Made by a program: the position numbers and the translations under genes
Shown here: piece after piece, positions 1 to 64,000 of the stretch
How the letters are laid out: every line of letters begins with the position of its first letter
How positions within the stretch are numbered: the first letter of the stretch is position 1
NCBI GenBank assembly: GCA_002007365.1
Contig: LNZR01000077.1
Location: forward strand, 20,331-84,330
Origin: Epulopiscium sp. Nele67-Bin005
Lineage (GTDB): Bacteria; Bacillota; Clostridia; Lachnospirales; Cellulosilyticaceae
Length of the DNA stretch: 64,000 nt
Reading direction: 5' to 3'
The notes under the pieces: model-generated
The model's database searches: none
What the model was told of the DNA's origin: nothing
The model's input: the letters and a program-made list of their open reading frames with translations, nothing else

Positions 1-1
1 A

Positions 2-409
2 GTTATAGATGATAACGGAGATATTGTAGCAATTTATTGTTATACACAAGATACTCGTTTAAATAAATATTCAATAGTTCCTATAGCTTTTCAACAAGAA
101 GATTTGGAATTAGCTCGATGGTTTGGAAAAAGTTCTCCCTCAAATAATAAGGGAGATAAGTGTTTAAAATTAAAACTTGAAGATAAGTTTAATGATGCAG
201 GTTGGTTTACAATTAAAAAAGATGGAAATGGTAGATATAAACAACTTTGTTTTGGCGAACCAATAAATTTTGATAGATGGTTAAATTTAATTAAAGAAGG
301 AACAGTATTTTTTGATAGTGGCATGTATCAAGGTAATTCAAGACCTTATTCTTTGTGGCGTGCTAATAATAAATTTTGGGATAGCTTAATTACAGAAATC
401 TATGAATAA
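2..409 (+). CDS. Type II restriction endonuclease C-terminal part (MvaI/BcnI-like), truncated by window start
   Basis: Frame open from base 2 (VIDDNGDIVAIYCYTQDTRLNKYS...GMYQGNSRPYSLWRANNKFWDSLITEIYE); lies beside C5 methyltransferases; family assignment from memory of the C-terminal motif. Confidence 0.5.
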   Translation, partial: VIDDNGDIVAIYCYTQDTRLNKYSIVPIAFQQEDLELARWFGKSSPSNNKGDKCLKLKLEDKFNDAGWFTIKKDGNGRYKQLCFGEPINFDRWLNLIKEGTVFFDSGMYQGNSRPYSLWRANNKFWDSLITEIYE

Positions 410-1567
410 TTATAGTACATTATATTGTTCCAAATAATCAATCATTGATTTTGCAACAGCATCTATAACATTAATGCATACAGAATTTCCAAATTGCTTA
501 TAAGCTTGAGCATTAGACACAGGTATAATAAATTCTTCTGGAAACCCTTGAAGCCTAGCACATTCTCTTGGTGTTAGCATTCTAGGGTTTGTATTGTGTT
601 GTTCTATTAGTGCTTCGCTACCATCTTTATAATATCTGGCGCTAATTGTATTAGTATATTTACTGCTAGAATTAAATACACAAAATCCAAATCCATTGCC
701 TTTTTGCTTATGAAGTTTCTTTCTTTCTAAGTGACCCTGATATAACTTATCTGATATTGTAAATCTAATATCTACACTTTCATCTAAAATCTTTCCAACA
801 CTAATACTATCTGAGATTTTACCTGTAGGATATTGGTATGATGCATAATTATTAGGCAAATAATCCTTATTAAATCCTACAATAATAATCCTTTCACGAT
901 TTTGTGGTACACCAAAATGATAGGCATTTAATACTTCAGGAGCAGGAACATAATAGTTTAACTCATCTAAAATTGAAAGAATTGTTGTTAGAGTATTCCC
1001 TTTATCATGCCCTCTTAGTTGTTTTACATTCTCAAGCATAAAAGCTTTAGGTCGTTTAGTCTTTAAAATTTCAGCAATATTAAAAAATAAAGTTCCTCTT
1101 GCATCATCAAACCCTTTTTTTAGGCCGGCTTGTGAAAATGGCTGACAAGGAAATCCTGCCAATAATATATCATGCTCTGGAATAGTATTAATATCAACTT
1201 GAGTAATATCTCCAACAGGAGTTTCTCCATAATTAATTCTATAAGTTTTTTGTGCAAACTTATCCCATTCAGATGAAAAGACTGTTCGTCCTCCATGTTT
1301 TTGAAAGCCTTGTCTTATACCTCCAATACCTGCAAATAAATCAATTTGAGTAAATCTACATTCAGATTTGGTTGGAGATATAAGAGGGGCCTTTGTTGGG
1401 AAGGTCAATATTTTATTATAAACTATTGGTGGGATTGCTTCTTTATCACTTTCCCATAATTTCATAGTTTTTTCTTGTTCAATACTCAAACCTAACGCAT
1501 CAGAAAATTCCTTTCGTGTTATATCAAGAGCCTTTCTAATATTTGTTATTTCTTGTCCTTGTGTCAT
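410..1567 (-). CDS. DNA (cytosine-5-)-methyltransferase with N-terminal HTH
   Basis: Motif I FAGIGGIRQGF, motif IV GFPCQPFSQAG, ENVKQL, QNRERI, and C-terminal RECARLQGFP / QFGNSV; HTH-like N-terminus. Confidence 0.95.
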   Translation of the reverse strand: MTQGQEITNIRKALDITRKEFSDALGLSIEQEKTMKLWESDKEAIPPIVYNKILTFPTKAPLISPTKSECRFTQIDLFAGIGGIRQGFQKHGGRTVFSSEWDKFAQKTYRINYGETPVGDITQVDINTIPEHDILLAGFPCQPFSQAGLKKGFDDARGTLFFNIAEILKTKRPKAFMLENVKQLRGHDKGNTLTTILSILDELNYYVPAPEVLNAYHFGVPQNRERIIIVGFNKDYLPNNYASYQYPTGKISDSISVGKILDESVDIRFTISDKLYQGHLERKKLHKQKGNGFGFCVFNSSSKYTNTISARYYKDGSEALIEQHNTNPRMLTPRECARLQGFPEEFIIPVSNAQAYKQFGNSVCINVIDAVAKSMIDYLEQYNVL

Positions 1568-1827
1568 TGGTTCTGCTCCTTAGTTTCATCAAAAGTTAAT
1601 AATTCTTCTATTTTACAATCAAATAATGCACACAACTTTTCTATTGTTTCAAAATCAATACGTGTACTTTTATTTGAATATAAATTAGATATTGTAGTTC
1701 TTGATAACTTTGTTTGTTCATGGACAGATTGAATAGTTAAACGAGACTTGCCCATAAGTGTTGATAAATTGCAATTTAATTTCATAGTTTCCTCCTTGGT
1801 ACATATGATGATATACATTTTAACCAT
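1564..1827 (-). CDS. XRE-family HTH regulator (R-M control-like)
   Basis: HTH pattern LTIQSVHEQTKLSRTTISNLYSNKSTRIDFETIEKLCALFDCKIEELL; overlaps the MTase start by 4 nt. Probable true start is the internal MKLNCN. Confidence 0.85.
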   Translation of the reverse strand: MVKMYIIICTKEETMKLNCNLSTLMGKSRLTIQSVHEQTKLSRTTISNLYSNKSTRIDFETIEKLCALFDCKIEELLTFDETKEQNQ

Positions 1828-1912
1828 AAAACTGTTTATTTGTCAAGAGTTAGGATAAGTAAATTAGACCTACTATATTATAAAGGAAGAAACTCGTACA
1901 AAAAAAGAACAA

Positions 1913-2914
1913 TTAGCGTGTAATTGCTCTTAAAATTTCGGTTGCTATAATTTTAGAAAGAGGAATAGGGACAGCGTTTCCTATCATTTTGTAGCCAGTA
2001 TCTAAATTATTATATACAAATTCAAAATCATCAGGAAAGCCCTGAATTCTAGCACATTCTCGAACCGTCAGCCTCCTATATAGATGTTCTTTTTCGGGAA
2101 CAAAAATATGTTTATCTTTCTCAATTTTAATCATCTTAGGAGCTTTGGGGTGTAGCTGGCACTGCCTACCACTTGCCTGAACCGTAAAAGCTTGCTCTTG
2201 CCAACTGCGTACACGGTTACGGCTCATATACATTGTAGAAAATGACCCAGTAAAATATTCATGGTTTAAAATTTGCAAATTGGAATTAGCTTTATTTTTT
2301 TCGAGTGCAGGAGTGGCACAATTTTCCAAATCACCAATACATTGTTGCAAATTAATTTTATAATTTAAAGGTTGAGGAAACACAAAGTTTATATCCAAGT
2401 CTTTTCTAAATCCAATATAAAATATTCGTTTCCTATCTTGAGCAACTCCATAATCAGCCGCATTTACCATATTAATATTGACATCATAATTACATATTTC
2501 AAATTGTTCAATGATATTTTTTACAGCATTTGAATGACGATTTGCCATCATGCCAGATACATTTTCAGCCAGAAAAAATTTGGGTTGCTTATCTTTTAAA
2601 ATACGAATATATTCAAAAAATAACTTTCCACGTTCATCATCTATCCCTCGCAAAGAGCCAGCAGCACTCCAACTTTGACAAGGAGGCCCACCAATAATAC
2701 CATCTATATCACTTGGAAAATCAGCATTTTGTATCTGTCTAATATCTCCTTTTATAAGGGGAGCAGAATGGTTTTTTTCATAAGTTGCCCAAATCGTTTT
2801 ATCGTATTCATTTGCCATAGCAATAGTAAATCCAGCTTCCAAAAAACCTAAATCCAATCCCCCAGCTCCACTAAATAAACTAATTATATTCATAATGACA
2901 TCTCCTTTCACCAT
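1913..2914 (-). CDS. DNA (cytosine-5-)-methyltransferase
   Basis: [61 protein letters not shown]. Confidence 0.95.
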
Positions 2915-3077
2915 TTAATATAGTATACAAAATAGGATTTATTTTGTCCACCTTAAATAATAAAAAAATTTTTGAGAAAGTGTTTAGAATATATTTTGTT
3001 GGCAATACTTTATTTAGGTTAATAGAACGGGAAATTTTAGGTATACTACTAGTATAAAATTTAAGGAGGAATTTCAG

Positions 3078-3857
3078 ATGAAAGATGTGGCATTAATTAC
3101 AGGAGCTTCTAGTGGAATTGGGTTAGAATTTGCAAAAATTCATGCATCACGTGGTGGAGATTTAGTAATTATTTCAAGAAATTTAGCAGACTTAGAAAAA
3201 GTTAAGCTAGACCTACAGGAGCAATATAAAATAGAGGTAGTTTGTATTGCAAAGGACTTGTCAGTGAGGGGGTCAGCTACTGAAATTTATAAGGAAACTA
3301 TAGATAAGAAGATTGAGGTTATGTATTTAATTAATAATGCTGGTTTTGGAGGTCAGGGGTATTTTCATGAGCGTAAATGGGAAGCTGACCTTGCTATGAT
3401 GGAAGTAAATATGTTTGCATTAACGGAGTTAACAAGATTATTTTTACCACATTTTATTAAAAGGAAGAAAGGCAAAATTTTAAATACTTCTTCAACTGCT
3501 GCTCTTATGCCAGGGCCTTTACAAGCTGTTTATTATGCAACAAAAGCTTATGTAACTTCGTTTTCAAATGCGCTCTCATCGGAATTAGAAGGGACTGGGG
3601 TCACTGTGACTACATTAATGCCAGGAGCTACAGAAACCAAATTTGCTTCAACATCTGGAATGGATAAGACGGATTTATTTAGTAAAACTGCTCCTGCTAG
3701 TGAAGTTGCAAAAGATGGTTATAATGGAATGTTAGCAGGTAAATTAAATGTGATTTCTGGAGTGCCAGCCCCACTTAGAGCAACTTTGGCATTAGCTCCG
3801 TTTCTTCCCAAAAAAGTTATGCTAGATACTATTAAAAAACACCAACAAGTAAAATAA
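3078..3857 (+). CDS. Short-chain dehydrogenase/reductase
   Basis: TGASSGIG, NNAG, YxxxK (YYATK) motifs. Confidence 0.9.
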   Translation: MKDVALITGASSGIGLEFAKIHASRGGDLVIISRNLADLEKVKLDLQEQYKIEVVCIAKDLSVRGSATEIYKETIDKKIEVMYLINNAGFGGQGYFHERKWEADLAMMEVNMFALTELTRLFLPHFIKRKKGKILNTSSTAALMPGPLQAVYYATKAYVTSFSNALSSELEGTGVTVTTLMPGATETKFASTSGMDKTDLFSKTAPASEVAKDGYNGMLAGKLNVISGVPAPLRATLALAPFLPKKVMLDTIKKHQQVK

Positions 3858-3945
3858 AACTATGGAATAAAAATATAATTTATGGTATACTAATTATAGT
3901 GAAATATTGATTTTTGATATAATAATTGAAAATAAAATTTTAATA

Positions 3946-3990
3946 TATGGCTAGTTATAGAATAAATTTCTATAGCTAGCTTTTTTTTTG
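3946..3990 (+). terminator. Intrinsic terminator after SDR
   Basis: ggctagttatag...ctatagctagc followed by ttttttttt. Confidence 0.75.
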
Positions 3991-3994
3991 GGGT

Positions 3995-4037
3995 GACAAA
4001 AAAGCAACTTTATCACGATTTTTGAAATTCAGTTTTG
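3995..4037 (-). repeat. Dispersed copy of the 25.1 kb intergenic repeat
   Basis: Reverse complement CCAAAACTGAATTTCAAAAATCGTGATAAAGTTGCTTTTTTGTC. Confidence 0.6.
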
Positions 4038-4179
4038 GAGCAAATATATTTTTGAAATTAAATTTCTTTTTTGTGAAATAAATATTCTTCCTTGATAGAT
4101 AGAAAAAGTGGTGTTATAATAAAATAATTATTGAAGCCGTTGACTTCATGCGAAATACAGAAATGAGGAGGTAAGTGCT

Positions 4180-5553
4180 GTGTTTGAGGCTTGCCAAAAA
4201 AATGTAGATTTAACATTAGACACAAAAAAATTTTTTGAACAATACAACAGAAATAGACGCATTGCAACTTTTACTTTGGGGTGCAAAGTAAATCAATATG
4301 ATACAGAGGCTGTAGTTGAACAATTTACAAATGTTGGATATGAAGTTGTAAATTTTAATGAAAATGCTGATGTTTATATAGTAAATACGTGTACTGTTAC
4401 GCATCTAAGCGACAGAAAATGTAGGCAAATGTTGCGTAAAACAAAGCGAATGAATGAAAATAGTATTTTAGTAGCAATGGGGTGTTATGTTCAATCTGTG
4501 CAACAAAAAATTAAAGAAGAAGTACCAGAAGTTGATATCATAATAGGAACAAATGGTCGTAGTGAAACTTTAAATATGGTAAATAATTATTGTATTAACA
4601 AAACTTTTGACCCAATAGAAGATATTATGAATATTGAACTTTTTGAAGAATTAAAAATTTCACAAATTGATGGTCATACAAGAGCTTACCTTAAAATTCA
4701 AGAAGGTTGTAATAATTATTGTACTTATTGTATTATTCCTTATGTTAGAGGTAATATTAGAAGTAGACAGGAGCAAAATGTAATTGAAGAAGCAATTCGT
4801 CTTACTAATATTGGATTTAAAGAAATTATTTTAACGGGAATACATGTAGCATCTTATGGAAAAGATTTGAACCAAACTTCTTTAGAAACGTTACTTCCAA
4901 AACTTAATGATATAGAAAATTTGGAGAGAGTGAGATTAAGTTCTATTGAGCCAGTTGTAATAACTGAACAATTTTTAAATACTATTAATCAACTGCCAAA
5001 GATGTGTAAGCATTTTCATTTGTCGTTACAAAGTGGTTGTGACACTGTTTTAGAAAGAATGAACCGAAAATATACGACTGATGAATATTTTGCTAGTGTA
5101 CAAGCATTAAAAAATGTTTGGGAAGATGTGGCATTAACAACAGATATAATAGTAGGTTTTCCAAATGAAACTGAAGAAGAGTTTGAAGAAACTATGAAAT
5201 TTGTAGAAAAAGTTGGATTTTATCAAATTCACATTTTTCCATTTTCTCCAAGAGAGGGAACAAAAGCTAGTACTATGAGTGGTCAAGTTGAGCCGCAAAT
5301 CAAAGAAGAGCGTGCCAAACGATTAAAACAATTGTCACAAAAATTAACTGAGCAGTTTTTACAAAAGCAAATTGATAAAACTGTTACTATATTAGTTGAA
5401 AAACATGAAAATAATCGTATAATTGGGCATACTAGTAACTATATTAAAGTTAAGGCCACATTAAATACCTATGTTAGCTATGAAAATCAGTTAGTAAATG
5501 TAAAAATTATTACACAAGAAAATGGATTTTTAAATGGTATGGTAGTTAACTAA
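4180..5553 (+). CDS. mtaB: tRNA (N6-L-threonylcarbamoyladenosine(37)-C2)-methylthiotransferase MtaB
   Basis: TLGCKVNQYDTEAV, CNNYCTYCIIPYVRG radical SAM motif; GTG start. Confidence 0.93.
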   Translation: MFEACQKNVDLTLDTKKFFEQYNRNRRIATFTLGCKVNQYDTEAVVEQFTNVGYEVVNFNENADVYIVNTCTVTHLSDRKCRQMLRKTKRMNENSILVAMGCYVQSVQQKIKEEVPEVDIIIGTNGRSETLNMVNNYCINKTFDPIEDIMNIELFEELKISQIDGHTRAYLKIQEGCNNYCTYCIIPYVRGNIRSRQEQNVIEEAIRLTNIGFKEIILTGIHVASYGKDLNQTSLETLLPKLNDIENLERVRLSSIEPVVITEQFLNTINQLPKMCKHFHLSLQSGCDTVLERMNRKYTTDEYFASVQALKNVWEDVALTTDIIVGFPNETEEEFEETMKFVEKVGFYQIHIFPFSPREGTKASTMSGQVEPQIKEERAKRLKQLSQKLTEQFLQKQIDKTVTILVEKHENNRIIGHTSNYIKVKATLNTYVSYENQLVNVKIITQENGFLNGMVVN

Positions 5554-5580
5554 AATTATAAATTGAAAGGTGATGATTAG

Positions 5581-5835
5581 ATGAATAATATGAACGAGAC
5601 AATGCAATTTCAATTTAATTTATCTGAACCACAATCAACAAAGGAAGTTCTACTAGATGTGTATACAGCGTTGAATGATAAAGGGTATAATCCTATTAAT
5701 CAAATTGTAGGGTATATAATGTCGGGAGACCCTACCTATATTACTAGCCATAATGGGGCTAGAACTAAAATTAGAAAATTAGAACGTGATGAAATTTTAG
5801 AGGAATTGGTTGCATTTTATTTAAAACAATCGTAA
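5581..5835 (+). CDS. ireB: IreB family regulatory phosphoprotein (UPF0297)
   Basis: [35 protein letters not shown]; upstream of ruvX. Confidence 0.93.
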
Positions 5836-5892
5836 TTAACAGGCTGTAGAATACATCTGCAGCCTATTATATTAATTAGACTGGAGTATAAA

Positions 5893-6327
5893 TTGAGAAT
5901 TTTAGGATTGGATTATGGTACAAAGACTACAGGGGTTGCAGTTAGTGATCCGTTTGGGCTTACGGCTCAAGGTTTAGAAATTATAAGGCGTACAGATGAG
6001 TTTAATATTAAGCCTACAATTGCTCGCATTAAAGAACTTTGTGAAGAATATAAAGTTGAAAAAATCGTTTTAGGGTATCCAAAAAATATGGATAATTCTG
6101 AAGGTGAACGATGTGAGCAAACCAAAAAGTTTAAGCAAAAATTAGAAGGAAATCTTCGGTTGCCTGTTGAACTTTGGGACGAAAGACTCTCTACGGTATC
6201 GGCTGAAAATATGTTAATTAGTGCTGATATGAGTCGCCAAAAACGAAAAAAGGTTATTGATAAAGTAGCCTCTACAATTATTTTGCAAAATTACTTAGAT
6301 GCTAATCCAAATAAAACTAGTATCTAA
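5893..6327 (+). CDS. ruvX: Holliday junction resolvase RuvX (YqgF)
   Basis: MRILGLDYGTKTTGVAVSD, DERLSTVSAE; TTG start. Confidence 0.93.
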   Translation: MRILGLDYGTKTTGVAVSDPFGLTAQGLEIIRRTDEFNIKPTIARIKELCEEYKVEKIVLGYPKNMDNSEGERCEQTKKFKQKLEGNLRLPVELWDERLSTVSAENMLISADMSRQKRKKVIDKVASTIILQNYLDANPNKTSI

Positions 6328-6383
6328 TTAAAATACATTAGACTAAATTTAGTTTAAAATTACAAATTTAAAGGAGTGAATGC

Positions 6384-6635
6384 ATGGAAAAAATAACTTT
6401 TATTGATGATGAATTTAATGAAATCTTATTTGAAATTGTTGACCAAATAGAAATTGATGGTACAAAATATTTATTAGTGGAAGATGAAGATGAAGTGGCG
6501 ACTATTTTAAAGGAAGCTGAAGATGAGTCTAGCGATGAAATTTCGATTACTTATCAATTGATAGAAGACCAAAATGAGTTTCAAAAAGTAATGTTATCAT
6601 TTATGGAAAGTGATGAATATGATATAGAAATCTAA
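6384..6635 (+). CDS. DUF1292 family protein
   Basis: Acidic ~80 aa protein, characteristic position between ruvX and a fur-family gene. Confidence 0.75.
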   Translation: MEKITFIDDEFNEILFEIVDQIEIDGTKYLLVEDEDEVATILKEAEDESSDEISITYQLIEDQNEFQKVMLSFMESDEYDIEI

Positions 6636-6651
6636 TGAAATTCAATATCAA

Positions 6652-6680
6652 TTGACAAGGAAACATTTTTCTTATATAAT
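6652..6680 (+). promoter_or_regulatory. Sigma-A type promoter for Fur-family gene
   Basis: TTGACA - 17 nt - TATAAT. Confidence 0.8.
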
Positions 6681-6722
6681 AAATGTACCTAAGAAAAATT
6701 ATAATTAAGGAGCGAAATTAAA

Positions 6723-7151
6723 ATGAATACGGCATCATTTAAAGAACGATTAAAAGAAAAAGGTTGTAAATTGACCACTCAAAGACGTGCAGTATTAGAC
6801 ATTCTAATTAGTCACCAAGGCAAACATTTATCTATAGAGGAAATTTATTCTTTTGTTAAAGAAGAGTATCCTGAAATTGGTTTAGCTACTGTTTATCGTA
6901 CGGTACAATTATTTGAGGAAATGAAATTAGTAGATAGGTTAAATTTTGATGATGGGTGTAATAGATTTGAACTTAGTTCACCTGATGAGGTACACCAACA
7001 CCATCATTTAATTTGTCAAAAGTGCAATAAAATTTTAGAAGTTGAAGATGATTTATTGACAGAAATAGAAGAAGGAATTCAGACAAAATATAACTTCCAA
7101 ATCAATAACCATAATGTAATATTTTATGGATTTTGTGAGGAGTGCAAATAA
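6723..7151 (+). CDS. Fur-family transcriptional regulator
   Basis: TTQRRAVLDIL, LATVYRTVQLFEE, HQHHHLICQKCNKILEVE, FYGFCEEC. Confidence 0.92.
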   Translation: MNTASFKERLKEKGCKLTTQRRAVLDILISHQGKHLSIEEIYSFVKEEYPEIGLATVYRTVQLFEEMKLVDRLNFDDGCNRFELSSPDEVHQHHHLICQKCNKILEVEDDLLTEIEEGIQTKYNFQINNHNVIFYGFCEECK

Positions 7152-7168
7152 AATAAGGAGGTGTACTT

Positions 7169-8839
7169 TTGGTACCTAAAAAACCAAAAAGTAAGTTACG
7201 CATTATTCCATTAGGAGGACTTGGAGAAATTGGAAAAAACATGACTGTATTTGAGTATGAAAACGACTTAATTATAGTAGACTGTGGTCTAGCTTTTCCA
7301 ACTGATGAGATGTTAGGGATAGATTTAGTAATTCCCGATATAACTTATTTACTAAAAAATGCAGAAAAAATTAAAGGTGTTGTGTTAACTCATGGTCATG
7401 AAGATCATATTGGAGGTTTACCATACTTTTTACAAGAAATTAACGTACCAATTTATGGTACAAGACTTACAATCGGATTAGTTGAAAACAAACTTCGTGA
7501 GCATAATTTACTAAAAACTACGACTCGCCATAATGTTTCACAAGGAGATACAATTAAACTTGGAAATAGTTTTAAAGTAGAGTTTATAACTTCAAATCAT
7601 AGTATTGCAGATGCTGTAATATTATCAATTTGGACTCCAGCTGGGACAGTTGTGCATACAGGAGATTTTAAAATTGATTATACCCCAGTTAAAGGAGAAG
7701 TCTTAAATTTACATCGTTTAGCTGAGCTTGGTAAAAAAGGCGTATTAGCTCTAATGGCTGATAGTACTAATGTTGAGCGTGCTGGATATACTCAATCAGA
7801 ACGAACTGTTGGACAAACTTTAGAAGATGTATTTAATAAATCAAAAGATAAAAGAATTATGGTTGCGACTTTTGCATCAAACGTAGATAGGGTTCAGCAA
7901 ATCATAACAGCGGCACACAATACAAAGCGAAAAGTAGCAGTAATTGGGCGTAGTATGGTAAATGTTGTAAAAACTGCAAGTGAACTTGGCTATCTTGATA
8001 TTCCAAAAAATACTTTGATTGATATTAATGATATTCGTCGTTATAATGATGATCAAGTTGTTTTAATCATGACGGGAAGTCAAGGAGAACCAATGGCTGC
8101 ACTATCTCGTATGGCTAAATCGGAGCATAAACAAATTGAAATTAAACCTGGAGATGTAGTTATTTTGAGCGCAACACCAATTCCAGGAAATGAAAAAACA
8201 GTATCAAATGTAATTAATGAGCTTGCTAGAAAAGGAGCAATTGTAGTTAAAGAAGATACACACGTTTCTGGTCATGCTGCTCAAGAAGAATTAAAACTTA
8301 TCCATGCTTTAGTTAGAGCTAAATATTTTGTTCCAGTTCATGGGGAATATCGTCATCTTCAAAAGCACGCTGAACTCGCAGTTGCAATGGGTACACCAAA
8401 AGCTAATATTCCAGTTATGGCTATTGGAGATGTTTTGGAAATCAACAAAAATTCTTGCAAAATTGTAGGAACTGTTCCTTCTGGACAAGTGTTAGTTGAT
8501 GGGCTAGGCGTTGGAGATGTTGGAAATATTGTACTTCGAGATAGAAAACATTTATCTCAAGATGGACTATTAATTGCAGTAATGACATTAGAGCGTGAGT
8601 CGGGTTGTGTAGTTGCAGGCCCTGATATTATTTCCAGAGGTTTCGTTTATGTAAGAGAAGCTGAAAACTTAATGGACGAAGCTAAAAACGTTGTAAAAAA
8701 AGCGCTGGAAAGATGTGAAACTCAAGGAATTATTGAGTGGACTCAAATTAAAACTATCGTAAAAGATGATTTACGTGATTTTGTTTGGCACAAAACAAAA
8801 CGTAGCCCAATGGTTCTTCCTATTATTATGGAAGTTTAA
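7169..8839 (+). CDS. rnj: Ribonuclease J
   Basis: IIPLGGLGEIGKNMTVFEY, LTHGHEDHIGGLPYF, HTGDFKID, VHGEYRHL. Confidence 0.95.
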   Translation: MVPKKPKSKLRIIPLGGLGEIGKNMTVFEYENDLIIVDCGLAFPTDEMLGIDLVIPDITYLLKNAEKIKGVVLTHGHEDHIGGLPYFLQEINVPIYGTRLTIGLVENKLREHNLLKTTTRHNVSQGDTIKLGNSFKVEFITSNHSIADAVILSIWTPAGTVVHTGDFKIDYTPVKGEVLNLHRLAELGKKGVLALMADSTNVERAGYTQSERTVGQTLEDVFNKSKDKRIMVATFASNVDRVQQIITAAHNTKRKVAVIGRSMVNVVKTASELGYLDIPKNTLIDINDIRRYNDDQVVLIMTGSQGEPMAALSRMAKSEHKQIEIKPGDVVILSATPIPGNEKTVSNVINELARKGAIVVKEDTHVSGHAAQEELKLIHALVRAKYFVPVHGEYRHLQKHAELAVAMGTPKANIPVMAIGDVLEINKNSCKIVGTVPSGQVLVDGLGVGDVGNIVLRDRKHLSQDGLLIAVMTLERESGCVVAGPDIISRGFVYVREAENLMDEAKNVVKKALERCETQGIIEWTQIKTIVKDDLRDFVWHKTKRSPMVLPIIMEV

Positions 8840-8919
8840 TTGGAAATTTACACCATTAAATTTTGATTGTAGAAGTAAAATACTAAAATAAAATTGAATT
8901 TTGTGGGGAGGATTAACTT

Positions 8920-9396
8920 ATGGAAAAAGATTTTAATTTTGTAAATATGAATGCCACCAAAAATATTGCACTCGTAGCTCATGATAATTGTAAAAAAGAT
9001 TTAATTGAATGGTCAATTGAAAATAAGCGAAAACTTAGCAAACATCATCTTTTTGGAACAGGAACAACGGCTACCTTAATTGCAAAAGCTACCCAACTTC
9101 CCGTAAAGGCTTATAATAGTGGGCCTCTTGGAGGTGACCAGCAAATTGGGTCTCGAATTGTTGAAGGTGAGATTGATTTTATAATTTTTTTCTGGGACCC
9201 CCTAGAAGCTCAGCCTCATGATCCAGATGTAAAAGCTTTATTAAGAGTAGCAGTTTTATATGATATTCCGATTGCCAGCAACCAATCCACAGCAGATTTT
9301 TTATTAACTTCACCATTTATGGAAACTTCATATAATCGTAAAGTTATTGATTACGCTAAAAGAATTGATAAACGAACACAAAATTTTAGTAAATAA
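8920..9396 (+). CDS. mgsA: Methylglyoxal synthase
   Basis: NIALVAHDNCKKDLIEW, GTGTTATLI, SGPLGGDQQIGSRI, FFWDPLEAQPHDPDVKALLR. Confidence 0.96.
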   Translation: MEKDFNFVNMNATKNIALVAHDNCKKDLIEWSIENKRKLSKHHLFGTGTTATLIAKATQLPVKAYNSGPLGGDQQIGSRIVEGEIDFIIFFWDPLEAQPHDPDVKALLRVAVLYDIPIASNQSTADFLLTSPFMETSYNRKVIDYAKRIDKRTQNFSK

Positions 9397-9402
9397 AAAA
9401 GA

Positions 9403-9438
9403 TACCTCAAGATATTATTTCTTGGGGTATTTTTTTGT
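9403..9438 (+). terminator. Intrinsic terminator
   Basis: atacctcaaga..tcttggggtattttttt. Confidence 0.75.
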
Positions 9439-9472
9439 GCAAAATTTAAAAAAACCTATTATTCGTGAAAAT

Positions 9473-9501
9473 TTGACAAATATTTCTCTTTGTGATATAG
9501 T
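9473..9501 (+). promoter_or_regulatory. Promoter for PAS histidine kinase
   Basis: TTGACA - 17 nt - TATAGT. Confidence 0.7.
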
Positions 9502-9546
9502 ATAGATTGAAAAAACTATATACAAAAATTATAAGGAGAATATTAA

Positions 9547-11523
9547 ATGGAAAATATTGTTAATAATTCGATTGATAATATCTGTATAGTTAATCTAAAA
9601 GGTGAAATTATTTTTGTAAATAAACAACTTATTCAAACTCTAAATATGCAAGTTGGAGACATGATTGAGGATTATTTCAAGAGTACCTTAAATTTAAAAT
9701 TGTTAAATAAGGAACAAGAGCAGTTTGTGAAGTTAGAAACTAATCAAATTTGTCCTAGTAAAATTTATATACATGAAGTTGCATGGTATAATATGCCTGC
9801 ACTTTGGATAATAATTAGACTGGAGGCTGATATCTCTCTTTTAGAACATAACTTAACGATATGTAAACAAAATAAAATTTTACAAAAAAATAACCATCAA
9901 GATTTACTAAAACATTTATTTTTTGTGCAAAAAGAAATTATCGCTTCTATCCAGTCTGTAATAAACAAGTATAGCGATGAAATTTTAATAGAAGTTGTAT
10001 CTTTTGATAAATCTAATTTATCTATAAAAGTTGAATTTATTATTACAAAAACTTTTCAAAATGTGAGTAGTTTGCGTAGCATAGAAATTCAACAAGAAGA
10101 ATTTGAAAGTTACACTAGTATTACAGAAAATGTAAAAATTAATATTTCGGAAAATATTAACACATCTTCAGTAACTAGTGCTTTTTTCGACCAAGGATAT
10201 AACTACGTTACATATTATCCGATATTTAATAACGCAAAGTTGATAGGAAAATTTGGGATACAATTTCAGAATGAGGTTGCCAAAATATCTGACCAAGATT
10301 TAAAGTTTATTAAAACTCAAACAGCTAATTTATTGTATACACGTCAAGCGTTAAATTTATATCAAAATGAGTTAATTGATGACTATCATTATATTTCAAA
10401 TTTAAATTATTTACAGACTTGCTTAGAAATTTGTACAGATTTTATTGGAGTTTTTAATAAAGACGGAATATTTTTGAGTGTAAGCAAAGAAGTTACACAA
10501 ATTTTGGGGTGGGAACCAGAGGATTTAATTGGTAAAAGTTGGCAGGACTTTGCTTGTCCAGAAGATATTATTGATACTAAGCTACAAGAATATATTGGAG
10601 TTAATTCTAATTATAATAGATGTATCGTAACTTCAAGATTTGCTCATAAAAATGGCGAATATCGCTGGATACAATGGCAATTTAAACCGTTTGAAGACCC
10701 TGATATTTCTGCTATTATAGCCGAGGATATCACTGCTCAAATGGAATTTAAAACTGCACAATTACAAGAACTTGAGTTGCAAAAAATTAATACATTAAGA
10801 CAAGATTTTTTTAATATTGCATCTCATGAGTTGCGCACGCCATTAACTGTAATTATGTCAACTCATAAACTTTTAGAAGATTATATAGATGAGCATCACC
10901 TAGAAAAATTGCGAAAACATACTAATCGTCTTAGTAGATTAGTTAACAATTTAATTACTATGACTGAGTTAGAAACTGGGCTTAATATTTTGGAATATTC
11001 ACCATGCAACATAGTTGTACTAATAGGTCAAATTATAGAGGTGATTAATAAAATTTATTTTTCAAAAAATATTAGTATAGTACTTTCATCTACTTTGACA
11101 AATCCATTATTTATGTGCGATGTATATTATTTCCAAAAGATAATATTGAATATTCTGTCTAATGCAATAAAGCATAGTAATGATGAAGGGAAAATTTTAG
11201 TAGAGTTAAGTCTTGAAAAAAACTTTATTAATATATCAATAACTAATTTTGGAGAAGCGATACCTCTTGAAATACAGGAGTTTATATTTGAGTCGTTTTC
11301 TCAAGTAGACCCTATTTTGACTAGGCATAATGAAGGAATGGGGATAGGATTATCGTTATGTTATACCTTAATTAAAATGCATAAAGGGCATATTTATCTT
11401 TGTAGTAATGAGGAAAAAACTTGTTTTACAATTAATTTACCAGTTGGACAATTGAGTGATGAACCAGCAATTTCTAGCATAGATTTAGAAGAGGAAATAA
11501 AGCTTGAGCTATCTGGAATTTAA
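9547..11523 (+). CDS. PAS-domain sensor histidine kinase
   Basis: PAS segment (FIGVFNKDGIFLSVSKEVTQILGWEPEDLIGKSWQDF), HisKA FFNIASHELRTPLT, HATPase N-box NILSNAIKHS and GMGIGLSLC. Confidence 0.92.
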   Translation: MENIVNNSIDNICIVNLKGEIIFVNKQLIQTLNMQVGDMIEDYFKSTLNLKLLNKEQEQFVKLETNQICPSKIYIHEVAWYNMPALWIIIRLEADISLLEHNLTICKQNKILQKNNHQDLLKHLFFVQKEIIASIQSVINKYSDEILIEVVSFDKSNLSIKVEFIITKTFQNVSSLRSIEIQQEEFESYTSITENVKINISENINTSSVTSAFFDQGYNYVTYYPIFNNAKLIGKFGIQFQNEVAKISDQDLKFIKTQTANLLYTRQALNLYQNELIDDYHYISNLNYLQTCLEICTDFIGVFNKDGIFLSVSKEVTQILGWEPEDLIGKSWQDFACPEDIIDTKLQEYIGVNSNYNRCIVTSRFAHKNGEYRWIQWQFKPFEDPDISAIIAEDITAQMEFKTAQLQELELQKINTLRQDFFNIASHELRTPLTVIMSTHKLLEDYIDEHHLEKLRKHTNRLSRLVNNLITMTELETGLNILEYSPCNIVVLIGQIIEVINKIYFSKNISIVLSSTLTNPLFMCDVYYFQKIILNILSNAIKHSNDEGKILVELSLEKNFINISITNFGEAIPLEIQEFIFESFSQVDPILTRHNEGMGIGLSLCYTLIKMHKGHIYLCSNEEKTCFTINLPVGQLSDEPAISSIDLEEEIKLELSGI

Positions 11524-11659
11524 TATACATATTTGTTAAAATATAGACAAAAAATGATAAAATTCTTTCCTTATGAATGTTGCTGTTCATAATAACTTAA
11601 CAAATGAGGTCTGTTGACAAAAATTCACAAATTAGATTAAAAGTTTCAAATATTATAGA

Positions 11660-11688
11660 TTGACACTTTAAAAAAACCGTGCTACTAT
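11660..11688 (+). promoter_or_regulatory. Promoter of pyrF-carAB operon
   Basis: TTGACA (11660-11665) - 17 nt - TACTAT (11683-11688). Confidence 0.75.
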
Positions 11689-11830
11689 AGTTTGAAGAAA
11701 TTACTTTTTAAGTTAAAGTAATAAGGAGTACGGTTTATTTTTGTACAACTTTACAATAATTTAGTCAAATTCATCTAAATTTACAAAAAAATTTTGGCTA
11801 AATTGTATCTTAATAATAGTTTCGCAAATT

Positions 11831-11962
11831 TTGCCTTTAATTGTAGTTTTATGGCTACACTAAAAAACCACATAACGATAAATAATCGTATTGCTCAATT
11901 TGAGCGTATATGTTTTGGGCTTAAAGGCAATAGAGGAGATTTTTCCTTTATTGCTATTTTTT
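11831..11962 (+). promoter_or_regulatory. Transcription attenuator (antiterminator/terminator switch) upstream of pyrF
   Basis: TTGCCTTTAA (11831-11840) pairs perfectly with TTAAAGGCAA (11921-11930); the latter overlaps terminator stem GCAATAGAGGA/TCCTTTATTGC (11927-11954) followed by TATTTTTT. Confidence 0.7.
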
Positions 11963-11993
11963 ATATAATTAAGTAAGAGAGCGAGGAAAAATT

Positions 11994-12905
11994 GTGATTG
12001 ATAAATTAATAAAAAGCATAGAACTAAAGCAAAATCCAACCGTTGTAGGTCTTGATCCTACATATGAAATTATACCGAGCTTTATAAAAAACGAAATGTT
12101 AGAAACTTATGGGAAGACTCCTAAGGCTGTGGCAGAAATGTTTCTAAAATTTAATAAAGAAATTATTGATGAAACTTTTGAGTTAGTTCCTGCAGTAAAG
12201 CCACAAGTTGCAATGTATGAAAAGTATGGACTTGAGGGAATTCGTGCTTATATTGAAACTTGTGAGTATGCAAAAGAAAAAGGGCTTTTGGTAATTGGTG
12301 ACATCAAAAGAGGAGATATTGCGTCAACTGCTGCTGCTTATGCAAGTCATATTGAAGGGACACATATCGAAGGGGAATTTTTTGATTTATGGAATGAAGA
12401 CGCTGTAACAATTAATCCGTATATGGGTTATGATGGGATAGAGCCTTTTTTAAATGCGTGCAAAAATATGAACAAGGGTATATTTGTTTTGGTGAAAACG
12501 AGTAATCCAAGTAGTTCAGAAATTCAAGATTTAACGGTTGATGGTACTCCAATTTATAAAATTAGTGCAAGCTTAGTTAATAAATGGGGTGAAAGTTCTA
12601 TTGGTAATTGTGGTTATAGTAATGTGGGGGCAGTTGTTGGGGCTACTCATAAAGCTATAGGTACAGAGCTTCGTGCTTATATGCCAAACACATTTTTCCT
12701 AGTTCCTGGATATGGAGCGCAAGGTGGTACAGGCAAAGACTTGGTTAATTATTTTGATAAAAATGGTGGAGGAGCTATCATTAATTCTTCGAGGGGAATT
12801 ATTGGGGCATACCAAAAGGATTTGTCAAATGAGAAAGATTTTGCAAAAGCTTCTAGGCAAGCAGTAATTGAAATGCGTGATGACTTACAAAAAGGGGGGA
12901 ATTAG
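11994..12905 (+). CDS. pyrF: Orotidine 5'-phosphate decarboxylase
   Basis: VGLDPTYEIIPSF, VIGDIKRGDIASTAAAYA, VPGYGAQGG. Confidence 0.95.
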   Translation: MIDKLIKSIELKQNPTVVGLDPTYEIIPSFIKNEMLETYGKTPKAVAEMFLKFNKEIIDETFELVPAVKPQVAMYEKYGLEGIRAYIETCEYAKEKGLLVIGDIKRGDIASTAAAYASHIEGTHIEGEFFDLWNEDAVTINPYMGYDGIEPFLNACKNMNKGIFVLVKTSNPSSSEIQDLTVDGTPIYKISASLVNKWGESSIGNCGYSNVGAVVGATHKAIGTELRAYMPNTFFLVPGYGAQGGTGKDLVNYFDKNGGGAIINSSRGIIGAYQKDLSNEKDFAKASRQAVIEMRDDLQKGGN

Positions 12906-13985
12906 ATGAAGGCACAATTAATTTTAGAAAATGGTATGGTATTTGAAGGTAGAGCCTTTGGATATCTAAAAGAAGCAATTGGTGAAGTTGTTTTTAACAC
13001 TGGTATGACAGGATATCAGGAGATTTTAACAGACCCTTCTTATTACGGACAGATGGTTGTTATGACGTATCCGTTAGTTGGAAATTATGGAATAAATTTA
13101 GATGATATGGAGTCTTACAAAGCTCATGTTAAAGGTTTTATCGTACGTGAGAAATGTGATTATCCAAACAATTTTAGATGTGAGTTAACTTTAGATGGGT
13201 ATTTAAAAGCACAAAAAATTATTGGTTTAGAAGGCATTGATACTCGTTCCCTAACAAAGGTTATTCGTGACCACGGAACTATGAGAGGGATTATTTCGGT
13301 GCGTGAGCTTACTCCTAGTCAAATTAAATTAAAAATTGATAGTTTTGTAAATCAACACGCTGTTTCTGAAGTTACTACTAAAGAAATTTATGAGATTGAA
13401 GGAGATGAACTTCATATTGCGATGGTAGATTTTGGAGTAAAGCAAAATATTATCCGTGAATTCAAAAAGCGTAACTGCAAAATTACTGTATTTCCAGCAT
13501 TTAGTACATCTGAAGAAATTTTGAATGTAAATCCTGATGCTGTATTTTTATCAAATGGGCCAGCTGACCCAAAAGATTTGCCATCAGTTATTGAAAATAT
13601 TAAAAAAATGGTAGGTGTTAAGCCCATTACAGGAATTTGTTTAGGGCATCAATTGTTATGCCTTGCATTAGGTGGAAACACTGGAAAACTGAAGTTTGGA
13701 CACCACGGAAGTAATCACCCTGTAAAAGATTTAATTAGTAATAGAGTTTATATAACATCACAAAATCACAATTATCACGCAGAAACTCTACCTCAAGGAG
13801 CAGTTGTAACTCATAGACATTTAAATGACCAAACAATCGCAGGAATGTATGCCAAAGATTTAAATATTTACAGCGTTCAGTTTCACCCTGAAGCTTGCCC
13901 AGGGCCAACGGATACAGAACATATTTTTGATGAGATGATAAATGTAATGTATGGGAAGGAGTTAGAAGTATGCCAAGAGATTTAA
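12906..13985 (+). CDS. carA: Carbamoyl phosphate synthase small subunit
   Basis: [51 protein letters not shown]. Confidence 0.96.
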
Positions 13986-16900
13986 GCATAAAAAAAGTAC
14001 TAATTATTGGGTCGGGGCCTATCGTTATTGGGCAGGCGGCAGAGTTTGATTATTCAGGAACTCAAGCTTGTCAGGCTATTAAAGAAGAAGGAATTGAGGT
14101 TGTTCTTGTAAATAGTAATCCTGCAACAATTATGACGGATAAAGAAATTGCAGATAAAATTTATATCGAACCTTTGACATCGGAATTTTTGGAAAAAGTT
14201 ATCGCTAAAGAGCGCCCAGACAGCTTACTTGCAGGGGTTGGAGGTCAGACAGGGTTAAACCTTGCTGTAGAACTTCATGATAAAGGAATTTTGGAGAAAT
14301 ACAATGTTCGAGTAATTGGAACTCAAATTTCTGCTATTAAAGAAGGTGAAGACCGTGAAGGTTTTAGAGCTTTAATGAACAGAATTAATCAGCCAGTTAT
14401 TGAAAGTAAAACGGTTGAAAGTGTTGAAGAAGCTGTATTATTTGCTAGAAAAATTGGATATCCAGCAGTAGTTAGACCAGCGTATACTCTAGGAGGAACT
14501 GGTGGAGGAATTGCTGAAACTGAAGAAGAACTTCGTGAAATTTGCGCAAGTGGACTACATTTATCAAGAGTTCACCAAGTTTTAATTGAGAAGTGTATTA
14601 AAGGGTGGAAGGAAATTGAGTACGAGGTAATGCGTGACCAATACGGAACGGTAATTACTGTTTGTAACATGGAAAACATTGACCCTGTAGGAATTCACAC
14701 AGGTGATAGTATCGTAGTTGCTCCTTCGCAAACACTTTCGGATAAAGAATATCAAATGTTACGTCGTGCATCGTTAGATATTATTTCGGCGTGTGATATT
14801 AGGGGTGGTTGTAACGTTCAAATTGCACTACACCCAGATAGTTTTGAGTATGCAATTATCGAAATTAATCCACGTGTTAGTCGTTCTTCAGCCCTAGCAT
14901 CAAAAGCTACGGGATACCCAATTGCTAGAGTTTCGGCTAAAATTGCACTAGGATATGGATTAGATGAAATTGAAAATGCTGTAACTGGAAAAACTTTTGC
15001 TTGTTTTGAGCCAACGCTTGATTATGTTGTAGTAAAAATTCCAAAATGGCCATTTGATAAATTTTATACAGCCAAACGTACACTAGGAACTAAGATGATG
15101 GCAACTGGAGAAATTATGGCAATTGGAAATAATTTTGAAAGTGCATTTTTGAAAGGACTTCGTTCTTTGGAGATTGGTCAATTTAGTTTTGAACACAAAA
15201 AGCTGGCTGAATGTAGTTTAGATGAACTAAAAGAAAGAGTTGTAACTGCTGATGATGAGCGTATTTTTGCACTAGCTGAAATGTTACGACGCTACTACCG
15301 TAAAGAACAAGTTTGTAAGATGACTGGTATGGATATTTTCTTTGTTGAGAAATTTAAATGGATTGTGGAGCAGGAGGAACACCTCAAAACTCTTGAATTT
15401 GAAGACTTAACTCCAAGATATTTAAGAAAACTTAAAAAGCGTGGCTTCTCAGATAAGGCTATTTCAGGATTTATTGGGGTTGATGAAGATGACGTTCGTG
15501 AACTTCGTCAAAAATGGAACATTTTACCAGTGTACAAAATGGTTGATACGTGTGGAGGAGAATTTGAGGCTCAAACACCTTATTATTATTCAACGTATGA
15601 TTTTGAAGATGAAGTAGTAGTTTCTGATAAAGAAAAAGTTATCGTTATGGGTTCTGGACCTATAAGAATTGGGCAAGGAATTGAATTTGATTATTGTTCG
15701 GTTCATGCGATTATGGCGCTTAAAAAACGTGGAATTGAAACGATAATTATTAATAATAATCCAGAAACAGTTAGTACAGATTTTAATACTTCTGACAAAT
15801 TATATTTTGAACCTTTAACAGATGAAGATGTTTACCATATCATCTTAAAAGAGAAGCCAAAAGGTGTAATTTTACAATTTGGTGGTCAAACTGCAATTAA
15901 GCTTGCGAAGTTTTGCGACAAAATGAATATCCCTGTTCTTGGAACTCAACCAACTCAAGTTGATGCTGCTGAGGATAGAGAAAAGTTTGATGCCATCTTA
16001 GAAAAACTTAATATTAAGCGTCCAAAAGGAAAAGCAATTTGGGCAGTTGAAGAAGGTTTACAAATTGCTAAAGAGCTTGAGTATCCAGTGCTTGTAAGAC
16101 CATCTTATGTATTGGGTGGGCAAGGTATGGAGATTACTTTTGAAGAGGAGCAACTAAAGCGCTATTTGGTAAATGCATTTGAGCGTGACCCAGAAAATCC
16201 TATTTTAATTGACCGTTATTTAATGGGTCGTGAAATTGAAGTTGATGCACTTTGTGATGGTAAAAACATTTTAATTCCTGGAATTATGGAGCATTTAGAG
16301 CGTGCAGGAATTCACTCTGGAGATAGTACAACGTTATATCCAAGTGTAAATATCTCTTCTGATATGAAAAACAAAATTATTGAATGTACTGAGCTTATTG
16401 CCAAAGAACTAGAAGTAATGGGTATGATTAATATTCAGTATATTGAATACAAAAAAGAGCTTTACATTATTGAAGTAAATCCTCGTTCTAGCCGTACCGT
16501 TCCTTATATTTCAAAGGTTACAAACGTTCCAATTATTGACCTTGCAACTCGTGTAATGCTTGGGGAAACTCTTTCGGATTTGGGATATGGAACAGGCTTA
16601 TATCCAGAGCCAAAAGATTTCTTTGCTGTAAAAGTACCAGTATTTTCAACTGAGAAATTACCACAAGTTGAAGTAAGTTTGGGGCCTGAAATGAAATCTA
16701 CTGGAGAAGTTTTGGGGGTAGGAGCAACTATTGAAGAGGCGTTATACAAAGGGTTTATCGCAGCTGGAAAGAAAATGCCAAACAATGCAGGTACAATTTT
16801 TGCTACAATCCAAAAGTATGACCAAGAAGAATTTTTGGAAATTGCTACACGTTTTGCAAAATTAGGATATAAATTTGTTGCTACAGAAGGAACAGCAAAA

Positions 16901-17182
16901 AAACTTGAAACTATTGGAGTTAGTGCCAAAGTTGTAGGAAAGCAATCAGAAGGAAGCAATGAAATTTTGGATATAATTAGAAGTGGAGAGGTTGATTTAT
17001 TAGTTAACACTCCTACAAAAGGAAATGATGCAACTCGTGATGGATTTAAAATCCGTCGTCATGCAATTGAGTCATCAGTACAAATTGTAACTTCACTAGA
17101 TACGTTGGGTGCAATGGCTGATATAGCTGAAAAAGGCCTTGGTGTTAGTCAAGTAGAAATTTATAATATGTGTGAAATTTAA
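13970..17182 (+). CDS. carB: Carbamoyl phosphate synthase large subunit
   Basis: [27 protein letters not shown], duplicated ATP-grasp halves; overlaps carA by 16 nt. Confidence 0.97.
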
Positions 17183-17187
17183 TCTAA

Positions 17188-17225
17188 AGCCTAGTAAAGA
17201 ATTTAGTTCTCTACTAGGCTTTTTA
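17188..17225. terminator. Bidirectional terminator between carB and the minus-strand gene
   Basis: aaagcctagtaaagaa...tctactaggcttttta. Confidence 0.75.
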
Positions 17226-17235
17226 TATTATAAAA

Positions 17236-17661
17236 TTATTTATTCAGTTTTTTAAGTTCTCCAAGAAGATGGTCTTTAATAGTTTTATTTGTTTCCTCAG
17301 AGTTATTTTTATTAGAAAGTTTGAGAGCTTCCTCAACCAAAGTTCTAATCACATCACCATTAATTTTCTTTTCTGATGTTTCTTCCTCTTGTGGAGTTTC
17401 CTCTTGCTTAATAAACTTTTTACGTAAAGTTTTAAATTCACGGTTTAGAATTTCGTCGCTTGCTCTATCAACAATTTTATCAATAAAACTTTCATCTTTT
17501 TTAATATGCTCAATAAGAGCTTGCTTACCTAGGCTTTTGATGCTAGTAATGCTTGCAATTTCTTTGGTTTCTTCTGGCTGAGATTTCTTATTGTCACTAA
17601 CAGTTTTTATAGTTTTCATAAGCTCCCCAGCTTGTTGAAGTGCTTTTAATTTATCTTGCAT
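17236..17661 (-). CDS. Hypothetical charged, coiled-coil-like protein
   Basis: Lys/Glu-rich ORF with plausible RBS, non-overlapping. Confidence 0.65.
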   Translation of the reverse strand: MQDKLKALQQAGELMKTIKTVSDNKKSQPEETKEIASITSIKSLGKQALIEHIKKDESFIDKIVDRASDEILNREFKTLRKKFIKQEETPQEEETSEKKINGDVIRTLVEEALKLSNKNNSEETNKTIKDHLLGELKKLNK

Positions 17662-17717
17662 AAATTTCTCCTTTGTTCTAAGTTTTATCTATAGAATATA
17701 GATTTTGTGGGAAGTTG

Positions 17718-18605
17718 TCAAGAGATAATTTTTCCGTTATACTCTGCATAAATATGTGGCAAAATCGCTGATAGATGATTATATTCAATAAGGCTGTGTA
17801 TGCAATTATTTCTAGCTAGCGCAAGTGTTATATTTTTTGGGAGAGGGATATTACTTTTGGCAATTTTATTATTTTTTATAGTGTAGCGTCCCCAATATCT
17901 ACTCCTAAACTCAATTCCACCTTCAACTTCTCTAATCGCATGGAAAAATACATTTATAGGTATATTTGGTGAAACATTTTTGCAAGTAGCAATTTCAAAA
18001 GTAGCAATCGAACTATTTTTGAACATATGTGGAGTAATTCCCAAAACGCTTGGTGGATAAAATTTAATTTCTACCTGAGTTGCTCCTTTAATATCAAAAC
18101 CTTCAATTGGATAATGTGTTCTGCCAATATTTCTTTGATTGAGAGGGATATTTGAGCTATCTAAATGCAAATGGGGTTCTTTTGCGCTAATTCCAACATG
18201 ACCAACTGGACACCAAATTTTATATCGCACATCTTCTAGTACGTGCCAATTAAACCACCAGTCAATCATTTTTGGAGTAACATTTGGCATAAATACTTTT
18301 GAGGCACTAAACCCTGTCCCATTTTCCATTACACAATACCCATTTTCAATTTCTAAATACCCATCGTTTAACATCTCTTTAGCATTAACAATAGAAAGCG
18401 CTTTTTTGGGGTCAACAGGACCTTTGTTTATAAAATCCAAATCTTCTTGTGGTATTTTGGTCATAGCTTTCTGTAAATACTTTGAATATGGTATATCTTT
18501 GTGAGATTGTGTAAGTTCGGTGCGAGTCATTGAGTTGATAAATTCATTAGTTATAGTTGTTGGGAATGTCTGTTCCAAATCTTTGATGATAGTTAAAATA
18601 TTCAT
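17718..18605 (-). CDS. DAPG hydrolase (PhlG)-like domain protein
   Basis: Segment MPNVTPKMIDWWFNWHVLEDVRYKIWCPVGH resembles PhlG-like hydrolases; recalled similarity. Confidence 0.6.
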   Translation of the reverse strand: MNILTIIKDLEQTFPTTITNEFINSMTRTELTQSHKDIPYSKYLQKAMTKIPQEDLDFINKGPVDPKKALSIVNAKEMLNDGYLEIENGYCVMENGTGFSASKVFMPNVTPKMIDWWFNWHVLEDVRYKIWCPVGHVGISAKEPHLHLDSSNIPLNQRNIGRTHYPIEGFDIKGATQVEIKFYPPSVLGITPHMFKNSSIATFEIATCKNVSPNIPINVFFHAIREVEGGIEFRSRYWGRYTIKNNKIAKSNIPLPKNITLALARNNCIHSLIEYNHLSAILPHIYAEYNGKIIS

Positions 18606-18671
18606 TTTGCCTCCTAAATTTTTTTGGGATATCCTCCTATTATAAAGGAAGAAACTCCTACATATTTGATA

Positions 18672-18703
18672 AAAAAAAGAAGGGTTTCCCCTTCTTTATA
18701 TTA
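18672..18703 (-). terminator. Intrinsic terminator of glnN
   Basis: aaaaaaaagaagggtttccccttcttt on minus strand. Confidence 0.7.
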
Positions 18704-20806
18704 AACTCTAAATAACAACTCGCTATAATTTGGAATTGGCCAAACTCTTTCTTCTACGATTGTTTCTAATTTATCAGCAACAACACGTAATGAGTTCATA
18801 GCTGGAATGATAATATCTTTAAATGCCACAGCTTTTTCATACTCATTTGAAATTTCTTGAACTTGAGATAATTTTGCTTCTAGCTCATCAGTATTTTCTT
18901 TTAAGTTGTTGATTAACTCAGTAAGTTCTACCAAATGTTCTGCTTGAGCTTCTACATTGTATCCACCTAATTGGTTTAATGTAGCAACGTTTGTAGCAAC
19001 TTGTGTTGAGTAATTTAAACATGATGGGAAAATTTGAGTTTTTGACATACTAATCATCGTTAAAGCTTCGATGTTAAGAATTTTTGAGTATTCTTCTGCA
19101 ATAATTTCGTGTCTTGAGTGAAGCTCATTTTCATTATAAACTTTATAGTTTGTAAATAATTCAATTGAAGCCTCGTTAAGTAATGATGGTAGAGCATCAA
19201 CCAATGTTTCGTATTGTGGTAATCCACGTCTTGTAGCTTCTTCTACCCATTCAGCTGAGTATCCGTTACCATCAAAAATAATGCGTCCATGCTCTTTTAA
19301 AGTTTTGGCTACAATTTTTTGTACAGCAACTTCAATATCTATAGCTTCTTCTAACTCTGGTAAGAATGAGTCAAGAGCTTCAGCAACAGCAGTATTAATA
19401 ATTACGTTTGCTTCAGAAATACACCCAGATGATGGGAACATTCTAAATTCAAATTTGTTTCCTGTAAATGCAAATGGAGAAGTTCTGTTTCTATCTGTAA
19501 CTTCTTTTCTAAGACGTGGCATAGTTGCAACACCCATGTCTAAAACTTCTTTGTTATGAGTTTCAACTTCTACTCCGTTTGCAATATCTAAGAAAATATT
19601 TGTAATGTGTTGACCTAAAAATACAGAAATAATTGCTGGTGGAGCTTCGTGACCTCCTAAACGGTGATCATTTCCTGCTGATGCTGCTGATAATCTCAAA
19701 ATATCTGCGTGTTTATCTACAGCTTTTAGGATTGCACTAACAAATACTAAGAAAACTAGGTTATCTTGAGGGTTAGAACCTGGAGAGAATACGTTAATTC
19801 CTGTATCTGTACCAACTGACCAGTTATCATGTTTTCCAGAACCATTAATTCCGTCAAATGGTTTTTCGTGAAGTAAACAAGCTAAGTCATGACGGTTAGC
19901 AACTTTTTGTAAAGTTTCCATAATCAATTGGTTTTGGTCAGATGCCACGTTACAAGCTGCATAAACTGGAGCTAACTCATGTTGAGCTGGAGCTACTTCA
20001 TTATGCTTTGTTTTACAAGGAACACCAAGTTTCCAAAGTTCTACATCAATTTCATGCATAAAGTTTGCAATTTTTTCTTTGATACTTCCAAAGTAGTGGT
20101 CTTCCATCTCTTGACCTTTTGGAGGCATAGCACCGAATAATGTACGGCCTGTAAAAATTAAATCTTTACGTAATTGGTATTGGCGTTTATCAATTAGAAA
20201 ATATTCTTGCTCTGCTCCTACAGTTGAGCTAACTTTTGTAACATCTGTATGACCAAGTGCGTGCATTACACGAACCCCAACGTTTTGTAGAGCTTCCATT
20301 GAGCGAAGAAGTGGAGTCTTTTTATCAAGAGCTTCTCCAGTGTGAGCATAAAAAGCAGTAGGGATACAAAGTGCTACTCCACTAGAATCTTCCTTTAAGA
20401 ATGCTGGAGATGTACAATCCCAAACTGTATATCCACGAGCTTCAAAAGTTTGGCGAAGTCCACCAGATGGGAATGAAGAACCATCAGCTTCCCCTTGGAT
20501 AAGTTCTTTACCTGAGAATTCCATAATAACACGGCCATCTGTAGTTGGAGAAAGAAATGCATCATGTTTTTCAGCAGTTAAGCCAGTCATAGGTTGGAAC
20601 CAGTGTGTAAAGTGAGTTGCTCCTTTTTTGATTGCCCAATCTTTCATAGCATTTGCAACGATTTCTGCAACTTGAGAATCAAGAGGTAACCCTTCTTCAA
20701 TAATTTGGTGGAGTTTTTTATAAGTAGACTTTGGTAAATGCTCACGCATTACAGCATCATTAAATACATTTTTTCCGTAAAGCTCAGATAAATTAATTTT
20801 TTCCAT
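18701..20806 (-). CDS. glnN: Type III glutamine synthetase
   Basis: ~700 aa; [58 protein letters not shown]. Confidence 0.97.
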
Positions 20807-21056
20807 TTTACTATCCTTTCTACTAACTAAAAAAATAGTTTATGATAAAACATAAACAATACTAAAGATTTTCCTAATAAATTATATTCAATATTAGTAA
20901 AAATATTAACTCGGGGTTAAAATAAACCCCTTGACATTGCGTTTTTTATTTATTTAATATACCACGCTTTAATTCTTATTTCAACATTTAATTTTATAAA
21001 AATGGTTTTTTTTACAACACATATTGCTGAAATTAATCAATTAAATATCATAATTT

Positions 21057-21785
21057 CTAAAAAGATGGAGATAAATCCATAGGCAAATCCCATATACTAT
21101 CAGTGGGTACACTAACATAGCTAGGAGGTACATCACCTGATATAACTTTATCAATTAGCATAATTTTTCTTGAAACAATTGTTGTACCTTCAATAGGAGG
21201 GTCAATAATTTGAATAGTAGCTACAATATTTAACCAAACTCTATGATTTACCTGATTAATTCCAGTAGAGTGAACATCACTCTCATAATCAACATAAACC
21301 GTACCAGCTGGCAAAACAGTAACTTCTATATTTGGACCCAAGTTTGCAAAAATTCTACTTCCTGTTAAATTTCCAAGTGGAATTGTAAACGGAATAGGCC
21401 CCATATTTTTTAGCTCCTTTGTACATTTATCAACTATATCACCACAAATTTGATTGATAAGAATTGAATTCACATTCCAAGAAATGAGCTTGCCATCATC
21501 ATTGTAATCATAGTTTAGTAAATCTTCAATAGTTATTGGGCTATTGGATAAAGTTTGGGAGACAGCTTCATTAATAACTTTGGTTGCAAGAGTTGTAGTT
21601 TCTAGCTTTGCCATCTCAATAACTGCTGGAGTAATTTGTTCATCAAGCTGAATATAAATAACCCCGACTATAGCAATAATTAAAAGAATGGTAAATAACC
21701 CTTGCAATTTTGGAATAGTTAAATCACGCTCACCATTTGTATTTTTTGGGTAAGAGGCATACCGATTATTTCTTTTATTTAGCAA
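21057..21785 (-). CDS. yunB: Sporulation protein YunB
   Basis: Single TM then QLDEQITPAVIEMAKLETTTLATKVINEAV. Confidence 0.85.
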   Translation of the reverse strand: MLNKRNNRYASYPKNTNGERDLTIPKLQGLFTILLIIAIVGVIYIQLDEQITPAVIEMAKLETTTLATKVINEAVSQTLSNSPITIEDLLNYDYNDDGKLISWNVNSILINQICGDIVDKCTKELKNMGPIPFTIPLGNLTGSRIFANLGPNIEVTVLPAGTVYVDYESDVHSTGINQVNHRVWLNIVATIQIIDPPIEGTTIVSRKIMLIDKVISGDVPPSYVSVPTDSIWDLPMDLSPSF

Positions 21786-22212
21786 AATAGTACCTCTCTT
21801 TCATAAAAGTATTTTTGTTACTGATGAAGCTATATATATATATATTCTAGTTCTTAAATTGATAGCACGGAAATATTTATAAAAAAGTTTGTTCAATCTT
21901 TTATAAAATTAATTTATTGGACTTTGCCTAAAGAAATTCACCCCTTGACTTTGTCTATGGAAACAATTACCATTACTTAAATCAGATATTATTAGTAAAA
22001 TTAATTTTTAAATGCAACCATACTCAAACCTAAAGGGATAATACTAACTAAAATCTAGGAGTAATTATCTGTAAGAATTTATGGCAAGGTGGCCTTTAAA
22101 TAAATTGAAACATCACTGTAACACAAAATTAAAGGAAAATACGATAAAATTTGTATTGTTTGTTTGCCCATTTTTTATATATTTGTTATAATGTATAAGT
22201 GAGGAGGAGGAA

Positions 22213-25008
22213 ATGCTTATGAATTACTCAAATAACGACCAAGATAATCAAGACGACCAAAGTAAACAGCAGAAACAAAAAAAGGCTGGAGTTACTGGAT
22301 TTCGTATATTTTTTATTACTCTAGTGATTGCTGCATTTGCCGTTGTTGGTTCTGGGCTTGGGATTTTTATTGGAATAATAAAAAGTGCCCCAGATGTGTC
22401 GGGACTTGAATTAAAACCAAGTACCAATTATACTTCGTTTATTTATGATGCAAATGGAATGGAAATTGACCGTGTAGAAGGTGGGGAAAATAGAATTTAT
22501 GCAACACTAGAAGAAATCCCACTTTATTTACAACAAGCAGTTATAGCTATTGAAGATGAACGTTTTTATGAACACAATGGGATTGACATGAGAGGTATTT
22601 TACGTGCGCTTGTTGTAAATATAACAAATGGAGATATATCAGAAGGGGCAAGTACATTAACTCAACAGCTAATTAAAAATAACGTTTTAACTAGCGAACA
22701 AACTTTTACAAGAAAAATCCAAGAACAATACTTGGCAGTAGAATTTGAAAAAATTTATACTGAAGCATATGGGCAAAAATATGCGAAAGATTTAATTTTA
22801 GAATACTACTTAAACACTATGGCTCTTGGTCATGGGACTATGGGAGTGCAAGCCGCATCACACCGTTATTATCACAAAGATGTGTCAGAGCTTAGCCTTG
22901 CTGAGAGTGTTGTACTTGCAGGTATTACGCAAAGACCAACATACTACAGCCCAATTATTAATCCAGAAAATAACTGGGATAAAGCAAAAGTTATTTTATA
23001 CAAAATGGTTGAGCTTGGATTTATTACTGAAGAGGAGCGTCAACTAGCTCTTTTAGAAAATCCTTTTGAGAATATTCAAGAAGTTAACCAAATATTTGTT
23101 GATGAGTCGCCACATAGTTACTTTGTAGATGCTGTAATTGAAGATGTTTTATCAGACCTACAATCTAAAAATGGTATGACGCAAATTGAAGCACAAAATT
23201 ACTTATATGGTGGAGGAATTCAAATTTATACAACGTTTGACCCAGAAATTCAAGCAAGTGTTGATAGACATATGAATGATGATTCAATTTTTCCATCAGC
23301 AGAAAACGAAATTAAACTAGATTACAGAGTTAGTATTACAGATGCTGAAGGTTCGGTTTCTCATCATAGTGCTACAGGATTTGTAAAAAATACTAGTGCA
23401 ATTGAAGGATTTAAAAATGAAAAATTAGGTGAGTGGGGAGCATTGGCAGAAGGTGTAACTTTTGTTGAAACTCTATACGAAATCCCACAACCTCAAGCAG
23501 CCTTTGTTATTATGGATCAAACTACAGGTCATGTAAAAGCATTATCAGGAGGACGTGGAGATAAAGTTGGGGACCGTACATTTAACCGTGCGACTCAGGC
23601 CAAACGTCAACCAGGTTCTACATTTAAAATTTTAACTGCGTATGCACCTGCCTTAGATACAGGAATGTTATCACCAGGGAGCGTTTTAATTGACCAACCA
23701 ATTACAATCAATTTACCATCAGGAAACTACACTCCTCAAAACTGGGATAGAAAATATGTAGGAGCAACTACAATGCGTTATGGAATTTACCATTCTGTAA
23801 ATGCTCTAGCAGTTCAAGTTCTTGATATGGTTGGGTTAGACACAGCGTTTGAATATTTACAACGCTTTGGATTTACAACACTTTTACCTACAGATAAAGT
23901 TTATTCTATGGCACTTGGAGGTCTTACAGAAGGGGTTACTCCACTAGAATTAAACGCAGCATATGCAGCAATTGCAAACAACGGAACGTATATCGAGCCT
24001 ATTCTTTATACTAAAATTTTGGATAGAGATGGAGCAGTTTTATTAGATAACATTCCAAATTCTTACCAAGTAATTTCGGCATCAACAGCAGCAGCTCTAA
24101 CAGATATGATGCAAGATGTTGTAAAAATTGGTACAGGAGCATCACTTAAAAACTGGTTTAGTTCTCAACCAGTATCAGGAAAAACAGGTACAACAAATGA
24201 TAGTAAAGATTTATTCTTTGCTGCATACACACCATACTATACAGCAACTGTTTGGCTTGGGCATGATGATCCAAAATCTTTAAATGGAGCAAGTCAAAGA
24301 GAACATCTACATCTATGGGGTAATATTATGAAAGATGTTCACTCAGGCCTTGAATACAAAAACTTTGAGGCACAAATGCCAACATATTCTATGGCAACAA
24401 TCTGTAAAGTATCAGGAAGACTTGCAAGAAATACTTGTGTTAGTGGAACAGTTACAGACTACTTTAGTAAAGAAAATTTCCCAACACAATATTGTAATTC
24501 ATGTGGATATCAAGCGCCAGCAGCACCGACTGTAACAGCGCCAACTACTCCAACTGTAACAACGCCAACTACTCCAGCAGCACCAAGCACGCCAGAAGTA
24601 TTTGCACCAGAAATCTTTACACCAAGCTTACCAACAATTTTACCAAGTGAAAATACGGAAGCACCAGTTGTAGAGGAAGAAGTAGTAGCACCACCAATTC
24701 TTCAAGATTTACCAGAAGTACCAAGCATTCCAGCAGCACCGACTGTAACAGCGCCAACTACTCCAGTTGAGACCCCATCAACGCCAGTAGCACCAGTGGA
24801 AACGCCTTCTGCTCCAGTTGAAGTAGCGCCAACGCCAGCACCAGAGCCAACACCTGCTCCAGCACCTACGCCAGAGCCGACACCTGCTCCAGAGCCAACG
24901 CCTGCTCCAACTCCAGAACCAGCAACTCCAACATTACCGACGTTGCCAACTCTACCAACGTTACAACAAACGCCAGTAGACGATGCTTCATTTATACCAC
25001 AAGATTAA
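22213..25008 (+). CDS. Class A penicillin-binding protein (transglycosylase/transpeptidase) with Pro/Thr/Glu-rich C-terminal tail
   Basis: IEDERFYEHNGID, GASTLTQQLIKN, RKIQEQYLAVEFEK, KRQPGSTFKI, SGKTGTTND; C-terminal APTP repeats. Confidence 0.95.
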   Translation: MLMNYSNNDQDNQDDQSKQQKQKKAGVTGFRIFFITLVIAAFAVVGSGLGIFIGIIKSAPDVSGLELKPSTNYTSFIYDANGMEIDRVEGGENRIYATLEEIPLYLQQAVIAIEDERFYEHNGIDMRGILRALVVNITNGDISEGASTLTQQLIKNNVLTSEQTFTRKIQEQYLAVEFEKIYTEAYGQKYAKDLILEYYLNTMALGHGTMGVQAASHRYYHKDVSELSLAESVVLAGITQRPTYYSPIINPENNWDKAKVILYKMVELGFITEEERQLALLENPFENIQEVNQIFVDESPHSYFVDAVIEDVLSDLQSKNGMTQIEAQNYLYGGGIQIYTTFDPEIQASVDRHMNDDSIFPSAENEIKLDYRVSITDAEGSVSHHSATGFVKNTSAIEGFKNEKLGEWGALAEGVTFVETLYEIPQPQAAFVIMDQTTGHVKALSGGRGDKVGDRTFNRATQAKRQPGSTFKILTAYAPALDTGMLSPGSVLIDQPITINLPSGNYTPQNWDRKYVGATTMRYGIYHSVNALAVQVLDMVGLDTAFEYLQRFGFTTLLPTDKVYSMALGGLTEGVTPLELNAAYAAIANNGTYIEPILYTKILDRDGAVLLDNIPNSYQVISASTAAALTDMMQDVVKIGTGASLKNWFSSQPVSGKTGTTNDSKDLFFAAYTPYYTATVWLGHDDPKSLNGASQREHLHLWGNIMKDVHSGLEYKNFEAQMPTYSMATICKVSGRLARNTCVSGTVTDYFSKENFPTQYCNSCGYQAPAAPTVTAPTTPTVTTPTTPAAPSTPEVFAPEIFTPSLPTILPSENTEAPVVEEEVVAPPILQDLPEVPSIPAAPTVTAPTTPVETPSTPVAPVETPSAPVEVAPTPAPEPTPAPAPTPEPTPAPEPTPAPTPEPATPTLPTLPTLPTLQQTPVDDASFIPQD

Positions 25009-25020
25009 TAAATAAAATAA

Positions 25021-25056
25021 AGCCTTCATAACTAGAAAGTTGTGGAGGCTTTTTTA
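25021..25056 (+). terminator. Intrinsic terminator after PBP
   Basis: agccttcataactagaaagttgtggaggctttttta. Confidence 0.75.
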
Positions 25057-25068
25057 TGTAAAATTTTA

Positions 25069-25358
25069 AAACCCAGATTTCAAAAATCGTGAAGATAGTA
25101 CATTTTTGTCTTCTCTTTTAAAGTAACCTCTCATAAGAAACCAAAAATCATATTAGAAATAGTTAATCCCAAAACCTAAATTTCAAAAATCATGAAGATA
25201 GTACATTTCTGTCTTCTCTTTTAAAAGTAACTTCTCATAAGAAACTAAAAATCATATTAGAAATAGTTAATCCCAAAACCTAAATTTCAAAAATCGTGAA
25301 GATAGTACATTTTTGTCCTCTCTTTTAAAAGTAACTTCCCATAAGAAACCAAAAAATC
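25069..25358. repeat. Three tandem copies of a ~103-104 bp intergenic repeat (third copy partial)
   Basis: AAAACCYARATTTCAAAAATCRTGAAGATAGTACATTTYTGTCYTCTCTTTTAAAAGTAAC... with the core at 25078, 25181 and 25285. Confidence 0.9.
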
Positions 25359-25463
25359 TTAATAAAATTGGAGAAATTCCAAAGATAATCTTCATTTATA
25401 GACCTTAGATAACATTTCATTTTTAAGATACAAAAATATTTGCTATTTATTGAGCTAAAGATA

Positions 25464-25492
25464 TTGACATGTAAATAAATATATGATATTAT
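25464..25492 (+). promoter_or_regulatory. Promoter of RiPP precursor genes
   Basis: TTGACA - 17 nt - TATTAT. Confidence 0.75.
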
Positions 25493-25588
25493 GCAAATGT
25501 ATTAAATTTTATGTATATAAATTAATATATATTTATATACTTAAGATTAAATAATTGTAAAAATAATTATGGAAGGGAGAATATACTT

Positions 25589-25717
25589 ATGGAACTAATG
25601 GAAAATAATGTATTAGAGAATACAGAGGTTATACTTAAATCTTTAGATTTATCTGATTTTGAAGATATGGAAGAAATTGTTACTCCAGGATTTTTTGGTG
25701 TAATTATTTGTTGTTAA
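25589..25717 (+). CDS. RiPP precursor peptide 1 (MELMENNVLENTEVILKSLDLSDFEDMEEIVTPGFFGVIICC)
   Basis: 42 aa ORF with RBS (ggaaggga), acidic leader and hydrophobic CC-ending core; tandem near-identical copy follows; upstream of M50 + rSAM + ABC genes. Confidence 0.88.
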   Translation: MELMENNVLENTEVILKSLDLSDFEDMEEIVTPGFFGVIICC

Positions 25718-25780
25718 TATAAATTTGTATGCTTAAGATTAAATTATGGTAAAAATAATTAGGGGAGGGAGAATATACTT

Positions 25781-25912
25781 ATGGAACTAATGGAAAATAA
25801 TGTATTAGAGAATACAGAAGTTACACTTAAATCTTTAGATTTATCTGATTTTGAAGATATGGAAGAAATTGTTACTCCAGGATTTTTTGGTTTAATTGGT
25901 TGTTGTAAGTAA
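25781..25912 (+). CDS. RiPP precursor peptide 2 (MELMENNVLENTEVTLKSLDLSDFEDMEEIVTPGFFGLIGCCK)
   Basis: 43 aa ORF with RBS (ggggaggga); leader differs from copy 1 at one residue, core at its C-terminal end. Confidence 0.88.
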   Translation: MELMENNVLENTEVTLKSLDLSDFEDMEEIVTPGFFGLIGCCK

Positions 25913-26100
25913 TTACGGGAATAACTAATTACTTAATATAATTATATTTAATTATATTGGAATACATTAAAATAAAATAGGGGAAATTGTTAATAATTTT
26001 CTCTATTTTATTGTATTACGATAATATTATTTTTGTAACTTAATATTAATAGACATAGGAGTAGAAACGTGTATAAAGTATACATTTTTAAATAATAAAG

Positions 26101-27231
26101 ATGAATAAAAATTACGTACCAAAATTGGTTAAAGATGTTAAGTTGTATACATTTAATTCAATTATAACTAAAGAACCCCTATATTATTTGGGTTCAAAAT
26201 CCTTAGATAGGACAATAAAAATAAGTAAAAATAAGAAGGATTTAGTGGAAATATTATTAAATAATATTAATGGTATAAGTACTGTTAAGGAAATTCAAAA
26301 AAAAATGGATTTATCAGATATTACGATTAATGTAGAAGATATCCTAAAAATCTTTGCTAATCAAGGATTTTTAGAAGGTGGAAATATGATTTATAATTCT
26401 GAAATTGATTTAACTAGTAAAACAATGTTTGAAGTTAATATATCCTATGATGTCAAAAAAATTCAAAAAATCAGTAAAATTATAGGAATAATTTTACTAA
26501 TTTTTTTAGTAGGCGCTATTAAGGTTATATTAAGTCAATCTCATTTATTTAGAGAAGAGAACTTATTAGATAATTTTTATATTTATCAAACACTTCCATG
26601 TTTACTGATGGTAATATTAGTTCATGAATTTAGTCATATATTATTTGCAACTCTATTCAATGTTCCAGTAAAAAAAGTTAAAGGTGCATTAATATGGGGA
26701 ATAATTCCTGTTATATTTATAAAGTATAAAAATCTTTATTTTATTTCTCCTTTTAAAAGATTACTTATTATATTAGGAGGTGTTATTGGAAATTTTATAG
26801 TTAGTTTGTACTGTTTAGGAATATATTTTTATAGTAGACACTCTATATTGTTAAATCTATTTTATCTTAATTTAGGTTATATATTTACTAATTTATATCC
26901 TCATAAAGCAAGTGATGGTTATTTTGCTTTATGCACATTATTTAATAAGCATAATATAAGAATTTCAGTAATAAAATCTATTTTTACTTCCAGAAGAAAT
27001 TTAAAATCTAATATATTATTAGTAATTTATTTTGGATTAATAATTTTTGCAACTGTAGGGTTAGGAATAGTATTAAGTGATTTTATTATACTCATATTTG
27101 GTCAATATATTAAAGATTACTCAAATTATGTTAAAGGAATTATATATTTAGGACTAGTACTTCAATTAATAATTAGGTTTATTAATTTAACACGTTTATA
27201 TAAGAAAGGAATTACAAATGAGAAATTATAG
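26101..27231 (+). CDS. M50-family membrane metallopeptidase with N-terminal PqqD-like (RRE-like) segment, RiPP maturation
   Basis: HEFSH zinc motif within TM region and ASDG second motif; N-terminal KDLVEILLNNINGISTVKEIQKKMDLSDITINVEDILKIFANQGFL resembles a PqqD winged helix. Confidence 0.85.
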   Translation: MNKNYVPKLVKDVKLYTFNSIITKEPLYYLGSKSLDRTIKISKNKKDLVEILLNNINGISTVKEIQKKMDLSDITINVEDILKIFANQGFLEGGNMIYNSEIDLTSKTMFEVNISYDVKKIQKISKIIGIILLIFLVGAIKVILSQSHLFREENLLDNFYIYQTLPCLLMVILVHEFSHILFATLFNVPVKKVKGALIWGIIPVIFIKYKNLYFISPFKRLLIILGGVIGNFIVSLYCLGIYFYSRHSILLNLFYLNLGYIFTNLYPHKASDGYFALCTLFNKHNIRISVIKSIFTSRRNLKSNILLVIYFGLIIFATVGLGIVLSDFIILIFGQYIKDYSNYVKGIIYLGLVLQLIIRFINLTRLYKKGITNEKL

Positions 27232-28492
27232 ATTTCATGAAATTAAATGTAATGATAAAAATATTATATTTGATAGAGATACTTCACAAATATATGTGGG
27301 AACATTAAAAGAAAATAATTGGAAAATTTCAGAAAAAGAAAATGGTGATAAAATAAATCAATCAAAATTTTTATTAAATCCAGAATATAATACATTAATT
27401 ATTTCTTGTGCAGAAACTTGTAATTTAAGTTGTAAGTATTGTTTTGCTAATGAAGGTACTTATAATTCATCAAAAAATCTTATCATGAATGATAAAATGT
27501 ATGGTCAATTACTGGATAAACTTTTGGTGAAAAATGAACCTTTAAAATCTATTTCTTTATTTGGTGGAGAACCTTTATTAGGATTTAAATATATTAAAAA
27601 TTTTATTAAAAAGTTACAAGAAGGTTATCTTGCCAAAGATTGGCCTCTACCTCTCATAGGTATTGTTACCAATGGAACACTAATCACAAAAGAAATAGGG
27701 GATTTTTTTCAGGAATATAATATTGCTGTTACAATTAGTTTAGATGGCTCAAAAGAATTTAATGATTTAAATAGAAAATATCCAAATTCAACCAAAAGTG
27801 TTTATGATAAGATAGTATCTAACATATCTAATATAAGGAATAGAACATTTCCTTTAGTTGCAGCCGCTACTATTTCTACTGATATTATAAAACAATATCA
27901 AAAAGGTGATTATAAAAAATATTTAGAGCATTATCAGTCCCTAGGATTTGATTACGTAGAACACTTTATTGCTGATAGTCCTATTCCTCTTACCACTGAG
28001 GAAATAACAAAAATTGAATTGTATGCAATAGATAAAGTAGAGGTAGTATTTGATAATTTAGTAAATAATAATTTATATGTACCTTATGGAGTAATAGGTG
28101 TTTTATCAACTATTGTACAAAAAAAATATAGTCCAGAATGTGGAGCAGGACTTACTCAAATGTTTTATTCAGCAGAAAATGAATTCTATCCTTGTCAAAC
28201 ATATTATGCAGTAAAAGAAAAGCATAGAAATACTTTATATAGAACAGAAATTATAAATTGTCAAGAATGTTTTTGTGTAAATATTTGTTGTGCATATTGT
28301 TCAGGCAGTAGTCTTCTATTCAATGGAAATGAATCATCAGTAATAGAAAGACGATGTGTATATCAAAAAGCTTTAACAGAGGCAATTATAAAAAATCTTT
28401 ATATTTATACTAACGACAAAGATTATCGTATAAAGATAGTCAAAAATTTAAAAAAATTAGCTAATACTAATTTTAATAGAATAGCCAGATAG
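27218..28492 (+). CDS. Radical SAM/SPASM peptide maturase
   Basis: CAETCNLSCKYCFANEG (CxxxCxxC), LFGGEPLLG, SLDG; C-terminal Cys cluster CQECFCVNICCAYCSG...RRC. Confidence 0.93.
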   Translation: MRNYRFHEIKCNDKNIIFDRDTSQIYVGTLKENNWKISEKENGDKINQSKFLLNPEYNTLIISCAETCNLSCKYCFANEGTYNSSKNLIMNDKMYGQLLDKLLVKNEPLKSISLFGGEPLLGFKYIKNFIKKLQEGYLAKDWPLPLIGIVTNGTLITKEIGDFFQEYNIAVTISLDGSKEFNDLNRKYPNSTKSVYDKIVSNISNIRNRTFPLVAAATISTDIIKQYQKGDYKKYLEHYQSLGFDYVEHFIADSPIPLTTEEITKIELYAIDKVEVVFDNLVNNNLYVPYGVIGVLSTIVQKKYSPECGAGLTQMFYSAENEFYPCQTYYAVKEKHRNTLYRTEIINCQECFCVNICCAYCSGSSLLFNGNESSVIERRCVYQKALTEAIIKNLYIYTNDKDYRIKIVKNLKKLANTNFNRIAR

Positions 28493-28501
28493 GAGAAAAA
28501 A

Positions 28502-30331
28502 ATGTTTTTTCAAAAATTACTGTATAAAAATTCTGTTTATACTAAAATAGCAATTTTGACGGTTTTAATGATAAATACTATTTTTATATCATTTTTTATG
28601 ATGGTAATAACAGGAATAGATAACATTACTAACGATACTTTAGACCAATCAAAAACTATTATAACCTATCTATCTTCTTTAGTTTTTCCATGTTCATTAG
28701 CAGTATTTTTCTTTCAGTGGATAATTTTTATGTTATATGGCGAGATGATTGAAGCCAGAAATGATTTTAATAGCATTCTAAGAAAAATGGGAGTTTCCAT
28801 AAAGAATATTTATAAAATATATTGGACAGAGTTTGTAGTTTTACAAATAGTTGCTCAACCAATAGCTATAATAGGAGCATTTAATTTTTATAACGTAATG
28901 ATGCAATATTATGGATATGACTCAACAATGGAAGGAACAGGAGTAATTTTAGGGATTACATCTACACTGGTTACTTCTTTAATTACATTAAGAATGGTAT
29001 TGAATAAAAATATAGTTACATTTGATAATGTAGGTCACGCTACAAAAAGTAAAGTAACAAAATTTGCATTTATTAGCAACCATACAAAACAAATAAAATT
29101 AATATCAGCCATTATTTTATTTGGGAGTAGCATATATAATTTAATGAATAATAATGTGGATATATTTTTGTTGTTTACGGTAATAAATATTCTGATTTTT
29201 TGGGGTGAAATCCTAGAGAATATTATTAGCAGTGTATGTAAAATATTACCCGATAAATTTAATATTACATTATTAATTTTAAAAGGATTTTCCCGAAAAA
29301 TAAGGGTTATTTCTTATACTATGATACTTGGATTAACATTAGTATTAGGACTTAATGCATTTATTCAAACAACAAGAAATCATGCGTATAATAGTGTAAT
29401 GGAAAACATTAATTATAATTATGTAATAACACACGAACTTTTAACTAATAAAGAAATAGATAATATATTTAACACTAAACATATATCAGCATTATCATTT
29501 AGAGAAAATGAAAATAAAATAGGTTCTAGCACTTTGACAATGTTGGGCGTTGAAAAAAACTATTTTCAAGAGTATGAAAATATAGAATTAATGTATGGAG
29601 ATCAAGATTTCATATTTGAAAATTGGGATAATCCAGAATATAACGGAATTATTCTGTGTGAGCATTTAATTAATGAAGATAACATCGGACAATCTATAGA
29701 ATTAACTGTTGATGGTAAATTGGTAAGTTTTGAGATTGTAGGAGGAAGTTCTGTTAATGATTTCTCAAAAATGTCTGGTTATGTAAGTAAGGGATTTATA
29801 CAACAAATTTTAAACCAAGGAGATGTTTCTAATATAACTTTCTTAAAAGAATATAACAATTCTCTGGAGAATAATTATACTGTAGAAACTAAACAAGAAA
29901 TTGCAAATAAAAGTTATACTAAAGCAGTTCAAGGAACATTTATATTAGAAATTACAGCTATCATTGTATTATTATCATCATTTTTTATGTTAGCAAATTT
30001 TATAATTATTACAGCTAAAAAGAGTAATGTAGATATAGCTAGAATGCGTGCCATGGGAATGCCAGGGCATAATATTAATTCCATATATATTTTAACTTAT
30101 ATGTTAATAATTATTGCTTCTGTACCACTTGCTGCCCTGTCAGCTTATGTTGGTGGTAAAAATTTTATGGTATTAATGTTAGGTCTACCCAATATAAAGT
30201 TGGATTTTAATTGGGCATTATTTGGTGGATATATATTAGCATATTTGGTGTTTTTGGTTATGGTATATTATACTTTGGCACAAAAGACTATAAAAGAATA
30301 TATATACGTTTTAAAATCTAAGTCTATATAA
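28502..30331 (+). CDS. ABC transporter permease (FtsX/MacB-like)
   Basis: 609 aa, TM segments at both ends, duplicated FtsX-like architecture (ARMRAMGMPGHNINSIY). Confidence 0.85.
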   Translation: MFFQKLLYKNSVYTKIAILTVLMINTIFISFFMMVITGIDNITNDTLDQSKTIITYLSSLVFPCSLAVFFFQWIIFMLYGEMIEARNDFNSILRKMGVSIKNIYKIYWTEFVVLQIVAQPIAIIGAFNFYNVMMQYYGYDSTMEGTGVILGITSTLVTSLITLRMVLNKNIVTFDNVGHATKSKVTKFAFISNHTKQIKLISAIILFGSSIYNLMNNNVDIFLLFTVINILIFWGEILENIISSVCKILPDKFNITLLILKGFSRKIRVISYTMILGLTLVLGLNAFIQTTRNHAYNSVMENINYNYVITHELLTNKEIDNIFNTKHISALSFRENENKIGSSTLTMLGVEKNYFQEYENIELMYGDQDFIFENWDNPEYNGIILCEHLINEDNIGQSIELTVDGKLVSFEIVGGSSVNDFSKMSGYVSKGFIQQILNQGDVSNITFLKEYNNSLENNYTVETKQEIANKSYTKAVQGTFILEITAIIVLLSSFFMLANFIIITAKKSNVDIARMRAMGMPGHNINSIYILTYMLIIIASVPLAALSAYVGGKNFMVLMLGLPNIKLDFNWALFGGYILAYLVFLVMVYYTLAQKTIKEYIYVLKSKSI

Positions 30332-30351
30332 TAAAAAAGGATAGGGAAACT

Positions 30352-31029
30352 ATGATTAAAATAAGTAATTTAAATTTTTCTGTACAAGATGGACAGGCAA
30401 AAAGAAGAATATTAAATAATGTAAACTTTGTAGCAGATAGAGGTACAGCAACTGTTATAAGTGGGGTTTCAGGCTCAGGAAAGACAACGTTTTTGCACGC
30501 ATTAAGTGGAATGTTGCCAGAAATTGATAGTGGTGATATAGTGATGGGAGATGTAGATTTATACAAAATTGCACCAGATAAAAGAGATGAATTTAGGTTG
30601 CATCATATGGGAATTATATTTCAAAACTTTAATTTATTTTCTTATATGAATGTGATGGATAATATTTTATTACCGTTTTATGCACAAGGCACTAAGCCTC
30701 AAAGTTCGGATATTAATAAGGCGTTAGATATGTTAAATTTGCTACAATTAACTCATATTAATCATCAAAAATCGATAGAATTATTATCTGGGGGTGAGCA
30801 ACAAAGAGTGGCAATAATTAGAGCCTTGATTACTAATCCAGAAATAATTGTTTGTGATGAACCAACAGCAAATTTGGATCAAAGTAATAGCCATATTTTT
30901 TATGAGAATATTTCTAAGCTTGCAAGTTCTGAAAATATTGCAGTAATTATTGTATCTCATGACCCTATAGCACATCAATATTGTCATTTTTCTTGCAAAA
31001 TGGTTGATGGAGAGTTAGAAATTTTATAA
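30352..31029 (+). CDS. ABC transporter ATP-binding protein
   Basis: Walker A GVSGSGKTT, signature LSGGEQQRVAI, Walker B IIVCDEPTANLD. Confidence 0.97.
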   Translation: MIKISNLNFSVQDGQAKRRILNNVNFVADRGTATVISGVSGSGKTTFLHALSGMLPEIDSGDIVMGDVDLYKIAPDKRDEFRLHHMGIIFQNFNLFSYMNVMDNILLPFYAQGTKPQSSDINKALDMLNLLQLTHINHQKSIELLSGGEQQRVAIIRALITNPEIIVCDEPTANLDQSNSHIFYENISKLASSENIAVIIVSHDPIAHQYCHFSCKMVDGELEIL

Positions 31030-31043
31030 AAAATCATATTTAG

Positions 31044-31077
31044 ACTATAGACGATTGTTTATAGTCTTTTTTTGATG
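31044..31077 (+). terminator. Terminator of RiPP cluster
   Basis: gactatagacgattgtttatagtctttttttg. Confidence 0.75.
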
Positions 31078-31238
31078 GAAATTATAAACCAAAATATTCT
31101 TTCAAATTTCTTTAAGTTTGCTAAAAAAATTTTTCAATCTCTATATTATAATTAAAGAATAAAAATCGAGTATGTAAGCAATATTATATTTATGAGCTAT
31201 TTTGGAGGTGGAGATTTTGAAAATTCTAATAGCTAATT

Positions 31239-31811
31239 TTGCATAACAAAGGAGAATTAACAGTGAATTTAAGTAGTATATTTATGATAGGTGTAGGGTT
31301 GTCGGCAGATGCTTTTGCCGTATCAATTTGTAAGGGTTTGAGCATGAAAAAGATGTATATTAAAGATGCATTAATAATCGCTATATATTTTGGAGTATTT
31401 CAGGCTTTGATGCCACTGATAGGATTTGTTTTGGGTACACAGTTTAGTAATTTTGTAAATAATATTGGACACTGGTTAGCATTTGCTATTTTAACATATA
31501 TAGGGCTGAATTTAATTAAGTCAGGAAATAGTAAAGAAGAAGATGATGGTTTAGATATGGATTTGAGTATAAAAGTAATGGTTTCTCTTGCCATAGCCAC
31601 AAGTATTGATGCTTTAGCTGTGGGAGTTACATTTGCGTTTTTGCAAGTAGAAATTTTGTTAGCCATTTTGATAATTGGTCTAACTACTTTTATAATTTGC
31701 CTCTTTGGTGTAAAAGTAGGAAATATATTTGGAATAAAGTATAAATCCAAAGCCGAAATATTGGGTGGGATTATATTAATTTTAATTGGGACTAGCATTT
31801 TGATAACTTAA
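31239..31811 (+). CDS. mntP: MntP-family manganese efflux pump (likely true start GTG 31263)
   Basis: MIGVGLSADAFAVSICKGLSM ... ATSIDALAVGVTFAF duplicated DUF204-type motif. Confidence 0.88.
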   Translation: MHNKGELTVNLSSIFMIGVGLSADAFAVSICKGLSMKKMYIKDALIIAIYFGVFQALMPLIGFVLGTQFSNFVNNIGHWLAFAILTYIGLNLIKSGNSKEEDDGLDMDLSIKVMVSLAIATSIDALAVGVTFAFLQVEILLAILIIGLTTFIICLFGVKVGNIFGIKYKSKAEILGGIILILIGTSILIT

Positions 31812-31927
31812 ATCTTAAAATTTTCTTTCAATTTATTCTACAAATTCTAAAGAGATTTTTGTTTTTTGTATGTATAGTGTACTTATAGAATATAAATAAA
31901 ATAATTATTTTCATAAGGAGCAGTTTA

Positions 31928-31979
31928 GAGCAAAGTGAAATTCAATCTAAGTTATACGATTTGACTTTTTGTCTGTAAT
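31928..31979 (+). pseudogene. Truncated duplicate of the 5' end of the next ORF
   Basis: SSLEQSEIQSKLYDLTFCL* mirrors NSLDENEIQSKLYAW; 22-nt exact repeat GAAATTCAATCTAAGTTATACG at 31937-31958 and 32005-32026. Confidence 0.55.
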
Positions 31980-32265
31980 AAGCTATAATAGTTTAGATGA
32001 AAACGAAATTCAATCTAAGTTATACGCTTGGTCATCATTTATAGAAATTTTATTTGGTGTATTAGTGCTAATAGCTTATATTGTAGGAGGAATTGGAGGA
32101 TTATTTTGTGTAGATTTTCAATCATTATTTACAAATGTAGAATATTTTAATCTAGTTGATGCCTTGTTAATAATTATTGCAATAATTTTATTATTTGTAG
32201 AAAGAAAATATTTATACGTTTCAAAATTAGACAATAAACATTTGGAAAATATTAAAGTTACCTAG
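31969..32265 (+). CDS. Small hypothetical membrane protein
   Basis: TTG-start ORF with two predicted TM stretches. Confidence 0.55.
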   Translation: MSVISYNSLDENEIQSKLYAWSSFIEILFGVLVLIAYIVGGIGGLFCVDFQSLFTNVEYFNLVDALLIIIAIILLFVERKYLYVSKLDNKHLENIKVT

Positions 32266-32298
32266 TCGTATTAATTTATAGGAGAGTGAAATTTTTAT

Positions 32299-33570
32299 AT
32301 GAGTTCAGAAGTTGGTATACAACTATTTATTTTGGCTTTATTAATTGGAGGTTCAGCATTTTTTTCAATGTCTGAAACAGCACTTATGGCAATAACAAAA
32401 ATAGATGTTATGCAATTAATTTCCCAAGATGTTAAAGGTGCAAAATTATTAGAAAAGTTAATTGAAGATCCTTCAAAGTTATTGGGTTCGATTTTAGTTG
32501 GTAATAACTTAATAAATATCGGGGCATCGTCTTTGGCGACAGTGGTTGCAACTGATATTTTTGGAAGTGCAGGGGTTGGGATTGCTACAGGGCTTATGAC
32601 CTTATTTGTACTTATTTTTGGAGAACTTACACCAAAATCAATCGCTACAAAACACCCACAAAAGGTAGCACTTTTTGTATCAAAGCCAATATATTTGGTA
32701 GTAGTTATCGTTTCTCCTATCGTAAAAGTGCTTATGGGAATTGCCAATGTAATTATTAGAATGTTGGGTGGAGAGCCTGATGGCAACCAAGCTTTTATTA
32801 CTGCTGATAAATTAAAGACTATAGTAAAAGTTAGTCATGAAGAAGGTGTCCTTGAAAAAGAAGAAAAAGAGATGATTTATAACGTATTTAGTTTTGGTGA
32901 CTCCTACACAAAAGATGTTATGATACCAAGAACTGATATTGTTTCTGTTGATATAAATGCTACATATACAGAGGTTATCGAGCTTTTTAAGGAGCATCAA
33001 TTTTCAAGAATGCCAGTTTATCAAGGTTTGCAAGATAATATAGTTGGAATGCTGTACATTAAAGATATACTTATGAATTTTATAGATGTGAATACATTTG
33101 AAATATCCTCTATGATTAGAGAAGCTCATTTTGTACATGAATATAGCCAAATTGATAAATTATTTCAGGAGCTAAAACTTAAAAAAATTGGAATGGCGTT
33201 TGTATTAGATGAATATGGTGGGCTTGTTGGATTGATTACCCTAGAAGATTTGGTTGAGGAAATTGTTGGGGACATTGATGATGAGTATGATACACAAGGT
33301 GAAGATTTTATCAAATTAAATGAATATCAATATTTAATTGAGGGGACGTATAAAATTGATGATGTAAATGATAATTTGAATTTAGAAATTGTTTCACAAG
33401 AATTTGATTCAATCGGTGGATATATTATTGGCCTATTAGATAGATTTCCAAAAGAGGGAGAAATTATTACTGATGAAAAGTTGACGTTTGTAGTTGAAGA
33501 TGTTCAAAATAACCGAATAAATAAGTTGCGTCTGACAATTCATGAAGAATTTTGTGCAACTGCAAATTAA
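32299..33570 (+). CDS. CNNM/CBS-domain protein (hemolysin C/CorC family)
   Basis: SETALMAITKIDV, GELTPKSIATKHP, VMIPRTDIVSVD, DEYGGLVGLITLEDLVEEIVGDI. Confidence 0.93.
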   Translation: MSSEVGIQLFILALLIGGSAFFSMSETALMAITKIDVMQLISQDVKGAKLLEKLIEDPSKLLGSILVGNNLINIGASSLATVVATDIFGSAGVGIATGLMTLFVLIFGELTPKSIATKHPQKVALFVSKPIYLVVVIVSPIVKVLMGIANVIIRMLGGEPDGNQAFITADKLKTIVKVSHEEGVLEKEEKEMIYNVFSFGDSYTKDVMIPRTDIVSVDINATYTEVIELFKEHQFSRMPVYQGLQDNIVGMLYIKDILMNFIDVNTFEISSMIREAHFVHEYSQIDKLFQELKLKKIGMAFVLDEYGGLVGLITLEDLVEEIVGDIDDEYDTQGEDFIKLNEYQYLIEGTYKIDDVNDNLNLEIVSQEFDSIGGYIIGLLDRFPKEGEIITDEKLTFVVEDVQNNRINKLRLTIHEEFCATAN

Positions 33571-33799
33571 GATTAAACCACTACGATTTTGCTATTTAAA
33601 TTGTGGTGGTTTTTATTTGTTATTTAATAAGAAGAAACTCATACAAAAAATTAAGAAAAAGTGTATATAATTGAAATTTGTTGGAGATACTCAAATATAC
33701 GAATTGGTACACACCCCTTGGATATATACTATAAACTGTGATATATTAATTAATGAACTATAACAAATATGCAATATAAATTAAGGAGGATTTTTTAAT

Positions 33800-36700
33800 A
33801 TGGCAAAAAAAATTATTACGGTAGATGGAAATACAGCAGCAGCTCATGTAGCTTATGCATATACAGATGTTGCTGCAATCTACCCAATTACACCATCTAC
33901 TAATATGTCAGAAGCAGTTGATGAGTGGGCAGCTTATGGACGTAAAAATATTTTTGGGCAAACAGTAAACGTTGTTGAGATGCAATCAGAAGCAGGAGCA
34001 GCAGGTGCATTTCATGGTTCATTACAAGCTGGGGCATTAACTACAACATTTACAGCATCTCAAGGGCTATTACTTATGATACCAAATATGTATAAAGTTG
34101 CTGGTGAATTACTTCCTGGGGTGTTTCATGTTAGTGCAAGAGCGTTGGCAGCACAGGCTCTCTCTATTTTTGGTGACCATCAAGATGTTATGGCGACAAG
34201 ACAAACAGGCTGTATATTATTAACTTCAGCATCAGTTCAAGAAGTTGCTGATTTATCAATAGTTGCACATTTATCAGCAATCAAAGGGAGTCTTCCTGTG
34301 GTACATTTCTTTGATGGATTTAGAACTTCTCATGAAATCCAAAAAGTTGAAGTTATGGAACTCGAGGACTATGCAAAATTAATAGATCAAGATGCACTAA
34401 CTGCATTTAGAAATAAAGCATTATCTCCAGAAAGACCAGTAACTAGAGGTACAGCACAAAATCCTGATATCTATTTCCAAACTAGAGAAGCTTCTAATAA
34501 ATATTATAATGCAATGGTCGGGCATATTGCGCATTATATGGAAGTAGTTAGCAACTTAACAGGTCGACAATATAATTTATTTAATTATTATGGTGATCCA
34601 GAAGCAACAAATATTATTGTAGCGATGGGGTCAGTAACGGAAACTATTGAAGAAACTATTGATTACTTAAATGAAAAAGGAGAAAAATTAGGGCTTGTAA
34701 AAGTTCATTTATATAGACCTTTTTCGGAAAAACACCTATTAGAAGCAATTCCAAAAACGGTTACAAAAATTTGTGTATTGGATAGAACAAAAGAACCAGG
34801 AGCATCTGGAGAACCGTTATATTTAGATGTGCGTAACGCATTTTATGAGGCAGATAGAACACCTACAATTATTGGGGGACGTTATGGACTTGGGTCAAAA
34901 GATATGACTCCAACATTAATCAAAGCTATTTTTGCAAATCTTGATAAAGATGAACCTATGAAAAACTTTACAGTAGGGATTAATGACGATGTAACTAACT
35001 TATCAATACCTGTTACGGAAGAATTAAAAATTGCACAACAAGGAACAATTAGATGTAAGTTTTGGGGGCTTGGGTCTGATGGGACAGTTGGAGCAAATAA
35101 ACAAGCTATCAAAATTATTGGAGAACATACAAACAAATACGCACAAGCATATTTTGCTTATGATTCAAAAAAATCTGGGGGGATAACTGTTTCACATTTA
35201 CGTTTTGGAGATAGACCAATTCGTTCAACATATTTAATTGATGAGGCAGATTATATTGCGTGCCACAACCAATCTTATGTTGATCAATATGATTTGGTGA
35301 AAGGTCTTAAAAAAGGTGGAACTTTTGTATTAAATTGTATTTGGAATGAGGAGCAATTAGAAGCACATTTACCAGCACCTCTAAAAAGATTTATAGCTAA
35401 AAATGATATTAACTTTTATCTAGTAAATGCTACAAAAATTGGGGAAGAAATCGGTCTTGGAAAAAGAATTAATATGATTATGCAAGCAGCATTTTTTAAA
35501 TTAGCCGAAATTATTCCAGAAGAAGAAGCTGTTGGATATCTAAAAGCTTCTATTAAAAAGGCTTATGGCAATAAAGGTGAAAAAATTGTTGAGCAAAATT
35601 ATTTAGCTGTAGATAAAGGAATGAACGCTTTGGTAAAAGTTGCAATTCCAGAAAATTGGGCAGATGCTAAAGATATCATTAAAGAAGATAATGACCCAGA
35701 ATTTATTCAAAAAATTGTAAAACCTATGAATGCTCAAGAGGGTGATAGCCTTCCAATTAGTGCATTTAATGGTTATGAAGATGGAACTTTCCCTTCTGGT
35801 ACGTCTGCTTATGAAAAACGTGGAATTGGAATTCATGTACCACAATGGAATAAGGAAACTTGTATTCAATGTAACCAATGTTCTTATATTTGCCCTCACG
35901 CTTGTATTAGACCAGTTTTATTAACTGATGAAGAAGCGGCAAAAGCACCATCAACTTTTGAGACGGTTAAAGCAAAAGGAAAAGGGCTTGATGGTCTGCA
36001 ATATAGAATTCAAGTTAGCCCACTTGATTGTACTGGGTGCGAAAACTGTGTTAAAGTGTGTCCTTCAAAAGTGAAATCTCTACAAATGGAGCAATTGGGA
36101 ACTCAAGTTGATGAAGAAATTCCAAACTGGAACTTTAGCATCTCTAAAGAAGTTTCATATAAAGGGGATAGAGTCGCTGGAACTACTGTAAAAGATAGTC
36201 AGTTTAAAACTCCACTTATTGAATTTTCAGGAGCTTGTGCAGGGTGTGGAGAAACTCCATATATCAAACTTGTAACTCAACTTTTTGGAGAAAGAATGAT
36301 TATTGCAAATGCTACAGGTTGTTCATCAATTTGGGGAGCATCAGCACCAGCCACTCCATATACAACCAACCACGAAGGGAAAGGGCCAGCTTGGGCAAAT
36401 TCACTATTTGAAGATAATGCCGAATATGGATTTGGAATGATGCTTGCTCACAACCAGCTTAGAAAAAACATCGAAAATAATATGAAAGAGTTGTTAAAAT
36501 TAGATATTTCAGCAGATGCTAAAGAGGTATTTACTAATTGGATTGAGAGCAAAAATGATAGTCAAGGTTCAATTGTAGCTACTAACTCTGTTCGTGAAAT
36601 CTTAAAAAAGACTACGTTTGATGAAGAAGCTTCTAAATTTGTAGATGAAATTAAAGAAAGAAATGACCACCTTGTAAAGCGTTCTCAATGGATTTTAGGA

Positions 36701-37330
36701 GGAGATGGCTGGGCATATGATATTGGGTATGGAGGTCTTGACCACGTTTTAGCATCAGGAGAAAATGTTAATGTTTTGGTATTTGATACAGAAATTTACT
36801 CAAATACTGGAGGTCAGGCATCAAAATCTACTCCAACTGCTGCCATTGCCAAATTTACGGCTAGTGGAAAACGTGCTAAGAAAAAAGATTTAGGAATGAT
36901 GGCTATAGCATATGGGAATGTTTATGTATCTCAAGTTGCGATTGGTGCAGATAAAAACCAATTAATGAAGGCTGTTTTGGAAGCTGAAAAATATGAAGGA
37001 CCATCATTAATTATAGCGTATGCAACTTGTATTAGTCATGGGCTAAAAAAAGGAATGAGTCACTCAATGGACAATATGGCTGACGCTGTAAAGGCTGGGT
37101 ACTGGCATCTTTATAGATATAACCCAAGCTTAAAACTAGAAGGGAAAAACCCATTCTCATTAGACTCTAAAGAACCAAAAGGCGATTTTAGAGAGTATAT
37201 TATGGGGCAAGTTCGTTATTCTTCTTTAGCAAAATTATTCCCAAATGAAAGTGAACACCTGTTTAATCTTCTTGAGGAAAATTCTAAAGAAAGATATGAA
37301 AGTTACAAGCGTTTAGCTGAACAAGAGTAA
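33800..37330 (+). CDS. nifJ: Pyruvate:ferredoxin (flavodoxin) oxidoreductase
   Basis: 1176 aa; DGNTAAAHVAYAYTDVAAIYPITPS, CxxCxxC ferredoxin motifs, GDGWAYDIGYGGLDHVLASGENVNVLVFDTEIYSNTGGQASKSTP. Confidence 0.98.
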   Translation: MAKKIITVDGNTAAAHVAYAYTDVAAIYPITPSTNMSEAVDEWAAYGRKNIFGQTVNVVEMQSEAGAAGAFHGSLQAGALTTTFTASQGLLLMIPNMYKVAGELLPGVFHVSARALAAQALSIFGDHQDVMATRQTGCILLTSASVQEVADLSIVAHLSAIKGSLPVVHFFDGFRTSHEIQKVEVMELEDYAKLIDQDALTAFRNKALSPERPVTRGTAQNPDIYFQTREASNKYYNAMVGHIAHYMEVVSNLTGRQYNLFNYYGDPEATNIIVAMGSVTETIEETIDYLNEKGEKLGLVKVHLYRPFSEKHLLEAIPKTVTKICVLDRTKEPGASGEPLYLDVRNAFYEADRTPTIIGGRYGLGSKDMTPTLIKAIFANLDKDEPMKNFTVGINDDVTNLSIPVTEELKIAQQGTIRCKFWGLGSDGTVGANKQAIKIIGEHTNKYAQAYFAYDSKKSGGITVSHLRFGDRPIRSTYLIDEADYIACHNQSYVDQYDLVKGLKKGGTFVLNCIWNEEQLEAHLPAPLKRFIAKNDINFYLVNATKIGEEIGLGKRINMIMQAAFFKLAEIIPEEEAVGYLKASIKKAYGNKGEKIVEQNYLAVDKGMNALVKVAIPENWADAKDIIKEDNDPEFIQKIVKPMNAQEGDSLPISAFNGYEDGTFPSGTSAYEKRGIGIHVPQWNKETCIQCNQCSYICPHACIRPVLLTDEEAAKAPSTFETVKAKGKGLDGLQYRIQVSPLDCTGCENCVKVCPSKVKSLQMEQLGTQVDEEIPNWNFSISKEVSYKGDRVAGTTVKDSQFKTPLIEFSGACAGCGETPYIKLVTQLFGERMIIANATGCSSIWGASAPATPYTTNHEGKGPAWANSLFEDNAEYGFGMMLAHNQLRKNIENNMKELLKLDISADAKEVFTNWIESKNDSQGSIVATNSVREILKKTTFDEEASKFVDEIKERNDHLVKRSQWILGGDGWAYDIGYGGLDHVLASGENVNVLVFDTEIYSNTGGQASKSTPTAAIAKFTASGKRAKKKDLGMMAIAYGNVYVSQVAIGADKNQLMKAVLEAEKYEGPSLIIAYATCISHGLKKGMSHSMDNMADAVKAGYWHLYRYNPSLKLEGKNPFSLDSKEPKGDFREYIMGQVRYSSLAKLFPNESEHLFNLLEENSKERYESYKRLAEQE

Positions 37331-37339
37331 AAATTATAT

Positions 37340-37374
37340 GCTAGCTTCTTTATTTTAGAAGCTAGTTTTTTATA
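37340..37374 (+). terminator. Terminator of nifJ
   Basis: gctagcttctttattttagaagctagtttttta. Confidence 0.75.
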
Positions 37375-37422
37375 TCAAAATTTTATTTTTTGCACAAAAA
37401 AAGGCACATTATGTGCCAATAA

Positions 37423-37869
37423 TTAATTTAAAGATGTAGCAAATTGTTTGATTTGGTCTGCACTATCAGACACATCACCATCAATTTTTAAAGGTTCAAC
37501 TTTCTCAACTCCACCACATTCTTTAGCTTTTTCCGAAATAAGAGTTACAGCTTCGCAAAAAGTATCTTCATATCCATCTTTATCTCCACAACCAAAAACA
37601 GCAAATTCTTTTCCATCAAAAAGTTCAGAACTCATATCTTCATAAAATGGGATAAAGTCATCTTGAATTTCTCCCCAACCCCAAGTTGAAGCTCCAAGTA
37701 TTACTAAATCAGCACCTGTAACATCTTCATTTTTTACTTTGCAAACGTCAATAACTGAAATTTCTGCATCTGTTAAGTGTGATTTGATAATTCCTGCTGC
37801 TTCTTCTGTGTTTCCTGTTGTGCTTCCAAAAATAATTGATACTTTTTTCATTATACTCCTCCTAGGCAC
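37423..37869 (-). CDS. Flavodoxin
   Basis: SIIFGSTTGNTEEAAGII, LGASTWGWGEIQDDF, FGCGDKDGYEDTFCEA. Confidence 0.93.
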   Translation of the reverse strand: MPRRSIMKKVSIIFGSTTGNTEEAAGIIKSHLTDAEISVIDVCKVKNEDVTGADLVILGASTWGWGEIQDDFIPFYEDMSSELFDGKEFAVFGCGDKDGYEDTFCEAVTLISEKAKECGGVEKVEPLKIDGDVSDSADQIKQFATSLN

Positions 37870-38461
37870 TCATAGTTGTGCAGTTTAAAATAAATTTAAT
37901 TTGGTTTTTCACATCTAAAATTTTATAGTAAAGCTTTTCTGACTCGGTTGTATCTCCGTACATATTCCAACCAAGCGTTTTTACATAAGGGCTATCTTCA
38001 ATTCCCATATAAGCCAAGACATCTTTCATAGTGTAACCTATAAAAAATCCTATTTCATGAGGAAAAGTTTTGCTACTATTTATATTTTCGATTAAAGTAT
38101 TAATGTAACTTTCCAAATAATAGTGTTCTGGATAAGATAACTCCCTTAAATAATTTATACGATTGTCAGACAATAATAATTCATTTAAAGTTTGTGGATT
38201 ATACATAATAATTTGTACATTTGAGCCAACTGGTCTTACAAAACGAATTTCAATAGGCAAATTAAGCCCTGATAAAATTGCATAGGTAGAGCTATCAACG
38301 TTAAGAATTTCAAGGCTTTTAACTCCACTGATTATCGTTCCAGCTTTTTCACAAATTAGATTATTATTTGGAAAATATTTCATTAAATTTTTAATTTCAG
38401 ATGCTAACATAGTAGCGACCCCCCTTATGTAAATAACTGTAAGCTTGATAACTATTATCAT
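37862..38461 (-). CDS. DUF3793 family protein (true start probably internal Met at ~38410)
   Basis: RPVGSNVQIIMYNP, PHEIGFFIGYTMKDVLAYMG typical pairing with flavodoxin. Confidence 0.75.
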   Translation of the reverse strand: MIIVIKLTVIYIRGVATMLASEIKNLMKYFPNNNLICEKAGTIISGVKSLEILNVDSSTYAILSGLNLPIEIRFVRPVGSNVQIIMYNPQTLNELLLSDNRINYLRELSYPEHYYLESYINTLIENINSSKTFPHEIGFFIGYTMKDVLAYMGIEDSPYVKTLGWNMYGDTTESEKLYYKILDVKNQIKFILNCTTMSA

Positions 38462-38465
38462 TATA
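38446..38465. promoter_or_regulatory. Putative Fur box upstream of DUF3793-flavodoxin
   Basis: TTGATAACTATTATCATTAT resembles GATAATGATAATCATTATC. Confidence 0.45.
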
Positions 38466-38639
38466 TTTAGATTATAGCTATTTTGACAAACATTGTCAAG
38501 TGAATTTTAGAACTAAATTCAATTTTTTGTAGACTAGGAGCAATCCATTTTTACCTAGTAAAATCTTAGTAGGAAATGTAGTTTGGTTTTAGCTAATATA
38601 AATTAATTCCTGATAATGTCACCATTAAAAGTTTATATA

Positions 38640-38872
38640 AATTACTCGCACCGTTACCTACGCATATATAAGGCTTTTTCTCAAACTGGACATCGAAATG
38701 GTGCGAGACTAAGGCTCACATAAAATTATGGAGTTTTCGCACCAAAAATACTTGCAAAAAATGTCGTTTGGAGTTATAATAAAATAAATATCAAAATTAT
38801 TTGGATTATATTTTATGAAATATAGATATTCTACGTTTCTAACAACTATAATTTTTATATAATTTTGCACTC
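38640..38872 (+). promoter_or_regulatory. CRISPR leader-like region
   Basis: CTCGCACC (38645-38652)/GGTGCGAG (38700-38707) inverted repeat, second TTCGCACC at 38736-38743, then AT-rich tract abutting the first repeat. Confidence 0.55.
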
Positions 38873-39308
38873 GTCTCCCCTCATGGAGGGGTGTGGATTG
38901 AAATATTTTTTTGTTTTTTTGTACGTCTAATATCTAACTCGTCTCCCCTCATGGAGGGGTGTGGATTGAAATAGACGGGGCATTAAAACTTGCCGTAAGC
39001 TTGCTTAGTCTCCCCTCATAGAGGGGTGTGGATTGAAATGCTCGACATCTCAAGTGAGAATATAGCCACTTTGTCTCCCCTCATGGAGGGGTGTGGATTG
39101 AAATGCAATGGGATTGCAAACAAATTTAACACTTTGTGTCTCCCCTCATGGAGGGGTGTGGATTGAAATTTACATAATCTTCATTTGTTTTAAAAATAAC
39201 GCGTCTCCCCTCATGGAGGGGTGTGGATTGAAATATGATAATTGCAAAAAAAAGAGAGTCGTTAAACTCTCCTAAAGTCTCTCCTCATGGAGGGGTATGG
39301 ATTGAAAT
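38873..39308 (+). CRISPR. CRISPR array, 7 repeats / 6 spacers, type I-C-like repeat
   Basis: 32-nt repeat GTCTCCCCTCATGGAGGGGTGTGGATTGAAAT at 38873, 38941, 39008, 39073, 39138, 39203 and degenerate 39277; spacers 33-36 nt, last 42 nt. Confidence 0.98.
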
Positions 39309-39568
39309 TATAATGACTCTCTAAAACAATATCCTGCTAAAAACCTAGCTTCTCCATGACCATTATCAGAAGCTTTCATAAGCCACTCTTTCGACTCTTT
39401 ATAATTAATTGCAACACCTTCCCCTTCATATAAACATCTTCCTACTTCATATTGTGCGTTGGGGTTGCCAGCTTCAGCAGCTTGTTTGTAATAATCATAT
39501 GCTTTTGTAAAATCTTTTTCTTGTGCGCATTGTTTGCCTAATTCGTAAATTTGTTCACTAGTCATCAT
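39308..39568 (-). CDS. Sel1-repeat protein (short)
   Basis: AYDYYKQAAEAGNPNAQYEVGRCLYEGEGVAINYKESKEW. Confidence 0.85.
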   Translation of the reverse strand: MMTSEQIYELGKQCAQEKDFTKAYDYYKQAAEAGNPNAQYEVGRCLYEGEGVAINYKESKEWLMKASDNGHGEARFLAGYCFRESL

Positions 39569-39681
39569 TTTCCTCCAATAGTTTGTCTTGCATTAATATT
39601 AACAAAAGTTTGATATATTTTCAAGATATTTAATAAAATTAAAAGTATACTCCATATGTAAATTAGAGTATACTTTTAATT

Positions 39682-40599
39682 TTATGCTTCAATATTATCT
39701 TCTTCGGTAGCTTCATCTAAATGCGAAATTGCTTCAGAATATCCAGCATTCGCAGCTTTTGTAAGCCATTGCGTACCTAATTCAATATCTTGCTCAACAC
39801 CATCACCATTTTTGTAAGCCAATCCAAGATTATATTGAGCTACAGGGAAACCAGAATTTGCTGATTTTTGGAATAATTCAAAGGCAGTTTTGAGGTTTTT
39901 CTCAACACCTTCACCATTTCTATATGCAACACCAAGATTTTTTTGAGCTACAGGAAAACCAGCCATAGCAGATTTTGTATACCATTCGACAGCTTTTTTA
40001 AAGTCTTGCTCAACACCTTCTCCGTTATGATAACAAACACCCATGTTATTTTGGGCAGAAATATCCCCTTGTTTAGCTGATTGTAAATAAAATTCAATAG
40101 CTTTTTCTAGGTTTTTCTCAACACCTTTTCCGTTGTGATAGCAATATCCTAAATTATTTTGAGCCACGGCATTTCCAGCTTCGGCAGCCTTAGTAAACCA
40201 TTCCACAGCTTTTTCATAATTTTGCTCAACGCCTACCCCATCTTTGTAACAAATAGCTAAATTTTTCTGTGCTTTTACGTTTCCAGTTTCAGCAGATTGT
40301 TTGAATAATTCAGCAGCCTTTTTAAAGTCTTGCTCCACACCATCACCATGAGCATACGCTACCCCAAGGTTTTTTTGAGCCTTATCATCACCAGCTTCAG
40401 CAGCTTTTGTATACCATTCGACAGCTTTTGTTTGATTTTGTTCAACACCATTACCAACTGCAAAACACACACCTAAATTATATTGAGCTATAATATTTCC
40501 CTCTTGTGCAGCTTGTTTGTAATATTCATAAGCTGTTACGCAGTCGCCAGCATCAGTAGCCTTGTTCCCAAGTTGACATAATTCCTCTACATTTGTCAT
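39682..40599 (-). CDS. Sel1-repeat protein
   Basis: Repeated AxxWYTKAAEAGNxxAQxNLGxCYxNGxGVEQN units. Confidence 0.95.
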   Translation of the reverse strand: MTNVEELCQLGNKATDAGDCVTAYEYYKQAAQEGNIIAQYNLGVCFAVGNGVEQNQTKAVEWYTKAAEAGDDKAQKNLGVAYAHGDGVEQDFKKAAELFKQSAETGNVKAQKNLAICYKDGVGVEQNYEKAVEWFTKAAEAGNAVAQNNLGYCYHNGKGVEKNLEKAIEFYLQSAKQGDISAQNNMGVCYHNGEGVEQDFKKAVEWYTKSAMAGFPVAQKNLGVAYRNGEGVEKNLKTAFELFQKSANSGFPVAQYNLGLAYKNGDGVEQDIELGTQWLTKAANAGYSEAISHLDEATEEDNIEA

Positions 40600-40786
40600 T
40601 AAAATTCTCCTTCATAAAATTACCATAATAATAAAATTAAAATTTATGTCAAATACTAATAATTGTTGTAAGTAATTATACTTTAAAAATTTATTTTTGT
40701 AAATATTTTGTTTGAAGAAAGGTTAAACTTCACAAAACTTTAAATTTATTTGCTAAAATTTTGTATAAAAATAAGCCCCAAAGAGC

Positions 40787-41797
40787 TTATAATTTAACTT
40801 CTGATGAGGTTTGAACCAATGAATTAAACATATCTAAAATATAAAGTGCCTGAGCATGTTCTTGGTTTGCAGCCTGTTCAAAAAATTCCATAGCTTTGGA
40901 GCGATTTTGTGAATTATTATTCATGTAGCATAATCCGAGATGATATTGAGCGTGTGGATAGTCATCGGTTGCCAAAATTTCTAGTTGGTTAAATGCCTCT
41001 TCATAATCAAATTCCAACGCTTTAATATACCATTCTATAGCGCTGTTTTCATCACAATCCGTTGCATAGCCATAATGATAACAGTTTCCAAGTGCTAAAT
41101 AAGTTTGCGTAATTTCTTCATTGGCCAATCTTTTTAACCAATTAAAAGCATATCCAAAACCTTGTTCGGCAGAAAGAGCGTACCAGTGAACAGCTTGTTC
41201 GTAATCTTGCTCCACACCACGACCATTTTTGTAGCAGTATCCAAGATTATATTGAGCTTTAGCATTTCCAGCTTCAGCAGAAAGAGCGTACCAGTGAACA
41301 GCTTGTTTATCATCTTGTTCCACACCATGACCGTTTTTATAACAATTTCCAAGATTAATTTGGGCCTTAGAATTGCCTGCTTCAGCAGAAAGAGTGTACC
41401 ATCGTACAGCTTCTTCAAAATCTTTTTCTACACCACGACCATTTTTGTAGCAGTATCCAAGGTTATACTGAGCCTTAGAATTACCAGCTTCAGCAGAAAG
41501 GCTATACCAGTGAACAGCTTGTTCGTTATCCTGCTCCACACCTTCCCCGTATTGATAGCAATATCCAAGGTTATTTTGGGCATCGGCATCACCCTGATCA
41601 GCAGAAAGCGAATACCAACGGGCAGCCTTTTTATTATCTTGTTTAACCCCTTGACCATTTTTATAGCAATTTCCAAGATTTAATTGAGCGAGTGCATTTC
41701 CTTGGATAGCGCTTATTTTATAGTAACCAAAAGCCTTGGCAAAATCCTCATTTTCAAAAGCTTGGATACCTAATTCATAAATTTCTTCAGCATTCAT
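40787..41797 (-). CDS. Sel1-repeat protein
   Basis: Repeated AVHWYALSAEAGNxKAQYNLGYCYKNGRGVEQD units. Confidence 0.95.
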   Translation of the reverse strand: MNAEEIYELGIQAFENEDFAKAFGYYKISAIQGNALAQLNLGNCYKNGQGVKQDNKKAARWYSLSADQGDADAQNNLGYCYQYGEGVEQDNEQAVHWYSLSAEAGNSKAQYNLGYCYKNGRGVEKDFEEAVRWYTLSAEAGNSKAQINLGNCYKNGHGVEQDDKQAVHWYALSAEAGNAKAQYNLGYCYKNGRGVEQDYEQAVHWYALSAEQGFGYAFNWLKRLANEEITQTYLALGNCYHYGYATDCDENSAIEWYIKALEFDYEEAFNQLEILATDDYPHAQYHLGLCYMNNNSQNRSKAMEFFEQAANQEHAQALYILDMFNSLVQTSSEVKL

Positions 41798-41866
41798 AAT
41801 TAACCCTCCTTTTTATAACATTGTACTACACTTTATTTATGAAATGCAAATTATAATAAAATTAAC

Positions 41867-43243
41867 CTATACTTTATCTATATACTGTAACTCATAAAGT
41901 GTTTGGCTAGATTTCATTTTAACATAAATTCCAGACATTACAACTCCTTTGAATACTGAAGTAATTGTAATTGCCCACCAAACCCCATCTATTCCTAACA
42001 TTTCAGGACGTGAAAGAGCGTATGCTAAAGGTATTCTAAGTGCTGATAATACACTGTTTACGAGTGCTGGAATTTTGGTTTTACCAAGTCCATTAAACAA
42101 TCCAGATATAGTAATTTCAACACACATAAAAATTTGGGAGTATCCTAAAATTACTAAATAATCAATTCCTTGACGTAAAGTTTCGGGTTCATCTGTAATA
42201 AATAAGCTAAATATTGGGCCACCGAAAAATATTAGCAAAATGCTTGCAAAAGTTCCTGTTAAAATTGCCAAACCTATACTAATTTTTACGCTTTCTTCAA
42301 TTCTTTCGTATTTTAATGCGCCATAATTTTGACCAACAAACGCTCCTAGTGCTGTAGAAAGTCCTCCAGCAGTCATCCAAGATATGGCTTCAATTTGAGA
42401 ACCTACCTTCTGAACAGCAATAGGAACTGGCCCCCATTCGGCAATAATTCTCCCAATTACCATAGAAATCATGGTAAATAATCCACTTTGAATAGCTACA
42501 GGAAAACCTATTTTCCCAACGATTTTTATTTCTTCCATTGGAGGAGCAACTAAAATTTTCATAGGAAAATAGGCTTGTTTCTTTTTAATATTTAGTATAA
42601 TAAAACAAAGTGTTACTATAAATTGAGATGAAACCGTTGCAATTGCTGCACCAAGCACACCCATTGCAGGAAATCCAAGATAGCCAAATATTAACAATGG
42701 GTCTAATATAATATTGATGACCAAACCTATACTGTTCATTATAAATGGTGTTTTGCTTTCACCACTTCCATTAAAAATCGCTGTAAATACTGGATTTATA
42801 AAAGTAAAAACTAATCCTAGTCCAATAACTACTAAATAAGTTTGCGCCATATTAATAATATTTTCATCACCTAAATTAAAAAATGCTATTAATGGTTTAT
42901 TAAAAAACACTAGCACTATTCCGTATAAAAATGCACATACTAAATTTATTTGTATTGCTCCTAATGCAAATTTACGAACTTTATCAAAATTTTTCTCTCC
43001 CATACTTTGAGCAACTTTAATTTCAGCACCTATTTTTGAAATCATAACAAATGCCATACCAAGCCATGGGAAAAATCCAGCAGTACCAACGGCTGCCACT
43101 TCATCGCTTCCAAGTCGTCCAATCCACATCATATCAATCATGCTATACGCTGTTTGAATAAAGGCCGTCCCCATAATTGGAAGTGCCAAAATTAATAGTT
43201 TGGATAGGATATTTCCTTGAGTTAAGTCTAATTTTTTTTCCAT
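41867..43243 (-). CDS. MATE family efflux transporter
   Basis: 12-TM protein; PIMGTAFIQTAYSMIDMMWIGRLGSDEVAAVGTAGFFPW. Confidence 0.94.
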   Translation of the reverse strand: MEKKLDLTQGNILSKLLILALPIMGTAFIQTAYSMIDMMWIGRLGSDEVAAVGTAGFFPWLGMAFVMISKIGAEIKVAQSMGEKNFDKVRKFALGAIQINLVCAFLYGIVLVFFNKPLIAFFNLGDENIINMAQTYLVVIGLGLVFTFINPVFTAIFNGSGESKTPFIMNSIGLVINIILDPLLIFGYLGFPAMGVLGAAIATVSSQFIVTLCFIILNIKKKQAYFPMKILVAPPMEEIKIVGKIGFPVAIQSGLFTMISMVIGRIIAEWGPVPIAVQKVGSQIEAISWMTAGGLSTALGAFVGQNYGALKYERIEESVKISIGLAILTGTFASILLIFFGGPIFSLFITDEPETLRQGIDYLVILGYSQIFMCVEITISGLFNGLGKTKIPALVNSVLSALRIPLAYALSRPEMLGIDGVWWAITITSVFKGVVMSGIYVKMKSSQTLYELQYIDKV

Positions 43244-43391
43244 CTTTTTCTCCTTATTGTAAGTAATCTATAAATTATTGTACTATTAGTTTTGCAAAAA
43301 GAAAAGTAAATTTGGATTGACAGGAAAATTTAAGTATGGTAATATTGACACAATACATCATCTATAATATAATTTGGGTAATTTTTAGCAT

Positions 43392-43441
43392 AAAAGAGGA
43401 CAAAAAAGTACGATCATCACGATTTTTGAAAATAGGATTTT
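43392..43441 (-). repeat. Dispersed copy of the 25.1 kb intergenic repeat
   Basis: Reverse complement AAAATCCTATTTTCAAAAATCGTGATGATCGTACTTTTTTGTCCTCTTTT. Confidence 0.7.
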
Positions 43442-43526
43442 CGAGAATAAGTAATTTTTTGGATTTTAGCAATTATTTTTTAGCAAAAAAATAGACTATA
43501 AACGATTTGTTCATAGTCATTATTAA

Positions 43527-44258
43527 TTATATTGCATGAGATAAATTGGTCATAGGTGGGGTATGTCCCAAAAAATTATGAGTTTCTTCTATTAAATTGT
43601 CATCATTAAGAGCGTATGCACAAATTAATGCTGAGTCAAAATCTTGAAGTGCAGTAAAAATTTTAAAGGCTTGTTTGTAATGGTGTTTAAAATATAAAAT
43701 TGTCGCCATTTCTTCTGCATAAGTCAGACCTTCCCTACATTGTGAAGGGCTTGGACACTGTTTGAAGCAGTTGATGGCATTGGTATATTTGCCAGCTGAT
43801 AAATAACAAATACCTGCTTCATATAATTTATTTATTTTGAGATAATATTTAGCTCCTTGAGCAGGGTCGCAAAAACTGTAAAAATATGCAGCTTTATTAT
43901 AATTTTGATATTTTAATGAAAGTTTAGCTCCTTGTTCATAATATTTTTTTTCTTCAGCTAATTGCAATGCTGCAGAAATTCTTCCACATTTTTGATATGA
44001 AATAAATAGTTGTTTGGGAGCGTTACAATTTTCAAAACATATTACTGCTTGCTCATAATTATTCAATTTTCCATAAAGTAAACCAGCCCAAAAATATAAT
44101 TCATATTTAAAGAGTACATTAGCTTTGATGTCGTCTGTTAACTTAAAAAAATTGAATTTCTTAAATAGACAAGCACCAGCAAATTTTATATATTTTAACA
44201 TATGAGAACCTCCTTTGAATTTTATGTAACTTATCAGTATATTACCATATATTACCAA
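43527..44258 (-). CDS. TPR-like protein
   Basis: Helical repeat pattern (YEQAVICFENC, YNKAAYFYSFC, YTNAINCFKQC). Confidence 0.65.
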   Translation of the reverse strand: MVIYGNILISYIKFKGGSHMLKYIKFAGACLFKKFNFFKLTDDIKANVLFKYELYFWAGLLYGKLNNYEQAVICFENCNAPKQLFISYQKCGRISAALQLAEEKKYYEQGAKLSLKYQNYNKAAYFYSFCDPAQGAKYYLKINKLYEAGICYLSAGKYTNAINCFKQCPSPSQCREGLTYAEEMATILYFKHHYKQAFKIFTALQDFDSALICAYALNDDNLIEETHNFLGHTPPMTNLSHAI

Positions 44259-44284
44259 GTATTACAAGAGAGGATAAAATAAAA

Positions 44285-44815
44285 ATGGCATATTGGCAAA
44301 GTAGAGGACTAAGAGGTAGTGAACTTGAGTCCATAATTAATACCACAAATGAGCTTTATCGAACTAAAAATTTAGCACTAATTCACAAAATTCCTACTCC
44401 GATTACTCCTATAAAAATTGATAAAGAAAAAAGAGTAATTACTTTGGCTTATTTTGAACAAAAAAGCACAGTAGATTATATTGGAGTTGCACAAGAGATA
44501 GCTATTTGTTTTGATGCTAAAGAAACGAATGGTCAGTCATTACCTTTGGCAAATATTCACAAACATCAATTAGAATTTATGGCAGATTTTGTTAAGCAAG
44601 GTGGAGTTGCTTTTTTTATAATTCACTTCAAAAAACACGAAAGTTATTATTTGCTTCCTTATAATGTAGTCGTAAAATATTATGATGATGCACAAAAAGG
44701 AGGTCGAAAATCTATTCCACACAGTGAATTTTTGGAGTCGTATCCAATTTTTATTGAAGGAGGAGCATATTTAAATTATTTAAAGCCACTTCAAAATTAT
44801 ATTGATAGTTTGTAA
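44285..44815 (+). CDS. recU: Holliday junction resolvase RecU
   Basis: RGxxLExxINxTNxLY, DYIGVAQEIAICFDAKET, HQLEFM. Confidence 0.88.
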   Translation: MAYWQSRGLRGSELESIINTTNELYRTKNLALIHKIPTPITPIKIDKEKRVITLAYFEQKSTVDYIGVAQEIAICFDAKETNGQSLPLANIHKHQLEFMADFVKQGGVAFFIIHFKKHESYYLLPYNVVVKYYDDAQKGGRKSIPHSEFLESYPIFIEGGAYLNYLKPLQNYIDSL

Positions 44816-44928
44816 ACCAAAATCTTTGAATTGAGTACGTTCAAAAATAATAAAAAATTTTTATAAAATCTGTATATAATTTGAAAATGTTGTCCATACT
44901 CTCAATAAGTAAGAGTGAGGTGGAAAAT

Positions 44929-46131
44929 ATGAGAAGAATTTTAGGAATAATTTGTGTTGTGCTGGTTTTATTTACAGGTTGTAGTAGAGATGAAACGGAA
45001 ATCCCACCTATGGAGGAGGTGACTCATCAAGAAATTGAATTTAAAGAGGTTCAGCTAGATTTTTATATTCAAGAAGAGATGGCACTTGCTCCTTATGAAC
45101 CAATGAATGGGGTGTATTTGGGGGCATATGTTGAGCGAAATGCTGTTCTTGATAATGATATCAAAAAATTTGAGGAGCAAATTGGGCAAAAGCAAGCGTT
45201 TCGGGTATTTCAATATAATAGTGATGACCCTATTTCATCAAGTGATGTGCTTGAATGTATTGCAAATAAACAAGTTCCGTATATTAAGTATTTATTTGAT
45301 GATACAAAAGGAATTAATGATGTTTACCATCTAATTGGAGATTTGAGTTCTGTGTATAGAACCCCGATGTTTATTGAGTTGTATCCAGTAACCTCAAGTA
45401 TGACAAATCCTAAGACGTACAATAATCAATATCAGGAAGCGTATCAGTTAATTAAGCGATATTTATCAGAAAGTACAATTGTTTGGAGTATTGATCATAC
45501 TAGGGTTGAAGATGTGTCAATTTATTATCCAGGTGATGAATATGTGGATTGGGTAGGGTTAAATATGTTTTTGCCAAGATTACGTAATGGAGAGATTGCG
45601 CAGGATAATTATTCGTCAATAATTGATATGTGGTATAAAACATTTCAATCTACAAAGCCTATGATGCTAACATCTTTGGGTGTATCCTACTTTTCTAGTG
45701 AAGATTATATTTATACAACATCTGAAGCTAAAGATAAATTAGAATATTTTTATAGTGAGTTACCAGAAAAATATCCTCGAATAAAAGGAATTCTCTACGT
45801 TGATGCTAATATGCAAGAGATGGGTGGCAAAGAAGATTATAGAATTTCGGTGGAAACAGCAATTACTTCGCATGTTAATATGTTGATGGAGAATGATATA
45901 TTTTTGCATGAATTACAAACGCATTCAGATGATGTAGCTGACCAATATATTTATTATTCCATTCCAGCGTTAACTTATGGGGATAAATATTATATTGAAA
46001 GTATTTATGCGCAAGAAATTTTTGATCCACACTTATTAGTAAATGTACCTGTGTTTAGAGATTTAGAAGGAACGGTTTATTATCCAACTGACGAAATTAC
46101 AAAATATATAAATGCATTCTATATTCCTTAG
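44929..46131 (+). CDS. Lipoprotein with GH26 (beta-mannanase)-like domain
   Basis: Lipobox LVLFTGCS; GVYLGAYVERN, WSIDHTRVEDVSIYYPGDEYVDWVGLNMF. ORF track starts at 44881; internal ATG 44929-44931 has a better RBS. Confidence 0.75.
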   Translation: MRRILGIICVVLVLFTGCSRDETEIPPMEEVTHQEIEFKEVQLDFYIQEEMALAPYEPMNGVYLGAYVERNAVLDNDIKKFEEQIGQKQAFRVFQYNSDDPISSSDVLECIANKQVPYIKYLFDDTKGINDVYHLIGDLSSVYRTPMFIELYPVTSSMTNPKTYNNQYQEAYQLIKRYLSESTIVWSIDHTRVEDVSIYYPGDEYVDWVGLNMFLPRLRNGEIAQDNYSSIIDMWYKTFQSTKPMMLTSLGVSYFSSEDYIYTTSEAKDKLEYFYSELPEKYPRIKGILYVDANMQEMGGKEDYRISVETAITSHVNMLMENDIFLHELQTHSDDVADQYIYYSIPALTYGDKYYIESIYAQEIFDPHLLVNVPVFRDLEGTVYYPTDEITKYINAFYIP

Positions 46132-46194
46132 GAAAAGTATCATGCAATTCCTAAAAACTCCATATATTTATAAGATATAGGAGGGAGTGATGGC

Positions 46195-48114
46195 ATGGAT
46201 TTTATGCAGATAATTTTAGAAGAAAAAAATGCTAATAAAATAGAAAGTTTTAATGGAACTTTTCTTGATTATTTAAATATTGTATATCAAAATAAAGATA
46301 TTGTACAACTTTCTCACGAAAAAATGTATAAGCTATTAATTCAAGGAGAAGTTGATATAATCAAAACTGAAGAAGATTTAAGGCTAAGACGTATTTATGG
46401 AAATTCTATCTTAAAGAAGTATCCTGTTTTTAAAGATAAATTTTTTGGGATAGATGATACTTTGATGAAATTAGTTCAGTATTTTTATACAGCATCTATG
46501 GGTGGGGAAGAAGCACGCCAAATTCTCTACCTTGTAGGTCCTGTAGGTGCTGGAAAATCGTCTTTGGTAGATGCTTTAAAAAGTTTATTAGAAACATCAG
46601 ATGATATTTATTCACTAGAAGGTTGTCCGATGCAAGAAGAGCCGTTGCACCTTATTCCTTATAAAAGTCGTAAGCGTTTTGAAGAAATTTTGGGTGTACA
46701 AATTGAAGGGGAGCTTTGTCCTGTTTGTAGTTATAGATTGCAAAATGAGTTTAATGGAGATTATGAAAAATTTCCAGTTGAGCAAATTAAATTTTCTATA
46801 AAAGACAGAAAAGGGATAGGGGTTGTGCCTCCAGTAGATGCTAATAATCAAGATACTTCGGTATTAACTGGTTCAATTAACATTTCAAAAATGGACTTAT
46901 ACTCTGAAGATGACCCAAGAGTATTTTCTTTAAATGGAGCATTTAATGTTGCAAATAGAGGTATGATTGAGTTTATAGAAGTATTTAAAAATGATGCAGA
47001 ATATTTATACACAATGATTACAGCTACTCAAGAAAAATTAATTCCATCTCCTGCAAAAGGCTCTATGATTTATTTTGATGGAATAATAATTGCGCATTCT
47101 AATGAAACTGAATGGACGAGGTTTAGAACTGACAGTACTAATGAAGCTATTTTGGATAGAATTGTAAGGATAGATGTGCCTTATTGTTTGGAGTTAGATG
47201 AGGAAGTTAAAATTTACAAAAAGCATCTTAGTAAATCAAAATTCAGGCAACATATTGCACCTCATACGTTGGAAATGGTAGGTATGTTTGCAATTTTAAC
47301 TAGGCTATCACCTTCTACAAAAGTAGAACCTTTGACTAAACTCAAAATTTATAATGGTGAGGAAATTATAAATTATCACACAGAAACTAAAATTAATATT
47401 TATGAGCTTAAAGAAGAAGCACCTAGAGAAGGTATGAGTGGAATTTCTACACGATTTATTATGAAAGTTATTGATAATACGTTGGTTGAGGCATCATGTG
47501 ATTGTATTTGGGCAGTACAAATTTTAGAAAAACTTATACAAGAATTAAAACAGTTGCCAATATCAAATGAAACTAAAAAATATTATTTGTCGATTATCCA
47601 AGATGTTGTAAAACAAGAATATAATAGGATATTAGAAGAGGAAATTACAAAATCTTTTGTGTATAGTTTTAGAGAACAAGCTGAAACTTTATTCAATAAT
47701 TATTTGGATCATGCAGAAGCTTACACCAACAAAACTACAATTAAAGACTTTAGTTCAAATTTAGAATTTAAAGCTGATGAAAAATTTTTACGTTCTATAG
47801 AAGAACAAATTGGGGTTAATGAAGGGGCTGCTCGTGGATTTAGGCAAGATGTAACATCTTATATGTTTGCATTAATTCGTTCTGGGCAATCTATTAGTTA
47901 TAAATGTTATGAGCCATTGAAGGAAGCTATTGAAAAACGGCTGACTTCTTCAATTAAAGAGCTAACAAGGATAATAACTTCTAGCCATATTAGAAATAAT
48001 GAACAAGGCGAAAAGTACAATGTTATGATTGAGCAAATGAAACAAAGTGGTTATTGTGAACATTGTTGTGATAAAGTTTTGAATTATGCAACGTATAACC
48101 TTTGGAAGGACTAG
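46195..48114 (+). CDS. prkA: PrkA family serine protein kinase
   Basis: LVGPVGAGKSSLVDALK, CPMQEEPLHLIP, NRGMIEFIEVFK. Confidence 0.95.
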   Translation: MDFMQIILEEKNANKIESFNGTFLDYLNIVYQNKDIVQLSHEKMYKLLIQGEVDIIKTEEDLRLRRIYGNSILKKYPVFKDKFFGIDDTLMKLVQYFYTASMGGEEARQILYLVGPVGAGKSSLVDALKSLLETSDDIYSLEGCPMQEEPLHLIPYKSRKRFEEILGVQIEGELCPVCSYRLQNEFNGDYEKFPVEQIKFSIKDRKGIGVVPPVDANNQDTSVLTGSINISKMDLYSEDDPRVFSLNGAFNVANRGMIEFIEVFKNDAEYLYTMITATQEKLIPSPAKGSMIYFDGIIIAHSNETEWTRFRTDSTNEAILDRIVRIDVPYCLELDEEVKIYKKHLSKSKFRQHIAPHTLEMVGMFAILTRLSPSTKVEPLTKLKIYNGEEIINYHTETKINIYELKEEAPREGMSGISTRFIMKVIDNTLVEASCDCIWAVQILEKLIQELKQLPISNETKKYYLSIIQDVVKQEYNRILEEEITKSFVYSFREQAETLFNNYLDHAEAYTNKTTIKDFSSNLEFKADEKFLRSIEEQIGVNEGAARGFRQDVTSYMFALIRSGQSISYKCYEPLKEAIEKRLTSSIKELTRIITSSHIRNNEQGEKYNVMIEQMKQSGYCEHCCDKVLNYATYNLWKD

Positions 48115-48117
48115 ACT

Positions 48118-49257
48118 ATGGCCACTTTCAAAAAATATGAAACAACAAACCATGATAGAGCGATTGAAGATAGACGACGACACAAAGAACTAATCGAGAA
48201 GAGTGTTAAAAATAATATTAGCCAAATAATTTCTGAAGAGAGTATCGTTGAGCAAGATGGCACACGTAAAATTAAAATTCCAATTCGTAGTTTGAATGAA
48301 TATTACTTTAAATATGGCTCTCAAAATGTAGGAATTTTATGTGGAGATGGCTCTCAAGTAAAAGGTAAACATCTTGAAAAGACTATAGTAAATAGTATCG
48401 AAAATGGAATTGGGACTAGTAAATCAGAAGATATTTTTGAGATAGATATAACTATTGATGATGCTATAGATATTTTGTTTGATAACTTTAATTTGCCGTA
48501 TTTTAATCATAAAAAATATGAAGAAATTAAGCTTGAGGAAGGTCTTAAACATCGGGGATTAAAACCAGCTGGAACAATGCGTCAGCTATCTAAAAAACAT
48601 ATGATGATTTCTAAAATTAAGCGCCAAAAATGTATGTCAAAAAGTGAGAGCCGAGTAACGTTTCATCGTAAAGATTTAGTTTATGTACGCACAAAGCCAA
48701 AGCAAAAACGACAATCTAACGCAGTTATTATTTGTATTATGGACAGTTCGGGGTCTATGGGATATACCAAAAAATATTTAGCTCGTAGTTTTTATTTCTT
48801 AATTTATCAATTTATAAAAATAAAATATGCTAACATAGAAATTATATTTATTTCGCATACTACTAGTGCTGAAGAGGTTAGTGAACAACAATTTTTTTAT
48901 AGAGGAGAAAATGGTGGCACTTGCATTAGCAGTGGTTATGAGAAGGCTCTTGAAATTATTAACGAAAAATATAAGCACTGGAATATATACACTTTTCATT
49001 GTAGTGATGGGGATAATTGGACTGAAGATAATGAAAAAGCAATTTTGTTAGCTAAGCAACTTTGCAACAAAAGCAATTTATTTAGTTATACAGAAATAAA
49101 AGGTATGAATAAATATCAAAATATCGCCAATCAATATATAAATCAACTTGAGAGTAATAATTTTGTTATTACAAAAATTGATAAAAAAGAAGATGTTTGG
49201 GAAGCATTTGCTAAAATACTTCAAGTTGAAAATTATATAGAAGGTGGTGGGAATTAA
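48118..49257 (+). CDS. yhbH: YhbH (DUF444) family sporulation protein
   Basis: VIICIMDSSGSMGYTKKYLARSFYFL; between prkA and spoVR. Confidence 0.93.
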   Translation: MATFKKYETTNHDRAIEDRRRHKELIEKSVKNNISQIISEESIVEQDGTRKIKIPIRSLNEYYFKYGSQNVGILCGDGSQVKGKHLEKTIVNSIENGIGTSKSEDIFEIDITIDDAIDILFDNFNLPYFNHKKYEEIKLEEGLKHRGLKPAGTMRQLSKKHMMISKIKRQKCMSKSESRVTFHRKDLVYVRTKPKQKRQSNAVIICIMDSSGSMGYTKKYLARSFYFLIYQFIKIKYANIEIIFISHTTSAEEVSEQQFFYRGENGGTCISSGYEKALEIINEKYKHWNIYTFHCSDGDNWTEDNEKAILLAKQLCNKSNLFSYTEIKGMNKYQNIANQYINQLESNNFVITKIDKKEDVWEAFAKILQVENYIEGGGN

Positions 49258-50499
49258 ATGTATACTGTTGATGAATTATTTACTTATAGCGAACAAATTG
49301 AAGAACTTACTCAAAATCTAGGGTTTAATTGTTATCCTCAACATTTTGAATTAGTTGATTACGAAGATATGATTTGTTATGCCACATATTCAGGAATGCC
49401 TTCTCATTATCCCCATTGGAGTTTGGGTAAAATTTACGAAAAGTTAAAAACTTTATATAATTATAATTTAAGTGGTATACCGTATGAGATGGTTATAAAT
49501 AGCAATCCTTGTATTGCGTATTTGATAAAAGATAATTCGCTAACTATGCAAATATTGACAATGGCTCATGTTTATGGACATAATGATTTTTTTGCAAATA
49601 ATCAATATTTCACTCAAAATACTGATGCAAGTTTGAGTATTTCTATGTTTAAAAATCATACTAAACGAATTCGGAGCTATATTTATGCACCGAGTATTGG
49701 ATATGAAAAAGTTGAAAAATTTTTAGATGCTGTTCATTCTATAAAATATCAATGTACATTAAATCAATCTGAAAAGGATTTGCCAATATTTTTGAGAAAT
49801 TGGGCAAATTTAGAGGAATGGCAAAAAGATATTTTAGATATAGTAATTAAGCAAAATGTTTATTTTTTACCTCAAATTGAAACCAAAATTATTAATGAGG
49901 GCTGGGCTAGCTTTTGGCATTACTACATTTTAAATAATTTAAATTTGACGATGGATAAAATGTTTGAGTTTTTTAAAATTCATAATAACATTGTACGACC
50001 AACAATTAATTTAAATCCATACTTTTTAGGATACAAAATTTGGAGAGATGTGTATATAAATTGTGATGGAAATATTGAGCAGATGTTGGCAATTAGAGAA
50101 ATACATAAAGATAGTTCTTTTATTAGAAATTATCTTAGTTATGAAGTTTGTGATAGTGCTAATTTATATTCTTACAAAAATCAAGACAGAAATTATGTTA
50201 TTGGAGATGTGTCTAATAAAAATAATTGGCAAATAATTAGAGAACAATTAGCAAATAATGTTGGAATTAATGCTGTTCCTCATATTGAAGTTATAGACTT
50301 TACTAAAGATACTTTAAATTTATATCATGCTTGGGATAATAAAGAACTAGATTTATTGTACACTACTGAAACTTTGAAGCACATTCAAACTATTTGGGGT
50401 GGAAAAATTACATTAAAAACTCAGTTTTCTGGTATAAAAAGAAAAATTGTTTGCGATAGCGATAAAAAAGTATTTATTCAGAACGAGGAGTACTCATAA
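49258..50499 (+). CDS. spoVR: SpoVR family protein
   Basis: PYEMVINSNPCIAYLIKDNS, NEGWASFWHYYILNNL, NPYFLGYKIWRD. Confidence 0.95.
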   Translation: MYTVDELFTYSEQIEELTQNLGFNCYPQHFELVDYEDMICYATYSGMPSHYPHWSLGKIYEKLKTLYNYNLSGIPYEMVINSNPCIAYLIKDNSLTMQILTMAHVYGHNDFFANNQYFTQNTDASLSISMFKNHTKRIRSYIYAPSIGYEKVEKFLDAVHSIKYQCTLNQSEKDLPIFLRNWANLEEWQKDILDIVIKQNVYFLPQIETKIINEGWASFWHYYILNNLNLTMDKMFEFFKIHNNIVRPTINLNPYFLGYKIWRDVYINCDGNIEQMLAIREIHKDSSFIRNYLSYEVCDSANLYSYKNQDRNYVIGDVSNKNNWQIIREQLANNVGINAVPHIEVIDFTKDTLNLYHAWDNKELDLLYTTETLKHIQTIWGGKITLKTQFSGIKRKIVCDSDKKVFIQNEEYS

Positions 50500-50580
50500 C
50501 GGGTATCTCCTTTTATTATTTTTGCATTAACTATAGAATTAATATGGCAGATAGAGTATAATAATGGAAAATTAACAAAT

Positions 50581-52002
50581 ATGGAGGCTAAAATGAGCGA
50601 AAGAAAAGTAGTAACAGTTACAACAGCTGAGGCAAAAAGACAAAATGATATAATGCTGGAGCTTGCACAACATTTACAAGATAAGGAGCTAAAATATTGG
50701 CTACAAACTTTTGGTTGTCAAATGAATGCCCACGATTCTGAAAAAATCGAAGGTATGTTAAAAAAGATGGGCTATGTAAAAGCTAATAGTGAAAATGAAG
50801 CAGATTTTATTTTGTATAATACTTGCTGTGTGCGAGAAAATGCAGAACTAAAAATTTTTGGGAAACTTGGCCATTTAAAATCGAGGAAACGAAAAAATCC
50901 GAATTTGATGATTGCACTTTGTGGCTGTATGATGCAACAAGATATTGTTTTAGATACACTAAAGAAAAAATATAATTTTGTGGATATGATTTTTGGGACA
51001 TACAATATTTATAAATTACCAGAATTATTACAAACACGTTTTGAAACTCAAGAAAATGTTATTGATATTTGGGAGAAGCATGAGCATATTGTAGAGGATT
51101 TGCCAAGTATTCGTAAGCATAATTTTAAATCATGCGTTAATATTATGTACGGGTGCAATAACTTCTGCACATACTGCATAGTACCTTATGTTAGAGGGCG
51201 TGAACGTAGTCGAGAATTAAATGATATCCTTGATGATATTAAAAAATTAGTTAATGATGGAGTAGTGGAAATCATGCTCCTTGGTCAAAATGTAAATTCT
51301 TATGGAAAAACTTTAACTCCACCATTAAATTTTGCAAATCTACTTGAACACGTGGCTCAAATTGAAGGGCTGAAGAGAGTTAGATTTATGACTTCTCACC
51401 CCAAAGATTTGAGTGATGAATTAATTGAAGTAATGGCAAAATATCCAACTATTTGCGACAATTTACATCTTCCATTTCAATCAGGAAGTAGCAAAGTTTT
51501 AAAAACTATGAACAGGGGATATACTAAAGAAGATTATTTAGAACTAGTGTCTAAAATTAAACTTGCAATCCCTCATATTACGTTAACTTCGGATATTATC
51601 GTAGGATTTCCAGATGAAACCGAAGAAGATTTTGAACACACATTAGACGTTGTAAAAGAAGTCGAGTTTATTAGTGCGTTCACATTTATTTATTCAAAAC
51701 GTACTGGAACACCTGCTGCCACAATGAATGGACAAGTTGATGAAACCGTTGTAAAGGATAGATTTAACCGATTAATTGCTACACTCGATCCAATTTCAGC
51801 TCGTATTATGAATAGCCAAATTGGTAAAACTGAAACAATTTTAGTTGAAGAAATTAGCAAAAATGGTAACAATATTTATAGTGGACGAACTGATGCAGGA
51901 ATTTTAGTTCATGTTGAACTTCCAGAAAATAAAATAGGACAATTCGTTGATGTAAAAATTACAAGTGCTAAAACGCATTATTTAAATGGTGAATTAATTT
52001 AA
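50581..52002 (+). CDS. miaB: tRNA-2-methylthio-N6-dimethylallyladenosine synthase
   Basis: [42 protein letters not shown]. Confidence 0.96.
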
Positions 52003-52016
52003 GGAATGGTGAAAAG

Positions 52017-52115
52017 ATGGCTTTAACTGCAATGATGACGCAATATTTAGAAATAAAAGAACGTTATAAAAATGAAATTGTAATGTTTAGACTAGGTGAT
52101 TTTTACGAAATGTTT
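52017..52115 (+). CDS. mutS: mutS exon 1 (codons 1-33, [33 protein letters not shown])
   Basis: Matches the MutS N-terminus; reading frame resumes exactly at 53845 (FDDALVVTKELEIALTGREC). Confidence 0.92.
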
Positions 52116-53844
52116 GTGCGTCTGTAAAGGTATAATAATAAATGGGTGGATTGCAACACCCCAAAGGTCAACACAACTACCTTTGTTACTAATGACCTTA
52201 TCCCAAAGCGAAAGTGGAGGGGGAGTGTAGCATGGTCATAAAGCTATAAGTTGACTAGTGGCAAAGTTAATACTAAATAGCAAAGTAATATTTATAAATA
52301 AGGATAAATGCTAAACTGCGTGAAGGATAAACTATGGCGAGTTATCGTACTCCTTGCCGAAAGCCATTGATACGGCAAGTGTTTTTGGTTAATAGTATAA
52401 AAACATTATTATTAACTTGTGTTCAAAAACAGCTTTGTGTATAAGTTGAAAGTCCTATCCGAAATTATAAGCAATGTTAATATTATACTAAACAGAGATT
52501 GCCTAAGTCACTGTTGTGATATGGTAACGGAATTCTCGTAGTAGTCTGAGTTTGGGAAAGCCAAATACATGGCGAAGGGGAATAGTTTATCAGTCAAATA
52601 CGAAATAGGAAGGTGCGTGAGGCACTATGAGAAGTCCCAAATTAGTATTGGACAGTTTAACCAAGATGTCATTAAAACCAAATTATCAATTTGAAAGATT
52701 ATATCGCAATTTTTATAATGAACAATTTTATAATAATTGCGATGTTGAAAATTTAATTAATTTAATTAAAACAGAAAAGTACCAGCCTCAAAAACTTGTT
52801 TCTAATTCCAAAAACATACAGGAGCAAGATAATTTAGTAGTAAATATTTTGGTGCAAATTTTGGAGGCAATTTATAAAAATAAATTTATAAATCAGAACT
52901 CCAATCCTCATATAGCTTTATTAAAGTGTGAAGGTGTTCAAAATATAAATTATTTTATTAATGCTGAAGTGTTAAATTTTAACGTTGATACACTAATGAA
53001 AATTTTAGGGTACACTATTAACGATAAAAAATTTTTAAATTTAATCAGAAAATTTTTGAAAGCAGGATATTTAGATTGTGTTGCATATGACAAAACTTAT
53101 TCTGGAACTCCTATTCGAGGCAAATTGGGAAATTTATTAACTGAGATATATCTATTAGAGTATGATAAGTTTATTATGAGCAACAAAAATATATTTTATG
53201 TAAGATATAAAAATAAATTGTTAATAGGTTGTCCTCATAATAAAATTGAAATTCCTTTTATAAAGGAAGAAACTCATAATTTTTACAAGGAAATTCAAAT
53301 AATTTCTTCAACTTACAAAGAAACTTGGTTTTTGAATTATAAAATAAAAGTTATAGATGGGAAAACTAAATTGTTTATTCCACGCAAGATATGGGTAGAT
53401 TTTTTGAAAAAATATGGTGCATTGAATATAGAAAATACTAAGTGGATTTCATATCATCGACCTTATTTAAAGGACGCTTCTGATTTGGAGATTTTCACTC
53501 AATATAATAAGGAAATTACTAAGTTATATACTTATTATAGGTTGGCATATAACGTTTCTGTTTTAAATAAATTTAATTATATTATGAAATATAGTTGTGC
53601 AAAAACTTTGGCTAACAAATATAAATCTTCTGTTAGAAAAATATTAACTAAATATAGCGTGGAAGGAAATTTTGCGCTTATAACTGAAGATGGAGTTTAT
53701 TATTTTTATAACCAAGGATTTAAAACTAACTTAAAAATTGACTATAAGTATAATGATAGATTGTGTTAAAGATAAATGGTGAGCCGTATACGCTGAGAGG
53801 TGTACGTACGGTTCTGGAGGAGAGTGCAAAAGTGCTTATCCTAC
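52116..53844 (+). mobile_element. Group II intron inserted in mutS, 1729 nt
   Basis: 5' GTGCG, 3' ..TATCCTAC, domain V GAGCCGTATACGCTGAGAGGTGTACGTACGGTTC at 53781-53814, EBS1 AAACATT (52401-52407) pairs IBS1 AATGTTT (52109-52115), EBS2 TCGTA (52345-52349) pairs IBS2 TACGA (52104-52108). Confidence 0.95.
52627..53769 (+). CDS. Group II intron maturase with degenerate reverse transcriptase domain
   Basis: N-term MRSPKLVLDSLTKMSLKPNYQFERLYRNFYN; GTPIRGKLGNLLTEIYLLEYDK; YKNK where YADD expected; domain X LKDASDLEIFTQYNKEITKLYTYYRLAYNV...SCAKTLANKYKSSVRKILTKY. Confidence 0.92.
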   Translation: MRSPKLVLDSLTKMSLKPNYQFERLYRNFYNEQFYNNCDVENLINLIKTEKYQPQKLVSNSKNIQEQDNLVVNILVQILEAIYKNKFINQNSNPHIALLKCEGVQNINYFINAEVLNFNVDTLMKILGYTINDKKFLNLIRKFLKAGYLDCVAYDKTYSGTPIRGKLGNLLTEIYLLEYDKFIMSNKNIFYVRYKNKLLIGCPHNKIEIPFIKEETHNFYKEIQIISSTYKETWFLNYKIKVIDGKTKLFIPRKIWVDFLKKYGALNIENTKWISYHRPYLKDASDLEIFTQYNKEITKLYTYYRLAYNVSVLNKFNYIMKYSCAKTLANKYKSSVRKILTKYSVEGNFALITEDGVYYFYNQGFKTNLKIDYKYNDRLC

Positions 53845-56313
53845 TTTGATGATGCCCTAGTTGTGACAAAAGAATTAGAAATAGCCTTGACAGGTAGAGA
53901 ATGTGGACTTCCTGAGAAAGCCCCAATGTGTGGAGTGCCACACCATTCGGCAGAAAATTATATTGCAAGGTTAATTGAGAAAGGTTACAAAGTAGCAATT
54001 TGTGAGCAGATAGAAGAAGCTAGTAAGGCTAAAGGGCTTGTAAAACGTGATGTTGTAAGGGTTATAACTCCAGGAACAACTTTGGACAGCAATACATTAC
54101 AAGCAGAAAAAAATAATTATATTGCAGTAGTAGTATATGTTCAGGAGCAATACGGATTTAGTTTTTGTGATGTGAGTACAGGTGAATGGAGTGCTACAAG
54201 ATTTGAAAAAAAGGCAAGTTTCAAAAAGGCTATAGATGAAATTACAAAATTTATGCCTGTAGAATGCTTGATTAGTGACAACTTAAAGTCAAGTGAGATT
54301 GCTAAATTTTTAAAAACGCAATGTCAATGTCTAGTAGAAATAATTCCAAATAATATTTTAGACAGTAGTTTTAGTGAGTCATTACTCAAAAATCATTTTA
54401 ATTTGTTGGGCATTGATGGAATTGGGTTGCAAGTTGGAAAAAGTGATACTCTTGCAGTTTCAACTCTTCTAAATTATTTAAAGGAAACTCAAAAAAATAC
54501 CTTATCTCATCTACAAAAAATTGAAATTTACAACACTGAAGCATATATGGTTCTTGATAATGCAACTCGAAGAAATTTGGAAATTTGTGAAACTTTGCGA
54601 GAAAAAAAGCGTAAAGGCTCATTGTTGTGGATTTTAGATGAAACAAAAACAGCTATGGGGGCTAGATATTTAAAAAAATGTATCGACCAGCCATTAGTAA
54701 ATTTAGATGAAATTAATGAAAGATTAGATGCTATTGAAGAATTAGTTAGAAATATATTTTTGCAGGATGATTTAAAAGAGGCTCTCAAAAAGATTTATGA
54801 TATTGAGCGTTTAGTAAGTAAAATTGCCCATGGCTCTTGTAATGCCAAGGAATTGACGACTTTAAAATTTTCAATTGCAAAGCTACCTGATATTTATGGG
54901 ATATTAAAAAATTTAAATGCTAATATATTTAAATTAATGTATAGTAATTGGGATACAATGGAAGATGTCTATACTTTGATTGATGATGCAATTTTGGAGG
55001 ATACTCCACTTTCTGTACGAGAGGGAGGCCTAATTAAAATTGGTTATAATGAGGAAATTGATCGTTTAAAGCAAATTAAAGAAAAAGGAGCTTCTTGGCT
55101 ACGTGATATTGAGGCAAAAGAGCGTCAAAAAACTGGTATCAAAAATCTTAAAATTAAGTACAATAAAGTTTTTGGATATTTTTTGGAAGTTACACACACT
55201 AATGCTCACCTTGTTCCTGAATATTTTATAAGAAAGCAAACTTTAGCTTCTTGTGAAAGATATATTACTGAAGAATTAAAAACTATAGAAGAAGATATTT
55301 TAGGTGCTGATGAGAAACTAGTTCAGCTGGAATATCAAATTTTCTCCCAAATTAGGGAACATATTAAAGAACATTCAGAGCGATTATTAAATATTTCTCA
55401 TAATATTGCAAAATTGGATATGTTATGTTCACTATCAAGTGTCGCAATTAAAAATCACTATGTCCGTCCAAAAGTTCATGATGGAGATACTATAGATATT
55501 AAAGAAGGCCGTCACCCAGTTATTGAAAATATGATGAATTCACACAATTTTATTGCAAATGACACATATTTAAATGAAACAACTGACCAACTTCTTCTTA
55601 TTACAGGGCCCAACATGGCAGGAAAATCAACGGTTATGCGTCAAGTTGCACTGATAGTTTTGATGGCTCAAATTGGTTCTTTTGTACCAGCTAATTATGC
55701 AAATATTGGAATTGTTGATAGAATTTTTACACGAGTTGGAGCTTCTGATGATTTAGCTTCTGGACAAAGTACTTTTATGGTTGAGATGATGGAGGTTGCT
55801 AATATTTTGCATCATGCTACTTCAAAAAGTTTGCTTATTTTAGATGAAATTGGACGTGGGACGAGTACTATAGATGGATTAAGTATAGCTTGGTCTATAA
55901 TTGAGCATTTGGTTAATAATATTAAAGCGAAAACTATGTTTGCAACCCACTATCATGAATTAACTATGTTATCAGAACAATTTTTATCAATTAAAAATTA
56001 TTGTGTGTCAGTTAAAGAAGTGGGTGAAGATATAATTTTCCTTCATAAAATTGTGAGTGGAAACGGAGATAAAAGTTATGGTATACAGGTAGCTAAACTT
56101 GCAGGAGTGCCTATAACAATTTTGCACCGAGCTAAAGAAATTATGGTGGAAGTTGCTGAAAAAACGCCTCAAACTACTTTTGTAGAGCCAAAACAAATTG
56201 TGGAAGAAATTCACCCAGCCATTGAAAAACTTGAAGATTTAAATGTTATGGAGCTAACTCCGATGCAAGCTTTGGAGGTGCTTGATAAACTACAAAAATT
56301 GGTGAGAGGTTAA
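53845..56313 (+). CDS. mutS: mutS exon 2 (DNA mismatch repair protein MutS, spliced product ~855 aa)
   Basis: MCGVPHHSAENYIARLI, LLITGPNMAGKSTVMRQVALIVLMAQIGSFVPA, LLILDEIGRGTSTIDGLSIAW; the track's 53800 start lies inside the intron. Confidence 0.96.
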   Translation, partial: FDDALVVTKELEIALTGRECGLPEKAPMCGVPHHSAENYIARLIEKGYKVAICEQIEEASKAKGLVKRDVVRVITPGTTLDSNTLQAEKNNYIAVVVYVQEQYGFSFCDVSTGEWSATRFEKKASFKKAIDEITKFMPVECLISDNLKSSEIAKFLKTQCQCLVEIIPNNILDSSFSESLLKNHFNLLGIDGIGLQVGKSDTLAVSTLLNYLKETQKNTLSHLQKIEIYNTEAYMVLDNATRRNLEICETLREKKRKGSLLWILDETKTAMGARYLKKCIDQPLVNLDEINERLDAIEELVRNIFLQDDLKEALKKIYDIERLVSKIAHGSCNAKELTTLKFSIAKLPDIYGILKNLNANIFKLMYSNWDTMEDVYTLIDDAILEDTPLSVREGGLIKIGYNEEIDRLKQIKEKGASWLRDIEAKERQKTGIKNLKIKYNKVFGYFLEVTHTNAHLVPEYFIRKQTLASCERYITEELKTIEEDILGADEKLVQLEYQIFSQIREHIKEHSERLLNISHNIAKLDMLCSLSSVAIKNHYVRPKVHDGDTIDIKEGRHPVIENMMNSHNFIANDTYLNETTDQLLLITGPNMAGKSTVMRQVALIVLMAQIGSFVPANYANIGIVDRIFTRVGASDDLASGQSTFMVEMMEVANILHHATSKSLLILDEIGRGTSTIDGLSIAWSIIEHLVNNIKAKTMFATHYHELTMLSEQFLSIKNYCVSVKEVGEDIIFLHKIVSGNGDKSYGIQVAKLAGVPITILHRAKEIMVEVAEKTPQTTFVEPKQIVEEIHPAIEKLEDLNVMELTPMQALEVLDKLQKLVRG

Positions 56314-56316
56314 ACT

Positions 56317-58278
56317 ATGTCGGAAATTAAAATACTAGATGATTATACAATTAACAAAATAGCTGCAGGGGAAGTGGTCGAAAGACCAGCCTCTGTTGTT
56401 AAAGAACTTGTGGAAAATAGCATTGATGCAGGGGCTAGTACAATAGCTATTGATATAAAAAATGGAGGAGTTGACCTAATTCGTATTACAGATAACGGAA
56501 AAGGTATTCCAAAAAATCAGATGGAAATAGCGTTTGAGAGGCATGCCACAAGTAAAATTCAAAAAATTGAGGATTTACAACAAACGATTTCGCTAGGATT
56601 TAGAGGTGAGGCGTTATCCAGCATTTCTTCAGTTTCTCAAGTTGAATTAATTAGCAAACAGGCAAACGCCATTACTGGAAAAAGGGTAGTTTTGGAGGGT
56701 GGCAAAATTAAAACTAGTGAAGAAATCGCTTGTCCAGAAGGAACTACATTTATAATGAGGAATTTATTTTTTAATGTTCCTGCCAGAAAGTCGTTTCTAA
56801 AAACTACAACTACTGAAAAAAATCGAATTTCAGATTATTTATATCAATTAGCTTTGGCAAACCCTCAAATTTCTTTTAAATATTTTTATGATGGCAAATT
56901 AATTTTTCAAACTCAAGGAAATTCGCCTCTTAAAAATGTGCTATTTGAACTATACGGAAAAGATATCGCAAAGCAAACTATAGAGGTACAATTTGAACAA
57001 GAAAATATGAAAGTTGTAGGTCTAATTGGAAAGCCAATTATTTCTCGTGCTAATAGAACTCTTCAACATATATTTATAAATGGACGATGTATAAAAAGTA
57101 GCATAATCCAAAAAGCTATCGAAGAAGCGTTCAAAACTTATATTATGGTTGGAAAATATCCAGTTGCTATTTTGCATATTCAAATGGATATTAAAGATGT
57201 TGATGTAAATGTTCACCCAGCTAAATTAGAAGTACGGTTTAAAGATGAAGATAAAATTTATAGTCTAGTATATATTGCAGTACATGAGGCTTTAGTTTCA
57301 GAAAATATGGTTCGTTCAATAAATGATAATAAAAAGATAAAGCCACAACCCCCTAAAATTGAAAAAAATGAAGTGGATCAAATAAAAGTTCAATCTTTTT
57401 TTGCGCCAAAGGCTACCAATAATATGTTAAAATATGATACACTATTAGAGAAGCGAACATCTTCTACACAAAAACCTAAAATTTTTGATGAAGTAAGTTA
57501 TGAAGTTCCATCAAATAATGAACCAATGGTTGCTGAGGCAGAAGTAACATTGGCTGAATTCGTTAATGAAGAAGTATTTGTTGAGGCAGATAAATTTTTG
57601 GATATTCATACACAAAATCAGATGGAAGATGTGCAGCTAAAAAATGATATTGTGGAGATTAGTAACAACGTTAAACATACTATGCAACAGGAAATCTCTA
57701 AACCTAAATATGGGCTAGACTACCGTATTATTGGGCAAATTTTCAAAACGTATTGGTTAATTGAACATCATAATAAAGTATATATTATGGATCAACATGC
57801 TGGTCATGAAAGAGTAATGTATGAAATATTTATGCAAAAATTTAATAGTGGTAATGTTCCCACTCAACAATTATTAGTGGCCCAAACTTTGCATCTTACT
57901 ACAAAAGAAATGGATATGTTGCAACAAAATGAAGAGTTACTACAAAAGGTTGGATTTATGTTTGAATGCTTTGGCGAAACTGATATTTTAGTTCGTGAAG
58001 TACCGTTTATTTTTAATCGACCGATTACAATTAGTGAATTTAAACAACTAATAGAAAGTTTTGATCCAAAAAAGGTAAAAAGTATGCATGAAGAACATAT
58101 TATTCAACTGGCGTGCAAACATTCAGTAAGAGGGAATGATAATATGAGTGAGCTTGAGTGCCGAAATCTTGTTGAAACTTTATTAACTTTGGAGAACCCA
58201 TACACTTGCCCTCACGGAAGACCCACTCTTATTAGTTTAGAGCGTAAAGATATTGAGAAACTCTTTAATAGAATTTGA
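56317..58278 (+). CDS. mutL: DNA mismatch repair protein MutL
   Basis: NKIAAGEVVERPASVVKELVENSIDAG, GFRGEALSSISSV, CPHGRPTLI. Confidence 0.97.
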   Translation: MSEIKILDDYTINKIAAGEVVERPASVVKELVENSIDAGASTIAIDIKNGGVDLIRITDNGKGIPKNQMEIAFERHATSKIQKIEDLQQTISLGFRGEALSSISSVSQVELISKQANAITGKRVVLEGGKIKTSEEIACPEGTTFIMRNLFFNVPARKSFLKTTTTEKNRISDYLYQLALANPQISFKYFYDGKLIFQTQGNSPLKNVLFELYGKDIAKQTIEVQFEQENMKVVGLIGKPIISRANRTLQHIFINGRCIKSSIIQKAIEEAFKTYIMVGKYPVAILHIQMDIKDVDVNVHPAKLEVRFKDEDKIYSLVYIAVHEALVSENMVRSINDNKKIKPQPPKIEKNEVDQIKVQSFFAPKATNNMLKYDTLLEKRTSSTQKPKIFDEVSYEVPSNNEPMVAEAEVTLAEFVNEEVFVEADKFLDIHTQNQMEDVQLKNDIVEISNNVKHTMQQEISKPKYGLDYRIIGQIFKTYWLIEHHNKVYIMDQHAGHERVMYEIFMQKFNSGNVPTQQLLVAQTLHLTTKEMDMLQQNEELLQKVGFMFECFGETDILVREVPFIFNRPITISEFKQLIESFDPKKVKSMHEEHIIQLACKHSVRGNDNMSELECRNLVETLLTLENPYTCPHGRPTLISLERKDIEKLFNRI

Positions 58279-58321
58279 TTAAAAGGAGGAAGTTGCTAAG
58301 TAGTTTAGCAATTATGAGAGT

Positions 58322-58657
58322 ATGAAAATTGAGGTAAATACAAAAATCTTTGACCAGCTAGTAAATGAGCATCAACTTTTTGAAAAAACATATGCGCTTA
58401 TGTGTGGATATCTAAAAGCTTGGTATAACGAAGTCCCAGAGGATTTTTTGGAAGAAATTGGTGTAGATTTTGATGCTATGTTAGATACTTACGATTTCCA
58501 AAATAGCTTAATTGCGTTAGGGTATAATTATGTTCAAGAAACTAATTATATTGTTTGTAGCATTCATATTCATGACGAAGAAACTCGTTATTGGGGTGAG
58601 TACAAAGCATTTTTTGATTATAATTTAGAATTTATAGAAGATATTTTAACAAAATAA
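58322..58657 (+). CDS. Hypothetical protein
   Basis: 111 aa ORF, no recognised domain. Confidence 0.55.
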   Translation: MKIEVNTKIFDQLVNEHQLFEKTYALMCGYLKAWYNEVPEDFLEEIGVDFDAMLDTYDFQNSLIALGYNYVQETNYIVCSIHIHDEETRYWGEYKAFFDYNLEFIEDILTK

Positions 58658-58754
58658 ATTGGTCTAAATCCAGAAAAAATCACCCCTTGGCGTATTTAAG
58701 GAGTGATTTTTTTTTGCTATAAAATTTTTTTGAAAAATGTGTTTAAAATATAAT

Positions 58755-60101
58755 TTAGATGTCAATACTCTCATTAAGTTCTGATGTTGCAAAGAGTTCC
58801 TCCAAAATTTGCTGTGGTGACATAGTAGAGAAACCGTCTGGGTCAAGTAGTCCTCTTTCATCTAAATGCCAAGAAAATTTTCCTGTAACAGAAGAATTTC
58901 CAAGAGCTGTATAATTTGAATATGAAACCAAAATTGTACTATATCTGCTAGCCCATTCAGGATAATACGTTTTCATATAATAATCAGCTAATAAATATGC
59001 CTCACATTGTTTATTCGCACCAATTGCACTAAGCTGAACGCCTCCCCCAGCGTTTCCACTATGACTAGAAGATGGTGTTGAGTGCATAAATAAAATACTG
59101 CCATCATCGCATACCCCAAGAGAAATCCATACGTGACCTTGCATACTAAAAATATCTCCTGCCTTGAAATCGTGTGCATTAAAAGAACGAGTCCAAGTTC
59201 CATAGTCATAACCATCGCTTAATAAGCGCGCTTGATATGTTGAAGAAGTTACGTAATTCCAATCATGGTTAGTTTCGTTGGTTATATTATAAATTGCCCA
59301 CCCAACATAGCCAGAACAATCAAGACCAGCATAATAATATTGGTTATATGCTCCAAATGGATAATAGCTACTAGCTTTTGCGTTGTCATTACGATAAGAA
59401 TAAGATGCGTTTTGGTTATCAAAAAAATCTACCCAAGTTTGTGAAATGCCAATAGATGTAGCTTGTTTGCTTCCTCCAACATCTTGCCAATCCCAACCTC
59501 CACCATAAACATAAAGAGTTGTTCCAACTGGCATCATAGCTGTAGCTAAAAAGTTTTTAAGTGTACGTAAATTGGGAATTCCTTCAACTGGAGAAGTGTA
59601 AGGAATTGATTGTGTTGTGGCAAAAATCGTATTATTTTCATAGACTTTAACGAATTTTCCATCTTCAATATTTGTTGGTGTAACTGTTGAGCCACCAGCT
59701 TTGTTATTAATAGAAAAAATAGGAGTTTCTTCTATAGAATAGGTTGATGTGTAACCATCAATAACAAAAGTTCCGTCGTTAAGTGTGTGGATAGTCCCAA
59801 ATTCCAAGGGTTCTTCTAGCATAACCCCTTGAATTTGTTCATCAATAACAGCTAATTTGTATACTTCACCCTCCATTAAATTATTTTGGATTAAGTAGTC
59901 ATCTCTATTAGAAATAGTAAAAATCTGTTCATTGTTGTCAATGTTAAATCGGTGTTGAAAATTATCTTTATATGTAGAGGTTGCATAACCATAGTTAGAT
60001 ACTCCCAAATAAACTGCGTTATCATAGTATTGTACATGGTTTTCTTCACTAGTATTAAATAGTGAAACCATTAAAGTAAGTCCATAAAATAAGTGGTTCA
60101 T
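58755..60101 (-). CDS. NlpC/P60-like cell wall hydrolase
   Basis: GLDCSGYVGWAIYN catalytic Cys motif, GDIFSMQGHVWISLG His motif. Confidence 0.75.
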   Translation of the reverse strand: MNHLFYGLTLMVSLFNTSEENHVQYYDNAVYLGVSNYGYATSTYKDNFQHRFNIDNNEQIFTISNRDDYLIQNNLMEGEVYKLAVIDEQIQGVMLEEPLEFGTIHTLNDGTFVIDGYTSTYSIEETPIFSINNKAGGSTVTPTNIEDGKFVKVYENNTIFATTQSIPYTSPVEGIPNLRTLKNFLATAMMPVGTTLYVYGGGWDWQDVGGSKQATSIGISQTWVDFFDNQNASYSYRNDNAKASSYYPFGAYNQYYYAGLDCSGYVGWAIYNITNETNHDWNYVTSSTYQARLLSDGYDYGTWTRSFNAHDFKAGDIFSMQGHVWISLGVCDDGSILFMHSTPSSSHSGNAGGGVQLSAIGANKQCEAYLLADYYMKTYYPEWASRYSTILVSYSNYTALGNSSVTGKFSWHLDERGLLDPDGFSTMSPQQILEELFATSELNESIDI

Positions 60102-60275
60102 AAATTTTCTCCTTAAGTTTAATTTTAAGCTTATGACAAAAGTTATATATATATATATATGAACTGTAATCTAATTATTTTTAATAATATCATTTATTTA
60201 AGGATTATTCAACATTAAACTTATATTGAAAAACATATAAATATATGCAATTTATCACAAATTTTGCCAATAGAA

Positions 60276-60284
60276 CATATGGTA
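60276..60284 (+). promoter_or_regulatory. Possible sigma-K type -10 (CATATGGTA) for dpaAB
   Basis: Matches CATANNNTA; AC dinucleotide at 60257-60258. Confidence 0.35.
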
Positions 60285-60320
60285 TAGTATTGACATTTTC
60301 AATTACAGGAGGAGATAGTC

Positions 60321-61193
60321 TTGAATAAAATTTCTATTGCAATTATTGGTGGGGATTTAAGATTTGTTAGATTATGTGAAATTCTTGCAGACAAAAATTT
60401 TGATGTATGGGTGTACGCCCTCAATCATAAAGATATACCAGCAAATGTTAATGTAGCCCAAAGTTTAGAGGAAGTTTCAGGCTGTAATTATATAATTGGG
60501 CCTGTTCCATTTACTAGAGATAATAAAACTTTATTTACGCCACTTAGTGAAGAGCCAGTTTTTATTGATGAATTTGTTAAGAGTATGACTGATGCATATT
60601 TATGCTTATCAGCGTTAAAAGATGAAGTGATTATTTTATTAGAAAGAAATAACTTAAAATATATAGATTTGATGGAAATGAATGAAATAGCTATTGAAAA
60701 TGCTGTTCCTACTGCAGAAGGAGCAATTCAATATGCGATGGAAAATAGTGAAATTACCTTAAATGATAGCCAAGTAATTGTGTTAGGGTTTGGACGTTGT
60801 GGAAAAATTTTGGCTCAAAAACTAAAAGGCCTTGGTGCAAATGTTGCTGTTGAAGCTAGAAAAACTACGGATTTAGCATATATTAAAGCGTATGATTATG
60901 AGCCAATTCCACTTAGAGAATTACAGCAAAATTTACACAGATTTGATTTTATATTTAATACTATTCCAATTCATATTTTAGATGAGAGTTGTATTAATGC
61001 TTGTAAAAAAGATACAATTTATATCGAACTTGCCTCAGCACCTGGTGGTATTGACTTAGAATGTTGCAAAAATAGTAACATAAAATATGTAAACGCTCCA
61101 AGTCTTCCTGGAAAAGTTGCCCCCAAAACTGCGGCTAAAATCTTATATCAAGGACTAGAAATTATCATGAAAAATCAGGGGGAATTATTATGA
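60321..61193 (+). CDS. dpaA: Dipicolinate synthase subunit A
   Basis: ISIAIIGGDLRFVRLCEIL, TAEGAIQYAMENSEITLNDSQVIVLGFGRCGKILAQKLKGLGA. Confidence 0.94.
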   Translation: MNKISIAIIGGDLRFVRLCEILADKNFDVWVYALNHKDIPANVNVAQSLEEVSGCNYIIGPVPFTRDNKTLFTPLSEEPVFIDEFVKSMTDAYLCLSALKDEVIILLERNNLKYIDLMEMNEIAIENAVPTAEGAIQYAMENSEITLNDSQVIVLGFGRCGKILAQKLKGLGANVAVEARKTTDLAYIKAYDYEPIPLRELQQNLHRFDFIFNTIPIHILDESCINACKKDTIYIELASAPGGIDLECCKNSNIKYVNAPSLPGKVAPKTAAKILYQGLEIIMKNQGELL

Positions 61194-61777
61194 AAAATTT
61201 AGAAGGGTTAAAACTTGGAGTTGCGTTGTGTGGCTCATTTTGTACATTTAAAAAAGCAGTTGTAATGATTGAGAAGTTGGTGGAACTTGGCGTTGATGTA
61301 TATCCGATGATGTCTTTTAATGCATACAATATTTCAACTAGATTTGGAGAAAAGGAGCATTTTATTAATGTAATTGAAGCTCTTACTGGTAAAAAAATTA
61401 TTCATACAATTGTTGATGCAGAGCCAGTTGGGCCAAAACATATGGTTGATGCTATGTTAATTGCTCCTTGCACAGGAAACACATTATCAAAAATTGCACA
61501 TTCTATGGTAGATACGCCTGTAACTCTTGCAGCAAAATCTTTACTTCGCAATGGAAAACCATTAATTATCGCAATTTCAACAAATGATGGATTAGGAATG
61601 AATTTGCAAAATATCGGTTCTGTAATTAGTAACCAAAGTATTTTCTTCGTTCCATTTGGGCAAGATGATGCAGTAAATAAACCTTACTCTTTAATTTCGG
61701 ATTTAGCATTAGTTCCTGAAACTGTAAGTCTTGCACTTGAGTATAAACAACTACAACCGTTATTACTTACACAATAA
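61190..61777 (+). CDS. dpaB: Dipicolinate synthase subunit B
   Basis: LGVALCGSFCTFKKAV, MLIAPCTGNTLSKIAHSMVDTPVTLAAKS. Confidence 0.95.
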   Translation: MKNLEGLKLGVALCGSFCTFKKAVVMIEKLVELGVDVYPMMSFNAYNISTRFGEKEHFINVIEALTGKKIIHTIVDAEPVGPKHMVDAMLIAPCTGNTLSKIAHSMVDTPVTLAAKSLLRNGKPLIIAISTNDGLGMNLQNIGSVISNQSIFFVPFGQDDAVNKPYSLISDLALVPETVSLALEYKQLQPLLLTQ

Positions 61778-61786
61778 AAATATTAG

Positions 61787-61812
61787 TCACTACTATAGGT
61801 AGTGGCTTTTAA
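61787..61812 (+). terminator. Terminator of dpaAB
   Basis: cactactataggtagtggctttt. Confidence 0.6.
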
Positions 61813-61916
61813 TAGCACCAAAAATAGACAAGTTCTCCAAAAAATTTTGCTTTGTGGCTTGATGAATTTTGGAACTTGTAATATAGTAGTAATAAATAAG
61901 ATTTGGAGAAGCGCCT

Positions 61917-62588
61917 ATGACTATAATCGAATTGATAAAAGAATTAAACAAAGATACCATTCATTTTACGTATACAACAAGCCCTGTAAAAGATGGCGAA
62001 TACATGAAAGGGAGTGAATTTATTGGATTAATTTTTGGAAAAGAAATTTCGCTTTTGGATATTCAAAGAGATGTTGAAGAAACAGCATTTTTTCATGTTT
62101 ATGATTGTTTGATACAAGGTTCAACTATAACATTTTTAATTGATTATCAAGGGTATGATAAACTTAGTGTGTCAAATGTTGAGGATATTACTATTATAGA
62201 AACTGATGATGTGAACAGATTTAGAGTTATGTTGAGAAAAGAGAGATACCAACAGCCAGTAATTTCTCTTGAGGAAAAAATATATTTAGATAAAGATGTA
62301 ATTTTGTTATTAAAAAGAGAAGATGGAAGGTTGATTTATAGTGTGGATAACAACCGAAATATAAAAGAATTACCTATATATTTGAGTACTGCTCCGTTGG
62401 AAGAAAATATTACAGAAATTATAGATTTTATACTAGAAACGGAAAATATTAAATGCGAAACGTTAAGTTTTCATAAAAATTGTACAGAAGAAATAGGAAC
62501 TCTAAGCCGAGAAATTTTGCTAGAACTTAAACTCCATCTGGCTAATAAGTTTGATAATCTAATTTTACATTTAACATATCATAGATAA
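61917..62588 (+). CDS. Hypothetical protein
   Basis: 223 aa ORF with upstream RBS (ggagaagcg), no recognised domain. Confidence 0.6.
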   Translation: MTIIELIKELNKDTIHFTYTTSPVKDGEYMKGSEFIGLIFGKEISLLDIQRDVEETAFFHVYDCLIQGSTITFLIDYQGYDKLSVSNVEDITIIETDDVNRFRVMLRKERYQQPVISLEEKIYLDKDVILLLKREDGRLIYSVDNNRNIKELPIYLSTAPLEENITEIIDFILETENIKCETLSFHKNCTEEIGTLSREILLELKLHLANKFDNLILHLTYHR

Positions 62589-62595
62589 AAGTATA

Positions 62596-62634
62596 AAACT
62601 TCAGCCAGAATATTATTTCTAACTGAAGTTTTAT
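62596..62634. terminator. Bidirectional terminator
   Basis: aaaacttcagcc...taactgaagtttta. Confidence 0.75.
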
Positions 62635-63759
62635 CTACGCATTTTTAGTTGATAAGTTATTTTTAAGTTTTACACCATTTGACACAATGTGAAGTAGTGT
62701 TGATAGTCCAACAAATATAATTAAAATTGCAATTCCAGCGCTTTCATTCATAGGAACTTCAATTTTTTGTGTTATTGAGATATAAATTGGATATAATAAC
62801 ATAGTGTAGGAGTATGCCAAAATGGCATGGATAATTTTTGCGAATAAATAAAGCCCTAATGATAAATCTGTATCCATTAAGATATGTGCTGTTTGGAAAA
62901 ATACGCAAAATCCTCCAAATCCAATTATCGCTGATAGCCCACCAAGATAGGTAAGCTTTGTTAGAGCAATTGGTGCTATATAGGCTGTACCATTTGAAAA
63001 CTCTAGGCTTCCAAGTAATAGGCTATCTAAAAATACAGGTTCGATATTTAATATTTGAGCAAATAAATTTATAAGCATATCAAAAAACACTAAATCTTTT
63101 ACAATATATAAAATTACTGAAAAGAAAATAATGTATCCTCCTACATAGACTATAGTATCCATTCCAATTTGTACCGAGTGAGTTAGAGCTGATATAAAGG
63201 AAACTTGTTCAACTTTTCGGCTAGTTTGTGTAGTGTTATGTACTTCATCGGTTACATAAAACCTAGAAATTAGAAGTAGTGTAAATGCCGATATAAGATG
63301 AACGCCTGCCAAAAAATATCCTAGTTTTACATCACCAAGGAGCAACGTCCCGACTGTAGCAATAATAAATAATAATCCACAATTGTTTGAAAAACAAAGG
63401 GTTTTTTGGGCTTCTGTTTTACTAATGTAATTATCGCTAATTAATTGATTAGTTAATTTTGCTCCTGTTGGGTATCCTCCTAATGAACCCAGAAAAAATG
63501 TTAATAAACTGCTACCTGATACACCAAAGATTAATTTTGATATTTTGCCAATATATTTTTCGAGCTTAAAAACTACACCAAGTTGAAAAAGCATATTTGT
63601 TAAAATAATAAACGGTAGTAAAGACGGTAATAATTTATTAAACCAAAGGAGTAATCCTGCTGTTGCACCATCAATGCATACTTTAGGCTTAATTATAGTA
63701 TAAATCATAATGCCAAAGATACCTAAAGTAGTAGAGATTTGATAAATAAATTTAGACAT
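62635..63759 (-). CDS. ylbJ: Sporulation integral membrane protein YlbJ-like (nucleoside recognition domain)
   Basis: LPSLLPFIILTNML, FFLGSLGGYPTGAKLTNQLI, GLSAIIGFGGFCVFFQ. Confidence 0.85.
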   Translation of the reverse strand: MSKFIYQISTTLGIFGIMIYTIIKPKVCIDGATAGLLLWFNKLLPSLLPFIILTNMLFQLGVVFKLEKYIGKISKLIFGVSGSSLLTFFLGSLGGYPTGAKLTNQLISDNYISKTEAQKTLCFSNNCGLLFIIATVGTLLLGDVKLGYFLAGVHLISAFTLLLISRFYVTDEVHNTTQTSRKVEQVSFISALTHSVQIGMDTIVYVGGYIIFFSVILYIVKDLVFFDMLINLFAQILNIEPVFLDSLLLGSLEFSNGTAYIAPIALTKLTYLGGLSAIIGFGGFCVFFQTAHILMDTDLSLGLYLFAKIIHAILAYSYTMLLYPIYISITQKIEVPMNESAGIAILIIFVGLSTLLHIVSNGVKLKNNLSTKNA

Positions 63760-63867
63760 TTTAACCCCCAGCTGATAAATGTATTTCTAAATTATATGAC
63801 AAGCCTCATTAAAAAATAACAGAAACTTATTTAGAATAGAATTAGTAAATCAGTAAAGGAGTTTTGT

Positions 63868-64000
63868 ATGGTTTTTTCGAGTATGACCTTTTTATTTGTA
63901 TTTTTGCCAGTAACATTATTTATATACTACACAATATGTTTTGTGTTACCCCTAAAAAATTTATTTTTACTAATAGCAAGTTTATTTTTTTATGCATGGG
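63868..64000 (+). CDS. MBOAT family O-acyltransferase, truncated by window end
   Basis: MVFSSMTFLFVFLPVTLFIYYTICFVLPLKNLFLLIASLFFYAWG. Confidence 0.85.
   Translation, partial: MVFSSMTFLFVFLPVTLFIYYTICFVLPLKNLFLLIASLFFYAW

Follow-up and report, generated by a model that had tools for sequence, protein, structure and literature searches.

A predicted radical SAM RiPP family of Clostridia that joins a daptide-type leader/protease module to a SPASM maturase

The window analysed here is a stretch of 64,000 nucleotides from contig LNZR01000077.1 of Epulopiscium sp. Nele67-Bin005, an anaerobe of the Clostridia, and the locus under study occupies positions 25464–31077 on its forward (+) strand. A consensus scan places a promoter-like site, TTGACA-17-TATTAT with an extended -10 and 11 of 12 consensus matches, at 25464..25492 (+). 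Downstream lie two small open reading frames (ORFs), at 25589..25717 (+) and 25781..25912 (+), each preceded by a GGGAG-type ribosome site and encoding putative precursor peptides of 42 and 43 aa, respectively: precursor 1 reads MELMENNVLENTEVILKSLDLSDFEDMEEIVTP followed by GFFGVIICC, and precursor 2, its duplicate, ends in EEIVTP followed by GFFGLIGCCK, with the cut site in both being a predicted one. RNA folding of 25910–26110 yields a strong, AT-rich stem-loop (z -3.7 versus shuffles) located downstream of the precursors and ahead of the M50 gene at about 25972..26014 (+, approximate ends), which is likely to be a partial terminator or mRNA stabiliser. Four larger genes follow: an M50 intramembrane metalloprotease with a predicted RRE-like winged-helix domain fused to it (26101..27231, +; Pfam M50), a radical SAM/SPASM maturase (27218..28492, +; Pfam and NCBIfam), a 609-aa FtsX-like ABC permease (28502..30331, +; Pfam FtsX) and its exporter partner, an ABC ATPase of the LolD/MacB type (30352..31029, +; Pfam/NCBIfam). 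The cluster contains no dedicated immunity or regulator gene, and PADLOC reports no specific defence family, with generic viperin and ATPase matches only. The cluster has a G+C content of 24.8%, below the 31% of the window and the 38% of the adjoining penicillin-binding protein (PBP) gene, which is compatible with horizontal gain but is not proof of it. The layout is that described by a first-pass annotation made from the letters alone, which had proposed a strong promoter, two tandem ORFs of 42/43 aa and M50, radical SAM/SPASM, FtsX and ABC ATPase genes; the Pfam/NCBIfam assignments uphold the latter, and the near-consensus site makes the promoter call a plausible one.

The two precursor ORFs constitute a 192-bp tandem duplication, with 94% identity between the copies. 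Only five codons differ, namely 13 (silent), 15 (I/T), 38 (V/L), 40 (I/G) and 43 (stop/K), leaving the FFG and CC parts unchanged and, as had been noted earlier, the leaders alike save for residue 15. The window precursors have no Pfam or NCBIfam match, and their single match in PHROG is insignificant. The ORF pair goes beyond chance, both because CC or CCK ends are rare among small window ORFs (3 of the 451 ORFs of 25–70 aa, two of the three being precursors 1 and 2) and because the motif is also found beside homologous genes in other genomes.

In a radical SAM search, the closest match among the relatives came from Cellulosilyticum ruminicola JCM 14822 (G016), which belongs to the same taxonomic family as the window genome. 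All four partner genes are present on its contig: the radical SAM enzyme is 32% identical to that of the window, the M50 protein 28–30% identical and of the same two-part build, the FtsX permease 26% identical over 552 aa and the ABC ATPase 49% identical over the 150 aa present. Alongside are three small ORFs ending in EEVVTPGWGTVGCC, EEVVTPASGTALCC and EEVVTPAAGTALCC, which share the pattern EEVVTP(G/A)xGxxxCC. We built a precursor profile from five peptides (two from the window and three from C. ruminicola) and an M50 profile from the two M50 proteins, and searched them separately over the same 390 Clostridia genomes. With the window genome left out, the precursor profile (E up to 0.01) and the M50 profile each matched five genomes, of which four were common to both, an overlap with a chance probability of 2.7e-8 (hypergeometric); in all four, both profile matches fall in one locus with a radical SAM gene. 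The fifth genome of the M50 profile (G379) encodes precursors ending in TPACGGGCGAGC or TPACGGGCGGGC beside a radical SAM gene, and a broader search of the order with M50 brought in G541, where precursor, radical SAM, M50, FtsX and ATPase genes are all present. Over genome contigs, C. ruminicola was the sole match of the two-sequence M50 profile, and a plasmid search with the radical SAM and M50 proteins recovered no family member (M50 without a match, radical SAM matches below 29% identity).

The first-pass annotation had named the absence of a conserved small ORF next to homologous radical SAM/M50 genes elsewhere as evidence that would count against it; a conserved leader with a Cys-containing core was found beside such genes in eight genomes, including that of the window. 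Pairwise identities among the relatives are low (20–32%). In the precursor alignment, covering the window and seven other genomes, E28 and G37 are invariant and P33 and C42 are nearly always present. The precursor family is almost certainly real and, judged by sequence, the precursor/radical SAM/M50 cluster is one of a small family, not a singleton. Among the other loci returned by the M50 search, L069, L118 and L122 were set aside, the first being daptide-type and the other two having similar gene content; L116, L117, L119, L120, L121, L123 and L124, which have no family precursor motif, were also set aside. An empty-site comparison showed that the neighbours of the cluster are non-adjacent in the relatives.

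The protease carries intact motifs in the window (HEFSH at 175–179 and SDGY at 271–274), just as the HExxH and DGY motifs are intact in the M50 proteins of the family. Its N-terminal domain (approximately residues 13–90) has no direct match to a PqqD/RRE family. AlphaFold predicts a b-b-b-a-a-a order for it (two-sequence alignment, pLDDT about 60–76), the same topology that PMC8326336 gives for RREs, and its profile matches winged-helix proteins (3nqo, E 7.5e-5; TrmB, E 1.6e-5). Our RRE-like call combines the predicted order with these profile matches, because the AlphaFold models, built from two-sequence alignments, are of low confidence (mean pLDDT 55 and 49) and a fold search with them returned nothing usable. 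Against the daptide_HExxH model NF041824, the window protein scores 27.8 bits (cutoff 300) over residues 127–300 only, and the other family members score 33–84 bits, likewise under the cutoff, with several of the alignments reaching the N-terminal part. The daptide RRE-protease is also the NCBIfam model with which the relatives' M50 proteins align furthest; in several of them the match starts within the first 40 model positions, that of G379 spanning profile positions 11–298 (E 1.7e-19). The YydH/LiaK model scores slightly better on the window protein (38.9 bits, cutoff 225; E 7e-10), but its 246 aa align with residues 97–285 only. In daptides the RRE is fused N-terminally to the site-2 protease, and this RRE-dependent intramembrane peptidase removes a leader that ends in ELExMEAP, with Pro at -1 (PMC10036551). 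Within our family the leaders end in (D/E)(M/L)EE(I/V)VTP, with VP, CP or CA in place of TP in some. We predict that the RRE-M50 protein is the leader peptidase, and by analogy with daptides consider it fairly probable that cleavage occurs after TP, so that the cores would be GFFGVIICC and GFFGLIGCCK. The earlier reading, in which the core began with TP, would accordingly shift: the daptide-like end assigns TP to the leader, and the core probably starts at Gly.

The maturase has the radical SAM motif CNLSCKYC (68–75) and SPASM cysteines at 308, 326, 348, 351, 357, 361 and 380; all ten cluster-binding positions (CX3CX2C plus the seven of SPASM) are invariant in an alignment of seven sequences, while its own N-terminal RRE is apparently shortened. 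The closest solved structures are of the CteB type (5wgg/5why; 5wgg E 7e-60), as opposed to a remote E 3e-6 for YydG structures. The closest curated model is PapB (123.5 bits versus a cutoff of 340), and the SCIFF maturase model scores 96 bits versus a cutoff of 425. NCBIfam groups the enzyme with SPASM peptide maturases, with every match below cutoff; the lack of any family match for the precursors agrees with the previous failure to recognise a named class. In the radical SAM tree, the enzyme of the window groups with those of C. ruminicola and G541 at 98/95 support, and the larger group around them holds all members with the family precursor type as well as some radical SAM enzymes of other loci.

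The sequence itself shows the gene set, the integrity of the catalytic motifs and a conserved family of precursors tied to radical SAM and M50 genes, and on these grounds the locus is probably a RiPP operon of a small undescribed family, comprising precursors, RRE-M50 protease, SPASM maturase and FtsX/ATPase exporter. This supports the initial proposal of a compact radical SAM RiPP cluster with two unannotated precursors that have no GG site. We envisage the following pathway. The two near-identical precursors would probably be made in excess over the enzymes, and an RRE-like domain would bind the acidic amphipathic leader LDLSDFEDMEEIVTP. The radical SAM/SPASM enzyme would presumably act first, with the leader still attached, and carry out an oxidative modification within the core of nine to ten residues, most likely by joining one or both C-terminal Cys to a residue further upstream in the core. 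The RRE-fused M50 protease may then cleave after TP at the membrane, upon which the FtsX/ATPase pair would export the GFFGVIICC- and GFFGLIGCCK-derived products and perhaps also protect the producer. The product thus appears to be a secreted peptide of about 9–10 residues, modified by the radical SAM enzyme and freed by a membrane protease, which may have an antibacterial or signalling role as a product.

What the maturase does to the core is where the possible readings diverge. The window cores have two Cys and no Asp/Glu; across the family the cores end in CC, CCK, CS, CN, GL, GC and similar, and in precursor 1 and most relatives the last Cys is the terminus. Cross-linking of Cys in some form is a reasonably good prospect. 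A true sactipeptide or ranthipeptide, with a thioether from Cys to an alpha- (or beta/gamma-) carbon as made by AlbA, CteB and PapB, can be put forward only tentatively. CteB and PapB, the nearest maturases, both form thioethers, and Cys are conserved core residues in the precursor alignment; the known systems also share with the window the radical SAM core, a seven-Cys SPASM domain and Cys as the likely reacting residue. However, the donor Cys is N-terminal to the acceptor in hairpin sactipeptides (PMC8326336) and ahead of it in streptosactin (PMC8172795), and the PapB linkage is Cys-Xn-Asp/Glu (PMC9413430), whereas most family cores end at their last Cys and those of the window lack Asp/Glu, such that the bond would need the backward direction. 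Unlike the precursors of ranthipeptides (SCIFF/CteB, PapB) and sactipeptides (AlbA, GggB), the window precursors have a predicted core of 9–10 residues with Cys at the very end and no downstream acceptor; they display neither the Cys-Xn-Asp/Glu nor the six-Cys pattern of ranthipeptides, and an RRE-M50 protease accompanies them. Since the core Cys lie too far towards the C-terminus for the known Cys-to-downstream links, the enzyme would have to form the link in the backward direction, unless it carries out a different type of chemistry.

An epipeptide-like route, in which the radical SAM enzyme epimerises core Val/Ile/Phe and the M50 protease frees a membrane-active D-amino-acid peptide, seems improbable to us. 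The earlier comparison with yydFGHIJ holds for the kinds of genes (precursor, radical SAM, M50 and ABC genes together, as in epeXEPAB), as it does for the differing precursor and SPASM-type enzyme; the M50 protein matches the YydH/LiaK family and VII/LIG in the core is hydrophobic. It gives way, however, as regards the protease and leader, for which the daptide RRE-M50 module is the better match. The window protease has a predicted RRE-like domain and is covered by the YydH/LiaK model in part only, the maturase is SPASM-type and near CteB/PapB, not YydG, the precursor is unrelated and the permease is of the FtsX type. We give very little credence to an enzyme that acts on the C-terminal residue, as in the oxidative decarboxylation of mycofactocin, or to a peptide that is the scaffold for a small Cys-derived product, as with pearlins. 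The M50 proteins TglG and TmoG do trim single modified residues from carrier peptides (PMC10885120), and daptides, with the same RRE-M50 module, do modify the C-terminal residue (PMC10036551), but the last residue of the family is variable (C, K, S, N, L) and the cluster has no peptide aminoacyl-tRNA ligase gene. As to its role, a function of the modified core in signalling or metal binding, instead of antibacterial action, strikes us as less likely than not: small size, vicinal thiols and an adjoining mntP-type gene would suit it, but the cluster contains no regulator, receptor or importer gene, and the mntP adjacency says little because PBP and mntP, which flank the cluster, lie apart in the relatives. 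Returning to the backward link, a SPASM enzyme that closes a very small ring from the C-terminal vicinal Cys to an upstream residue, on a daptide-type leader that an RRE-M50 protease removes and with lipidated versions in relatives, would make this a new RiPP class, a composite that we advance only tentatively.

Several relatives differ from the window in their accessory genes. Ketosynthase, ketoreductase, acyl carrier or adenylation genes are found in the loci of G451, G541 and C. ruminicola, and a BtrH-type acyltransferase domain in G451, G422 and G379; the C. ruminicola acyltransferase candidate has a weak DUF4872 match only. These genes point to acylated forms of the peptide in relatives, similar to the lipo-RiPPs, i.e. 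lipolanthines, selidamides and goadvionins. Unlike the lipo-RiPPs, the family has a radical SAM maturase, and the window cluster is devoid of fatty-acid/polyketide-type genes and of a BtrH-type acyltransferase. The window genome has no BtrH_N match, although with an assembly about 89% complete this absence is not certain, and its product is therefore probably not acylated by the BtrH route.

Daptides are the closest parallel for the leader and protease. They share the N-terminal RRE-like domain fused to M50 (MpaP in daptides; a predicted domain in the window), an acidic leader ending in Pro, several near-identical short precursors per cluster and ABC genes. They differ in that 25464–31077 has no decarboxylase, aminotransferase or methyltransferase gene but a radical SAM/SPASM gene instead, that the window cores end in CC or CCK and not in the invariant C-terminal Thr of daptides, and that the M50 model score is far under the cutoff. 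The literature covered, with most subscription journals outside its scope, holds no description of the family precursor or of a radical SAM enzyme with an RRE-M50 protease.

We conclude that the cluster represents an uncharted radical SAM RiPP family, as predicted from sequence, in which the daptide RRE-M50 leader/protease unit and a SPASM peptide maturase, hitherto described only separately, are joined; this suggests swapping of protease and tailoring modules among RiPPs. The window version is the smallest gene set found in the family (precursor, protease, maturase and exporter), and its chemistry is therefore testable with two genes. If the Cys link does run backwards, its bond topology would be one that is absent from the literature cited here on sactipeptide and ranthipeptide links.

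Immediately 5′ of the precursor promoter, the window carries three tandem units of ~104 nt (25068-25355). These are copies of an interspersed repeat with 42 matches genome-wide; a further tandem array is found on contig C45 (6747-6962).

In Cellulosilyticum ruminicola (G016), the start of the radical SAM (rSAM) enzyme encoded at locus L033 is uncertain, because the frame is open for ~70 codons 5′ of the first ATG (10201-10420) and this stretch lacks a usual start codon. Another C. ruminicola rSAM, which falls into the same group of the rSAM tree, is encoded at locus L034 (5123-7210); there we found three paralogous small ORFs with GG-type leaders (e.g. ILLEDTREIIGG) and no M50 gene adjoining the rSAM gene.

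The Clostridia genome G379, which also holds an rSAM/M50 cluster, has a daptide-type locus (L069, 6016-9043). Against the daptide-type family models, its aminotransferase scored 434 bits vs 450 and its M50 protein 255 bits vs 300, while its two precursors scored slightly below the daptide_123 cutoff.

Other rSAM-M50 loci were also seen. In G687, a more distant genome of the same phylum, a 49-aa ORF with the C-terminal end MACINLCCWNCCFQI is followed by two rSAM genes and by M50, ATPase and FtsX genes (L121, 5068-12696). Locus L119 of G057 (4233-13346) combines FtsX, ATPase, M50 and rSAM genes with three small ORFs unlike the window precursors (e.g. ELEGRKEMATKVSTNACAANVTASACG), and possibly represents an additional rSAM-M50 peptide family.

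Follow-up and report, generated by a model that had tools for sequence, protein, structure and literature searches.

A group II intron in mutS of Epulopiscium sp. Nele67-Bin005 encodes a probable MatK-like maturase with a degenerate reverse transcriptase

The stretch of DNA analysed here (64,000 nucleotides, hereafter the window) carries a mutS gene of Epulopiscium sp. Nele67-Bin005 that is split by a group II intron directly 3' of the codons for GDFYEMF. The 5' exon (52017..52115, + strand) ends just past the Phe-X-Glu motif and is followed by an intron of 1,729 nt (52116..53844, +) and by a 3' exon (FDDALVVTKELEI..., 53845..56313, +) of 822 open codons, which scores against the profile as a complete MutS. 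Read without splicing, the frame opens at the ATG and meets a stop three codons into the intron, for a total of 36 amino acids. Joining the exons gives a full-length MutS of 855 residues that matches TIGR01070 end to end with 1002 bits (cut-off 642), compared with 948 bits for the 3' exon alone. The downstream neighbour is an intact mutL (56317..58278, +). A search for MutS across the family found the gene uninterrupted in all 20 other genomes with a match, and this is the one mutS-intron sequence known from the Epulopiscium family; among 399 genomes of the phylum, a sample without the rest of the family, the pattern of the mutS-site intron matched this genome only. Elsewhere in the window, three adjacent open reading frames (46195-50499) resemble, by eye, PrkA-type kinase, YeaH-like and SpoVR-like proteins.

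Close inspection of the intron reveals the features that define group II elements: a 5' end of the GUGYG type (GTGCG), a 3' end of the AY type (AC, in ...CTTATCCTAC), a domain V, a bulged branch-point adenosine in domain VI and pairings between exon- and intron-binding sites. IBS1 (ATGTTT, 52110..52115, +), which comprises the last six bases of the 5' exon, is complemented by EBS1 (AAACAT, 52401..52406, +) in six Watson-Crick pairs out of six, and IBS2 (TACGA, 52104..52108, +), in the same exon, by EBS2 (TCGTA, 52345..52349, +) in five out of five; the A immediately 5' of EBS1 is additionally consistent with a delta pairing to the T that opens the 3' exon. Across 17 aligned introns in different host genes, the EBS2/IBS2 pairing is retained in most, with exon-specific changes. 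Domain V (53781..53814, +) forms a canonical hairpin, identified by folding and by an RF00029 match of 59 bits in the right place (53779-53844), and had been called intact from the letters alone. In domain VI (53815..53844, +) the fold leaves the A at 53838 unpaired, at a distance of 7 nt from the 3' splice site, which is the position expected of a branch point (z of -3.2 for the combined domain V/VI fold). The assignment of domains I to III rests on EBS1, EBS2 and sequence similarity; the minimum-energy fold of that whole region (z of -1.95) was set aside as evidence.

The intron contains an open, ATG-initiated frame for a 380-residue protein, P0001 (52627..53769, +), whose motifs were called from an alignment with LtrA (5g2x) and 34 relatives. 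Glu114 (52966..52968, +) replaces the first catalytic Asp, GTPIRG (53104..53121, +) replaces GTPQGG, residues K195-N196-K197 (53209..53217, +) stand in place of the A-D-D of YADD, which consequently reads YKNK, and HGFRP is deleted. The first-pass annotation had read the last three of these changes in the same way; its further statement, that the region of the early catalytic Asp is absent, holds for the residue and not for the block, which is still recognisable as FINAEVLNF with the following FFDNIDHH shortened. All three catalytic Asp positions are thus lost, and an intact Asp elsewhere, the observation named beforehand as decisive against an inactive enzyme, occurs at none of the active-site columns of this alignment. 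Pfam returns Intron_maturas2 (domain X, 2.5e-11) for P0001, no RVT_1, which is found in the four Epulopiscium relatives, and no HNH endonuclease domain, the protein terminating after domain X; the TIGR04416 score is 46.7 against a cut-off of 300. Of the attributes of an active group II reverse transcriptase (RT), P0001 therefore has neither the Asp of the first block nor YADD nor RVT_1.

The damage is unevenly distributed. Positions were counted as near-invariant when at least 95% of 28 relatives that lie outside the Epulopiscium clade agree on them. In the RT part 54 of 105 such positions (51%) are lost from P0001, as opposed to 3 of 26 in domain X (12%; Fisher p 0.0003), in agreement with the earlier proposal that domain X is retained. 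The predicted structure has a pLDDT of 86 overall and mostly about 90-97 in domain X, and confidence is high for most of the segment formed by the thumb, domain X and the C-terminal tail (53341..53766, +). The best structural match of the model is LtrA in complex with its intron (8h2h, TMq 0.75), and LtrA is also the best sequence match in the PDB (7e-33); in the protein tree P0001 groups with LtrA-like intron-encoded proteins (IEPs), which a split of 100/100 separates from the remaining classes in the tree, and the class label ML/LtrA rests on this similarity to LtrA. Judged by its sequence, P0001 is an ML/LtrA-class protein with an inactivated RT and a preserved domain X, and, with its RT motifs lost and domain X conserved, it has the traits of a MatK-like degenerate maturase, a statement about kind and not about orthology.

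To characterize the selection acting on this frame, we used a codon model in which the P0001 branch had its own free omega, fitted separately to the RT part and to domain X. An omega of 1 was rejected for both (2dlnL of 26.3 for the RT part and 16.2 for domain X), and an omega above that of the relatives was supported for the RT part (10.9) and unsupported for domain X (2.5), so that the comparison suggested in the first-pass annotation shows purifying selection in both parts and supports a raised omega in the RT only. Only these likelihood contrasts were used, since synonymous sites are saturated and the omega values themselves unreliable, and the branch also spans time before the RT was lost. 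When the homologue encoded in the pgi intron was mutated neutrally in silico to 10-20% divergence, the mean number of stops was 10-18 and all of the 6,000 simulated copies lost their open frame (with about 10 stops already at 10%). The P0001 frame is open despite 13-17 apparent indels relative to each relative, and the frames of its nearest homologues are likewise open and their X domains conserved. The frame of P0001 is under purifying selection and its openness is not a product of chance. The mutS-intron branch is short in the RNA tree (0.18) and long in the protein tree (1.71), and, with the reservation that the two scales differ, this fits the picture of a constrained ribozyme and a relaxed RT.

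Overall, we consider it very likely that the mutS intron is a trapped, splicing-only element served by a MatK-like maturase. An ML-class, LtrA-like intron would have inserted into mutS and become such an element as P0001 lost DNA copying and endonuclease functions and retained, at its N-terminus, the RT-0/finger helices, together with a remnant of the palm and an intact thumb and domain X. Translated from the unspliced mutS transcript, P0001 would bind the intron RNA and aid the ribozyme in excising itself, yielding full-length MutS, and the intron would persist because its precise removal is rare and mutS requires splicing. Splicing in vivo, its dependence on P0001, the immobility of the intron and the reason for its retention are all points that we infer from sequence, and a ribozyme of such good anatomy might splice without the protein. 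The loss of the catalytic Asp residues, the kept domain X, the purifying selection, the intact mutS exons and the lack of an intact copy (see below) support the original suggestion that retromobility has probably been lost and splicing selected.

Among the rival explanations the one that survives best, unlikely as it is, is simple decay: P0001 would be a pseudogene on its way out, and the ribozyme would splice by itself or with the aid of host factors. Decay would suit the disappearance of about half of the conserved RT positions, the great length of the protein branch and the faster evolution of the RT part compared with the relatives; against it, 380 codons of 24% GC DNA contain no stop where neutral drift gives at least 10, an omega of 1 is rejected in the RT part as well as in domain X, and the latter is nearly untouched.

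The rest of the genome bears on a second alternative. The assembly (2.09 Mb in 90 contigs, 89% complete) yielded no other group II IEP, intact or otherwise, and hence none of the intact parental copies for which the first-pass annotation had proposed to search. It contains one further group II intron, 928 nt long and ORF-less, at the 3' end of nifU and directly ahead of mnmA, which is split by the assembly (contig 60, 1-928, - strand; contig 61, 1-137, + strand) and for which no cognate IEP was found in the genome. An orphan of this sort invites the idea that P0001 acts in trans on other introns, as MatK serves several, and that its main client is perhaps not mutS. However, the nifU/mnmA intron belongs to another class than the mutS intron, one whose members in the family encode IEPs of 570-645 residues, and maturases that cross classes are uncommon. 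Service of the nifU intron by P0001 was accordingly judged unlikely because of this difference in class, and trans action as a whole seems improbable to us.

The mutS intron with its degenerate maturase is not an isolated case in the family, where relatives in a comparable state occupy other housekeeping genes. Across 24 same-family genomes we found five introns of the P0001 clade: the one in mutS, those in pgi and fabK of Epulopiscium sp. SCG-D08WGA-EpuloA1, and two at a common insertion site in thyA of Epulopiscium sp. Nuni2H_MBin001 and Nuni2H_MBin003 (the last three host genes were named by reading their exons). Their IEPs group as a single clade in the protein tree (100/100), none has the endonuclease, and in all five, spread over four different host genes, the second Asp of YADD is missing, with T, N, K, S or K in its place; among the resulting motifs are YADT, in fabK, and YADN, in thyA. 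Damage to the RT is graded, from 14% in fabK and 17% in thyA of Nuni2H_MBin003 through 27% in pgi and 28% in thyA of Nuni2H_MBin001 to 51% in mutS. In each of the five the codon of the second Asp encodes Asn or lies one step from it, which fits a single ancestral D-to-N change in YADD that is not proven; we dropped the D-to-N change shared by the mutS and pgi motifs as proof of movement after inactivation, as the protein and RNA trees disagree on the placement of P0001. All five EBS1 sequences, that of the mutS intron and those of its four sisters, match the local exon at six of six positions. Between the two orthologous thyA introns, two synonymous changes in IBS1 (ATTGCA to ATCGCT) are each compensated in EBS1 (TGCAAT to AGCGAT), a pattern that points to long-term selection for splicing despite the mutated YADD. 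Membership of this group of five, like the identity of the host gene and the missing endonuclease, goes beyond what the first-pass annotation had recorded.

Five related introns with a mutated YADD in four genes are hard to explain if their ancestor was dead, and could mean that the mutS intron is still mobile with an RT supplied in trans. We hold this to be very unlikely: the genome itself and the 23 other family genomes contain no intact member of the clade, independent losses after insertion are just as possible, and P0001 occupies different positions in the protein and RNA trees. Somewhat less doubtful, and still a conjecture, is a historical version in which one intron lineage in relatives of the giant bacterium Epulopiscium lost RT catalysis before or during its spread to mutS, pgi, thyA and fabK, owed that spread to a trans-acting RT or to reverse splicing at the RNA level, and is now an organelle-like, vertically inherited set, conversion to splicing only being a recurrent fate in Bacillota. 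Least probable of all is that mutS is inactivated, the intron having ceased to splice and the strain being deficient in mismatch repair, for although the unspliced reading ends after 36 residues and many bacteria tolerate the loss of MutS, the 3' exon has an open frame of 822 codons and the score of a complete MutS, mutL is intact and the splice-site pairings are perfect.

A degenerate maturase of this kind has precedents. The first-pass annotation had drawn a bacterial parallel to MatK, which is apt, although a bacterial precedent exists in O.i.I2 of Oceanobacillus iheyensis, an intron in radC that was the sole known bacterial degenerate maturase in a 2015 review (PMC4424553). Like P0001, O.i.I2 is bacterial, of the ML class, devoid of YADD and other RT motifs, open in frame and located in a DNA repair gene (PMC4424553); it differs in host gene and lineage, the comparison being one by description, and P0001 comes with a clade of five and further cases. 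MatK, encoded in the trnK intron of plant chloroplasts, shares with P0001 a kept domain X, decayed RT motifs and residence in a needed gene (PMC4424553). MatK differs in being an organellar protein that binds several introns, whereas P0001 has its own intron as the only likely client and has kept the RT-0 block at its N-terminus and a larger share of the RT scaffold. LtrA and Ll.LtrB, the closest solved structure by sequence and fold, have the same intron design; there, however, the intron is mobile and LtrA has both RT and endonuclease domains. In the open-access literature (subscription papers lay mostly outside our scope) we found no report of group II introns in Epulopiscium or of the mutS case. 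The kind is thus already known, from one recorded bacterial example, and the present analysis adds a new member, its clade and signs that such introns recur. As P0001 has no RVT_1 match, surveys that recognise IEP-containing introns by the RT domain (as in PMC8919778) could miss it, and such cases may be undercounted.

The same codons of mutS are occupied outside the family as well. Shimazuella introns lie at the identical insertion point and share the EBS1 AAACAT; unlike P0001, their IEP has 644 residues and an HNH endonuclease, with a YADD that is intact in S. kribbensis and reads YAND in S. alba. The intron at this site in Thermoflavimicrobium daqui resembles that of P0001 in lacking an endonuclease and in combining a degenerating RT with a kept domain X, and differs in that its 463-residue IEP still has a YADD, with the first Asp changed to Gly. 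The Shimazuella and T. daqui introns form a clade of their own (98/90 in the protein tree, 98/98 in the RNA tree), which places the latter in the Thermoactinomycetaceae clade and implies that degeneration at the mutS site took place at least twice, independently; with three introns from that separate clade at exactly this site, one of them degenerate and two full-length, these codons have served repeatedly as a homing site. Viral contigs offered only relatives with an intact YADD and no close source.

Strongly degenerate maturases also occur in introns in the P-loop region of soj (parA) in Thermoactinomycetaceae: the T. daqui intron at NQKGGVG encodes a degenerate protein of 420 residues with YHDE, and that of Seinonella peptonophila a maturase with YNDH, to which, and not to P0001, belongs a weak MatK_N match below cut-off. 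Selfish group II introns are presumed to have begun their passage to organellar and spliceosomal introns by losing retromobility while continuing to splice. The graded series that runs from the full-length Shimazuella IEP through mild damage in fabK and thyA to strong damage in pgi, mutS and soj, with members in Epulopiscium and also in named strains of Thermoflavimicrobium, Seinonella and Shimazuella, would open this first step to experiment. In B. badius radC, GE stands where GD is expected.
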